A program made the position numbers and the translations under genes. From NCBI GenBank assembly GCA_003577145.1, contig QEUP01000024.1, positions 1-47,881 on the forward strand: a stretch of DNA of 47,881 bases, given 5' to 3'. Positions 1 to 47,881 of the stretch are shown one piece after another; within the stretch, counting starts at the first letter, position 1; each line of letters starts with the position of its first letter. Source of the stretch: Acidobacteriota bacterium. GTDB lineage: Bacteria; Actinomycetota; Acidimicrobiia; Acidimicrobiales; Microtrichaceae. The notes under the pieces were generated by a model that saw nothing but the letters and a program-made list of their open reading frames with translations, ran no database searches and was not told the origin of the DNA.

Positions 1-142
1 GGCCGACGCGGCGCAGGCGCCGGCCGTAGCAGCGAGGTGTGCCTGAGTGGCATCGGCGGAGCCGGGCGCTGGTGAGTGCAACGAAGCAGCGCCATGGCCA
101 ACACTGTGTAGTGTCTTGAGGCGAGCCGCGATCGGAGAGTTC
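1..142. other. Left edge, no gene assigned
   Basis: No complete gene is visible here. The reading frame of the first annotated gene stays open back to position 47, but the better start is at 143. A TAGTGT hexamer at 109-114 could be a -10 element for that gene. The GC-rich start (GGCGCAGGCGCCGGCC) resembles the palindromic intergenic repeats seen elsewhere in the window, although the match is weak. Confidence 0.3.
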
Positions 143-982
143 GTGAAGCCCGACGACGACCAACTAGATGAGCTGCTTGATGTTGACGACGAGTCCGGTG
201 ATGCCGCCCCCGATTCTCAAGACGAGGGTGACGAGGGTGACGAGGGTGACGAGGTCGGCGAGCCGGACGACGAAGAGGTGGTCACCCGCGACGGGCTCGT
301 GGTGGGGGACGACCAGCTTGCCTACGAGTTCCACGAGTGGGCGGGGGAGTCGCGGGGTCTGCTCGACAACCTGTTGAGCTCCAACCAGGTGCAGCACGCC
401 TGGCAGGGGACCACCCTGGTGATTCGCCTCGAGGACGAGGACGCCGTGGACAGTCTCATCGATCAGGTCGAGCTGTCCGCCAAGCCCGCACTCGACGTGG
501 GTGCCGACAAGGTGGTGTACGAGGTCGGGACCTGGTCCGCGGCTATGCAGAACGACCTCGCCGAGTCACTGACGGTCGCCGACATCCCGTTCGAGTGGGA
601 CGAGAACGGCGACCTCGTCATCTACGAGGAGCACGAAGCGCGAGTCGAGGAGATCCTCGACCTCATGCCCGACCCCGACGACGAGGAGATCGGGATCGAC
701 GAGGGTGTGGCGGTCCAAGACGCCCTCTCGCAGCTGTTCGTGGCTTGCGATCTCCTCACCCGGGATGCGAATGACGCCTCGGCGGTGATCGAGGCGGCAG
801 AGGCGGCAGAGGCCATGGAGGCCCTGGCACTGCCGTTCGGCTTCGCCTCTTCGGCCTGGCGCGAGCTGGTGGCCACGGCGAATGCGTTGCGTGAGGATCT
901 CGGCTCGGACAGCGACATCAGCGACGAGGAGATCGAAGCGAGAGCAGCGGCGCTCCGCGATGCGCTCCGTCCCTACGTGTGA
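143..982 (+). CDS. Acidic hypothetical protein
   Basis: The product is about 279 residues and is not assigned to a named family. It is very acidic: residues 1-45 are Asp/Glu-rich and contain a short tandem repeat of 9-bp units (gacgagggt, 221-256) encoding DEG DEG DEG DEV. The middle alternates short beta-strand/helix stretches that look like two related ~70-residue modules, each with a Val-rich strand followed by an acidic helix. The C-terminal third is Ala-rich helix. There is no signal peptide or membrane segment, so it is probably cytoplasmic. I chose GTG at 143 because GGAGAG lies just upstream; the frame is open to 47, so the start is uncertain. Modules of this kind are often annotated as putative signal-transducing proteins, but I would not transfer that function. 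Confidence 0.7.
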   Translation: MKPDDDQLDELLDVDDESGDAAPDSQDEGDEGDEGDEVGEPDDEEVVTRDGLVVGDDQLAYEFHEWAGESRGLLDNLLSSNQVQHAWQGTTLVIRLEDEDAVDSLIDQVELSAKPALDVGADKVVYEVGTWSAAMQNDLAESLTVADIPFEWDENGDLVIYEEHEARVEEILDLMPDPDDEEIGIDEGVAVQDALSQLFVACDLLTRDANDASAVIEAAEAAEAMEALALPFGFASSAWRELVATANALREDLGSDSDISDEEIEARAAALRDALRPYV

Positions 983-1062
983 GCGACGCGGTGACGGCGA
1001 TCAGCCCGTACCCGCGGCTCGCCCCCGCCGGCAGCCGGCGACCTGCCGCGGAACGATCGGAG

Positions 1063-1068
1063 TAGGTT
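1063..1068 (+). promoter_or_regulatory. -10 element, likely leaderless promoter
   Basis: TAGGTT fits the actinobacterial TANNNT -10 consensus. It ends exactly 6 nt before the GTG at 1075, so transcription would begin at or within a base of the start codon. There is no Shine-Dalgarno sequence. Confidence 0.45.
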
Positions 1069-1074
1069 GAGCCC

Positions 1075-1791
1075 GTGGTCCTGGCCGAACTGGACATCTT
1101 CCATTCACGCCCCGTCGCCCCCACCCGGCGGGTGGCGCTCGGGGAGTACCGGTTGCCAACCCGCCCGGCGCCGGGTTTCGGGGGCATCCTCCTCGGTGCA
1201 GTGGTTGCCCGCTTCATCCTCGACATCGACCGCGACTTCCAGCCCGAGTTCCACCGGCTGACCGTCGAGTTGGAGGAGGGCAGGCGGATCGTCCAGCCGA
1301 GGCTACGACACCGGTTCCAGAGCGACCGGGTCGGGCTGCTGCGAAGTCGCCACCGGCTGGTGCGCGACGGCGAGCGGGTGCGGTTCGCCTTGGACGACTC
1401 GAGGGCCACGCCGCTGCAGCATCTGCTGGGCGCGGTCTACGCGGCCGGGTCCATGGTGGATGGTGCGGCGGAGGCCATGGCTGCGGTCCGCGCCGGCATG
1501 CTGTGGCGAGGTCCGCTGGACGATCGCCTCGTCGCTCACCTGTCGGGAAGGCCTGCCGCGACCAGGGTTTCGGCTCGGGCGATGGCCGACCCTGTCAGCT
1601 GGGCTCTGGACGTGTTGGATCTGCGCTCCTCGAGCCGGGACCCCGGCCAGGTGCGTCTCGATGTGCAGCGGCGGTTCCGCGACCGGCTCCGCGATGCCCA
1701 CCCCGATCACGGCGGGGAGACCGAGACCGCCGCCCAGCGCATCGCCGACCTGCGGGAGGCCCGTCGCATCCTGCTGGCGCCGGCCAGGTGA
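1075..1791 (+). CDS. J-domain-containing protein
   Basis: This 238-residue protein has a J-domain at its C-terminus (about residues 175-236). The domain shows the diagnostic His-Pro-Asp in DAHPDHGG, preceded by a basic helix (RRFRDRLR) and followed by helix RIADLREARRILL. The HPD loop is what J-proteins use to stimulate Hsp70 (DnaK) ATPase. The N-terminal 170 residues match nothing I recognise and may bind the client. The J-domain is C-terminal and no Gly/Phe linker or zinc module is present, so this is a class-C-type co-chaperone and not DnaJ itself. A TAGGTT element 6 nt before GTG suggests leaderless expression. The hydrolase gene begins 20 nt downstream on the same strand, so the two are probably co-transcribed. 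Confidence 0.8.
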   Translation: MVLAELDIFHSRPVAPTRRVALGEYRLPTRPAPGFGGILLGAVVARFILDIDRDFQPEFHRLTVELEEGRRIVQPRLRHRFQSDRVGLLRSRHRLVRDGERVRFALDDSRATPLQHLLGAVYAAGSMVDGAAEAMAAVRAGMLWRGPLDDRLVAHLSGRPAATRVSARAMADPVSWALDVLDLRSSSRDPGQVRLDVQRRFRDRLRDAHPDHGGETETAAQRIADLREARRILLAPAR

Positions 1792-1810
1792 CCCGGTCGG
1801 GGGCCAGCGC

Positions 1811-2368
1811 ATGGTGAACGCCGTACTGCTGACTCACGGTGCCGGCAGCGACAGGGACCACCACACCCTGTTGGCGCTCGCCGACGCATTGGCACCTACC
1901 CCCGTCGAGCGAATCGACTTCCCGTACCGCCGCGAGGGGAGGAAGGCACCGGACAGAGCACCGAAGCTCGTGTCATGCATCAGCGACGAGGCGGCCGCCC
2001 TCGCCGAGCGGGTCGGTTGCGATCTCGACGAGATCGTCTACGGGGGGAGGTCGCTGGGCGGGCGGATGTGTTCGCTGGCGGTTGCCGAAGGCCTTCCCGC
2101 CGCCGGACTGGTGCTCATCAGCTATCCGTTGCACCCGCCGGGAAAGCCCGACAAGATGCGCGTCGATCACCTCCCGGACATCGACGTACCCTGCCTGTTC
2201 GTATCCGGTGACCGTGATCCGTTCGGCACGCCCGCAGAGCTCGAGCTTGCCACCGCGGCAGTTCGTGGGCCGGTGACTCATGTGTGGGTCGAGGGCGGCC
2301 GCCACGACATCAAAGGTGGTGACCAGCAGATCGTCGACGCAGTGGTGTCGTGGATGGCGGGGCTTTGA
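1811..2368 (+). CDS. Alpha/beta hydrolase, KANL3/TEX30-like
   Basis: This 185-residue alpha/beta-hydrolase lacks a lid. The nucleophile elbow GGRSLGGR carries the catalytic Ser, the acid is in SGDRDPFG, and the His is in GGRHDIKG. The N-terminal LLTHGAGSD supplies the oxyanion-hole region. The short length and the HGAGSDRDH start fit the dienelactone-hydrolase-like family related to KANL3/TEX30. The substrate is unknown. ATG at 1811 starts the recognisable fold and lies 20 nt after the J-domain gene, so the two probably form an operon. The gene converges on the L,D-transpeptidase gene with only 23 nt between the stops, and I see no terminator there. Confidence 0.82.
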   Translation: MVNAVLLTHGAGSDRDHHTLLALADALAPTPVERIDFPYRREGRKAPDRAPKLVSCISDEAAALAERVGCDLDEIVYGGRSLGGRMCSLAVAEGLPAAGLVLISYPLHPPGKPDKMRVDHLPDIDVPCLFVSGDRDPFGTPAELELATAAVRGPVTHVWVEGGRHDIKGGDQQIVDAVVSWMAGL

Positions 2369-2391
2369 ACGGCCGTTGCATGCACGCCGCG

Positions 2392-3264
2392 TCAGGGCAG
2401 GATCTCGACCGGTACCCCTAGGGGTAGCAACTGCACGAGGCGACCGATGTTCTCGTTGGTCATCCGGATGCATCCGTGGCTGACATCGGCGCCGATGGTC
2501 GAGGGATCGTTGGTCCCGTGGATGCCGATGATCGCCTCGGTGCCGTTGAAGCTGTCCAGCACGTTGGAGTACCCCGAGAGCCCGTAGGCGTAGTCGCCGT
2601 ACACGCTGTCTTCCTGCACGGGTTGCAGGAGCTCTTTGATGTAGAAGACGCCTCCGGGTGTCGGCGTGTCCTGCGTCCCCACACCGACCGGGATGGTCAT
2701 GGAAGGCTCACCGCGTTCGTAGAGGGTGAGCATGTGCTCGCCGAGCTCCACGACGATCCGGTAGTCGTTGTATTCGACCTCGACGTCACTGCCGCGGATC
2801 CATCCTTTGCTCCCGTTGGGTCTGACCGGCAGGTAGACCTCGTGCCAGAGCTCGCCTTCGGCTTCGACGTCGAGTTGTTCGACGAGGAACACCGCGGGTA
2901 CGCCATGTTCGTTGGGGTTGGTGATCTTCTGTTCGGTCCGGGCGCCGTTCTGATCCGGGGGCGTGAGGGCCACGTCGCCGGCCGGCGCGTCGTAGACGGT
3001 GATCTCGCTGACCTCCGGGCGGCCCTCGGCCACGAAGTTCCGGTACTCGGGCGCAGCGGTGGGTGTGGGAGAAGGCGTGCTGGTCGTGGGTGTCGGAGAA
3101 GGCGTGCTGGTCGTGGTTGTGACCGTAGGTGCGGCATCGTCGCGGCCCTCGTCCTTGGCAGCCGGCTGCCCTTCGCCGCTGCAGGAGAACAGGAGCAGCG
3201 ACAGCGCGGCGACGCTCAGAAGAAGATGCGCGCGCGTGAAAGACGAGAGCTCTCCGCGGGACAC
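2392..3264 (-). CDS. L,D-transpeptidase (YkuD) lipoprotein
   Basis: This peptidoglycan cross-linking enzyme makes 3-3 bridges by cysteine chemistry on the outer face of the membrane. The C-terminal YkuD domain (about the last 120 residues) shows the signature HGTN...SHGCIRMTN with catalytic His and Cys. The N-terminus is a lipoprotein signal ending LLLFSC, followed by a Thr/Pro-rich linker with a 27-bp tandem duplication (3062-3115, TTSTPSPTP twice), and then an SH3-like region before the catalytic domain. GTG at 3264 gives a compact signal peptide. An ATG at 3327 in the same frame overlaps the upstream MFS stop and would add 21 basic residues. It probably shares the MFS transcript. Confidence 0.88.
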   Translation of the reverse strand: MSRGELSSFTRAHLLLSVAALSLLLFSCSGEGQPAAKDEGRDDAAPTVTTTTSTPSPTPTTSTPSPTPTAAPEYRNFVAEGRPEVSEITVYDAPAGDVALTPPDQNGARTEQKITNPNEHGVPAVFLVEQLDVEAEGELWHEVYLPVRPNGSKGWIRGSDVEVEYNDYRIVVELGEHMLTLYERGEPSMTIPVGVGTQDTPTPGGVFYIKELLQPVQEDSVYGDYAYGLSGYSNVLDSFNGTEAIIGIHGTNDPSTIGADVSHGCIRMTNENIGRLVQLLPLGVPVEILP

Positions 3265-3313
3265 GGCGGATGAGTAAGCGCTCCTCGTCCGGCGATGAGA
3301 ACGGCTCCGCGTC

Positions 3314-4825
3314 TCAGCTTGGGTCATCGGGGTTGATCTCTTCCAACTCGCGGTTGGCCGTTTCGGGGAACTGCCACAATACGAGACCAGCTGCCAGCAG
3401 GGGGCCGATGCCTAGGACGGTGAAGGCCCAGGCGAAGCCGATGCCGTCGATGATGGGGCCGGCCACCAGGAACCCGGCTACCGCGCCGGCGACCGAGATG
3501 GCGGTGGCTGCGCCGTTCGAGGCGGCGCGGCGCCCGGTGGGGAACAGCTCGGGCCCGAATACCCCCAGCGCCGGGACCGCCGCAGCGAACACCAGCCCCG
3601 AGAGCAACGCGAAGATCCATAGCCAGATCCCGGCCGTCGCGAAGTGCAGGATCCGGAACAGCACACCACCGGTCAAGCCGACTGCTGTCACCACCTTGCG
3701 ACCTCGGAGGTCCGCCAGCTTCCCGCCTACGACGATGCCGATGCCGGCCGGGGCACCGGTGATGATGGCGAACGCCGAGATGTCGAGTCCGTCGAAGCCT
3801 CGCTGGTCGTTCAGGTAGTTGTTCTGCAGTTGCGCCGAAGGGGCGAAGAAGAAGTTCAGCACGAACAGGGCTCCTGCGTAGGCAACGAGCCGCTTGACGA
3901 TGATGTGGTCACGAAGTCCTTCCTGCTCGGCTTCGTGCTGGGCGGCGAAGCGCCGGGTCTCGGGCAGTCGCCGGATCACGTCGATGATGAGCGGCAGCGT
4001 CACCACCGGTACGAGATAGATGTAACGCCAGCCGCCCGGGCCCAGATCGGCCAGCGGCAGCGCGATGAGGACGACGCCGGCGCCGAGACCACCCGCCATG
4101 GCCAGCACTCCGGTCGCGTAGGCGCGGGAACCGGCCGGCAGCTCCTCGGCCGCGACGATGATGATGAGGATGGACACCGCAATGGCGAGCGAGCGGCTGA
4201 CCGTCTGGAGTCCGGCGACCGCACCCAGACTGGGAGCGAACGCCGTCAGCAGCGACATGGAGCAGCTGCCGAGCGCGGCGAAGGCCAGCAGGCGATGCCG
4301 TCCCTTCCGGTCAGCCAGCCACAGGACCCCCAGGGCGATGGGGATCCCGATGCGAGCCACCAGGAAGATCCTGGATTCGACGCCTGCCGAGTCGTGGCCG
4401 AAGTCCGACGCGGTGAAGGTCAGCGTCTGGGTGAGCAGCGACGTGTAGAAGCCCTCCACGATGGCGAGGGCGCAGACCAGCCCGATCACCTTGGCGGTTC
4501 GTTCGTCGATCCGGTTGGGTGGCGCCCACCAGGGGATCCTCCCGGGGCTGAGTCGGGTACGCAGCGCCGATCGAAACGGCACGGCGAACAGCCACGACCA
4601 GTAGGGGATGGCGAGGCGGTAGTCGAGGTTCTCGGTGAGGGTGGCCCGGCCGTTACCGAGAGGCACGACCGCAACGGTGCGGACGTAATGGGTGAAGGGG
4701 CCCTCATCGACGGTGTAGCGCCCTTCTCCGTCCGTCTTCTCCAAGACGATGATGTCGTCGCGAGGCTCGAGGAGGGTCGCGATCTCCTTCACATCCAACT
4801 CTCGCGAAACAGTCAGTTTTGCCAT
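3314..4825 (-). CDS. MFS transporter
   Basis: This is a major facilitator superfamily permease of about 503 residues with roughly 12 membrane segments. It carries the loop signature LADRKGRHR between segments 2 and 3 and the repeated version LADLRGRKV in the second half, plus GPELFPTGRRAASNG. An N-terminal cytoplasmic extension of about 90 residues precedes the first helix, an arrangement I associate with a subset of actinobacterial MFS proteins. The substrate cannot be told from sequence; resemblance to sugar- or metabolite-porter loops is only general. ATG at 4825 is preferred over an upstream in-frame start at 4876. The gene is divergent from murA, and candidate -10 elements for the two genes overlap around 4872-4879. 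The transpeptidase gene follows closely or overlaps. Confidence 0.85.
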   Translation of the reverse strand: MAKLTVSRELDVKEIATLLEPRDDIIVLEKTDGEGRYTVDEGPFTHYVRTVAVVPLGNGRATLTENLDYRLAIPYWSWLFAVPFRSALRTRLSPGRIPWWAPPNRIDERTAKVIGLVCALAIVEGFYTSLLTQTLTFTASDFGHDSAGVESRIFLVARIGIPIALGVLWLADRKGRHRLLAFAALGSCSMSLLTAFAPSLGAVAGLQTVSRSLAIAVSILIIIVAAEELPAGSRAYATGVLAMAGGLGAGVVLIALPLADLGPGGWRYIYLVPVVTLPLIIDVIRRLPETRRFAAQHEAEQEGLRDHIIVKRLVAYAGALFVLNFFFAPSAQLQNNYLNDQRGFDGLDISAFAIITGAPAGIGIVVGGKLADLRGRKVVTAVGLTGGVLFRILHFATAGIWLWIFALLSGLVFAAAVPALGVFGPELFPTGRRAASNGAATAISVAGAVAGFLVAGPIIDGIGFAWAFTVLGIGPLLAAGLVLWQFPETANRELEEINPDDPS

Positions 4826-4871
4826 CAGTTGGCCGCCTGCCGACCGGTTTCTCCGCCGTGGGTAGACAGCG

Positions 4872-4879
4872 AGCATACT
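4872..4879. promoter_or_regulatory. Overlapping divergent -10 elements (murA / MFS)
   Basis: In AGCATACT, plus-strand CATACT lies 8 nt before the murA GTG, and minus-strand TATGCT (from AGCATA) would serve the MFS gene. The intergenic region is only 62 bp, so the two promoters must overlap if both are used. No convincing -35 boxes are seen. Confidence 0.3.
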
Positions 4880-4887
4880 GATAGGTC

Positions 4888-6138
4888 GTGGATCAGCTCA
4901 TTCTCCGCCCGTCCGGCCCGCTGTCGGGGGAGGTGCCCATCTCTGGCGCCAAGAACTCGGTGCTCAAGCTGCTGGCTGCCACCGCACTGGCTGATGGCAC
5001 CTACGCGATCCACAACGTGCCCCGTATTGCCGACGTCGAATGGATGAGCGAACTGCTCATCTCGATGGGTGCTGATGTCGCCTGGTCAGGTGAGCAGTCC
5101 CTCACCGTCACGTGGGATCGTGACTGCATACCGGAAGCGCCATACGAAGTCGTCGAGAGGATGCGCGCCTCGATTGTCGTGCTGGGCCCCCTGCTCACCC
5201 GCTTCGGCCGGGCCAAGGTCGCACTGCCCGGTGGAGACGACTTCGGGCCACGTCCCATCGACATGCATCTCAGAGCACTCGAGAAGATGGGGGCGTCCTT
5301 CGAGACGGTGCACGGCTACGTCGAGGCGCGGTGTGAGCGCCTGCGCGGCAGCCGCATCACCCTCGAGTTCCCGAGCGTCGGAGCCACCGAGAACGTCCTG
5401 ATGGCCGCGGTGCTCGCCGAGGGGACGACGGTGATCGAGAACGCAGCCCGCGAACCCGAGATCGCCGACCTCGCGTCGTTCCTCAACCGCATGGGGGCCA
5501 AGGTGCTGGGCGCGGGCAGCCCGACGATAGAGATCCAAGGCGTGGATGCGCTCAGCCCGGTCGATCACAGGGTGATACCCGATCGGATCGAGGCTGCGAC
5601 CTACCTGGCGGCCGTCGGCGCGGCGGGGGGCGAGGTGGTGCTGGTAGGCGCTCGCGCCGACCACATGGAGATGCTCATCCACAAGCTCGGACAGATGGGT
5701 ATGCGCATCTCGCCCGACAGCGCCGGGCTGTGGGCGATGGCCAGCGGGCGGCTCAAGGCGGTCGATGTCGCGACCCTGCCCTACCCCGGCCTGGCGACCG
5801 ACTACAAGCCGTTCCTCGTCACGCTCCTCGCGCTGGGCGAGGGAACAGGGATCGTCACCGAGAACCTCTTCACCGGACGTTTCCGCTACATCGACGAACT
5901 GATCCGCATGGGTGCTGACATCCGGATCGAGGGTCACCATGCCGTCGTACGCGGCAAGGAGATGCTGTCGGGCGCCCCGGTCAAGGCGCACGACATCCGA
6001 GCCGGTGCGGCCCTGGCGGTAGCGGCGCTGCGCGCCGAGGGCGAGACGGTGATCTCTGATAGCTCACACATCGACCGTGGCTACGAGAGGTTCTTCGAGA
6101 AGATGAGGGGCATAGGGGTCAAAGTCGACCGCAAGTGA
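4888..6138 (+). CDS. murA: UDP-N-acetylglucosamine 1-carboxyvinyltransferase
   Basis: This is the first committed cytoplasmic step of peptidoglycan synthesis: enolpyruvyl transfer from PEP to UDP-GlcNAc. Its 416 residues match the family length. Visible signatures are the N-terminal ISGAKNSVLK (Lys22, Asn23), GPLLTRFGRAKVALPGG, the TDYKP region holding the conserved Asp, and the C-terminal DIRAGAALAVAAL and IDRGYERF. The catalytic-loop residue that is Cys115 in E. coli is Asp117 here (PGGDDFG, codon gac at 5236-5238), as in mycobacteria and chlamydiae. Such enzymes remain active but escape alkylation by fosfomycin. GTG at 4888 starts directly at the family N-terminus. The gene stands alone and is convergent with the small repeat protein gene. 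Confidence 0.97.
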   Translation: MDQLILRPSGPLSGEVPISGAKNSVLKLLAATALADGTYAIHNVPRIADVEWMSELLISMGADVAWSGEQSLTVTWDRDCIPEAPYEVVERMRASIVVLGPLLTRFGRAKVALPGGDDFGPRPIDMHLRALEKMGASFETVHGYVEARCERLRGSRITLEFPSVGATENVLMAAVLAEGTTVIENAAREPEIADLASFLNRMGAKVLGAGSPTIEIQGVDALSPVDHRVIPDRIEAATYLAAVGAAGGEVVLVGARADHMEMLIHKLGQMGMRISPDSAGLWAMASGRLKAVDVATLPYPGLATDYKPFLVTLLALGEGTGIVTENLFTGRFRYIDELIRMGADIRIEGHHAVVRGKEMLSGAPVKAHDIRAGAALAVAALRAEGETVISDSSHIDRGYERFFEKMRGIGVKVDRK

Positions 6139-7756
<1,618 letters not shown>

Positions 7757-8047
7757 GGCGCTAGTCCTCCTCGGGGGTTGCACCCCCGACGCACGGCCTC
7801 CGGCCGAGCTCCCCCATCCCGGCGGGGACCCCAACCCCGCCGGCGGCGCTTCGGCCATGGCCAACAAGCTGTCGATGCCGCGATCTCGAGCGCCTGGTGG
7901 TGCCGATCGGCATACGAGGCGATCGTAATGCTTGGACCACCAACCGCATGGGTGTGGCCGGCCGGAGGAGTGGCGTAGGAACAGCGGCGGTGCGGCCGTT
8001 GTTGTCGGTAAAGGACAGCAGAACGGCCTCGTTCACCGGGAGATCTT
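7757..8047. other. Divergent intergenic region
   Basis: This is about 290 bp between the membrane operon (minus) and the NifU-like gene (plus). It contains a GC-rich palindromic stretch around 7790-7855, with short inverted repeats such as ggcctccggcc. It must hold promoters for both directions, but none is clear enough to call. No RNA gene or riboswitch is recognised. Confidence 0.4.
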
Positions 8048-8371
8048 GTGACGCGAACCCGGACGCGGCCACAATCGAATGTCCGGGTGACCACTACGAG
8101 CCAGGAGCGAAGAGTGCTACGCCAGGTCGAGCAGACCATCGACGCCATCCGACCCGCGATCCAGGTGGACGGGGGTGACATCGAACTGGTTGGTGTCGAT
8201 GAGGACTCCGGCGTGGTGGAGGTTCGCCTCGTCGGAGCCTGTGTCTCCTGCCCTGCTTCCACCCAGACGCTCAAGGCGGGTATCGAGCGAATCATGAAGG
8301 ACCGGGTGGAAGGCGTGACCGAAGTCGTGAACGTGGACGAGCGGCCAACCGAGTCGCCGCTCGAGCTGTGA
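8048..8371 (+). CDS. NifU C-terminal domain Fe-S scaffold protein
   Basis: This 107-residue protein is essentially one Nfu domain: a helix, then IRPAIQVDGGDIELVGV, then the Cys-X-X-Cys motif in VGACVSCPASTQTLKAGIERIM, whose two cysteines bind a shared [4Fe-4S] cluster between subunits. It probably delivers Fe-S clusters to cytoplasmic apoproteins and may work with the cysteine desulfurase encoded at 23255. The first 13 residues are basic and poorly conserved in character, so GTG at 8087 (VTTTSQER) is an equally possible start. MeaB follows 28 nt downstream on the same strand. Confidence 0.9.
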   Translation: MTRTRTRPQSNVRVTTTSQERRVLRQVEQTIDAIRPAIQVDGGDIELVGVDEDSGVVEVRLVGACVSCPASTQTLKAGIERIMKDRVEGVTEVVNVDERPTESPLEL

Positions 8372-8399
8372 TGCGCCGGAACGGCAGGCGAACACGTGG

Positions 8400-9395
8400 A
8401 TGGCGAGGGCTAATGTCGCAGGCAGTCCCGTCCGGAGAGCCGAGACCATCGCAGAAGCCCCTGATCCTCAGCAGCTGATCGCGGCGGCCCGCCGGGGTCA
8501 TCGCCCCTCTCTCGCGCGGCTGATCTCCATCGTCGAGCGTGGAGGGGATGATGCTCGCGCCCTCGGCAAGCTCACCCACAGCCTGGGGGGCGACGCCTTC
8601 ACCGTCGGGATCACCGGCGCTCCGGGGGCGGGCAAGTCGACGTTGACCAGCGCCCTCACGCGTCTCATGCGAGACGAGGACCTGAGGGTGGCGGTTCTGG
8701 CGGTCGACCCGAGTTCCCCGTTCTCCGGTGGAGCCATCCTGGGCGACCGTGTGCGAATGGGCGATCACGCCCTCGACGAGGGCGTGTACATCCGTTCCAT
8801 GGCGACCAGAGGCCATCTCGGCGGCCTCGCGCTGGCCACCCCGGAGGCGATCCGGGTTCTCGACGCGGTCGGCAAGCCCTGGGTTCTGGTCGAGACGGTC
8901 GGCGTGGGGCAGATGGAGGTCGAGATCGTGGGTGCCGCCGATTCCACGGTCGTGGTGGTGAACCCGGGTTGGGGGGATTCGATTCAGGCCAACAAGGCGG
9001 GGCTCATGGAGATCGCCGACATCTTCGTGGTCAACAAGGCCGACCGGCCGGGAGCCGACCAGACCCGCAGGGACCTCGAGCAGATGCTCGACCTCTCGGC
9101 GTCAGGCCCGTGGCGGCCGCCGATCATGATGACCGTAGCGTCGACCGGCGAGGGTGTGGATCGGTTCTGGGGCGCCATCCAGGACCACCGCGCCCATCTG
9201 ACCCGGACGGGCGAGCTCGAACGACGCCGGGCCCGCCGACTCGACGAGGAGCTCCGCGAGATCGTGGTCGCAAGGCTCGAGGCGCGGGTGGGTGACCTCT
9301 GCTCGAGCGATAGGTACGAGCACATCCACCGGGATGTGATGGATCGCCGTCTCGATCCCTGGACCGCAGCAGACATGCTGCTGGCCGAGGGCTGA
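8400..9395 (+). CDS. meaB: MeaB/ArgK-type GTPase, methylmalonyl-CoA mutase chaperone
   Basis: This G3E-family P-loop GTPase has 331 residues. It carries the Walker A GITGAPGAGKSTLT, the family signature DPSSPFSGGAILGDRVRM, the switch region VETVGVGQ and the specificity motif NKAD. Known members load and protect adenosylcobalamin in methylmalonyl-CoA mutase and related isomerases. No mutase gene is in this window, so the partner must lie elsewhere. The last codons (LAEG and stop) are repeated as the first unit of a 19-bp tandem array that runs past the stop. The gene follows the nfu-like gene and converges on the Fur-family gene. Enoyl-CoA hydratase nearby is consistent with acyl-CoA metabolism. 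Confidence 0.93.
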   Translation: MARANVAGSPVRRAETIAEAPDPQQLIAAARRGHRPSLARLISIVERGGDDARALGKLTHSLGGDAFTVGITGAPGAGKSTLTSALTRLMRDEDLRVAVLAVDPSSPFSGGAILGDRVRMGDHALDEGVYIRSMATRGHLGGLALATPEAIRVLDAVGKPWVLVETVGVGQMEVEIVGAADSTVVVVNPGWGDSIQANKAGLMEIADIFVVNKADRPGADQTRRDLEQMLDLSASGPWRPPIMMTVASTGEGVDRFWGAIQDHRAHLTRTGELERRRARRLDEELREIVVARLEARVGDLCSSDRYEHIHRDVMDRRLDPWTAADMLLAEG

Positions 9396-9477
9396 ACGCG
9401 TGGCCGAGGGCTGAACGCGTGGCCGAGGGCTGAACGCGTGGCCGAGGGCTGAACGCGTGGCCGAGGGCTGAACGCGG
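9383..9477 (+). repeat. 19-bp tandem repeat duplicating the meaB tail
   Basis: There are five consecutive units of ggccgagggctgaacgcgt: 9383-9401, 9402-9420, 9421-9439, 9440-9458 and 9459-9477, the last differing at its final base. The first unit contains the last codons and TGA of meaB, so the array is an expansion of the gene's 3' end. It stops at the stop codon of the converging Fur-family gene (9478). Confidence 0.95.
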
Positions 9478-10008
9478 CTAGTGCGGCGACGCACCGCCCG
9501 GCCCTTCTTGGCAGCGATTCCCGCGTATAGAGGGGGTAATGCTGCCAAGAAGGCGAGGAGCCGATGGTCGCGGGGTAGCGCAATCGGTGCAGGCGCCGAG
9601 GATGTCGAGCCGATGGTGGTCGACGACGAAGCCGTGGCGTTCGGCGACCGACGCCAGCTCGCGCTCGAGGGTCCCTTCGAGCCGGGAGGGCACCGTGAAG
9701 TCGATCACTGCGCCGCAGGAGGAGCACACGAGGTGATGGTGATGCCCGGTGAGGTGCTCGGCCAGCTCGAACCGAGCGTGATCATCGGCGGTGACCACCC
9801 GATGGACTACCCCGGCTTTCTCCAGCTCCGACAGGTTTCTGTAGACCGAGCTCTGTGCCAGCGTGCGACCCTGGGCGAGGATCTCGGGCAGGGTGAGCGG
9901 CATGCTTGCCGAAATCAGGACGTCGACGAGCGAACGCCGCGTCTCGGTATAGCGCTGCCCCCTCAGCTCGAGCCGTTCGGCCACCTCGTCGTGGACATGG
10001 TCGTCCAT
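9478..10008 (-). CDS. Fur-family metal-dependent regulator with repeat-derived C-terminus
   Basis: This 176-residue protein has a winged-helix DNA-binding half (SSVYRNLSELEKAGVVHRV) and a metal/dimer half with HHHH, CSSC and CTDC, the two CxxC pairs being the structural zinc site. It could be a zinc (Zur), iron or peroxide sensor, and sequence alone does not decide. Family members usually end shortly after the second CxxC. Here about 29 residues follow, and part of them (LLGSITPSIRGNRCQE) is encoded by a 47-bp palindromic repeat element (9505-9551). ATG at 10008 is preferred over 10017. The gene is divergent from the enoyl-CoA hydratase gene, which it might regulate together with itself, though no operator is evident. 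Confidence 0.88.
   Translation of the reverse strand: MDDHVHDEVAERLELRGQRYTETRRSLVDVLISASMPLTLPEILAQGRTLAQSSVYRNLSELEKAGVVHRVVTADDHARFELAEHLTGHHHHLVCSSCGAVIDFTVPSRLEGTLERELASVAERHGFVVDHHRLDILGACTDCATPRPSAPRLLGSITPSIRGNRCQEGPGGASPH
9505..9551. repeat. 47-bp palindromic element, copy 1 (inside Fur-family gene)
   Basis: Perfect 11-bp arms TTCTTGGCAGC and GCTGCCAAGAA flank a 25-nt centre. It matches the copy at 45126-45172 at 44 of 47 positions. All three differences fall in the centre; the arms and the gagggggtaat part of the centre are identical. It lies within the 3' end of the Fur-family coding region. It has no U-tract of its own, so it is not a classical terminator. Confidence 0.93.
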
Positions 10009-10070
10009 TGCGGGCATGGTACCGGTCTGGATTGACGCGAAGACCGGTGCGGTGGAAGGGTGCGGGGTTG

Positions 10071-10922
10071 ATGGCTGAGGCAGCCCCCGAATCGCGGGCG
10101 TCTTCTGTCGGATCCGGGGAACCCGGACTCGTCAGGCTCGATCACAGGGATGACGGCGTTGCAGTCATCACGCTCGACAACGGCAAGGTGAACGCGCTCT
10201 CTGTGCAGCTCCTCATGCAGCTGCACGCGGTGGCCCTCTATCTCCACGAGAACCCTCCGGGGGCAGTGGTGCTGACCGGCGGCGATCGACTGTTCGCCGC
10301 CGGTGCCGACGTCAGCCAGTTCGCCAAGCACGATGGGGGGCCCTTCGAGATCGCCCCTCAGGAGAGGGTGGCCGAGATCGGTGGCGCCTTCCTGCGAGCC
10401 CTGAACTGCGTGGCCGAGATCCCTCGCCCGACGATCGCGTCGATCTCGGGCTTCGCGCTCGGTGGTGGCTGCGAGCTGGCCCTTGCCTGCGACTTCCGGA
10501 TCGCGTCCACCAGAGCCCGGCTGGGACAGCCCGAGATCCTGCTCGGGATCATCCCCGGGGGTGGGGGGACCCAGCGCCTGTCCCGGCTGATCGGCCCCGC
10601 GCGAGCCAAGGATCTGGTGTTCAGCGGGCGCCAGGTTGACGCCGGCGAGGCACTGGCCATGGGCCTGGTCGACGAGGTGGTCGAGCCGGCCGACCTCGAG
10701 GAGAGGACCTTCGCCCGAGCCGCGGAGCTGGCGGCAGGGCCCAGCAGGGCCATCGGGCTGGCCAAAGAGGCCATCGACCGGGGTCTTGACTCGACGTTGC
10801 AGGAGGGGCTGCTCATAGAACAGCAGCTCTTCGTAGACGTGTTCGGCACCGACGACGCCTCGATCGGCGTTCGCACCTTCCTCGAGCACGGGCCGGGTGA
10901 GGCCGAGTTCACCGGGAGGTGA
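10071..10922 (+). CDS. Enoyl-CoA hydratase/isomerase (crotonase) family
   Basis: This 283-residue crotonase-fold enzyme has the oxyanion-hole and CoA region AAGADVSQF and both glutamates expected of a true enoyl-CoA hydratase: one in GGGCELALACDF and one in GQPEILLGIIPGGGGTQRL. It therefore probably hydrates 2-trans-enoyl-CoA in fatty-acid beta-oxidation or a related acyl-CoA pathway. About 20 N-terminal residues are extra relative to the core. ATG at 10071 follows a purine-rich GGAAGGG stretch; the frame is open further upstream without homology. It stands alone, divergent from the Fur-family regulator and 60 nt ahead of the maltokinase-like gene. Confidence 0.92.
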   Translation: MAEAAPESRASSVGSGEPGLVRLDHRDDGVAVITLDNGKVNALSVQLLMQLHAVALYLHENPPGAVVLTGGDRLFAAGADVSQFAKHDGGPFEIAPQERVAEIGGAFLRALNCVAEIPRPTIASISGFALGGGCELALACDFRIASTRARLGQPEILLGIIPGGGGTQRLSRLIGPARAKDLVFSGRQVDAGEALAMGLVDEVVEPADLEERTFARAAELAAGPSRAIGLAKEAIDRGLDSTLQEGLLIEQQLFVDVFGTDDASIGVRTFLEHGPGEAEFTGR

Positions 10923-10982
10923 GGGACACTCGACCGTTCACCTCGCCGGTTGACCGAGGCCGGGACGGGCGGATGGTAGACA

Positions 10983-12332
10983 GTGAGGATCGACGCGACC
11001 TCCCTGACCGGTCCTCTCGACGCCCTGCTAGGTCCACACCTGCAGCGACAGAGGTGGTACGGAGCGACCGACCGGTTGCTCCGGTCGGCTGAGGTCAGCC
11101 GTATCGACGTCTGGCGCGAGGAATGGCCGGTGCTGGCCTGGGCTCTCGTGGATGTCGGCTACGAAGGCGGGGCCGGTGCCCGCTATCAGTTGTTCATCGG
11201 CGCCCGCCTGCGCGAGGCTGACCGCATTCCGCTCCCGGGTCGCGACGAGGCCGTCCTCGGCGAGTTCGACACCGACGACGGTCCGGCCCTCCTGTTCGAC
11301 GCTCTCGCCGACCCCGAGTTGGCGGCCACGGTCGCGCGACGCATCCTGTCCGGCTTCGAGGTCAACCGGGTGCGGCTCATCGACACCGACGACGAGGCGA
11401 GCACATCGGTCGTGCTCGACGAGGCTCGTCTCCTGAAGGTCTTCCGGCGGGTGCGCAGCGGCCCGAACCCCGACATAGAGATGACCGAGGCGCTGTCCCG
11501 AGTCGGATTCCCCCATGTCGTGGTCCCCCGTGCCCGCTGGAACAGCGAGGGAATCGACTTGGCGGTGGTACGTGACCTCCCCGCCGCCGGGGAGCCCGGG
11601 GATCTCCTCGCGAGAGCATCTGTCGAGGATCTGCTCCGCAGCCGACGGCAACCGGCCGACGCCGGCCAGGACTTCGCGAGAGAGGCACGCCGGTTGGGTC
11701 AGTTGACGGGTGCCATGCACGTCGCGTCCGCCCAGGCCTTCGGCGTGGAGTCTGCCGATGCCGATGCCTGGGCAGACGCGATGGTCCAGCGGTTGAAGCT
11801 GATCTCTTCCGACGCGCTCGATCTGCAGCGCATCGAAGCCGCTTACGAGCGCTTCCGTGTCGCCGAGGACCTGGGCGTGTCCGTCCGCGTCCACGGCGAC
11901 TACCGGCTGGCCAGAACATTGCGATCGGCGGGCGACTGGTACGTCTTCGATTTCGAGGGAGAGCGCGGTCGTCCGTCGGAGGGAAGGCTGCGTCGCTGGT
12001 CACCCCTACGAGATGTCGCGGCGATGATCCGATCCTTCAACTCGGTGACCGAGGCGGTGCTGAGCGATCTGTCCGAGCCGGAAGGCACGGAATTGGAGGT
12101 TCTGACTGAGGCGTGGCTGGAGCGCAACACCCGGGCGTTGGTCGAGGGCTACGTCTGCGTCGACGGGGTGCGGGCGCTGCTGCCGACCGGCCCGGGAAGC
12201 CAGGACGCGTTGCTGACGGTGCACGAGCTCGACACGGCGGTCTTCGACCTCGGCTACGAGTTGGCCTGCCGGCCCCAGAGCGTCGACATCCCGCTCGAAG
12301 CCGTGAACCGGTTGCTCGGGCCCGCGACCTGA
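10983..12332 (+). CDS. Maltokinase-like aminoglycoside-phosphotransferase-fold protein
   Basis: This 449-residue protein has the layout of actinobacterial maltokinase. The N-terminal cap starts QRWYGATDR. A kinase core follows with LLKVFRRVRSGPNPDIEMTEAL (nucleotide-binding Lys and Glu), the catalytic VHGDYRLART, and the metal-binding DFEGERGRPS followed by SPLRDVAAMIRSF. Maltokinase makes maltose 1-phosphate for GlgE alpha-glucan synthesis. Here the catalytic loop reads HGDYRLA where I would expect HGDLHLGQ, and no treS, glgE or glgB gene is adjacent, so the sugar substrate is uncertain. GTG at 10983 starts at the family N-terminus. Confidence 0.75.
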   Translation: MRIDATSLTGPLDALLGPHLQRQRWYGATDRLLRSAEVSRIDVWREEWPVLAWALVDVGYEGGAGARYQLFIGARLREADRIPLPGRDEAVLGEFDTDDGPALLFDALADPELAATVARRILSGFEVNRVRLIDTDDEASTSVVLDEARLLKVFRRVRSGPNPDIEMTEALSRVGFPHVVVPRARWNSEGIDLAVVRDLPAAGEPGDLLARASVEDLLRSRRQPADAGQDFAREARRLGQLTGAMHVASAQAFGVESADADAWADAMVQRLKLISSDALDLQRIEAAYERFRVAEDLGVSVRVHGDYRLARTLRSAGDWYVFDFEGERGRPSEGRLRRWSPLRDVAAMIRSFNSVTEAVLSDLSEPEGTELEVLTEAWLERNTRALVEGYVCVDGVRALLPTGPGSQDALLTVHELDTAVFDLGYELACRPQSVDIPLEAVNRLLGPAT

Positions 12333-12338
12333 CGCACG

Positions 12339-13232
12339 GTGTCGAGCGACCGGTCGGTATCGTCGGAAGCCGTGGAACCCACCCCCCCACAGACCTGCTA
12401 CCGCCACCCTCAGCGACGTGCGGGCGTGACCTGCCAGCGCTGCGAGCGCGCCATCTGTCCTGACTGCATGATCCAGGCCTCGGTCGGCTTCCAGTGCCCG
12501 GAGTGCGCACGCTCCGGTGCTCAGCGCGTGTACCGCGCGTCCGACCTGGTGACCAAGCCCTATGTCACCTGGATCCTCGTGGCCCTCAACATCGCCGCCT
12601 ACGTGGCGTTCGTCCTCGCCGGTGGCCTCGACCAGGATCCGCTGAGCTATTGCGGCGACGAGTTCTCGATCTGTGGCCCCGCCGTCAAGGACGGCCAGTG
12701 GTGGCGCCTTCTCAGCGGTGCCTTCCTCCACGCCGGCGTCCTTCACATCTCCATGAACATGCTCTTGCTCTACATCCTCGGCCGAGGCCTCGAACCGCTG
12801 CTGGGGCACCTGCGCTTCGGCGTGCTCTACGGCGCCTCCCTGATCGGGGGCTCCGCCGGCGTGATGCTGCTCAGTCCCGACCAGCCGACCGTCGGTGCCT
12901 CCGGGGCGGTCTTCGGCCTGATCGGCGCCTTGGTCGTGCTGTACCTGGTGCGGGGGATGAGCCTGTCCGATGCGCTGCTCAGCACCGAGATCGGCGTGCT
13001 GCTGATACTCAACATCGTCATAACCCTCGTCGTGCCGGGGATATCCAAAGGCGGCCATCTGGGTGGACTCATCGCCGGAGCTGTCGCGGGCTGGATCCTC
13101 TTCTGGGTCGACCAGCGTTACGACAACCGCGCGCTGTCGGTTGCCCTCGCCTGCGCCTTCGCCGGTGGCCTGTTCGTCTTCGCCTTGCTGCTGGCTCAAG
13201 ACGCCGCGACGGTGCCGAGCCGGTTTCTCTAG
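12339..13232 (+). CDS. Rhomboid intramembrane serine protease with N-terminal zinc finger
   Basis: This 297-residue protein has about 6-7 membrane helices. The Ser-His dyad is visible: Ser188 in VGASGAVFG and His240 in GGHLGGLIAG, with HISMNM on the earlier helix supplying the oxyanion site. Residues 20-56 form a B-box-like zinc finger (CYRHPQRRAGVTCQRCERAICPDC then CPEC), a common cytosolic cap in actinobacterial rhomboids. It would cleave transmembrane substrates, which are unknown. It starts 6 nt after the maltokinase-like stop, so it is likely in that operon. GTG at 12372 is an alternative start. Confidence 0.92.
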   Translation: MSSDRSVSSEAVEPTPPQTCYRHPQRRAGVTCQRCERAICPDCMIQASVGFQCPECARSGAQRVYRASDLVTKPYVTWILVALNIAAYVAFVLAGGLDQDPLSYCGDEFSICGPAVKDGQWWRLLSGAFLHAGVLHISMNMLLLYILGRGLEPLLGHLRFGVLYGASLIGGSAGVMLLSPDQPTVGASGAVFGLIGALVVLYLVRGMSLSDALLSTEIGVLLILNIVITLVVPGISKGGHLGGLIAGAVAGWILFWVDQRYDNRALSVALACAFAGGLFVFALLLAQDAATVPSRFL

Positions 13233-13260
13233 GGTCATCACCCTGGGGCAGGCTGGCGGC

Positions 13261-14166
13261 ATGGAGGAGACCGCCGAACTGGCCGAGGCGGTGGCGCACG
13301 TCGGGCGGCGAGTTCGTGACGCGGTCCGTTCCGTCACCCTGGACGGGGACCACGACGTGGTTCGCCGGGCTGGTGGGGACGACGTGTACGGACTCGACGC
13401 CCGTGCCGAGCAGTCCCTCTTCGAGGGTTTGGACCTCCTCGTCGGAAAGCGATGGCCGGGACGACTGGTGATCGAAGGACACGACGACCCGCTGGCGGTG
13501 GGTTCGGGCGACGGTCCCTGGGTCTACCTGGTCGATCCCGTCGACGGGACCAGACCGCTGCTGGCCGGCAAGCGCAGCGCCTGGGTGCTCATCGGTGCCG
13601 GGAGGGGGGTACGTACCCTGGAGGACCTCGAAGTGGGGGCCGCGGTCGAGATCTCGACCGGCCGCCACGCCTTGAGCCTGGTGGCCCGAGCAGACCGGTA
13701 CGGGTACCTGGAGGCCGAGGACGACGATCTGGTGGCGGGCGCGTCGCCGACGAGGGTGCAGATGCGCCCGCGCGCCGACGCGTCCCTGGATCGCAGCTTC
13801 GTCACCGTGGTTCGTCTCCTGCCCGGCGGCCACGGCCCTATCGGGCACTGGGCCGACAGCCATCTCGAGGACCTGGAGGTGTATGACGACCTCTATCCCT
13901 GCACCGGCGGGCAGATGATGGGTCTGGCCACAGGTTCGGACGCGGCGGTGTTCGACCCCCGACCGCTCTTTCATGCTGGGAGTCTCTCGGTTCACCCCTA
14001 TGACATGGCCGCACTGGTCGTGGCTCGCGCTGCCGGAGTCGTGATCGAGGCTCTCCCACCCGGTCCCCTCGACTTCCCGATCGACACGACCACACCGGTC
14101 GCCTGGGCGGGCTACGCCAACGAGTCCATCGCCGACCGCCTCCGCCCCGCCATGCATGATCTGTGA
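13261..14166 (+). CDS. Inositol-monophosphatase-like protein
   Basis: This 301-residue protein is related to the inositol monophosphatase / FBPase fold. The metal-binding motif DPVDGTRP is clear, with an upstream acidic helix (RAEQSLFEGL) and a C-terminal PYDMAALVVARAAGVVIE in place of the usual WD-x-AAG-x-LV/I-x-EAGG. The degenerate last motif makes the substrate uncertain and leaves open reduced activity. ATG at 13261 begins the fold. The stop codon lies inside the left arm of a 44-bp hairpin element shared with the ferredoxin gene. The unknown gene on the other strand converges here, and its stop lies in the right arm of the same element. Confidence 0.75.
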   Translation: MEETAELAEAVAHVGRRVRDAVRSVTLDGDHDVVRRAGGDDVYGLDARAEQSLFEGLDLLVGKRWPGRLVIEGHDDPLAVGSGDGPWVYLVDPVDGTRPLLAGKRSAWVLIGAGRGVRTLEDLEVGAAVEISTGRHALSLVARADRYGYLEAEDDDLVAGASPTRVQMRPRADASLDRSFVTVVRLLPGGHGPIGHWADSHLEDLEVYDDLYPCTGGQMMGLATGSDAAVFDPRPLFHAGSLSVHPYDMAALVVARAAGVVIEALPPGPLDFPIDTTTPVAWAGYANESIADRLRPAMHDL

Positions 14167-14207
14167 ACCGAAAAGGCCCCTATAGGGGCCACGCGCGTTC
14201 ACAAATC
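14158..14207. repeat. Stop-codon hairpin element, copy 1
   Basis: The 44 bp at 14162-14205 are identical to 36838-36881. The outer arms TGTGAAC/GTTCACA contain TGA on both strands: the plus-strand stop of the inositol-monophosphatase-like gene (14164-14166) and the minus-strand stop of the converging gene (14199-14201). The inner palindrome GGCCCCTATAGGGGCC is followed on the minus strand by TTTT, so it can act as an intrinsic terminator for the minus-strand gene. Confidence 0.93.
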
Positions 14208-14918
14208 GAGTGGGGAATCGCTGTAGCCGCTCAGCCACCACGCACTCACCTGGGATACGAGGACGCGGATCAGACCGATCCTGGTCCAGCCCTGCCCGGG
14301 AACGAGGACCTCTGCGGCTTTGAGCGTGAGCACGTCGGTCGAGGGTGGTTCGCCTCCGGGATCGGCCAAGGCATCGAGATCGAGGTGCACAGACCTGGCG
14401 GGTCCGTCACCAATCCCACCGCTGTCGGTGATGGTGCCGGGAAGACCCTTGGCACCGTTTCGGCTGGTTGCTTCATCGGGTTGCTCGCCGATCAGCCGGT
14501 TCGCGCCGTTGCTTCCGGAGCCGTTGCCGCATGCAGCGCGGTCGGCGAGCCGACGGCGGGCGAGCCTCCGGCGCAGCCGACCCTGCTGGAACGGGCCACG
14601 TTTGAACAGCGCCAGCAACTCCTCGCGCAGGTCATCGATCTGTCCTTGATCGACCTCCGCTCCGGTGACGAAGTAGTCGGCCCCCCGGATCAGTTCCTCC
14701 AGCACGCGGTCGACGTGCCCGGCGAACTCGTCGTCGGTCACCAGCCGACCCCTGACCACGAAACCGCCGGCTATGACCGCCAGCGGGATGTCGAGGGCCA
14801 GCGGATCACCGTCGAGCGCGACGAGGAGGGCTTCTAGGGCGTTGTCGCCCCCGGTCCTCAGCGGCCACTCGGTGGTCGCCGCGGGCCGCGAAGTACTGCT
14901 ATCCCCAGCTGTCCACAT
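14199..14918 (-). CDS. Hypothetical protein
   Basis: This is a protein of about 239 residues that I do not recognise. Residues ~25-60 (ALEALLVALDGDPLALDIPLAVIAGGFVVRGRLVTDDEF) look like a small beta-barrel or strand-rich module. A helical acidic segment and a basic Arg-rich patch (GRLRRRLARRRLADR) follow, then a Gly/Ser-rich linker, and a C-terminal strand-rich part ending VSAWWLSGYS. There is no signal peptide or membrane helix. ATG at 14918 has GAGG 5 nt upstream; ATG at 14972 in frame is possible. The methyltransferase gene lies upstream on the same strand with a gap of about 120 nt. It ends within the hairpin element. Confidence 0.6.
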   Translation of the reverse strand: MWTAGDSSTSRPAATTEWPLRTGGDNALEALLVALDGDPLALDIPLAVIAGGFVVRGRLVTDDEFAGHVDRVLEELIRGADYFVTGAEVDQGQIDDLREELLALFKRGPFQQGRLRRRLARRRLADRAACGNGSGSNGANRLIGEQPDEATSRNGAKGLPGTITDSGGIGDGPARSVHLDLDALADPGGEPPSTDVLTLKAAEVLVPGQGWTRIGLIRVLVSQVSAWWLSGYSDSPLDL

Positions 14919-15036
14919 GCCTTCCTCGAGTTCTCTGCACGAGGTCCAACGCGAATCCTGCGATTCTTGCACGGCTGGGCGGGGAGCGCGTGCGGCGAGC
15001 GCTCTGAGCGCGGGCCAGACCTGTCTCTGCGGTCTT

Positions 15037-15804
15037 TCAGGGGAGCCTGTAGAGCGACACGTTGTCGGCCGACTTGTCGGTGAAGGGCTGGCGCCGCCAT
15101 CCTCCCCAGCGACCGACCAGCTCGAGTCCCGCGGCGGCGGCCAGGGCGTCGAGCTGATCCGGGTACAGGTAGCGGAGCCGCCAGGGCCTCACACGGACGC
15201 CGCCATCGATCAGCTCGATGTGCTCGCCTACTACGGTCTGGCCGGCCGGCTCCACTTCGGTGGCCGCCAGCACGATCTGATCCCCGCCGAGCCGCGTGGG
15301 CGTCGTCCGGCGCTGCGACGGCATCCGCGCAGCGGGGACGAACATCTCGCTCACGAAGCTACCGCCCGGTTCCAGGCGCGCGGCGACGTTCAGGAGGCAA
15401 CGCTGCTGGGCGGCCTCCGAGGGCAGGTTGACGAGGGTGTTGTAGGCGGCAAGCACAACCCTGGCGGGTGGGCCGCGACGGATGACCGGGTCGGCCATGT
15501 CGGCGATCTGAACGGGGATCGCGGCCCCCCCGCGCTTGGCCCGCAGCAGCTCCACCATCTCGGTGGAGGCGTCGATACCGGCCACGCTGAGGCCGCGCTC
15601 CGACAGGGGCAGCGCCAGTCGGCCGGTTCCGATACCGAGCTCGAGGACCAGCCCGAGTCCCGGCCCTTCCTCGGCCAGGCCGGCGACGAACTCGACGGTG
15701 GCGTCGATGTCGGAGACGTCGCCGTACCAGCGGTCGTAGACATCTGCGAAGTTGCGCCCGTAGGCGGCCGGGTCGTATTCGGGGTCCGGGGACGAGGTTT
15801 GCAT
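15037..15804 (-). CDS. SAM-dependent methyltransferase
   Basis: This 255-residue class I methyltransferase has motif I VLELGIGTGRLALPL, the acidic residue at the end of strand 2 in VAGIDASTEM, a third-strand region PVQIADMADP, and LAAYNTLVNLPSEAAQQRCL as motif IV/post-IV. The N-terminal YGRNFADVYDRWYGD is typical of small-molecule methyltransferases of the UbiE/Methyltransf_25 type. The substrate cannot be inferred. ATG at 15804 lies only 9 nt from the TTAA target duplication of the MITE-like element, so the element forms the promoter-proximal region. Translation may start on a short leader reading out of that element. Confidence 0.85.
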   Translation of the reverse strand: MQTSSPDPEYDPAAYGRNFADVYDRWYGDVSDIDATVEFVAGLAEEGPGLGLVLELGIGTGRLALPLSERGLSVAGIDASTEMVELLRAKRGGAAIPVQIADMADPVIRRGPPARVVLAAYNTLVNLPSEAAQQRCLLNVAARLEPGGSFVSEMFVPAARMPSQRRTTPTRLGGDQIVLAATEVEPAGQTVVGEHIELIDGGVRVRPWRLRYLYPDQLDALAAAAGLELVGRWGGWRRQPFTDKSADNVSLYRLP

Positions 15805-15813
15805 GTGTCGCGG

Positions 15814-16028
15814 TTAACCCTGATTGTTCACGGTGAGGGCCCGAGCCCCGCCAGACCCCGACAGCACAAGCGTTCTTGGACGGCGTGACGCTCGAGAGCA
15901 CTCACCTCCGAGGTGCTCCGAGCCGTTGGCATCTCGTGTGTTGCCCAATTTGGATCCTCCAAGGCCGAGAGGGTTGTCACCGACCTGCTGCGAGTTGCTC
16001 GTGCGAGCTCGTGAATGATCAGGGTTAA
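15814..16028. mobile_element. MITE-like element copy A with TTAA duplication
   Basis: The element itself is 15818-16024 (207 bp), flanked on both sides by TTAA (15814-15817 and 16025-16028). The ends are inverted repeats: CCCTGATTGTTCACG on the left, and CGTGAATGATCAGGG on the right, which reads CCCTGATCATTCACG in complement (13 of 15 match). Inner parts match copy B at 30736-30944, notably CACGGTGAGG, TCGAGAGC-CTCACCT, ATCTCGTGTGT and GCTCGTGCGAGC. There is no transposase gene. It sits between divergent genes. Confidence 0.9.
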
Positions 16029-16092
16029 CGGGAGCCGAGGCCAATAGATTGGGTCCCCACATCGTTGCTGCGGTCACGGGAAGGGGCAACCG

Positions 16093-17070
16093 GTGGAGCA
16101 CGGTTCTGAGCGCCGGGGGAACGCCACCGGCTGGGCCGCGCCCGACAGCGGCGCATCCCAACCCGTGGTGGCGGATCCGGCCCACCCCGGTGTGTCGTCA
16201 CCCGAAGCCCCCGTTTCGAGTCGACGCCGACATTCCGCGCGGGTGCTGCAGCGGCTCCAGCCCATGACCCTGGCGGACATCCTCGACGGAGCCTTCGCCG
16301 TCCTGAAGACCCGCCCCCGTATCGTCCTCGGCCTGTCGGCCATGATCGTGCTCCCGCTCCAACTGGTGGTGTCGCTGGCTGCATACCAGGCCGATCCGTA
16401 CGTGTCGTCGGGGTCGATGGCCAACGTGTTCACCGACCCGACGGTCCTCAGCACCACGACCAGCAGCGCCTTCGATCCGCTCGAGCTGTTGGTCCCCTAC
16501 CTCCTGCCCGCGTTGGCGCTGCCGTTGGTCGGGGTTGGCGTCAGCTACCTCGTGATCTCGCTCTACATGGGCAGGGACCCGACGTTCGCAGAGGTCGCCA
16601 GGGTCGTCCTGAGGCGCAGCTGGGTGATCCTGGTGGTGTTCCCGTTCCGCTTCGCCGTAGAAGCGGTGAGTCTGTTGATCTTCGTGCTGCCGCTGCTGGC
16701 GGTCATGACCCTGTGCGTGGCCATCGCACCGGTCGTCGGGGTGGAGGGAGCCGGTCCCGTCGTCGCGGTCAGGCGTTCCATGAGGCTCGCCGCGCGACGT
16801 TTCTGGCCGGCGCTGGGGCTCATCGTCCTGGGCGCGATCGTCACCTTCCTCACGCAGTTCGCGATCGAGACCGTCCCGGGCTCGCTCTCGTTCGTGCTGC
16901 CCGGCGACTGGGTTTGGGTCGGGTTGTCCGCAACAGCAGCGGTCTCGGCACTGGTCCTGTTCCCGATCACGGCTGCCATGGCCACGCTGCTGTACCTGGA
17001 CATGCGGGTACGCACCGAGGGGCTCGACATCGAGCTAGAGGCGATCGAGCGCTTCGATGCCGCGGTCTGA
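16093..17070 (+). CDS. Polytopic membrane protein, first gene of MoxR-type cluster
   Basis: This 325-residue protein has a polar ~55-residue N-terminus and then about 6 membrane helices. The start of the membrane region, PMTLADILDGAFAVLKTRPRIVLGLSAM, is characteristic of actinobacterial membrane proteins related to the glycerophosphodiester-phosphodiesterase membrane domain family. A conserved-looking turn ALPLVGVGVSYLVISLYMGRDPTFAEV follows. No enzymatic domain is present. GTG at 16093 has GGGAAGGGG about 6 nt upstream. The DUF4129 gene starts 14 nt before this gene's stop, so the two are translationally coupled. In the mycobacterial moxR2 locus a membrane protein occupies the equivalent place. 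Confidence 0.75.
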   Translation: MEHGSERRGNATGWAAPDSGASQPVVADPAHPGVSSPEAPVSSRRRHSARVLQRLQPMTLADILDGAFAVLKTRPRIVLGLSAMIVLPLQLVVSLAAYQADPYVSSGSMANVFTDPTVLSTTTSSAFDPLELLVPYLLPALALPLVGVGVSYLVISLYMGRDPTFAEVARVVLRRSWVILVVFPFRFAVEAVSLLIFVLPLLAVMTLCVAIAPVVGVEGAGPVVAVRRSMRLAARRFWPALGLIVLGAIVTFLTQFAIETVPGSLSFVLPGDWVWVGLSATAAVSALVLFPITAAMATLLYLDMRVRTEGLDIELEAIERFDAAV

Positions 17071-17740
17071 GACCACGCACGGTCTGGTCCTCGCCGGCCT
17101 GGTTGCGGTGCGGATGGGTGTGCCCGCTGCCGAGCCCGCGCCAGATGAGATCAAGGACAAGGCAGCCGAGATCGTCTCGAGCTACAGCGACGAGAACATC
17201 CTCGATCGTGTCCTCGGGTGGATCGGCGACCAGCTCGAGAAGCTGCTCCCCGACAGCCTCTCACCCGGATCCGGTCTCGGTGGTTCGGTGTTCACCGTCT
17301 TCGCCTGGGTCGTGATCATCGCGGTGATCGGTGTGGTGGCATACCTCGTCTACCGCTTCGCGACCAACCGCTCCCCCCGACCCGAGCCGGCCGGTCCCGA
17401 GCTGGATGTGAGCACCCTTGCCGGCCGTGCGCCCGCGGATTGGCGGTCAGCCGCCGAGGAGTGCGAACGGGAGGGTCGCTTCAAGGAGGCGCTGCTCTGC
17501 CGTTACCGCGCCCTGGTCGGGGAGCTGGTCGACGCGTCCCTCATCCCCGACATCCCGGGACGGACACCCGGGGAGTACCGGCTCGACCTGGCCGAGGCCC
17601 TGCCGCCGGGCGCAGACGAATTCGGCGAGGCTACCGACCTCTTCGAACTGGCCTGGTACGCAGATCGGCCGACCGGTCCCGCTGAGAGCAGTCGCTTCCA
17701 GCAGCTGTCCGACCAGGTCGTGCTGGAGGCGAGACGATGA
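17057..17740 (+). CDS. DUF4129 domain membrane protein
   Basis: This 227-residue protein has an N-terminal hydrophobic segment (signal or membrane anchor), an extracytoplasmic region (SSYSDENILDRVLGWIGDQLEKLL), one clear membrane helix (VFAWVVIIAVIGVVAYLVYRF) and a C-terminal cytoplasmic DUF4129 domain with the typical FKEALLCRYRALVGELVDASLIPDIPGRTPGEYR. The domain's function is unknown, but it recurs beside MoxR ATPases, DUF58 proteins and transglutaminase-like proteins. It overlaps the gene before it by 14 nt and the next by 4 nt (ATGA), so it is probably expressed at a fixed ratio with them. Confidence 0.85.
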   Translation: MPRSETTHGLVLAGLVAVRMGVPAAEPAPDEIKDKAAEIVSSYSDENILDRVLGWIGDQLEKLLPDSLSPGSGLGGSVFTVFAWVVIIAVIGVVAYLVYRFATNRSPRPEPAGPELDVSTLAGRAPADWRSAAEECEREGRFKEALLCRYRALVGELVDASLIPDIPGRTPGEYRLDLAEALPPGADEFGEATDLFELAWYADRPTGPAESSRFQQLSDQVVLEARR

Positions 17741-18909
17741 GTACCGCGGGTCGCCCGACGCCGAGCGGGGCACGCACCCGCCGCGGCTGGCTGCTCTGGC
17801 CCGTACTGGCGGTGGCCCTCGTCGCGGTCGTGCTGGTGGCCGGACGGCCGTCGGGAGAAGGCGAGCCCCTCTCACCCGAGTCGACCGGCCCGCTCGGCCT
17901 CAAGGGGCTGGTCGAGCTCCTCGAGTCCTTCGGGGCTGAGGTCGAGGTCGTGGGATCCGGTGTGGACGGCTTCGACGTCGCCTTCGTCCCCGTCCCGTCG
18001 ACCCTCTCGGGGGAACAGATCGAGGAGCTGCGTGACTTCGCCCGTGGCGGCGGCCGTGTCGTGCTGGCCGCCCCCAGCGAGGAGCTGAGCCCGGCGGTGC
18101 TCGGCCTGGCCCCGGGCCTCGGTGGCTTCGGCGCCACGCTGCTGGAGCCGGGGTCCTGCGACATCACCGAGTTGGTCGACGCCGGCACGGTGGAGAGCGC
18201 CGGTGGCTTCGAGTTCTTCGTAGAGGCCGGCTACCGGAGCTGCTACGGGGATGCGGGCGCCGCTTTCGTCGTCGCCGGCCCGCTCGGCGAGGGCGAGGTC
18301 ATCTCGGTGGGCGGAGCGGGCTTCTTCGTCAACGAGAACCTGGCGGCACCGATCGACGAATCCGGGCTGGTCTCCAACAGCGTCGTGGCCGTACGCCTGA
18401 TGGTCCGGTCGCCCGGTACGAGGGTCGCCTTCTACCAGACCGCGACCGAGGAGTTGGCCGACGTCACCGGTGACAAGTCCGTCACCGATTTCCTGAGCGA
18501 CGGGGTGAAGTTGGGTCTCGTCCAGCTCGCAGTCGCGTTGATCGTCTACGCGCTCTACCGGGCCCGCCGACTCGGCCGACCGATCAGCGAGCCACAGCCG
18601 GTGGAGATCGCCGGCTCCGAGCTCGTGGATGCAGTCGGCAACCTCATGCGACGCAGCGGGTCGATCGAGGCGGCCGCCTCGCTGCTGCGCGATCACACCA
18701 GGCGTGGCTTGTGCAGCGCGCTCGGTCTACCGCTCGAGGCTCCGACGGAGGTGGTCGCCGACATGGCCGGCGCCCGCCTCGGGCTCGACAGCGAGGGACT
18801 GAACGCCGCGCTGGGCGCGCGGCCGGTTCACACCGAGCAGCAACTCGTCGAGCTTGCCCGGGATCTCGAGTCGATTCGTTGGGAGGTACTCCATGGTGAA
18901 CGTCGGTGA
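17737..18909 (+). CDS. DUF4350 domain membrane protein
   Basis: This 390-residue protein has an N-terminal membrane helix after a basic stretch (RTRRGWLLWPVLAVALVAVVLVAG). A large extracytoplasmic part follows, resembling a glutamine-amidotransferase-like Rossmann region (LKGLVELLESFGAEVEVV ... FARGGGRVVLAAPSEEL). A second helix comes near residue 265 (LVQLAVALIVYALYRARRLG), with a cytoplasmic helical tail. This matches DUF4350. It probably forms a membrane complex with the products on either side. The start overlaps the DUF4129 stop (ATGA), and its last 17 nt overlap the moxR-like gene. Confidence 0.83.
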   Translation: MSTAGRPTPSGARTRRGWLLWPVLAVALVAVVLVAGRPSGEGEPLSPESTGPLGLKGLVELLESFGAEVEVVGSGVDGFDVAFVPVPSTLSGEQIEELRDFARGGGRVVLAAPSEELSPAVLGLAPGLGGFGATLLEPGSCDITELVDAGTVESAGGFEFFVEAGYRSCYGDAGAAFVVAGPLGEGEVISVGGAGFFVNENLAAPIDESGLVSNSVVAVRLMVRSPGTRVAFYQTATEELADVTGDKSVTDFLSDGVKLGLVQLAVALIVYALYRARRLGRPISEPQPVEIAGSELVDAVGNLMRRSGSIEAAASLLRDHTRRGLCSALGLPLEAPTEVVADMAGARLGLDSEGLNAALGARPVHTEQQLVELARDLESIRWEVLHGERR

Positions 18910-19864
18910 GTCAGCGAGCGGGCCGCAGAGCTCGATAATCGCTGTTCGTGACGAGGTGGCGAAGGTCGTCGTCGGGCAAGAAGGGACTGTGTCCGGCCTG
19001 GTCGTCGCTTTGCTGGTGCGAGGACATGTGCTGCTCGAGGGCGTCCCGGGCGTGGCCAAGACCCTCCTGGTCAAGACGATGGCGGCCGCCCTCGACCTCG
19101 CCTTCAAGCGGATCCAGTTCACGCCCGACCTCATGCCGTCCGACGTCATAGGCCAGGTGATCTTCGACGCTACCGAAGGGTCGTTCCGGTTCCGGTCCGG
19201 GCCGATCTTCACCAACCTCCTCCTGGCCGATGAGATCAACCGGACCCCGCCCAAGACGCAGTCAGCGCTGTTGGAGGCCATGGAGGAACGCCAGATCTCA
19301 GTTGAAGGCCGAGCACATGCCCTTCCCGAGCCGTTCGTGGTGGTCGCGACGCAGAACCCTGTCGAATACGAGGGGACCTACCCGCTCCCCGAAGCCCAGC
19401 TCGACCGCTTCTTGTTCAAGCTCCACGTCGGGTACCCGAGCATCGAGCAGGAGAACGAGATCGTGATGCGCCATCACCGGGGCCTCGATCCTCACGCCAT
19501 CGAAGAGGCGGGGGTTCGTCCGGTGGCCGGGCCGGCCCAGCTCGAACAGGCCCGGCGCGAGGTCTCGGCGATCCAGGTGGAGCCGGCCGTGCTCCAGTAC
19601 GTCGTCTCGATCGCCCGGGCCACCCGTGAGTCGCCGTCGGTCCAGCTCGGCGTGTCACCACGTGGCGCCACCGCCTTGCTCCACGCTGCCAAGGCGTGGG
19701 CGTGGATGGCCGGGCGTGGTTTCGTCGGGCCCGACGAGGTCAAAGCCGTCGTGAAGCCGACGTTCCGGCACAGGATCCTCATCCGGCCCGAGCTCGAGCT
19801 CGAGGGCACGACCACCGACGGCGTCCTCGACGGGATCCTGTCCGTCGTGCCCGCACCCAGGTGA
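18893..19864 (+). CDS. MoxR-family AAA+ ATPase
   Basis: This 323-residue AAA+ ATPase has Walker A LLEGVPGVAKTLLVKTMA, the segment FKRIQFTPDLMPSDVIG, Walker B LLLADEINRTPPKTQSALLEAMEERQ, sensor 1 ATQNPVEYEGTYPLPEAQLDRF, and a C-terminal lid with SPRGATALLHAAKAWA. MoxR proteins act as chaperones that remodel or load cofactors into neighbouring-locus proteins, often with VWA/DUF58 partners. ATG at 18893 is fixed by a strong GGGAGGT Shine-Dalgarno 5 nt upstream, which is inside the DUF4350 gene. The DUF58 gene begins 7 nt after its stop. It is the energy-coupling member of the cluster. Confidence 0.95.
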   Translation: MVNVGESASGPQSSIIAVRDEVAKVVVGQEGTVSGLVVALLVRGHVLLEGVPGVAKTLLVKTMAAALDLAFKRIQFTPDLMPSDVIGQVIFDATEGSFRFRSGPIFTNLLLADEINRTPPKTQSALLEAMEERQISVEGRAHALPEPFVVVATQNPVEYEGTYPLPEAQLDRFLFKLHVGYPSIEQENEIVMRHHRGLDPHAIEEAGVRPVAGPAQLEQARREVSAIQVEPAVLQYVVSIARATRESPSVQLGVSPRGATALLHAAKAWAWMAGRGFVGPDEVKAVVKPTFRHRILIRPELELEGTTTDGVLDGILSVVPAPR

Positions 19865-19871
19865 CCGGGTC

Positions 19872-21182
19872 GTGTCTCCCGTACCGACAGCGCGCCTGGC
19901 ACTGCTCGTTCTGGTGGTGGCGGTCGTGCTCGTCTTCGTTCCCGGCGAGCTCTCCTTCGGCCTGCTGGCCGTCAACGGGGCCGTGCTGGGAGTCGCCGCG
20001 CTCGACTGGGCCCTTGCGCCGGGGCAGTCCCGTTTGCGGATCGAGCGTCGGTTCCCAGCGGTGCTCGCCCTCGGCGTGGAGGGGAGGATCACCTGGGTGG
20101 TCCACAACACCACCGCCCGATCGGTGACGGTCCGTGTGGCCGACGAGCTGGCGCCTTCACTGCGAGCCTCGACTCGCCGTGCCCGGCTGCGGGTGCCGGC
20201 GCGTGGGCGGACAGAGGCGACGGCCACACTCCTGCCGGCACGCAGGGGACGCTTCGACATCGAGGAGATCACGGTTCGCATCCAGGGGCCGCTCGGTCTC
20301 ATGGCGCGTCAGGGCACCCGTCGTGTCCCCGGCGTGCTGCGTGTGTACCCACCCTTCAAGTCCCGCGACGAGGCGGAGCTGCGGATAAACAAGGCGAGGA
20401 TCCTCGAGGTCGGGCTCAGGTCGGCGCGGGGGCTCGGCGGCGGCACCGAGTTCGAGCAGCTTCGCGACTACGGTCCCGACGACGAGTTCCGCCGCATCGA
20501 CTGGGCCGCCACGGCGCGCACCGGCAAGGCAATAGTCCGGACGTACCGGGCCGAACGGAACCAGACCGTCCTCATCCTTCTCGACAACGGGCGGGTCATG
20601 GCGGCCAGGGTCGACGACGTACCCAGGGTCGAGCACGCCATGGACGCCGCGATGATGCTCACGACGGTCGCCACCCGCCTGGGTGACCGCTGCGGGCTGG
20701 TTGCATTCGACTCCGATGTGCGCGCTGTCGTCCCTCCGGCACGCCGGCGGGAGCAGCTGAGCCGGGTGACCGAGGCGATGTACACGCTCGAGCCCCAGCT
20801 CATCGAGAGCGATTACGCGGGCGCCTTCTCGTTCGCGGTGTCCAGGTTCCGCAAGCGGGCACTGCTGGTCATCCTCACCGACCTCGTCGAGCAAGCTGTT
20901 GGCGAGTCGCTGCTTCCGGCACTTCCGCTGATCGTTCGCAGCCACCTGGTGGTGGTCGCCGGTGTGCGCGATCCCGACGTCGAACGCTGGGCGGGCGAGG
21001 TGCCCGACGGGCCCGAAGCCGCCTACCGCAAGGCGGCGGCAGTCGCGGCGCTGGACGAACGCTCCCGGACGGTGGCACGGCTGAGAGGTTTCGGGGCGAC
21101 CGTCATCGACGCCGCGCCCGGCGACCTCGCCCCCCGGCTGGCCGACACCTACCTGAAGGTCAAGGCCACCGGTCGGCTCTAG
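19872..21182 (+). CDS. DUF58 domain protein (VWA-like)
   Basis: This 436-residue protein has two N-terminal membrane helices (residues ~8-50), an Ig-like beta region and then the DUF58 core with the signature EFEQLRDYGPDDEFRRIDWAATAR. A von Willebrand A-like fold follows, in which LILLDNGRVMAAR replaces the usual metal-binding DxSxS, so metal binding is questionable. DUF58 proteins are the standard partners of MoxR ATPases. It starts at GTG 19872, 7 nt after moxR, and ends in a TAG that is also the first bases of a 55-bp direct repeat. The SpoIIM-like gene converges on it. Confidence 0.92.
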   Translation: MSPVPTARLALLVLVVAVVLVFVPGELSFGLLAVNGAVLGVAALDWALAPGQSRLRIERRFPAVLALGVEGRITWVVHNTTARSVTVRVADELAPSLRASTRRARLRVPARGRTEATATLLPARRGRFDIEEITVRIQGPLGLMARQGTRRVPGVLRVYPPFKSRDEAELRINKARILEVGLRSARGLGGGTEFEQLRDYGPDDEFRRIDWAATARTGKAIVRTYRAERNQTVLILLDNGRVMAARVDDVPRVEHAMDAAMMLTTVATRLGDRCGLVAFDSDVRAVVPPARRREQLSRVTEAMYTLEPQLIESDYAGAFSFAVSRFRKRALLVILTDLVEQAVGESLLPALPLIVRSHLVVVAGVRDPDVERWAGEVPDGPEAAYRKAAAVAALDERSRTVARLRGFGATVIDAAPGDLAPRLADTYLKVKATGRL

Positions 21183-21328
21183 CGGGTCGGGGCTGGTCCG
21201 GGTGGCGCAGCCGGCGCTGCGGTAGCGGCGCCAAGTGTCAGCGGGGTGGGGGTTGCGGAGCCTGCGGCGTAGCAGCGGGTCGGGGCTGGTCCGGGTGGCG
21301 CAGCCGGCGCTGCGGTAGCGGCGCCAAG
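21181..21328. repeat. 55-bp direct repeat, two copies
   Basis: 21181-21235 and 21274-21328 are identical over 55 bp and are 93 bp apart. Copy 2 is inside the 3' coding region of the SpoIIM-like gene. Copy 1 starts at the DUF58 stop codon and fills the space to the SpoIIM-like stop. It looks like a tail duplication at a convergent junction. Each copy contains the 15-mer TGGCGCAGCCGGCGC, whose complement is also found at 30211-30225. Confidence 0.93.
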
Positions 21329-22344
21329 GTGACAGTCGGTTCGTCGGCCCAGCTGCGGGGGCGTCGCCGACCGAGGGCTTCAGCCGCGCCGCTGGCCTCG
21401 GCTCGCTTGCCGTACACGACGAGATACGACAGGAACGCCATCTCGAACGCCACCCCGATACCGATGCGGAGGAACGTGGGGAGATCGCTCGGTGTCACGA
21501 AGGCCTCGATGAGAGCGGCCACGAGGAACACGATCGTCAGCCCGATGGCGATCGCCACCGCCCTCAGCGCGGCCTCGGCGAGTGACTCGACACGGGAGCG
21601 GTCGCCGGGAGCGATGATGGCCCATCCCATCCTGAGCCCGGCCCCGCCGGCGATGGTGATGGCGCTGAGCTCGAGCAGGCCATGGGGGATGATCAATCCC
21701 CAGAAGGCGTCGGCTGCGCCGCCGGCGTGCATGACCGCCGCCATTGCGCCGATCTGGAGCCCGTTGTAGACGAGGAAGAAGATGCTCCCCGCTCCCAACA
21801 GGATGCCGCCGGTGATGGCCAGGAACGAGACCCAGATGTTGTTGAAGGTGATCATCGCGGCGAAGCCGTCGGCGGAGAACGTCGAGTAGTAGTCCTCGAA
21901 CTGGGATTCCACGATCAGGTCCTGCGCCTCCTGGGGGATCGCGACCCGGAGCGCCTCCTGGCTGTTGGACAGCCAGACGCCCACGGCCACCGTGGGGCCG
22001 AAGAACAGCACCGCGCTCGCCAACACGAACCTCCGGCTGGTCCACACCGCACCGGGAAAGGCCTCCGTGAAGAACCGGCGGGCGGTGTCGAGGGCGCGGC
22101 CCCGCCGGGTGTATATCACCACCCGCGCGCCGGCTACGAGCTGGGTCAACCTACTGGTGAGGTGGCGGTCGCCGTAGTAGGTGCGGGCGTGGGAGAGCTG
22201 TGCCGATACCCGCTGGTAGAGCTGGATCAGCTCGTCGAGCTCGACCGGCGGGATGTCGGCGACGCTGCGCTGAGCCCTGACGGTCAGTTCCTGCAGGCGG
22301 AGCCAGGCGGGTTGATTGACGGCGATGTAGCGGTCGATGTCCAC
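21238..22344 (-). CDS. SpoIIM-family membrane protein
   Basis: This 368-residue integral membrane protein of the stage II sporulation protein M family has a cytoplasmic N-terminal helical region (~100 residues, WLRLQELTVRAQR...) followed by about 5-6 membrane helices. Family-type stretches are FNNIWVSFLAITGGILLGAGSIFFLVYNGLQIGA and IIPHGLLELSAITIAGGAGLRMG. No other sporulation gene is present, and in actinomycetes this protein accompanies RDD and DUF58 genes, so a sporulation role is unlikely. The Pro/Arg-rich last 35 residues are encoded by the repeated 55-bp DNA and are probably not functional. GTG at 22344; divergent from the RDD gene. Confidence 0.92.
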   Translation of the reverse strand: MDIDRYIAVNQPAWLRLQELTVRAQRSVADIPPVELDELIQLYQRVSAQLSHARTYYGDRHLTSRLTQLVAGARVVIYTRRGRALDTARRFFTEAFPGAVWTSRRFVLASAVLFFGPTVAVGVWLSNSQEALRVAIPQEAQDLIVESQFEDYYSTFSADGFAAMITFNNIWVSFLAITGGILLGAGSIFFLVYNGLQIGAMAAVMHAGGAADAFWGLIIPHGLLELSAITIAGGAGLRMGWAIIAPGDRSRVESLAEAALRAVAIAIGLTIVFLVAALIEAFVTPSDLPTFLRIGIGVAFEMAFLSYLVVYGKRAEASGAAEALGRRRPRSWADEPTVTLAPLPQRRLRHPDQPRPAATPQAPQPPPR

Positions 22345-22397
22345 TGTCCCAGTTACGGTAGTGGGTCCGCGCAGGCGATCTGATCCGAGGATTCCCG

Positions 22398-23207
22398 GTG
22401 GCTCATCCCCAAGACCAGCACGGAATCGTCACCCCCGAGGCCGTCCTACTCGAGTTCGAGAACGCGGGGATCGGCTCACGCGTCCTGGGCAAGGCCCTCG
22501 ACCTGGCCATCATCGGTGCTGTGTACGCCGTCATCGCGTACGTCTTCGGCCTGGCCACCCTCGGCACGCTGTCGCTGCTGCCCGTCATCCTCGTGTTCGG
22601 CGGCAGCGCCTTCCTGCTGGTGTTCGGCTACCCGTTCCTCTTCGAGGCGTTCTGGCGTGGCCGCACCCTGGGCAAGGCCGCCCTCGGCTTGCGAGTGGTC
22701 ACGGTCGAGGGAGCACCGGCCGGGACGATCCACGCGGCGATACGGAGCCTGCTCCAGATCGTCGACTTCATCATCACGGCCGGTCTGGGAGCCCTGCTCA
22801 GCGCCTTCTTCTCCCAGGACAACCGCCGCATCGGTGACCTCGCCGCGGGCACCATGGTGCTGCGAGAGCGCGCAGCCGATGTCACGGTGTATGCGGTGGC
22901 CTTCCATCCGCCCTATGGCTACGAGGCCTACGTGCAAGGTCTCGACGTCAGCCGGCTGGCGGCCGATCAGTACGGCACGATCCGCACCTTCCTCCTCCGG
23001 GTGGCGACGCTGGCGCCGGATGCGAGATTCCATCTGGCCCAGCGGCTGGCAACTCCTGTGAGCCGGATCATCAATCACCAGATACCGAACGGCGTCCCGG
23101 CCGAGCTGTTCCTCGTCTGCGTTGCGTCTGCTTACCAGCAGCGTCACGGCGGTCCTCAGTTCCAGCCCGCCACCGGGGGGTTCGGCCCGCGGGCCGGACC
23201 GCTCTGA
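22398..23207 (+). CDS. RDD-family membrane protein
   Basis: This 269-residue protein has three to four membrane helices in the RDD pattern: GIGSRVLGKALDLAII (Arg and Asp), FLFEAFWRGRTLGKAALGLRVV and QDNRRIGDLAAGTMVLRE. The C-terminal ~100 residues are cytoplasmic and helical. RDD proteins are of mostly unknown function. This one is divergent from the SpoIIM-like gene with 53 nt between starts, and the pair closes the MoxR-type cluster. GTG at 22398 is preceded by GAGGA. Confidence 0.9.
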   Translation: MAHPQDQHGIVTPEAVLLEFENAGIGSRVLGKALDLAIIGAVYAVIAYVFGLATLGTLSLLPVILVFGGSAFLLVFGYPFLFEAFWRGRTLGKAALGLRVVTVEGAPAGTIHAAIRSLLQIVDFIITAGLGALLSAFFSQDNRRIGDLAAGTMVLRERAADVTVYAVAFHPPYGYEAYVQGLDVSRLAADQYGTIRTFLLRVATLAPDARFHLAQRLATPVSRIINHQIPNGVPAELFLVCVASAYQQRHGGPQFQPATGGFGPRAGPL

Positions 23208-23242
23208 TCCTGGTCGAGTCGGAAACTGCGGAGGCTGCCCCG

Positions 23243-23248
23243 TAGCAT
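23243..23248 (+). promoter_or_regulatory. -10 element, likely leaderless promoter
   Basis: TAGCAT ends 6 nt before the GTG at 23255. There is no Shine-Dalgarno sequence in the gap. This is the spacing expected when transcription starts on the first base of the start codon. Confidence 0.5.
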
Positions 23249-23254
23249 TGCTCC

Positions 23255-24400
23255 GTGGTCGCCTATCTGGACAACGCCGCCACGACGCCCATGAGACCGG
23301 AGGCTGTCGAGGCGATGCTGCCGTTCCTGACCGAGGACTTCGGCAACCCTTCAGGCTCGCACCCGTCGGCGCGGCGCGCTCGTAGAGCAGTCGACGAGGC
23401 ACGGGAGGCGATGGCGCAGGTATGTGGCTGCGAGCCGGGCGAGATCGTCTTCACCAGCGGCGGAACCGAGGCCGACAACCATGCGGTGTTCGGGATTGTC
23501 GAACGCCGCGGTGGCAGCGTGGTGTGCTCGGCCGTCGAGCATCACGCCGTTCTCGAACCGGTGGAAGCGCTGGGCGGCAGGGTCGTGCCCGTCGACGAGC
23601 ACGGTGTCATCGATCTGGATGCCCTGGCCGCAGCTCTGGACGACTCGGTGACGCTCGTGTCGGTGATGCTGGCCAACAACGAGGTCGGGACCATCCAGCC
23701 CCTGTCCGAGATCGCCGAGATCGTCAGGCGGCGGGCACCCGATGCCGCGTTCCACAGCGACGCCGTGCAGGCGCTCACCTGGCTCGACGTGGCCGGGCTG
23801 TGCTCGCCGGTCGACCTGCTGTCCCTGTCGGCACACAAGTTCGGCGGACCCAAAGGAGTGGGCCTGTTGATGGTGCGCTCGGGCGTGGAGCCGGCGCCCA
23901 GACTGCTGGGCGGAGGCCAGGAGCGAGAGCGGCGCAGCGGTACCCACAACGTGGCCGGGATAGTGGCGATGTCGGTAGCAGCGCAGTCCGCTCTGAGGGA
24001 GCGAACCGAGGTGGTGCGCCGGGTCGGCCGCTTGCGTGATCGACTCGCCGACGGGCTCCGTCTCGTGCCCGACGCCATCGAGACAGGGGTGCCCTTGCGC
24101 GACGGTGTTCCCGATCGCAGCGGCAAGATCACCGGCAACTGCCACTTCTGCTTCCCGGGCATCGAGGCTGAAGCACTGCTCTTCCTGCTGGAGGAGTCTG
24201 GTATCCATGCATCAGCCGCCTCGGCATGTACGAGCGGCGCGCAGGACCCGTCCCACGTGCTGGCTGCCATGGGGGTTCCCCGCCGGGCGGCGAAGGGGTC
24301 CCTGCGCCTCTCCCTGGGTCGTGAGACCACCGACGTCGATGTGGAGCTGGCCCTCGAGGCGGTCCCTGCGGCCGTCGAACGGTTACGGATGTTCCGATGA
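23255..24400 (+). CDS. iscS: Cysteine desulfurase
   Basis: This 381-residue PLP-dependent class V aminotransferase-fold enzyme removes sulfur from cysteine for Fe-S clusters and tRNA thiolation. Seen are the N-terminal YLDNAATTP, the His stacking region SAVEHHAVLEPV, the Asp/Gln pair in FHSDAVQAL, the PLP lysine Lys195 in SAHKFGGPKG, and the mobile-loop active-site Cys in ASACTSGAQDPSHVL. Its stop overlaps the mnmA start (ATGA), so it probably supplies persulfide sulfur directly to MnmA, as in the iscS-trmU pair of mycobacteria. Expression appears leaderless from TAGCAT. Confidence 0.95.
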   Translation: MVAYLDNAATTPMRPEAVEAMLPFLTEDFGNPSGSHPSARRARRAVDEAREAMAQVCGCEPGEIVFTSGGTEADNHAVFGIVERRGGSVVCSAVEHHAVLEPVEALGGRVVPVDEHGVIDLDALAAALDDSVTLVSVMLANNEVGTIQPLSEIAEIVRRRAPDAAFHSDAVQALTWLDVAGLCSPVDLLSLSAHKFGGPKGVGLLMVRSGVEPAPRLLGGGQERERRSGTHNVAGIVAMSVAAQSALRERTEVVRRVGRLRDRLADGLRLVPDAIETGVPLRDGVPDRSGKITGNCHFCFPGIEAEALLFLLEESGIHASAASACTSGAQDPSHVLAAMGVPRRAAKGSLRLSLGRETTDVDVELALEAVPAAVERLRMFR

Positions 24401-25446
24401 GGGTGCTGGTCGCGATGTCAGGAGGTGTGGACTCGTCGGTTGCCACTGCCCTGCTGCGCGACCAGGGTCACGAGGTGACCGGCGTGACCATGAAGCTGTG
24501 GGGGGGTGACTCCGATACCGGGTGCTGCTCGGTGGCGGAGGTCGACGACGCCCGCCGCGTCGCCCAGCAGCTCGGTATCGATCATCACGTCTTCAACTTC
24601 GGTGACGAGTTCGACGCGAAGGTCGTCCAGCCGTACGTCGCCGCTCATGCCCGCGGTGACACCCCGAATCCCTGTGTGGAGTGCAACCGTCACATCAAGT
24701 TCGACAAGCTGTTCCTGCGAGCGCAGGTGCTCGGGTTCGACGCGGTCGCCACCGGCCACCACGCGCGGGTGGTCACCACCGAGGAAGGTCGGCGCATCGG
24801 CCGCGGCGCCGACACCACCAAGGACCAGTCATATGTGCTCTACATGCTCGACCAGGACAAGCTCGGTCGGCTGCTGCTGCCGGTAGGTGATCTGAGGAAG
24901 GAGGAGGTCAGGGCACTGGCCGGTCGTCTCGCTCTCAGGACGGCGTCGAAGCCCGACAGCCAGGACGTCTGCTTCATCACCAAGCGGCGTGGGAGAGCCT
25001 CGTTCCTGGGTGAGCGGATCGAGTTGCACCGCGGTCGGCTCGTGGATGGCGCCGGCGCGCAGGTCGGCTCGGTGGACACCATCGAGCTGGTCACCGTCGG
25101 GCAGCGCAAGGGTCTGGGGCTCGGCGGTCTCGGCGAGCCACGCTTCGCGGTGGAGGTGGACGTGCCGTCCCGAACCGTGACCATCGGGTCGCGAGACGAG
25201 CTGTCCTGTCAGGGGATCGAGCTGACCGAGCTGTGTTGGGCCGGCGCGGCATACGAGGGACCGGTGATGGCACAGTGCAGTGCCCACGGCTCCTCCCGGC
25301 CGGGCCGCCTGGTCGGTTCGACGTTGACCTGGGATACCGCCCACCCACGGGTCGCCCCTGGCCAGAGCGTCGTCTTCTACCAGGGTGACACCGTCCTCGG
25401 CGGCGGCCTCGCCGTCCGCAATCTGGCTGGGCTTCGCGTCAGGTAG
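24397..25446 (+). CDS. mnmA: tRNA 2-thiouridylase MnmA
   Basis: This 349-residue enzyme thiolates U34 of Lys, Glu and Gln tRNAs in the cytoplasm. It has the PP-loop MSGGVDSSVAT at the N-terminus, the first catalytic Cys in TPNPCVECNRHIKF, the second in SKPDSQDVCFI, a central GQRKGLGLGG and a C-terminal beta-barrel. The start ATG overlaps the cysteine desulfurase stop. The last 8 nt overlap the converging membrane protein gene. The sulfur relay partner is presumably the product of the upstream gene. Confidence 0.97.
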   Translation: MRVLVAMSGGVDSSVATALLRDQGHEVTGVTMKLWGGDSDTGCCSVAEVDDARRVAQQLGIDHHVFNFGDEFDAKVVQPYVAAHARGDTPNPCVECNRHIKFDKLFLRAQVLGFDAVATGHHARVVTTEEGRRIGRGADTTKDQSYVLYMLDQDKLGRLLLPVGDLRKEEVRALAGRLALRTASKPDSQDVCFITKRRGRASFLGERIELHRGRLVDGAGAQVGSVDTIELVTVGQRKGLGLGGLGEPRFAVEVDVPSRTVTIGSRDELSCQGIELTELCWAGAAYEGPVMAQCSAHGSSRPGRLVGSTLTWDTAHPRVAPGQSVVFYQGDTVLGGGLAVRNLAGLRVR

Positions 25447-26353
25447 GGATGTGGCGGTGGCGGGCTTCGGCGAGCAGGGCACTGGGTCGGCTGGGTGCGA
25501 ACAGCACTGCGTTTGCGAGCTCGGTGTGCTCGGGCCGGCCGGGACGCCGGCGGGGGAGCTTGGTCTTCTCGACCAGTCGCATCTCGAGTGACAGCCCGCG
25601 TGTGTGGAGGCCGAGGTCGACGGCGCGAGAACCGGGAGCCGCCGGCCCGAGGTGCGCGATGTGTTGGCGGGTGAACAGCACGGGGTCCACGAGCGAGAGC
25701 GGGTCGTGCAGGACCAGGCCGGCCGGGACGAACACCACCCAGCGTCGCGACAGGCTGTGCAGGGATCTTGCGGCGGCGAAGGCGATCCCGAGGCCGACCG
25801 GCGTGAGCACGGCACCCAACGCCCAGTGCCGGCCGGCGAGTAGGACCGGTCCCGCTACGAGCCCGGCCAAGCCGAGTGCCCAAACCAGCTCGACCGGGCC
25901 CAGGAGCACGGCCAACGGTGCCCGCAGAGGCATGCGCCGCTCGGTGCCGTACGAGGACGCGTCCACGAACGCCTCGCCGACCAGGGGAGTGAAGGCGATC
26001 GCATTCACTGCTGCCACCGAGGCCAGCCCCACAGCACCGAGGAGGCCGATGCTGCCCTCGGCCACCGCGGCGAGTGCAGTTGCGAGTGCCGCCGCGGGAG
26101 CGAAAGACCTCACCACCGTCAGGGTCATGGCGTGAGGAACCAGCGTTGCCAGCAGCGTGACGCCCCAGGCGATCCACACCGCCGACGCCAGGACGGCCGC
26201 CACGGCGGTGCTGCGTCCCTCGAGGCCGTCGCTCACCACGGCGCCGGCGGTGAAGGGCAGAGACAGCCAGCCGGCACGCAGAAGCCAGAGCATGACCGCG
26301 GTTGATCTCGCCTTGCCCTGGTGCTCAGGAGCAGGAGCGTCGGTGGGCGTCAC
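25439..26353 (-). CDS. Hypothetical membrane protein
   Basis: This 304-residue protein has about 7 hydrophobic segments in residues 20-200, followed by a soluble C-terminal part (RRWVVFVPAGLVLHDPLSLVDPVLF ... EKTKLPRRRPG) resembling a PH-like or short beta domain. I do not recognise a named family, although similar membrane proteins are common beside ligA/mnmA in actinomycetes. GTG at 26353. It overlaps mnmA tail-to-tail by 8 bp, leaving no room for a terminator. It is divergent from the MetE/UROD-like gene, with about 107 nt between starts. Confidence 0.7.
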   Translation of the reverse strand: MTPTDAPAPEHQGKARSTAVMLWLLRAGWLSLPFTAGAVVSDGLEGRSTAVAAVLASAVWIAWGVTLLATLVPHAMTLTVVRSFAPAAALATALAAVAEGSIGLLGAVGLASVAAVNAIAFTPLVGEAFVDASSYGTERRMPLRAPLAVLLGPVELVWALGLAGLVAGPVLLAGRHWALGAVLTPVGLGIAFAAARSLHSLSRRWVVFVPAGLVLHDPLSLVDPVLFTRQHIAHLGPAAPGSRAVDLGLHTRGLSLEMRLVEKTKLPRRRPGRPEHTELANAVLFAPSRPSALLAEARHRHIPT

Positions 26354-26460
26354 GACGCAGAGATTTGCGCAGGGGAACCGCGCGTGGCTATTCCGGTGGC
26401 AGAAGGGGCAAGTCGGAGGTGCTCCGAACCCTCCGGCGGCGCCGCAAGCAGAAGGTGGTC

Positions 26461-27456
26461 ATGGTCAACCTGCCCGTAGGAGTGGATACAGCCATCGGTC
26501 CGTTGCCGCACACGGATCCGGTCGAGGCAGTCGAGTTCACGCTGGCGCACCAGTCACGGCTTCCCGCGGTGCCGATCCTGCCGCGGCGCACACCTCGTGA
26601 GCGTCGTGTGGCCCAAGCGGTCGTGGGAGTGCCCGGCCTCGATGTCGCCGACGACGGAACCCTCCGGGTAACCGGTCCCGTCGATGTCCCGGCCGACTTG
26701 CGGGTCGACTTCGGTGACGACGCGTTCCGGACGCTGCGTGCCTTCCTGCAAGCAGTTGGCCCCCGACAGGAGCCCATCAAGTTGCAGGTGATCGGTCCGG
26801 TCACCCTGGGGATGGTGCTCGTCGACATCGGGGTCGCTCCCGCCGACGCGTTCGCGCTGGCCATCCGCCTGGTGCACCGGCTGACCTGCTCGTTGCTGGA
26901 CCATGTCGCCACCGGCGGTCTAGGCGCGCGCCAACTGCTGTTCCTGGACGAACCCGGCTTGGTCGGATCGATGCATCCGACATTCCCTCTAGCTGGCACC
27001 GATGTGATGCGCATGCTGGCCGGTGTCGTCGAACCACTGGCGGGCCGGGCCGTGCTCGGCCTGCACTGCGAGGGCCGCAGCGACTGGCGCCTGCTGTTGG
27101 GCTCGGGCGTCGACATCGTGTCTGCGCCCGTCGGCGGGAGGCTCGAGACGGCGTCGGACGCGCTGGCCAGGTTCCTGGACGGCGGTGGGTGGGTCGCCTG
27201 GGGCGCGGTTCCCGTGGACGAGCCGGTCGGTGACACCGGGGAGCACCTGTGGCGACGGCTGTGCGAGCTGTGGTGCGACCTCGTCAGGACCGGGTGTGAC
27301 CCCACCCGCCTGCGGACCCAGGCGCTCATCACGCCGGCACGCGGTCTCGAAAGCCACGGGTTGTCCCAGGCACAGCGGGTGCTCGAGCTCGCCCGGTCGA
27401 TCGCAGGCCGCACCCGAGACCAGGTGATCGGCCTCAGACTCTCGGTCGGCGCCTGA
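26461..27456 (+). CDS. MetE/UROD-superfamily protein (Rv3015c-like)
   Basis: This TIM-barrel protein of about 331 residues belongs to the vitamin-B12-independent methionine synthase / uroporphyrinogen decarboxylase superfamily. Visible are the N-terminal IGPLPHTDPVEAVEFTL, PIKLQVIGPVTLG, the strand LLFLDEPGL, and LHCEGRSDWRLLL with a His-x-Cys that could bind zinc, as MetE does. It is much shorter than full MetE, so it is not the normal methionine synthase, and its substrate is unknown. The same gene type precedes ligA in mycobacteria (Rv3015c, from memory). The start is uncertain; ATG at 26461 begins the conserved region and the frame stays open to 26302. Confidence 0.75.
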   Translation: MVNLPVGVDTAIGPLPHTDPVEAVEFTLAHQSRLPAVPILPRRTPRERRVAQAVVGVPGLDVADDGTLRVTGPVDVPADLRVDFGDDAFRTLRAFLQAVGPRQEPIKLQVIGPVTLGMVLVDIGVAPADAFALAIRLVHRLTCSLLDHVATGGLGARQLLFLDEPGLVGSMHPTFPLAGTDVMRMLAGVVEPLAGRAVLGLHCEGRSDWRLLLGSGVDIVSAPVGGRLETASDALARFLDGGGWVAWGAVPVDEPVGDTGEHLWRRLCELWCDLVRTGCDPTRLRTQALITPARGLESHGLSQAQRVLELARSIAGRTRDQVIGLRLSVGA

Positions 27457-29526
<2,070 letters not shown>

Positions 29527-29554
29527 GTACCGGGTCGACCCGCACTGGAGACCG

Positions 29555-30211
29555 ATGCGAACCTACGACGCCGTCCTCTTCGACTACGGCGGGATCTTCA
29601 CCGACTCACCGTTCGCTGCGGCCAAGGCGTTGGGGGCCGAGTACGGGCTCGGCTTCGAGGAGACCAGTCGGTTGGTCTTCGGCCCCTACGACGAGGACAC
29701 CGATCATCCCTGGCACCAACTCGAGCGCGGCGAGATGGGCCTGGAGCAGGCTCGATCGAGCATCCGGTCCCTGAGCGAGGAGGCGTCGGGGCTTGCTCTG
29801 GACCCTGTCGATGTCCTGACGCGCCTGGGGGACGGTGGAATCAGGGAGTTCATGATCGACAAGGTCCGGGCGGTGCGTGCGGCCGGCTACAAGACCGCGC
29901 TCATCACCAACAACGCGCGCGAGTTCCGTGCTCTCTGGGAGCCGACGTTGCCCTTGGAGGAGCTCTTCGTCGAGGTGGTCGACTCCAGCGAGGTCGGGTT
30001 CCGCAAGCCCGACCCCCGCATCTTCGAGCTGACACTGGAACGGCTCGCGGTCGACCCGACGAGAGCTGTGTTCCTCGACGACTACCGCGGCAACGTGCTC
30101 GCCGCCGAGAAGCTGGGCATCACCGGCGTGCTGGTGGGCCACGAGATCGCAGACGCCCACGACGCCCTCACCGAGCTCGACGCTGTGTTGGCTGGGCGCT
30201 ACCGCAGGTAG
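29555..30211 (+). CDS. HAD-superfamily hydrolase
   Basis: This 218-residue haloacid dehalogenase-like protein has motif I FDYGGIF, where the second Asp of DxD is Gly. That replacement is also seen in the ACAD10/soluble-epoxide-hydrolase-N-terminal branch. Motif II is ALITNN, motif III Lys is in FRKPDPRIFEL, and motif IV is VFLDDYRGNV. It is therefore probably a small-molecule phosphatase of that branch, with reduced certainty because of the Gly. ATG at 29555 has GGAG 4 nt upstream, which rules against longer readings of the frame. The last codons flow into a tandem-repeat array, and the gene converges on a small membrane protein gene. Confidence 0.85.
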   Translation: MRTYDAVLFDYGGIFTDSPFAAAKALGAEYGLGFEETSRLVFGPYDEDTDHPWHQLERGEMGLEQARSSIRSLSEEASGLALDPVDVLTRLGDGGIREFMIDKVRAVRAAGYKTALITNNAREFRALWEPTLPLEELFVEVVDSSEVGFRKPDPRIFELTLERLAVDPTRAVFLDDYRGNVLAAEKLGITGVLVGHEIADAHDALTELDAVLAGRYRR

Positions 30212-30216
30212 CGCCG

Positions 30217-30330
30217 GCTGCGCCATCGGGTGCTGGGGTGCCCGCAGGCTGCGCCATCGGGTGCTGGGGTGCCCGCTGCTGCGCCATCGGGTGCTGGGGT
30301 GCCCGCTGCTGCGCCTACGGATGCTGGGCG
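30217..30330 (+). repeat. 30-bp tandem repeat at a convergent junction
   Basis: Units beginning gctgcgccatcgggtgctgg occur at 30217, 30248 and 30278, with a degenerate unit at 30308 (gctgcgcctacggatgctgg). The period is 30-31 bp. The array fills the space between the HAD stop (30211) and the stop of the converging gene (30332-30334). Confidence 0.9.
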
Positions 30331-30331
30331 C

Positions 30332-30745
30332 TCAGGCGGCGGTGAAGCACCAGCTGATCGTGTCGGCGTCGTCCTCGCTGGACTCCAGCGGCCACACCCG
30401 GGCTACGACGCAGTTGCTGTCGGCGTTGAGGCTTTCGATCTCTTGACCCGGGCCGGGTTGGTATTCGATCAAGCCGAGCTCCGGAGTCTCGATCTGGGCG
30501 TCGCGCACGTTGACGCCGTTGATCTCCAGGTAGCCCTCGTAGCCGGTGGCGAGGTCGATCCCTACGGTCTCCTGTCGCAACACCTCGTCGCCCTCGCCGG
30601 GTATGAGTGCCTCCACGTAATCGGGCAGCGGTGTCGACGAGTCGACGCCGGTCTGTGCCGCCATCACCACCAGTACGAGCCCAACCACGGCGCCCAGCAG
30701 GATGACGGCGATGATCGCGCCTCGAACGGCTCTAGTCCTGATCAT
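30332..30745 (-). CDS. Small single-pass membrane protein
   Basis: This 137-residue protein has a basic N-terminus, one membrane helix (about residues 10-30, AIIAVILLGAVVGLVLVVMAA), then an extracytoplasmic domain of ~105 residues with two cysteines (DSNCVVARV and ISWCF) that could form a disulfide. No family is recognised. The only start that keeps the membrane helix is ATG 30743-30745, and that ATG lies inside the inverted repeat of the MITE-like copy B. The gene therefore either acquired its start codon by insertion of the element or was truncated by it. It converges on the HAD gene. Confidence 0.65.
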   Translation of the reverse strand: MIRTRAVRGAIIAVILLGAVVGLVLVVMAAQTGVDSSTPLPDYVEALIPGEGDEVLRQETVGIDLATGYEGYLEINGVNVRDAQIETPELGLIEYQPGPGQEIESLNADSNCVVARVWPLESSEDDADTISWCFTAA

Positions 30746-30948
30746 TCACGGTGAGGACCCGAGCAGCGTCAGGCCCTGAAGACAAGAGCATCTCTCGGGA
30801 ATGCAGTGTTCGAGAGCGCTCACCTGGGAAGTGCTGCGCCTCGATGGTATCTCGTGTGTCGCTAGAAGTGCGCGTCCTCATACCTCACAAGGCTCCGTTC
30901 CGGTGTGCGGCGGGCTGCTCGCGCGAGCGCGTGAATGATCAGGGCTAG
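30732..30948. mobile_element. MITE-like element copy B with CTAG duplication
   Basis: The element itself is 30736-30944 (209 bp), flanked on both sides by CTAG (30732-30735 and 30945-30948). The ends are TCCTGATCATTCACG on the left and CGTGAATGATCAGGG on the right, an inverted repeat with 14 of 15 matching. Shared blocks with copy A occur in the same order. There is no transposase. It lies between the divergent small membrane protein gene and the PASTA kinase gene, in the same orientation relative to the minus-strand gene as copy A. Confidence 0.92.
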
Positions 30949-31213
30949 TGGGGCGGCGCATGTTCTTCGGCAGGTGATAGGCGAGCCGAGGGCGTCACTC
31001 GCCGGTATCGGCGATGAAGGAGCGTGTCGGATGAGATGCCGGACCGTTCTGGCTCACCGTTGAGCATGACCGCCACCCTATCGACCATCGCCGGTGAGGA
31101 GCTCGGCACGCTCTGCGAGGACCGCCTCCCCCGGAGCCGGCTGATCAGCTCGAAGCAGTTCGCAAGGCCCGATGACGGTGCGGCGGCTCCCCCAGTTCGG
31201 CCGTTTCGGCAAC
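30949..31213. other. Intergenic region upstream of PASTA kinase
   Basis: About 265 bp lie between the MITE-like element and the kinase promoter. A few open frames run through it, but none has a credible start site or family resemblance. No RNA fold stands out. I see nothing that I can assign. Confidence 0.4.
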
Positions 31214-31219
31214 TACGCT
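31214..31219 (+). promoter_or_regulatory. -10 element, likely leaderless promoter of PASTA kinase
   Basis: TACGCT ends 6 nt before GTG at 31226 and decides that start over ATG 31232 two codons later. There is no Shine-Dalgarno sequence. Confidence 0.45.
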
Positions 31220-31225
31220 CCTTCG

Positions 31226-33346
<2,121 letters not shown>

Positions 33347-33658
33347 CGGCGCCATGGGCGCCGCGGGTATCCGCGTCCACGAACGAGGCCGATCCTATGA
33401 TGTGGCCGCGCGGGCCGGGCCCGTTGGGGTGGCCTTGCCGTATCCGTGGTGTTCCCCAGCCGCCGCGTTGAGGCGGTCACCCCAACCGGCTCGGTCCGCG
33501 CGCAGCTGGTGTCCGGCCATCTCGATGGTCGTTGCTACGGTCGCTCGACGATTGGCCGGATGAGAACCCCACTTGCGGAAACGATGCCCCGCGTTCCCGC
33601 GACGCCGCCACGCGCTGTTGTGCAGGTCCCGGCGGCCGACCCGGCAAGGGCGATGGAA
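33347..33658. other. 312-bp intergenic region with inverted repeats
   Basis: This region separates converging genes. It contains GGCGCC palindromes just after the kinase stop and a TATGAT hexamer at 33396-33401. A possible long stem joins GTTGGGGTGGCC (33423-33434) with GGTCACCCCAAC (33475-33486), with an inner CCGCC/GGCGG pair. It may be transcribed as a structured RNA or act as a terminator. No convincing coding frame is present. Confidence 0.4.
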
Positions 33659-34204
33659 TCAGGCGGCCACAGGTTGGGCCGGTGACGGTGACCCGGTGCC
33701 GCCATTGCTCGCGATGGTGCTTCGGGGGCTGCGGGACAGCCGGCGGTAGGCGACGAGGAGGGCGATTGCCGCCAGGGGTTGGATGATGTCGCTCGGTATG
33801 GCCCAGATGTTGTTGGGGGCGGTGTTGTCGTGGGCGACGTATTGCATGACGTGGCCGATGGCATCACCCGAGTAGCTGATGGCCAGAACGGTGACCGCGC
33901 ATGTCAGCCAGCCGTCACGCTTCCAGATGCACAAGAACCCGGCGACCCCGATTGCGATGTCGGCCCAGCCGATCTCCCACTGGAACATCGACTGCGTGTA
34001 GCCGATGTCTTCGGCTGTGGCATCGCTGTTGGGGCCGATGTGAGCGAGCCCGGCGGCGATCGCCATGAGCCCGCCGCCGGCGATCACCCAGACCATGAAC
34101 AGCTCGACGACTCGGCGTGCGGTTCGCCTGTCGGGTTTGCGGTCGAGGAAGACGTGGATGATGGCGCCGACGACCACCACTACGGATTGGACCAGGAAGA
34201 ACAT
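33659..34204 (-). CDS. DUF6790-like small membrane protein
   Basis: This 181-residue protein has about four membrane helices: MFFLVQSVVVVVGAIIHVFL, VELFMVWVIAGGGLMAIAAGLAHI, WADIAIGVAGFLCIW and a last one near IIQPLAAIALLVAY. A polar GYSGDAIGHVMQY-type turn (ISYSGDAIGHVMQYV) sits between helices. The family assignment is tentative and the function unknown. ATG at 34204 is supported by AGGAG 6 nt upstream. It is divergent from the lipoprotein hydrolase gene. Confidence 0.72.
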   Translation of the reverse strand: MFFLVQSVVVVVGAIIHVFLDRKPDRRTARRVVELFMVWVIAGGGLMAIAAGLAHIGPNSDATAEDIGYTQSMFQWEIGWADIAIGVAGFLCIWKRDGWLTCAVTVLAISYSGDAIGHVMQYVAHDNTAPNNIWAIPSDIIQPLAAIALLVAYRRLSRSPRSTIASNGGTGSPSPAQPVAA

Positions 34205-34413
34205 CGGGATCTCCTCACGTGCGGCATCACCAGATCAGTGTCGGTCGCTGCCAGGTCGTACCTGAGTGATTGGTCGGTAGCGCCGCTTGTGCTCGCGGCC
34301 AACGGGCAGTGGCGACAAGAACGAGCTGATGCCTAATACGAGTGGCCGGCTCAGCCGATGGTTGGTGCTGAGGAGTGTCCCCTTCAGCGACGAGAACGAG
34401 GACTGGAGCACAC

Positions 34414-35463
34414 GTGGATGCCGGCGTGAGGGTTCGGTGCAGGCGCAGGGTTACGCGACTGATGACGATGGCTGCCGTCGCGGTCGCTGTGTCACTCGTG
34501 GGTCTCTCGCTGGGTTCCTGCTCGGGTGACGATCCGGTGAATTCGAGCGAGGTACCTGTCTCTTCAACCGAGACGACGGCTTCTTCGACCACGACCCGAT
34601 CCGAAGCCGTCCCCTCAGAACCCATAGAGGGCTCGACACCGCAGGGGGCGGCAGCGTTCCTGGGGCCGGTACGCACCATCGAGGCCAACGGGATCGAGAT
34701 CGGTTATCGGCAGTTCGGCGAGGGTGAGCCACTGCTGTTGATCATGGGTCAGGCAGGCACGATGAGCCTATGGGACTACACACTGATGCAAGGTCTGGTG
34801 GAAGCCGGTTTCGAAGTGACGATGTTCGACAACCGCGGGATGGCCTACAGCACCGACGACGTGTCCAAGCCCTTGACGCTCGAGTTGATGGCACACGACA
34901 CCGTGGCGCTGATCGAGGCGCTCGGTCTCGAGAAGCCGACTGTGGTTGGCTGGTCGATGGGCGGGGAGATCGCGCTCACGCTGGCCACGGGCGAGGACGC
35001 CGACAAGGTGGGCACGATCATCACCTGTGGCTCCACACCCGGTGGCTCGCACGAGGTCGACGGTCCACCCGAGGTCTACCGAGAACTGGCCGATCCCGAT
35101 ATCTCGCCCGAGAGGCTGCTAGAGCTCATCTTCCCCACCGGTGCCGCCGACGCCATCGCCGCTTTCGTCTCCAGCATCGCGCTCTACCCGTCCAAGGCGG
35201 CCTCTCCCGAGAGCATCAAGCGCCAGGCTCAGGCCGAAGACACCTATAGCAGCGACGATTCGGTCTGGGACGGCCTACCGCACGTGCAGAACAAGGTCGT
35301 GATCACCAACGGGAGCGCGGACGTCGTAGTTCCCGTACAGAACGCCTACCTGCTCGGTGAAAGACTCAACGGTGCCGTCGTCGAGGTCTTCGGCGGTGCC
35401 GGGCACGCCGCGCTGATGCAGGATCAGGAACGCTTCATCGAGGTAGTTGTGCGAAACGCCTGA
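34414..35463 (+). CDS. Secreted alpha/beta hydrolase lipoprotein
   Basis: This protein of about 349 residues starts with a lipoprotein signal (basic RCRRRVTR, hydrophobic stretch, lipobox LSLGSC), then a Ser/Thr-rich linker and an alpha/beta-hydrolase domain. The domain has the oxyanion LIMGQAG, nucleophile VVGWSMGGEIAL, acid NGSADVVVP and catalytic His GGAGHAAL. It is attached to the outer face of the membrane and may be an esterase or lipase; the substrate is unknown. GTG at 34414 is chosen because GGAG lies 5 nt upstream. A GTG at 34375 in frame would add 13 residues. It is a single-gene unit. Confidence 0.85.
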   Translation: MDAGVRVRCRRRVTRLMTMAAVAVAVSLVGLSLGSCSGDDPVNSSEVPVSSTETTASSTTTRSEAVPSEPIEGSTPQGAAAFLGPVRTIEANGIEIGYRQFGEGEPLLLIMGQAGTMSLWDYTLMQGLVEAGFEVTMFDNRGMAYSTDDVSKPLTLELMAHDTVALIEALGLEKPTVVGWSMGGEIALTLATGEDADKVGTIITCGSTPGGSHEVDGPPEVYRELADPDISPERLLELIFPTGAADAIAAFVSSIALYPSKAASPESIKRQAQAEDTYSSDDSVWDGLPHVQNKVVITNGSADVVVPVQNAYLLGERLNGAVVEVFGGAGHAALMQDQERFIEVVVRNA

Positions 35464-35609
35464 ATGGACCTCCCTGGCAGCGTCACGCCACGAGCCCATG
35501 AGCCCGACGAAGGCGTAGCCCGAATCCGCAGTATCGAGTCTGCTCATCTGGGCGTCACCCAGGTCTGTGCAGTCCGCAGGTCAGTGCTACCGACCTCCGG
35601 CGCGCGCAG

Positions 35610-35640
35610 AGCCGGAGGGCCGCGGAGCGGCCCCCCGGCT
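35610..35640. terminator. Strong 14-bp hairpin after hydrolase gene
   Basis: Arms agccggagggccgc and gcggccccccggct pair with a single mismatch around a 3-nt loop. No T-tract follows in either direction. It could stabilise the hydrolase mRNA 3' end or act as a non-canonical terminator or repeat element. Confidence 0.45.
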
Positions 35641-35809
35641 GAGGGTCTGGGAGCGTGAGCGGTGGGCCCGGGAGCCGGGTTGCATCCAGCCGCTCGGTGA
35701 TGGCGTGTTCGTGAAGGGGTTTCGGCTCCGAGCCGGGGGCCCTTTAGGACCGATTGGTTGCAGTTGCCACAAGGGGCCGGATGGCTCAGCGCGGTTGTGC
35801 TCCGCTGCC

Positions 35810-35844
35810 AAAAAGACGGCGGAGCGCCCGGAGGGGCGCCCCGC
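35810..35844 (-). terminator. Intrinsic terminator of the SCP2-like gene
   Basis: Read on the minus strand, GCGGGGCGCCC pairs with GGGCGCTCCGC around a CTCC loop (11 pairs, one G-U). The sequence then reads CGTC followed by TTTTT (35814-35810). It lies about 30 nt after the SCP2-like stop codon. Confidence 0.8.
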
Positions 35845-35873
35845 TTCGAGCTCGACTGACGAGTCGAGTAGTG

Positions 35874-36281
35874 CTACTCGGTGATCTCCTTGATGGCCTC
35901 GGCCACCTTCTGGGCGTTCGGGTCGGGCGCACCCTGCTGCAGGGCCATCATCTTGGTCATGTCGCCTTGGACCTTGATCTTGCCGGCCATGAAGGCCTGC
36001 ATGCCCGCCTGTGGGTTGCCGTCGACGATGATCGCCTTGGCGGTCTCGTAGTCCAAGGTGACGGTGAGGTCCTCGCCCTCGATGTGGCCGAGGTCCATGA
36101 CCATCTCGCCGTCGGAGGTGTCGAGATGAGCCTTGATCTCACCGTCGCCGAAAGGCACGTCGGTGATGATCTGGTTCATCTTGACCGCATGCGCCGGGGG
36201 AGATGCCTCGCCCTCGAACTGCTCGCGGAGCTTCTTCGCCTCTTCGATCCATTCTTCGGTAAGGAACTTGTACTTGGCCAC
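35874..36281 (-). CDS. SCP2 sterol-transfer-domain protein
   Basis: This 135-residue single-domain protein of the SCP2 sterol-transfer / lipid-binding fold has a helix EEWIEEAKKLREQF, central strands IKAHLDTSDGEMVMDLGHIEGEDLTVTLDYETAKAIIVDGNPQAGMQAFMAGKIKVQGDMTK (shown in parts, residues ~48-108), and a C-terminal helix. The GKIKVQGDMTKMM segment is the most characteristic. It may carry acyl-CoA or other hydrophobic ligands in the cytoplasm. GTG 36281 has AAAGGAG 6 nt upstream. It is divergent from the ferredoxin gene and shares a region containing a palindromic operator-like site. It ends at a good intrinsic terminator. Confidence 0.88.
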   Translation of the reverse strand: MAKYKFLTEEWIEEAKKLREQFEGEASPPAHAVKMNQIITDVPFGDGEIKAHLDTSDGEMVMDLGHIEGEDLTVTLDYETAKAIIVDGNPQAGMQAFMAGKIKVQGDMTKMMALQQGAPDPNAQKVAEAIKEITE

Positions 36282-36405
36282 CGGGACTCCTTTGCCGGAC
36301 TCGGTACGTACTTGCAACTGGAAGGTACGCGCCCCCCAAACCCCCTGAGCCCGGCGGGCGGTGTTGCCCACCATAGTCAGGTCCTAGACTGGGCGCAGTA
36401 AAAAC

Positions 36406-36421
36406 TTGACCGATTGGTCAA
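36406..36421. promoter_or_regulatory. Palindromic operator-like site TTGACCGATTGGTCAA
   Basis: Perfect 6-bp arms TTGACC/GGTCAA with a 4-bp spacer lie between the divergent SCP2-like and ferredoxin genes. The form is typical of TetR-family operators in actinomycetes, several of which control lipid or steroid catabolism. No regulator gene is adjacent. The TTGACC could also overlap a -35 box for the plus-strand gene. Confidence 0.5.
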
Positions 36422-36554
36422 TGCGAGCGCAAGTCGGCTGACACAGGTCACACGAGCTCACGAGTGGCCACCGAGGGTCGATCTCAGGTAGGAGCGCCGC
36501 GACCCGGCCGGGGGACCATCGTGCAGGGGGGCAGCAGTGGAGGAGAGATCGGCG

Positions 36555-36842
36555 GTGACGACGCCGCGGGACGAGCGGATCGCGACACGGCAGCGGAATC
36601 CCAGGTGGAGGCCGGCGCCGTTGCGCATCGAGATGGCGGAATGCATCAACTGTGACGCCTGCCTCAGGCACTGCCCTCCGCAGTTCGGCGCCATCTTCAA
36701 CCACGGCATCGACGTGATCATCATCCCCGAGTTGTGCTCGGGGTGCGGCAAGTGCCTCGATCCGTGCCCGGTGGATTGCATCTACGAGGACCCCGACTGG
36801 CAACCCGCGCCCGACGAATGGTGGGAAACACCGGTTTTGTGA
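36555..36842 (+). CDS. 2[4Fe-4S] ferredoxin
   Basis: This 95-residue cytoplasmic electron carrier has two cluster-binding motifs, CINCDACLRHCP (about residues 30-41) and CSGCGKCLDPCP (about 61-72). In each motif the first three Cys serve one cluster and the fourth the other. About 26 basic residues precede the first motif. GTG at 36555 is fixed by GGAGGAGAG 7 nt upstream; the frame is open to 36537. Pairing with a nearby SCP2-like gene and operator-like palindrome hints at an oxygenase or P450 system elsewhere, but this is only inference. The TGA stop is inside the left arm of hairpin copy 2. Confidence 0.92.
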   Translation: MTTPRDERIATRQRNPRWRPAPLRIEMAECINCDACLRHCPPQFGAIFNHGIDVIIIPELCSGCGKCLDPCPVDCIYEDPDWQPAPDEWWETPVL

Positions 36843-36886
36843 ACCGAAAAGGCCCCTATAGGGGCCACGCGCGTTCACAAAACCGG
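36831..36886. repeat. Stop-codon hairpin element, copy 2
   Basis: 36838-36881 is identical to 14162-14205. Here the outer arms extend to 14 perfect pairs: CCGGTTTTGTGAAC (36831-36844) with GTTCACAAAACCGG (36873-36886). The inner palindrome is GGCCCCTATAGGGGCC. The left arm supplies the ferredoxin stop codon. Flanking bases differ from copy 1 yet pair with each other. Confidence 0.94.
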
Positions 36887-37019
36887 AGTGGGGCCCGTCG
36901 GAGCCGCAAGTAGGCCGATCGGCCCCAAGACCGGGGATGACGCGGCGCAGGCCTAAAGACGCCGCCGTCAACGCCGATGAGTGCCTCGAGAGCGGTGCAG
37001 GCAACACCGAGGAGGCCCC

Positions 37020-39488
37020 ATGTCCCCGCTGCCGACGAGGCGTCGGCGCCGTCGTACCGGAATCGCCGGCGTGCTGGCTGCCGCGCTGGCGCTGGCCCTG
37101 TCCTCAGCAGGCCCGCCCCTGGCGCCGGCGGGGGCTCAATCGAGCCCCCTCGTGATCGAGACGATCGGCGTCGGAACCGAGAGCCAGGCCCCACCGGTGC
37201 TCAGCAACGACGGTGTGCGCCTCGGCAGCTCGATGGCTGCCCTCGACGCCGACACCCTCGTCTACTTCGGTGGCTCCTTCGTGGGAGATGACCAGGACGC
37301 GGTGACCGGCGATACGTGGTTGCTCGATGGCGGCATCTGGACGCCGGTGTGCGGTACAGCCGTCCCCGGCGCAGATCAGGCGTGCGGGCCGGCGCCGCGG
37401 GCCCTTCACGCCATGGGCCAGGTGCCGGGAGGAGGAGTGCTGCTCTTCGGCGGCTCCGACGGCTTCGACATCGACGAGAACAGCGAGATCTACGCCGACA
37501 CCTGGCTCTTCGACGGGTCAGCTTGGGCTCCGATCTGCGGCACTACGGCGCCCGGAGCCCAGCAGGCCTGTGGTCCGGGGCCCCGTGCAGGCTCGACGAT
37601 GATGGAGAGCCAGGGCCAGGCCTTCCTGTTCGGTGGACTCGACCTCCAGGGCACGTACAACGACACCTGGGCCTACACCGGCAGCGGTTGGAAATCGGTC
37701 AACGACGGCCACGGACAGGCTCCCGGCCCGCGGGTGTGGTCACAAGGAGCCCCCTATGGCGACGGCAACGTGCTCTTCAGTGGTGGGATCGTGCCCCATG
37801 AGGGCGGTGACTCCGGTGAAGGTCGCACCAAAGACAGCCCGGCTTCGTTCGTCCCGGCGGCGGGCAGCCTCATCTACTCGCCGTCGCCGTCACCTCTGCA
37901 GGGTCAAGCACCCACCTACCTCGCCAGTGCCTCACCCCTGTCGTTCAGCGGCAACGACTACACCAACACGGGGCCGGGCGGCGGCCCCGGCAATGGCGCG
38001 ACGTTCCTGGCGGCGGGCGAGTGGTTCCAGGGCATCGGGGCCGACAACACCCCGCTTCACAACCCGACCGGTGCCCCCTCGTCTTTCGACGTCGCCCTCG
38101 TCGACTACGGCAGCGCCAAACGCGGCACCGTCTACATCCAGTCCAACATCTTCGACCAACTCGGCCTGAACCACGACTGTGCCGGTGCCAGCTCGGTCCT
38201 CAACAGCTACGGCCAGAGCGTGACCTGCGAGAACTTCAAACCGTCGATCCTGCAGCAACCCGCGTACGGTGCCAACTTCAACTTCAGCGGCTACGGCGGC
38301 TTCCAGAACGGGGGCCCGGTGGCTGAGGTGAACGCGCCCCCATGGACACCGGGCACCGACCCCTTCGTCATCGCCAGTGGGATGGCAGCCGTCGATCACC
38401 AGGGTCCTTGTTGCGGCCAGCCCGACTACGGTGCCATGTTCGCGCCGGGACTGGGCCTGGGGCCCCACTGGATCTGGGACAACAGCACGAAGTTCGCCGG
38501 GCTCGACAGCGCCGGCGCCCTGTCGTCGGTCCATGTCGGTTTGATCAGCGTCAACGGCGCGGACCTGACCTTCTACGCCGCCAAGGATGCCTTCGTGGCC
38601 GGCGGCTACCAAGAGGACTGCAAGGGGCTCATAAGGATGTGGCGGGATCGCGTGGCACCCCAGCCTGAGGTCGTCGGCTGCCGCAACTTCAAGCAGAACA
38701 TCTTCGTCCCCAACGGGCCCGGCGAGGACTACACGTTCACCGGCTTCGGAGGCTTCGTGTACCCCGCTTCCGTCTCGGAGACGCCACTTTTCGCCGGCGA
38801 CGGCCCCCCGAAGCTGGTCTACGTCGATGGACCGGAGACAGAAGCGGGGCTGTTGGCCGACACCTGGCTGTGGAACCCCATCGACATGGCGTGGAACCCG
38901 GTGTGCGGCACCAAGATCTCGGGCGCGGATCACCCCTGTGGGCCTCAAGGCCGCCTGGGAGCGGGCATGTCACCGATCGTCTCCCTGGACCCGTCGCTTG
39001 ACGGCGCGCTGATGGTGTCGGGCATCGCCCCCCTCGAAGAGGGGGCTCAGTACCTGGGCGACATCTGGCTGTTCAGCGAGGGCGGCTGGCACCAGCAGCA
39101 GTCGCCCTGGAACTCGGTGACCCTCAGCAGCGAGGGTTCAATACCGAACGGCACTCCTGTTCCCCTGGGCATCCGCACCGCAGCCTTACCCGGCGACTGT
39201 CAGGTCGCCGGCTTCGGCTTGGACACCGAAGCGGTCCTGGCGGCTTGGGGTCAGAATCCCGCAGACATCAGCGAGTACAGCATCACCCTCGCCTTCGGCT
39301 TCGACACCACCGGCGAGGGCGAGATCGACCCGTGTCCCCAGACCACGAGCACACCCGGCTCGGGGGATCCGGGAGCCGGACTGGCTTTCACCGGCGCTCA
39401 CTCCCTCCCCTTGGCCCTGCTCGGAGCGGTGTTGGTGCTCAGCGGCATGCTGCTCGCTCGCCGATCCGGTTCGGTGAAACGCCGATGA
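37020..39488 (+). CDS. Large secreted kelch-like surface protein with LAFTG sorting signal
   Basis: This 822-residue protein starts with an Arg-rich signal peptide (RRRRRRTGIAGVLAAALALAL...PAGAQS). Kelch-like blades follow (DTWLLDGGIWTPVCGT, LFGGSDGF, YADTWLFDGSAW, LFGGLDLQGTYNDTWAYTG), then a ~350-residue central region with GANFNFSGYGGFQNGGPV, a final kelch-type segment, and a C-terminal LAFTG, hydrophobic helix and basic tail. That last part is a sortase cell-wall signal of the LAxTG type used by class E sortases. Three copies of a motif CGTxxxGAxxxCGP suggest loop disulfides. ATG at 37020 has AGGAGG upstream. Its stop overlaps the paralogue's start. Function unknown; probably adhesion or glycan binding. 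Confidence 0.82.
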   Translation: MSPLPTRRRRRRTGIAGVLAAALALALSSAGPPLAPAGAQSSPLVIETIGVGTESQAPPVLSNDGVRLGSSMAALDADTLVYFGGSFVGDDQDAVTGDTWLLDGGIWTPVCGTAVPGADQACGPAPRALHAMGQVPGGGVLLFGGSDGFDIDENSEIYADTWLFDGSAWAPICGTTAPGAQQACGPGPRAGSTMMESQGQAFLFGGLDLQGTYNDTWAYTGSGWKSVNDGHGQAPGPRVWSQGAPYGDGNVLFSGGIVPHEGGDSGEGRTKDSPASFVPAAGSLIYSPSPSPLQGQAPTYLASASPLSFSGNDYTNTGPGGGPGNGATFLAAGEWFQGIGADNTPLHNPTGAPSSFDVALVDYGSAKRGTVYIQSNIFDQLGLNHDCAGASSVLNSYGQSVTCENFKPSILQQPAYGANFNFSGYGGFQNGGPVAEVNAPPWTPGTDPFVIASGMAAVDHQGPCCGQPDYGAMFAPGLGLGPHWIWDNSTKFAGLDSAGALSSVHVGLISVNGADLTFYAAKDAFVAGGYQEDCKGLIRMWRDRVAPQPEVVGCRNFKQNIFVPNGPGEDYTFTGFGGFVYPASVSETPLFAGDGPPKLVYVDGPETEAGLLADTWLWNPIDMAWNPVCGTKISGADHPCGPQGRLGAGMSPIVSLDPSLDGALMVSGIAPLEEGAQYLGDIWLFSEGGWHQQQSPWNSVTLSSEGSIPNGTPVPLGIRTAALPGDCQVAGFGLDTEAVLAAWGQNPADISEYSITLAFGFDTTGEGEIDPCPQTTSTPGSGDPGAGLAFTGAHSLPLALLGAVLVLSGMLLARRSGSVKRR

Positions 39489-41905
39489 GACCGGTACGAG
39501 CTCTTCGCGCCGCGCTGGTGCTGGTGGCGCTGGCCCTGTCGAGCGGCCCCGCGGTACAGGCCTGGGCTGCGGGCGAGCCCCCGCTGGTCGACGAGACGCT
39601 GGGCACCTACGGCGAAGGCCAGTCACCGCCGGTGATAGACGGCAACGGCGACCTTCGGGTGGGGGCGGGAATGGCGGCGGTGGACGCCGACACGATCCTT
39701 TACTACGGCGGCTTCCTGACGAACGAGGGGGAGCCCAAGCGCGCTGCCGGTGACGCCTGGCTGCTGGAGGGCGATACCTGGCGACCGCTGTGCGGCACCC
39801 AACTCGCCGGTGCTGACGAGGCCTGCCCGCCTGGAGCCCGAGCCTTGCCTGCAGTAGGAGCGCTGCCCGGCGGTGGTGTCGTGATCTACGGCGGGTCAAA
39901 CGGCTGGTTCGGCGACTCGGGAGTGGAGTTCTTCGCTGACACCTGGATCTTCGACGGGGTCTCGTGGATCCCCGTGTGCGGCACCGCCGTAGCCGGTGCC
40001 GACCACCCGTGCGGCCCCGGCGCCCGGGGGGCTTCGAACGTGCTGGCGACCGCAGCGGGCGCCTACCTCTTCGGTGGTGGCCGCACCGAGGCCGCCTTCA
40101 ACGACGTGTGGCGATTCACCGGCTCTTCGTGGGAGCTGGTCCACGACGGCTCCGGGACGGCTCCGGCACCTCGGGGCCTGGCGCAGGTTGCTGCTGAGGG
40201 GCCTGGCGCCGTGCTCTTCGGAGGGCTCAGTGCACCCGAGGATCTGCAGTCGAGGTCGGTGCAAGCCGACCCCGAGGTCGTCTACTCCCCCTCTCCGTCT
40301 CCGCTGAGTGCCACGGTGGCCCTCTACACCGGTGCAGCATCGCCGCTGTCCTACGGCGGCACGGACTACACGTCCACGGGGGGCCTCGGCTCCGGTACGG
40401 GCGCGGTGTACCTCGCTGCCGGCGAGCCCTACCAGGCCATCGGTGCGGACTCGGCACCGCTGTCGATCCCCACCGGTGAGGCCACTCGCTTCGACGTGGC
40501 ACTGCTGGACTTCGGCGGCGGTCAGTACTCGACGTACTACATAGAAGCCACGGTGTTCGACCAGTTCGGGCTGATCAGGGACTGCGGTGGCACGGTACAG
40601 CTCGTGAGCGGCCTCGCCGGCGGCGTGCCGGTGACGTGTGACAACTTCAAGCCGGGCATCCTCACCCAGCCCGGTGCGGGCGCCAACTTCAGCTTCAGCG
40701 GTTACGGCGGCTTCCAGAACGGCGGACCGGTGACCGAGGTCAACGACCCCCAGTGGTCACCCGGCATCGACCCGTTCATCACCCGCTCGGGTAGCAACCA
40801 GGTCCACTTCCAGGGACCGTGCTGCGGTGCGTCCACACCCGGTGCCCAGTTCGCGGTCGCCGTCGGCCCCGACATCGCCTGGGTCGACCGCGAGGGCATC
40901 GGGCTAGTCGGCCTCTACGACGGGCACGACCTGAGCGCTGTCAACGTCGCTATCGTCAGCGTCAACGGGGCGAAGGTGACGATGTACATCTCGGCACGGG
41001 CCTTCAACGACGGCAGCTACAGCCAGGACTGCGCCGGCCTGCTACGCATGTGGCACACCAACCCGCCCAATCCCTCGTCGGCGCCGACGGGCTGCGCCAA
41101 CTTCAAACGCGGGATCTTCGTGCCCAACGGAGTCGGCGCCCACTACACCTTCACCGGCATGGGGGGCTTCGCTGTCCCCAACCCGGTGTCGGAGACCCCG
41201 GCCTTCCAGGGGGACGGTGAGCCCTACCTCCGTTACGTGAGTGGTGGCGACTCGCCCGATCCGGTCCTGCTTGCCGACACCTGGGCCTGGGACCCCGGTT
41301 CCAACACCTGGACCCCGCGCTGCGGTACCCCCCATCCGGGCGCCAACGCGCCGTGCGGACCGGCTGGCAGGGTGCTTTCGCTATTCGCTCACGTCGACTC
41401 GCTCGATCCCACTCGTGAGGGGGTGCTGATGGCCGGGGGGCTGGTGCCGCCGTCCGGTGGCGGCGATGTGCACGCTCCGGCGCTCATGGGTGACATCTGG
41501 CTGTGGTCGGGTGGCTCGTGGCAGCCCCTCGAGTCGCCGTGGGTCTTCATGGACCCCAACAAGGGTGACGAACCGCCACCCGAGCAGATACCACCCCTGG
41601 CGCTGCTCGGCGCCACGGTATCAGCGGGGTGCTACGTGGCCGGTTACGGCCTCGATTCTGCTGACTTCGCGGGCAGTGGTGGCGAGGGTGAACCGCGGGG
41701 CATCACCTTGGCATTCGGATTCGACACCACCGGCGAGGGCGAGATCGACCCCTGTTCCCAGAACACGGGAACACCGGGCTCGGGGGACCCGGGGGCGGGG
41801 CTGGCGTTCACCGGCTCACCCGTCTGGCCCTTGGCCGTCCTCGGCGGCGTCTCCCTCCTCCTCGGGCTTGTCGCCAGGACCTGCTCTCGGCGGCGCCAGG
41901 CCTGA
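39485..41905 (+). CDS. Second kelch-like surface protein, tandem paralogue
   Basis: This 806-residue paralogue of the preceding protein shares its layout throughout: signal peptide (RALRAALVLVALALSSGPAVQAWA), kelch-like blades (DTWIFDGVSWIPVCGT, LFGGGRTEAAFNDVWRFTG), a central FDVALLDFGGGQYSTYYIEATVFDQFGL region and GANFSFSGYGGFQNGGPV, then a C-terminal LAFTG, hydrophobic helix and SRRRQA. The three CGTxxxGAxxxC motifs are present, with PP in place of GP in the first. The start overlaps the previous stop as ATGA, so the two are translated together and may form a heteromeric surface structure. No sortase gene is in the window. gatC begins 46 nt later. Confidence 0.82.
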   Translation: MRPVRALRAALVLVALALSSGPAVQAWAAGEPPLVDETLGTYGEGQSPPVIDGNGDLRVGAGMAAVDADTILYYGGFLTNEGEPKRAAGDAWLLEGDTWRPLCGTQLAGADEACPPGARALPAVGALPGGGVVIYGGSNGWFGDSGVEFFADTWIFDGVSWIPVCGTAVAGADHPCGPGARGASNVLATAAGAYLFGGGRTEAAFNDVWRFTGSSWELVHDGSGTAPAPRGLAQVAAEGPGAVLFGGLSAPEDLQSRSVQADPEVVYSPSPSPLSATVALYTGAASPLSYGGTDYTSTGGLGSGTGAVYLAAGEPYQAIGADSAPLSIPTGEATRFDVALLDFGGGQYSTYYIEATVFDQFGLIRDCGGTVQLVSGLAGGVPVTCDNFKPGILTQPGAGANFSFSGYGGFQNGGPVTEVNDPQWSPGIDPFITRSGSNQVHFQGPCCGASTPGAQFAVAVGPDIAWVDREGIGLVGLYDGHDLSAVNVAIVSVNGAKVTMYISARAFNDGSYSQDCAGLLRMWHTNPPNPSSAPTGCANFKRGIFVPNGVGAHYTFTGMGGFAVPNPVSETPAFQGDGEPYLRYVSGGDSPDPVLLADTWAWDPGSNTWTPRCGTPHPGANAPCGPAGRVLSLFAHVDSLDPTREGVLMAGGLVPPSGGGDVHAPALMGDIWLWSGGSWQPLESPWVFMDPNKGDEPPPEQIPPLALLGATVSAGCYVAGYGLDSADFAGSGGEGEPRGITLAFGFDTTGEGEIDPCSQNTGTPGSGDPGAGLAFTGSPVWPLAVLGGVSLLLGLVARTCSRRRQA

Positions 41906-41936
41906 AACCGGCGCCCTCGGTTGGCGGGACCACCAC

Positions 41937-41942
41937 TACGAT
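41937..41942 (+). promoter_or_regulatory. -10 element upstream of gatC
   Basis: TACGAT fits TANNNT and ends 9 nt before ATG 41952, implying a leader of only a few bases for the gatCAB message. No clear -35 box is seen. Confidence 0.4.
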
Positions 41943-41951
41943 GGCGTACCT

Positions 41952-42254
41952 ATGCCTGGCCGCATCACCCGCGACGACGTGGCGTACGTAGCCCGCCTGG
42001 CCCGCCTCCGCCTCACCGACGCCGAGCTCGATACGTTCACCCAGCAGCTCTCCGACGTGCTCGAGCATGCCGGTGACATCTCGGCTCTCGACATCGCCGA
42101 CGTCCCCCCGACGTCGCACCCGTACCCACTCGCCAACGTCTTTCGCGAGGACACGCCGGTACCGAGCGTGGACCGGGGCGAGGTGCTGGCCCAAGCGCCC
42201 GTCGCCGAGGACGGCATGTTCCGGGTTCCACCGGTCCTCGGGGAGGCGCCGTGA
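41952..42254 (+). CDS. gatC: Asp/Glu-tRNA amidotransferase subunit C
   Basis: This 100-residue small subunit wraps around GatA and stabilises the amidotransferase. The family pattern is clear: [40 protein letters not shown] (in parts), [17 protein letters not shown], and a C-terminal FRVPPVL. ATG at 41952 begins at the family N-terminus. The gatA start overlaps the stop (GTGA), giving a tight gatC-gatA-gatB operon. The complex makes Gln-tRNA and/or Asn-tRNA by transamidation. Confidence 0.95.
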
Positions 42255-43672
42255 GCGACGCCAGGTCCATCGCCGAGGCGGTCAGGTCCGGTGAGACGGC
42301 TGCCTCAGAGGTGGTGGACTCCTCGTTGGCTGTCATCGCCGAACGCGAAGGCGAGATCCACGCCTTCAACATCGTGCTCGCCGATGAGGCACGTGCGGCC
42401 GCCGAAGCCATCGACCGCCGGGTCGCTGCCGGCGAGGACCCAGGGCCGCTGGCAGGTGTACCCGTCGCCCTCAAGGACAACATCTGCACGCGGGGGATTC
42501 CCACCACCTGCTCGTCTCGCATCCTGGAGGGCTGGTGCCCACCGTATGACGCGACGGTCGCCACCCGCCTCGCCGAGGCCGGTGCGGTCCTGGTCGGCAA
42601 GACCAACATGGACGAGTTCGCCATGGGCTCCTCCACCGAGAACTCCGCTTTCGGGCCGACCTGCAACCCCCGCGACACCACCAAGGTCCCCGGCGGGTCG
42701 AGCGGTGGGAGCGCCGCCGCGGTGGCAGCGGGTTTCACCCCGCTGGCGCTGGGCAGCGACACGGGCGGCTCCATTCGCCAGCCGGCGGCACTGTGCGGCG
42801 TGGTCGGCGCCAAGCCGACCTACGGGTTCGTGTCGAGGTACGGCCTCATCGCCTTCGCCTCGTCGCTGGACCAGATAGGCCCGCTGGCGACCAGCGTCGC
42901 CGATGCCGCCCTCCTCCTCGACGTCGTCGGTGGGCACGATGCAGCTGATTCGACCTCGATCCCCGAGGCGCACGCGTCGCTGGCCGGCGTGCTCGGAGAA
43001 GGGGTGAGCGGCCTGCGCGTAGGTGTCATCGACGAGCTCTCGGGAGAGGGTGTCGCACCCGATGTCTTACACCGGACCGGCGAGGCCGCCGAAGCACTGT
43101 CGGCTGCGGGTGCCAAGGTCGAGGAGGTTTCGGTGCCGGCCACCACCTACGGCCTCTCGGCCTACTACCTGATCGCGCCGGCCGAGGCGTCGAGCAACCT
43201 GGCCCGCTACGACGGGGTCAGGTACGGCCTGCGGGTCGATGCCGCCTCCACACCGGAGATGAACGAGGCCACCCGCACCGCGGGGTTCGGCGACGAGGTC
43301 AAGCGCCGCATCATGCTGGGCACCTACGCGCTGTCGGCGGGCTACTACGACGCCTACTACGGCAAGGCCCAGAAGGTGCGCACGCTGATCATCCGTGATT
43401 TCGCCACCGCCTACGAGAGCTACGACCTGCTGCTGTCGCCAACCTCGCCGACCACCGCCTTCGCTCTCGCCGAGAAGACCGACGATCCACTCACCATGTA
43501 CATGAACGACGTCTGCACCATCCCGTCGAACCTGGCGGGTCAACCGGCGATCTCGGTTCCCTTCGGAACGGGCGACGACGGCCTACCTGTCGGCGTGCAG
43601 GTGTTGGCACCGGCTCTCGGGGAGGCGGCCATGTTCAGGGCTGCCGCGGTCCTGGAGGAGGCTGCGCCATGA
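42251..43672 (+). CDS. gatA: Asp/Glu-tRNA amidotransferase subunit A
   Basis: This amidase-signature enzyme releases ammonia from glutamine for tRNA transamidation. Its 473 residues match the family. The catalytic triad is visible as Lys75 (VALKDNIC), cis-Ser150 ([15 protein letters not shown]) and nucleophile Ser174 ([16 protein letters not shown]). GTG at 42251 overlaps the gatC stop, and the gatB ATG overlaps this gene's stop, so the three are translationally coupled. Confidence 0.97.
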
Positions 43673-45099
43673 GCGACTCCGCGACATCACTGGAGGGATG
43701 GGAGGTCGTCGTCGGCCTGGAGGTCCACGCCGAGCTGGCCACCCGCACGAAGCTCTTCAGCGGCAGCCTCAACCAGTTCGGCGGGGAGCCCAACACCAAC
43801 ATCGATCCCGTCTCGCTCGGCCTGCCGGGTTCGTTGCCGGTCCTCAACCGCCAGGCGGTCGAGTTGGCCATGCGGGTGGGCCTCGCGTTGCACTGCACGG
43901 TCCAGCCGTCGGTGTTCGCCCGCAAGAACTACTTCTATCCGGACATGCCCAAGGACTATCAGATCAGCCAGTACGAGGAGCCGATCAACGTCGACGGCTG
44001 GCTCGAGCTCCCGAGCGGCCGGCGCATCGGTATCGAACGCGCCCACCTCGAGGAGGACACCGGCAAGACCACCCACGTCGGTGGTAGTGGCAGGATCCAC
44101 GAGGCCGGGTATTCACTGGTGGACTACAACCGCGCGGGGGTGCCGCTGATCGAGATCGTCGGCCGCCCCGACATCCGCAGCGCCGACGAGGCCAGGGCCT
44201 ACGTCTCGGAGCTGCGGGCCATCCTGGTCGCCATCGGGGCATCCGACGGGAAGATGGAGGAGGGCTCGCTGCGGGTCGACTGCAACGTGTCGGTGCGGCG
44301 CCGGGGCGACACCGACTACGGCACCCGCTGCGAGATCAAGAACGTGAACTCGCTCAGGTCGCTCGGCCGTGCCCTGGATTACGAGGCCGCGCGACAGGTC
44401 GACCTCCTGGAATCGGGCGAGAAGGTGACCCAGGAGACCCGCCACTGGAACGAGGAAGAGGGTCGCACCCACAGCCTGCGTTCAAAGGAGGAGGCGTTCG
44501 ACTACCGCTACTTCCCCGAACCCGACCTCGTCACCCTCGATCCGGACTCGGCGTGGATCGACGCGGTGCGCGAGAGCCTGCCCGCCCTCCCTGCCGAACG
44601 CCGGCACGCGTTGGCCGAGCGGGCCGGGGTCGAGCCTGCGGAGGTGGCGGTCATCGTCGAGCGCGGCCTCGACGCGCTCTGCATCGACGCCATAGGCGCG
44701 GGAGCCGACCCCGCCCGGGTGATCACCCACGCCGAGCACAACCTCGCTGTGGAGGGTGCCGCCGGCCTCGACGCGGCCGCCTTCGCCGCGCTGGTGGGCA
44801 TGGAGACAGGAGGTGAGCTGACCGCTACCCAAGCCAAGCAGGTGCTGGCGGAGATGGTCGACACCGGCGCCGACCCGAAGTCGATCGCTGACGCAAGAGG
44901 TTTCGAGGCCATGGACACCGGCGAGCTCGAAGCCATCGTCGACGGGCTCATCGCCGACAACCCCGACCAGTGGCACAAGCTCTGCGAGGGCGACCAGAAG
45001 CTCACAGGCTTCTTCGTGGGTCAGGTCATGAAGGCGACCCAGGGCCAGGCCGACGGCAAGGTCGTAAACCGACTCCTCCAGCAAAAGAAGGACGGCTGA
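43669..45099 (+). CDS. gatB: Asp/Glu-tRNA amidotransferase subunit B
   Basis: This 476-residue kinase and tRNA-binding subunit activates the misacylated Glu or Asp with ATP. Seen are [19 protein letters not shown], the GatB signature [30 protein letters not shown], the [13 protein letters not shown] motif and a C-terminal helical YqeY/tail domain ([28 protein letters not shown], in parts). It is the last gene of the operon, and the 47-bp palindromic element follows 26 nt after its stop. Confidence 0.97.
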
Positions 45100-45125
45100 C
45101 GAGCCGAGGGCCCGACTCCCCGCCG

Positions 45126-45172
45126 TTCTTGGCAGCGTTTTCCGCGCATAGAGGGGGTAATGCTGCCAAGAA
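45126..45172. repeat. 47-bp palindromic element, copy 2
   Basis: This is the same element as 9505-9551 (44 of 47 identical), with the same 11-bp arms TTCTTGGCAGC / GCTGCCAAGAA and conserved centre gagggggtaat. It lies just after gatB. No T-tract follows, so a simple terminator role is doubtful, although it could protect the mRNA 3' end. Confidence 0.93.
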
Positions 45173-45262
45173 GCTGGGGGAGGTGGGCCGGCGATGGACT
45201 AACACCTGCGCCAGTCCTGCCGATCGGTGGACTGAATCGCTCGTCGACAAGGCAGGTAACCC

Positions 45263-45865
45263 ATGAGGACGCTGAAGCTGGTCGCGCTCATCTCGTTCGG
45301 CGTGTTACTAGTCGCCGCATGCGCGTCTGATGACAGCGGCGACGAGACCACTACCACCGAGTCCCCAGATGACAGCGGTTCGGACGACAGCGGTTCGGAT
45401 GACAGCGGTTCGGATGACAGCGGCGGCGAGGACGAGGCGGGTGACGGCGGCGAGCCGAGCGATGATTCCGGGACGGACTTCGTCGAGTTGAGCGACGATC
45501 CTGTCATCCGGGCTCTGCAGGAGGCCACCAAGTCAGATGACTACTGCGACGTGATCGGCTCCATCGAACAGGCCTCGGTGCAGGTCCTGAACCCGGCGAT
45601 GGGGGCCGAGGCCGCTGAGGTCGAGGAAGCGGTCGAGTGGATGGGCAAGGCATCCGGGCACGGCAGCGAGATCGCACCGGCAGAGGTGGCGGCTGACCAC
45701 CAGGTGGTCCACGATTCCTTCACCGGGTTTGCCGAGGCCATGGAGGCCAACGGCTATGACCTCATGGATCCGGCGATGGCGCCGATCATCGCCGAGCGCG
45801 AGTCGCCTGAGGTGGAAGAGGCCGAGGACCACATCAACGACTGGGAGGACGCGAACTGCGCCTGA
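45263..45865 (+). CDS. Small acidic lipoprotein
   Basis: This 200-residue protein has a lipoprotein signal ending LLVAAC (lipidated Cys20) and then a disordered Asp/Ser/Gly linker containing DDSGS units repeated nearly four times (15-bp units, 45368-45424). A helical domain of ~120 residues follows, with one Cys near its start (DDYCDVIGSI) and one at its end (DANCA). It is attached to the outer face of the membrane. The domain resembles that of the next gene (DYC near the start, GK-x-x-x-E-x-A/V-x-x-x-H, GYD, terminal Cys), so the pair probably arose by duplication. Function unknown. Start ATG 45263 follows AGGCAGG. Confidence 0.8.
   Translation: MRTLKLVALISFGVLLVAACASDDSGDETTTTESPDDSGSDDSGSDDSGSDDSGGEDEAGDGGEPSDDSGTDFVELSDDPVIRALQEATKSDDYCDVIGSIEQASVQVLNPAMGAEAAEVEEAVEWMGKASGHGSEIAPAEVAADHQVVHDSFTGFAEAMEANGYDLMDPAMAPIIAERESPEVEEAEDHINDWEDANCA
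45368..45424 (+). repeat. 15-bp coding tandem repeat (DDSGS)
   Basis: Three full and one partial unit of gatgacagcggttcg (one unit starts gac) remain in frame in the lipoprotein linker. Slippage would change linker length only. Confidence 0.9.
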
Positions 45866-45879
45866 GGCCTGCGGTCCGC

Positions 45880-45885
45880 GACAAT
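45880..45885 (+). promoter_or_regulatory. -10 element, likely leaderless promoter
   Basis: GACAAT has the conserved A2 and T6 of a -10 hexamer and ends 6 nt before GTG 45892. It favours that start over GTG 45886. Confidence 0.4.
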
Positions 45886-45891
45886 GTGTGC

Positions 45892-46491
45892 GTGGGCAGA
45901 TCAGCAAGGCTTGTAGTTCTTGTCGCGGTGCTCGCCGTCGTGGCGGCGGCGTGCTCCGAGTCGAACACCACGAGGGTCGACGACCCGGCTTCTGTGCCTG
46001 GGCCCGCGTCCCCGGCGTCGAGCACGACGACCACCGCGGGGGCCGGTGGCACGTCCGACGCTGAGGTCACGCCGACCAGCGAGGCCGCTCAACCGATCAT
46101 GCCGCCGTTGGACTACGCCGACATCCTCGGCGATCTGGAGAGCGCCGGGGACTACTGCACCGCTGCGCTGATCCTGGAAGGGGTGTATGCCAGGTTGGGC
46201 GACATCGCGAGCATGAGCGCGACCCAGCTCGAGCAGCTCCTGGTGTTCCTCGGCGACGGGGCTGCCGCCGTCGGCGGCAAGGCCCCCGAGGAGGTCAAGG
46301 CGCACTACGAGGCAATCATCAGCGTGTGGCCCGAGGTGCTCGCCGAAGCCGAGGCGGCCGGGTACGACCCGGCGATCCTCCTCGAGGAGGATTTCGGGGA
46401 GGCCATCAACACCGAATTGGCCAAGGCGGCCAACGAGGTGATCACCGAGTACAACCGGACCCACTGTGAGCAGCCGTCCGATCAGCCGTAG
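45892..46491 (+). CDS. Small lipoprotein, paralogue of preceding gene
   Basis: This protein of about 199 residues has a signal peptide VVLVAVLAVVAAAC (lipobox AAAC), a Ser/Thr/Pro-rich linker (SSTTTTAGAGGT) and a helical domain with DYCTAALILEG near the start and a terminal NRTHC. The spacing of the two cysteines and the shared GYD/AGYD and helix pattern match the neighbour, which suggests a disulfide that closes a helical bundle. There is no known family. The gap to the previous stop is 26 nt, but its own -10 element suggests separate expression. Confidence 0.78.
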   Translation: MGRSARLVVLVAVLAVVAAACSESNTTRVDDPASVPGPASPASSTTTTAGAGGTSDAEVTPTSEAAQPIMPPLDYADILGDLESAGDYCTAALILEGVYARLGDIASMSATQLEQLLVFLGDGAAAVGGKAPEEVKAHYEAIISVWPEVLAEAEAAGYDPAILLEEDFGEAINTELAKAANEVITEYNRTHCEQPSDQP

Positions 46492-46551
46492 ACAACCGGG
46501 TCCGAGGAGCAGTACTGCCCTCATCGTGAAGATCGGGGCTAGACACCCCTC

Positions 46552-47784
46552 ATGAGCATCGATGTCCGGTTGATCACCGAGGACGAGTTCCCTTACTACA
46601 GCCGGACAGTGTGGCGCGGGTTCGGGTCGGCGTCGATGACCGAGGAGGACATCGCGGCCGAGCGCTCCGTTGCCGAGCTCGATCGCTGCTTCGCCGCGGT
46701 TGAAGGCGGTGAGATCGTAGGCACGTCCTATGCCCACTCGTTCGCCATGACCTGCCCCGGAGGTGCCGAGCTGCCAACGGGTGGCATTGCCGGAGTGATC
46801 GTGCTTGCCACGCATCGCCGTCGGGGGCTGGCGAGTGCTCTCATGGCCGCGGTGCTGGAGCAGGCCGCCGATCGCGGCGAGCTTGCCGTTGCCCTGACAG
46901 CCAGCGAGTCCTCCATCTACCGCCGCTTCGGCTTCGGGGTCGCCACCTTGGTCAACTCATACGAGATCGACTCCCGTCATGCTCGGGTGGAGCCCGAGCC
47001 AGGTGCGTCGGGACGCCTGCGGATTCTCTCCGTCGAGGATGCATACGAGCCGCTGCAGGGATACTTCGACGAGTACAGGCGTACCCGAGCAGGTGAGATG
47101 AGCAGGACCCCCTCGTGGTGGCGGCTGGTGTTGGGCCCCCGGCCCTACTGGCGCGGTGGGGGGAGCCTCCACGTGGCCGTTCACGAGACAGCTTCGGGGT
47201 CGGTGGACGGGTACGCCCTCTACCGCCAGAGGGGGGCCGATCCGACCGACGTGTCGAGCCAGCACATCGATGTCGTCGAGCTGCACAGCCACGATCCGGA
47301 GGTCGAACTGGCGCTGTGGCAGTTCTGCTTCGGTGTGGACCTCGTGCGCACCGTGAGCATGCAGTGGGGTGATCCTGACCCGGTGCTCGCCGAGCGGCTC
47401 GACGATCCCCGTCAGTTGAGGGTCACATCCCGGCGTGACTTCCTGTGGGTCCGGCTTCTCGACGTGGCGGGTGCTCTCTCTGCTCGCGGCTACAGCGGCG
47501 ACGGGACACTCGTGCTCTCGGTGAAAGATGACTTCCGAGCCGGGGACGGCGGCTGCTTCACCCTTTCGGTCCACGGGGGGCAGGGCCGATGCGAACCGAG
47601 CCCGACAGCCCGAGCCGACCTCGAGCTCGAGTTGGCAGATCTGAGCGCTGTATACCTCGGCCGTGAGGGCTGGAGGCGGCTGCTGCGTGCGGGCCGGGTG
47701 GCCGAGCAACGTGCCGGTGCCGCGGCCGAAGCCGACCGGCTCTTCAACGTCGTACCCGCCCCGTACTGCGCAACCCCCTTCTGA
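46552..47784 (+). CDS. Eis-like GNAT acetyltransferase
   Basis: This 410-residue protein has the three-part Eis layout. The N-terminal GNAT domain carries acetyl-CoA-binding VIVLATHRRRGLASALMAAVLEQA and SSIYRRFGFG, whose Tyr123 corresponds to the proposed general acid (Tyr126 in M. tuberculosis Eis). A second degenerate GNAT domain spans about residues 150-300. A C-terminal SCP2-like domain ends at Phe410, whose free carboxylate corresponds to the proposed catalytic base of Eis. Eis enzymes acetylate multiple amines of aminoglycosides and also protein lysines. The native substrate here is unknown. ATG at 46552 begins the family N-terminus. It is a single gene. Confidence 0.9.
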   Translation: MSIDVRLITEDEFPYYSRTVWRGFGSASMTEEDIAAERSVAELDRCFAAVEGGEIVGTSYAHSFAMTCPGGAELPTGGIAGVIVLATHRRRGLASALMAAVLEQAADRGELAVALTASESSIYRRFGFGVATLVNSYEIDSRHARVEPEPGASGRLRILSVEDAYEPLQGYFDEYRRTRAGEMSRTPSWWRLVLGPRPYWRGGGSLHVAVHETASGSVDGYALYRQRGADPTDVSSQHIDVVELHSHDPEVELALWQFCFGVDLVRTVSMQWGDPDPVLAERLDDPRQLRVTSRRDFLWVRLLDVAGALSARGYSGDGTLVLSVKDDFRAGDGGCFTLSVHGGQGRCEPSPTARADLELELADLSAVYLGREGWRRLLRAGRVAEQRAGAAAEADRLFNVVPAPYCATPF

Positions 47785-47881
47785 GGCTGCGGAGGCTGCG
47801 GCGGAGCAGCGGGAGGTCCAGAACCCGCTGGCGAAGCCCGCGCTACCACGTGGCGCTACCTGCGGTCGCGCCGTGTGGGGT
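47785..47881. repeat. Repeat-rich right edge
   Basis: This GC-rich sequence after the acetyltransferase gene has short repeats (ggctgcgg twice) and the 14-mer GGCGCTACCTGCGG (47852-47865). The complement of that 14-mer occurs at 30202-30215 at the end of the HAD gene. It is probably a member of the palindromic intergenic repeat family. No gene is seen. Confidence 0.45.

Follow-up and report, generated by a model that had tools for sequence, protein, structure and literature searches.

Paired kelch surface proteins with two tandem copies of an inserted module and predicted sortase anchoring

Gene pair, anchor signals and sortase

The window, which is the whole stretch of 47,881 nucleotides that was analysed, contains two overlapping genes on the forward strand, here called A and B. 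Both encode predicted surface proteins, with the following features.

37020..39488, + strand: gene A, surface protein of 822 residues (open reading frame; Shine-Dalgarno-like GAGGAGG directly before the ATG, by eye)
37020..37139, + strand: A, signal-peptide-like N-terminus, end approximate (basic run, then a hydrophobic stretch, Kyte-Doolittle 1.74)
37218..37787, + strand: A, kelch blades 1-3, then the opening half of blade 4 (strands A-B) (Pfam, blade alignment)
37911..38351, + strand: A, inserted module 1 (profile and alignment of copies)
38358..38831, + strand: A, inserted module 2 (profile and alignment of copies)
38841..39119, + strand: A, closing half of blade 4 (strands C-D), then blade 5 (blade alignment)
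39120..39347, + strand: A, C-terminal region with cysteines 727 and 772 conserved in B (A/B alignment)
39381..39485, + strand: A, LAFTG, hydrophobic helix and basic tail (motif search, hydropathy)
39485..41905, + strand: gene B, paralogue of 806 residues (open reading frame; start codon overlapping the stop codon of gene A in ATGA)
39485..39571, + strand: B, signal-peptide-like N-terminus, end approximate (Kyte-Doolittle 1.81)
39653..40225, + strand: B, kelch blades 1-3, then the opening half of blade 4 (strands A-B) (Pfam, blade alignment)
40319..40762, + strand: B, inserted module 1 (alignment of copies)
40769..41245, + strand: B, inserted module 2 (alignment of copies)
41255..41554, + strand: B, closing half of blade 4 (strands C-D), then blade 5 (Pfam, blade alignment)
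41801..41902, + strand: B, LAFTG, hydrophobic helix and basic tail (motif search, hydropathy)

The ATGA shared by the two genes occupies positions 39485-39488. The start of gene A was placed at 37020, giving 822 residues; the listed start at 36981 is a GTG and would yield 835 residues. Pairwise alignment showed A and B to be 50% identical along their whole length, with regional identities ranging from 0.39 in the signal to 0.58 in module 1, and in a short stretch ending in LAFTG 15 of 16 residues are the same. The two long open frames, their full-length mutual similarity and the Pfam matches above cut-off argue that A and B are not chance reading frames. Since the GC content of the genes (0.679 and 0.697) resembles that of the window (0.681), a foreign origin has no compositional support. 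A scan of both proteins against NCBIfam returned nothing. Their export signals, called by eye and by hydropathy, consist of hydrophobic N-termini behind basic residues. For the C-terminal regions of A (39120-39347) and B (41555-41767) no Pfam match was listed; the two regions have GFDTTGEGEIDPC and two conserved cysteines in common.

The window has two copies of GGCCCCTATAGGGGCC, a perfect palindrome of 16 bases, at 14175-14190 and 36851-36866, with none expected from 100 shuffles. The second copy lies between a ferredoxin-like frame and gene A, and the palindrome may be a terminator or a repeated binding site. Behind gene B, 46 bases (41906-41951) lead to a gatC-like frame starting, by eye, at 41952, followed by frames read by eye as gatA and gatB. 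With so short a gap, transcription of the surface genes could reach into the gat frames.

The LAFTG motif stands at residue 788 in A and 773 in B, each time with a hydrophobic stretch and a basic tail behind it. The genome from which the window comes (96.6% complete) gave one sortase match, with 96.6 bits for PF04203 against a cut-off of 26.6. Its best NCBIfam model was class E, at 153.9 bits and thus 6 bits under the cut-off of 160; the next, SrtD (70.8 bits) and class D (60.2 bits), also stayed below their cut-offs, and the class C model gave 50.2 bits against a cut-off of 160. The general model TIGR01076 was passed (56.9 against 39.35). Residues H167, C239 and R248 were found by eye in their usual contexts together with a GHY motif, which aligned with the GHY of the sortase in PDB 5go5. 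The sortase tyrosine is presumably equivalent to Tyr229 of SrtE1, going by residue numbers in text and not by an alignment with SrtE1. According to an excerpt of PMC5148588, class E sortases have LAXTG as their signal and a conserved tyrosine just past strand beta3.

Other candidate substrates were sought in the same genome with the letters LAFTG, one of the LAXTG forms. The DNA pattern gave eight matches, compared with five for a reversed-pattern control. In five of the eight, namely A, B and proteins in L020, L021 and L022, the motif was directly followed by a hydrophobic segment with a basic or charged end behind it; the other three (L017, L018, L019) did not have this arrangement. The LAFTG protein at L020:1-1611 (C48) has a thioester domain (Pfam TED, 32 against 22 bits) and PKD/Ig-like domains and is possibly a covalent adhesin, and L022:1-1611 (C53) encodes a LAFTG-anchored protease of the subtilase family with a PKD domain.

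The sequence-only reading had described overlapping paralogues of 822 and 806 residues with kelch repeats, signal-like N-termini and LAFTG-helix-basic tails, and the reading frames, pairwise identity, Pfam and hydropathy bear this out. Its proposal of sortase anchoring is supported by the LAFTG signals and by the one class-E-like sortase gene, and the genome is not without a sortase, which would have spoken against the proposal.

Kelch scaffold and inserted modules

Kelch repeats were recognized by Pfam in both proteins (Kelch_4 in A, 48.2 bits against a cut-off of 21.6; Kelch_6 in B, 28.8 against 25.3). Five blades are recognisable by sequence, the fourth of them split; closed kelch propellers have five to seven blades. 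In A, blade 4 runs from residue 237 to the double glycine at 256 and its D-T-W half restarts at residue 608 (591 in B). When the intervening 351 residues of A and 343 residues of B were removed, PF24681 scored 56.1 bits in A and 50.9 bits in B (cut-off 50), compared with 43.0 and 39.4 bits in the intact proteins; the front parts alone scored 47.7 (A) and 37.3 bits (B). An HMM of the eight remaining blades of A and B gave 25.6 (A) and 27.8 bits (B) for the joined blade 4, compared with a best value of 10.6 among 315 control joins in A and of 16.6 among 303 in B. The front piece by itself scored 4.2 (A) and 10.2 bits (B) and the piece after the insert 20.1 and 17.6 bits, so most of the join score comes from the second half, to which the front adds 5.5 bits in A and 10.2 in B.

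If the second half in A is lengthened by the strand KLVYVDG, PF24681 gives 53.1 instead of 56.1 bits. As both values pass the cut-off, the boundary at which the insert ends can be placed to within about 10 residues. We dropped KLVYVDG as a kelch strand since it aligned with the last strand of the modules of a related genome (G507, see below), which is not decisive. By these alignments the two-module insert is placed in the predicted B-C loop of kelch blade 4 in both proteins. In addition, a CGT...C loop follows blades 1, 2 and 4 (the D-A loops) in A and in B.

The centre of each protein consists of two tandem copies of one module of about 150 residues. The two halves of the central region matched each other with an hhalign score of 63.1 (E 3.3e-10, 88 columns); all 50 column-shuffle controls scored lower, the best at 20.2. 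The sequence FSGYGGFQNGGPV is present in A and B, and a diverged second module copy comes after it in each. The module signature is DC-x-G, then C-x-NFK, then a G-x3-F/Y region with an F-S/T-G-x-GGF end. Mean column identity over 19 copies is 37%. All 17 copies in alignment A7 share two invariant cysteines, which are missing from the copies of two further genomes, G869 and G730.

Searches of Pfam with 17 copies, of NCBIfam and PHROGs with 19 copies, and of PDB sequences gave no credible match for the module; isolated weak matches were all that appeared. Those taken as chance were Laminin_G (E 0.02) and TASOR PIN (E 0.44), each in one of 17 copies, a Hoc-like PHROG (E 0.0055), a virion PHROG (E 0.038), an NCBIfam hypothetical in one of 19 copies (E 0.049), and SPT16 among the PDB sequences (E 1.6-2.0). 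Judged by titles and abstract openings in the open-licence literature, no protein of the A/B kind is described. From its sequence we regard the module as an undescribed, predicted extracellular domain family. A and B themselves appear to be sortase-displayed multidomain surface proteins of a known kind, and it is the inserted domain family that is new.

The sequence-only reading had seen one central domain, shared by both proteins and assignable to no family. The sharing and the lack of a family were confirmed, the profile search of the centre giving no clear match to a characterised domain, but the region proved to be two module copies inserted in kelch blade 4. The module also has relatives in G507, G869 and G730, the latter two in another scaffold.

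Relatives and history of the module

Relatives were sought with successive profiles, each relative being found by a profile built without the new member; E-values are per genome. The genome sets overlap and the larger searches scored part of the first-look candidates, so misses are possible. A profile of the four window copies, run against 395 genomes of the class, found, in addition to the own genome, G507 with 10 matches (the best at 8e-14); inside G507 it detected 11 of 13 copies at i-E <=3.4e-5 and one at 2, and missed one. The 17-copy profile of window and G507 modules, run against 396 genomes of the phylum, added G869 (1.8e-12) and G730 (1.1e-7) besides the own genome. G507 belongs to another order, and G869 and G730 to another class.

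Copies of the module are very thinly distributed, and this does not sit well with a function that is widely required. Only the own genome was found among 33 genomes of the window's family (window-only profile) and 298 of its order (19-copy profile). The 19-copy profile found only G507 and the own genome among 315 genomes of the class, and only G869 and G730 among 31 genomes of their class. With the 17-copy profile, no module was found in 57 other genomes of the order of G507. Full-length relatives other than A and B themselves were absent from 61 genomes; none were seen in genome contigs or viral contigs searched with a few short patterns, which relatives can escape, and tblastn gave no match in plasmids or phages. 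Several candidates were not accepted: G033, G244 and G154, found with the two-row profile A2 in 397 genomes (E 0.0019-0.0078 per genome), were too weak, and the A8 profile gave no match in G033; G461 was a weak match of the window-only profile in the 395 class genomes (E 0.0064); and G050 and G051 were kelch-only and G017 anchor-only matches, not module relatives.

The 13 copies in G507 belong to one three-module gene (L040) and five tandem two-module genes (L041). An LPxTG-helix sequence follows all six genes, each time in a frame different from that of the preceding module, and in two of the five tandem genes the two modules are themselves in different frames. We take these breaks as assembly errors in GC-rich stretches; they may also reflect gene decay. 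With its tails out of frame and decay possible, G507 gives weaker support for anchoring than its appearance suggests. G869 has one module, at residues 595-735 of its frame, with repeat scaffold on both sides of it: by eye there are beta-helix-like coils before the module, and NosD and Beta_helix matches, two stretches each and the best from 737, come directly after it. The protein ends in frame with an LPATG-helix. The single module of G730 has by eye the same layout, with a DUF5719 match; the Pfam scan gave no beta-helix hit and the end of the printed frame has no LPxTG.

In a tree of the 19 copies, module 1 of A paired with module 1 of B (99/97) and module 2 of A with module 2 of B (100/99). 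This pairing of like-numbered modules indicates that the two-module insert is older than the A/B duplication. Among the five tandem genes of G507 the second modules grouped together (100/99) and the first modules less firmly (83/83), and the array looks like a product of tandem duplication. The deeper branches of the tree were weak. Taken by sequence and layout, the relatives suggest that evolution may have moved the module among scaffolds as a binding head. With less than even confidence, the module may be a movable recognition domain that was inserted into unrelated repeat scaffolds, kelch propeller and beta-helix, and that occurs also in scaffold-free tandem pairs on sortase-anchored proteins, thinly spread across the phylum.

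Proposed function and comparison with known systems

The architecture of A and B described above is, from the sequence evidence, very probably right. A and B would be secreted and then attached, presumably covalently, to the cell wall by the class-E-like sortase. The predicted kelch propeller would carry the two tandem modules in the B-C loop of blade 4. Excerpts from studies of eukaryotic kelch propellers describe B-C and D-A loops that make the shallow-pocket face of K13 (PMC6650413) and B-C loops that shape the substrate surface of KLHL20 (PMC6720452). An insert in the B-C loop should therefore stand on the side that is the ligand face in those propellers, and the modules would share this face with the D-A loops of blades 1, 2 and 4, which have cysteines and in which disulphides could form. 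Such modules would make a binding head kept at a distance from the wall, adhering to or capturing a surface or polymer. The LPxTG-helix after the six G507 genes and the in-frame LPATG-helix in G869 point to a surface role for the module. A and B are most likely adhesin-like surface receptors whose modules would project from the ligand face of the propeller. A binding or adhesive function is slightly favoured, against which stands that no ligand or binding-site motif was found; the explanation as a whole, of wall-anchored kelch propellers with binding-head modules inserted in blade 4, we consider reasonably probable.

The modules might instead have no ligand and serve as structural spacers that make surface proteins longer or stiffer. 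The modules of G507 do stand in tandem before proline-rich linkers and LPxTG in the manner of stalk domains, and sequence conservation is low, at 37% over the 19 copies. The window modules, however, break a repeat fold instead of extending a stalk, and by layout those of G869 and G730 likewise interrupt a repeat scaffold, which leaves the spacer function unlikely. A joint surface structure of the two proteins had been suggested in the sequence-only reading from translational coupling; it might be a heterodimer or a fibre, with the coupling controlling the ratio of A to B. Such a structure agrees with the ATGA, the parallel architecture of A and B and the 15 of 16 identical residues in the stalk plus LAFTG. 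Tandem gene duplication explains the pair equally well, the sole sortase is class-E-like, with the class C model below its cut-off, and most regions have diverged by about 50%, as in ordinary duplication. We rate a joint structure as quite unlikely.

It seems very unlikely that A and B are enzymes in which a kelch propeller provides an oxidase or glycosidase and the modules help to bind the substrate. The copper ligands of galactose oxidase include histidines; A has 11 histidines and B has 9, of which not one pair aligns, so that the copper-histidine pattern of galactose oxidase and GlxA is not seen in A/B. The Pfam scan showed no catalytic domain in either protein. In favour of an enzyme, Pfam describes Kelch_4 as galactose oxidase, central domain, and there is a precedent in Streptomyces GlxA, described in an excerpt of PMC3543389 as galactose-oxidase-like and required for development.

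The analysis defines a putative undescribed extracellular domain family that is open to cloning and testing, and it shows one domain within repeat scaffolds of two different kinds. Should the modules prove to bind, they would illustrate how little-studied bacteria make surface receptors, with binding heads set into the loops of a rigid scaffold.

Comparison with known systems and with the relatives places A and B as follows. G507 (L040, L041) resembles them in having module pairs or a triplet in tandem paralogous genes, each followed by an LPxTG-helix, and differs in having LPATG or LPRTG in place of LAFTG, tails in another frame, and no Pfam domain in the two of six module-gene frames scanned. 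The proteins of G869 and G730 (L061, L062) also have the module within a repeat scaffold, with an LPATG-helix end in G869, whereas their scaffold is parallel-beta-helix-like (by Pfam in G869, by eye in G730) and their modules do not have the conserved cysteine pair. Like class E sortase substrates, which according to the excerpt of PMC5148588 include the Streptomyces chaplins with LAXTG, A and B combine a LAFTG-helix-basic tail with a class-E-like sortase in the genome; compared with chaplins they are large propeller proteins, and their attachment is predicted from sequence. With kelch propellers (Kelch_4, Kelch_6 and the KLHDC2/KLHL20 type of PF24681) they share the double-glycine, D-T-W and W motifs. 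A and B differ from these in being, by sequence, secreted and anchored, in the cysteine pairs of three D-A loops, which are absent from three kelch proteins of related genomes (L004, L005, L009), and in the B-C loop of blade 4, which carries about 345 residues comprising two domains.
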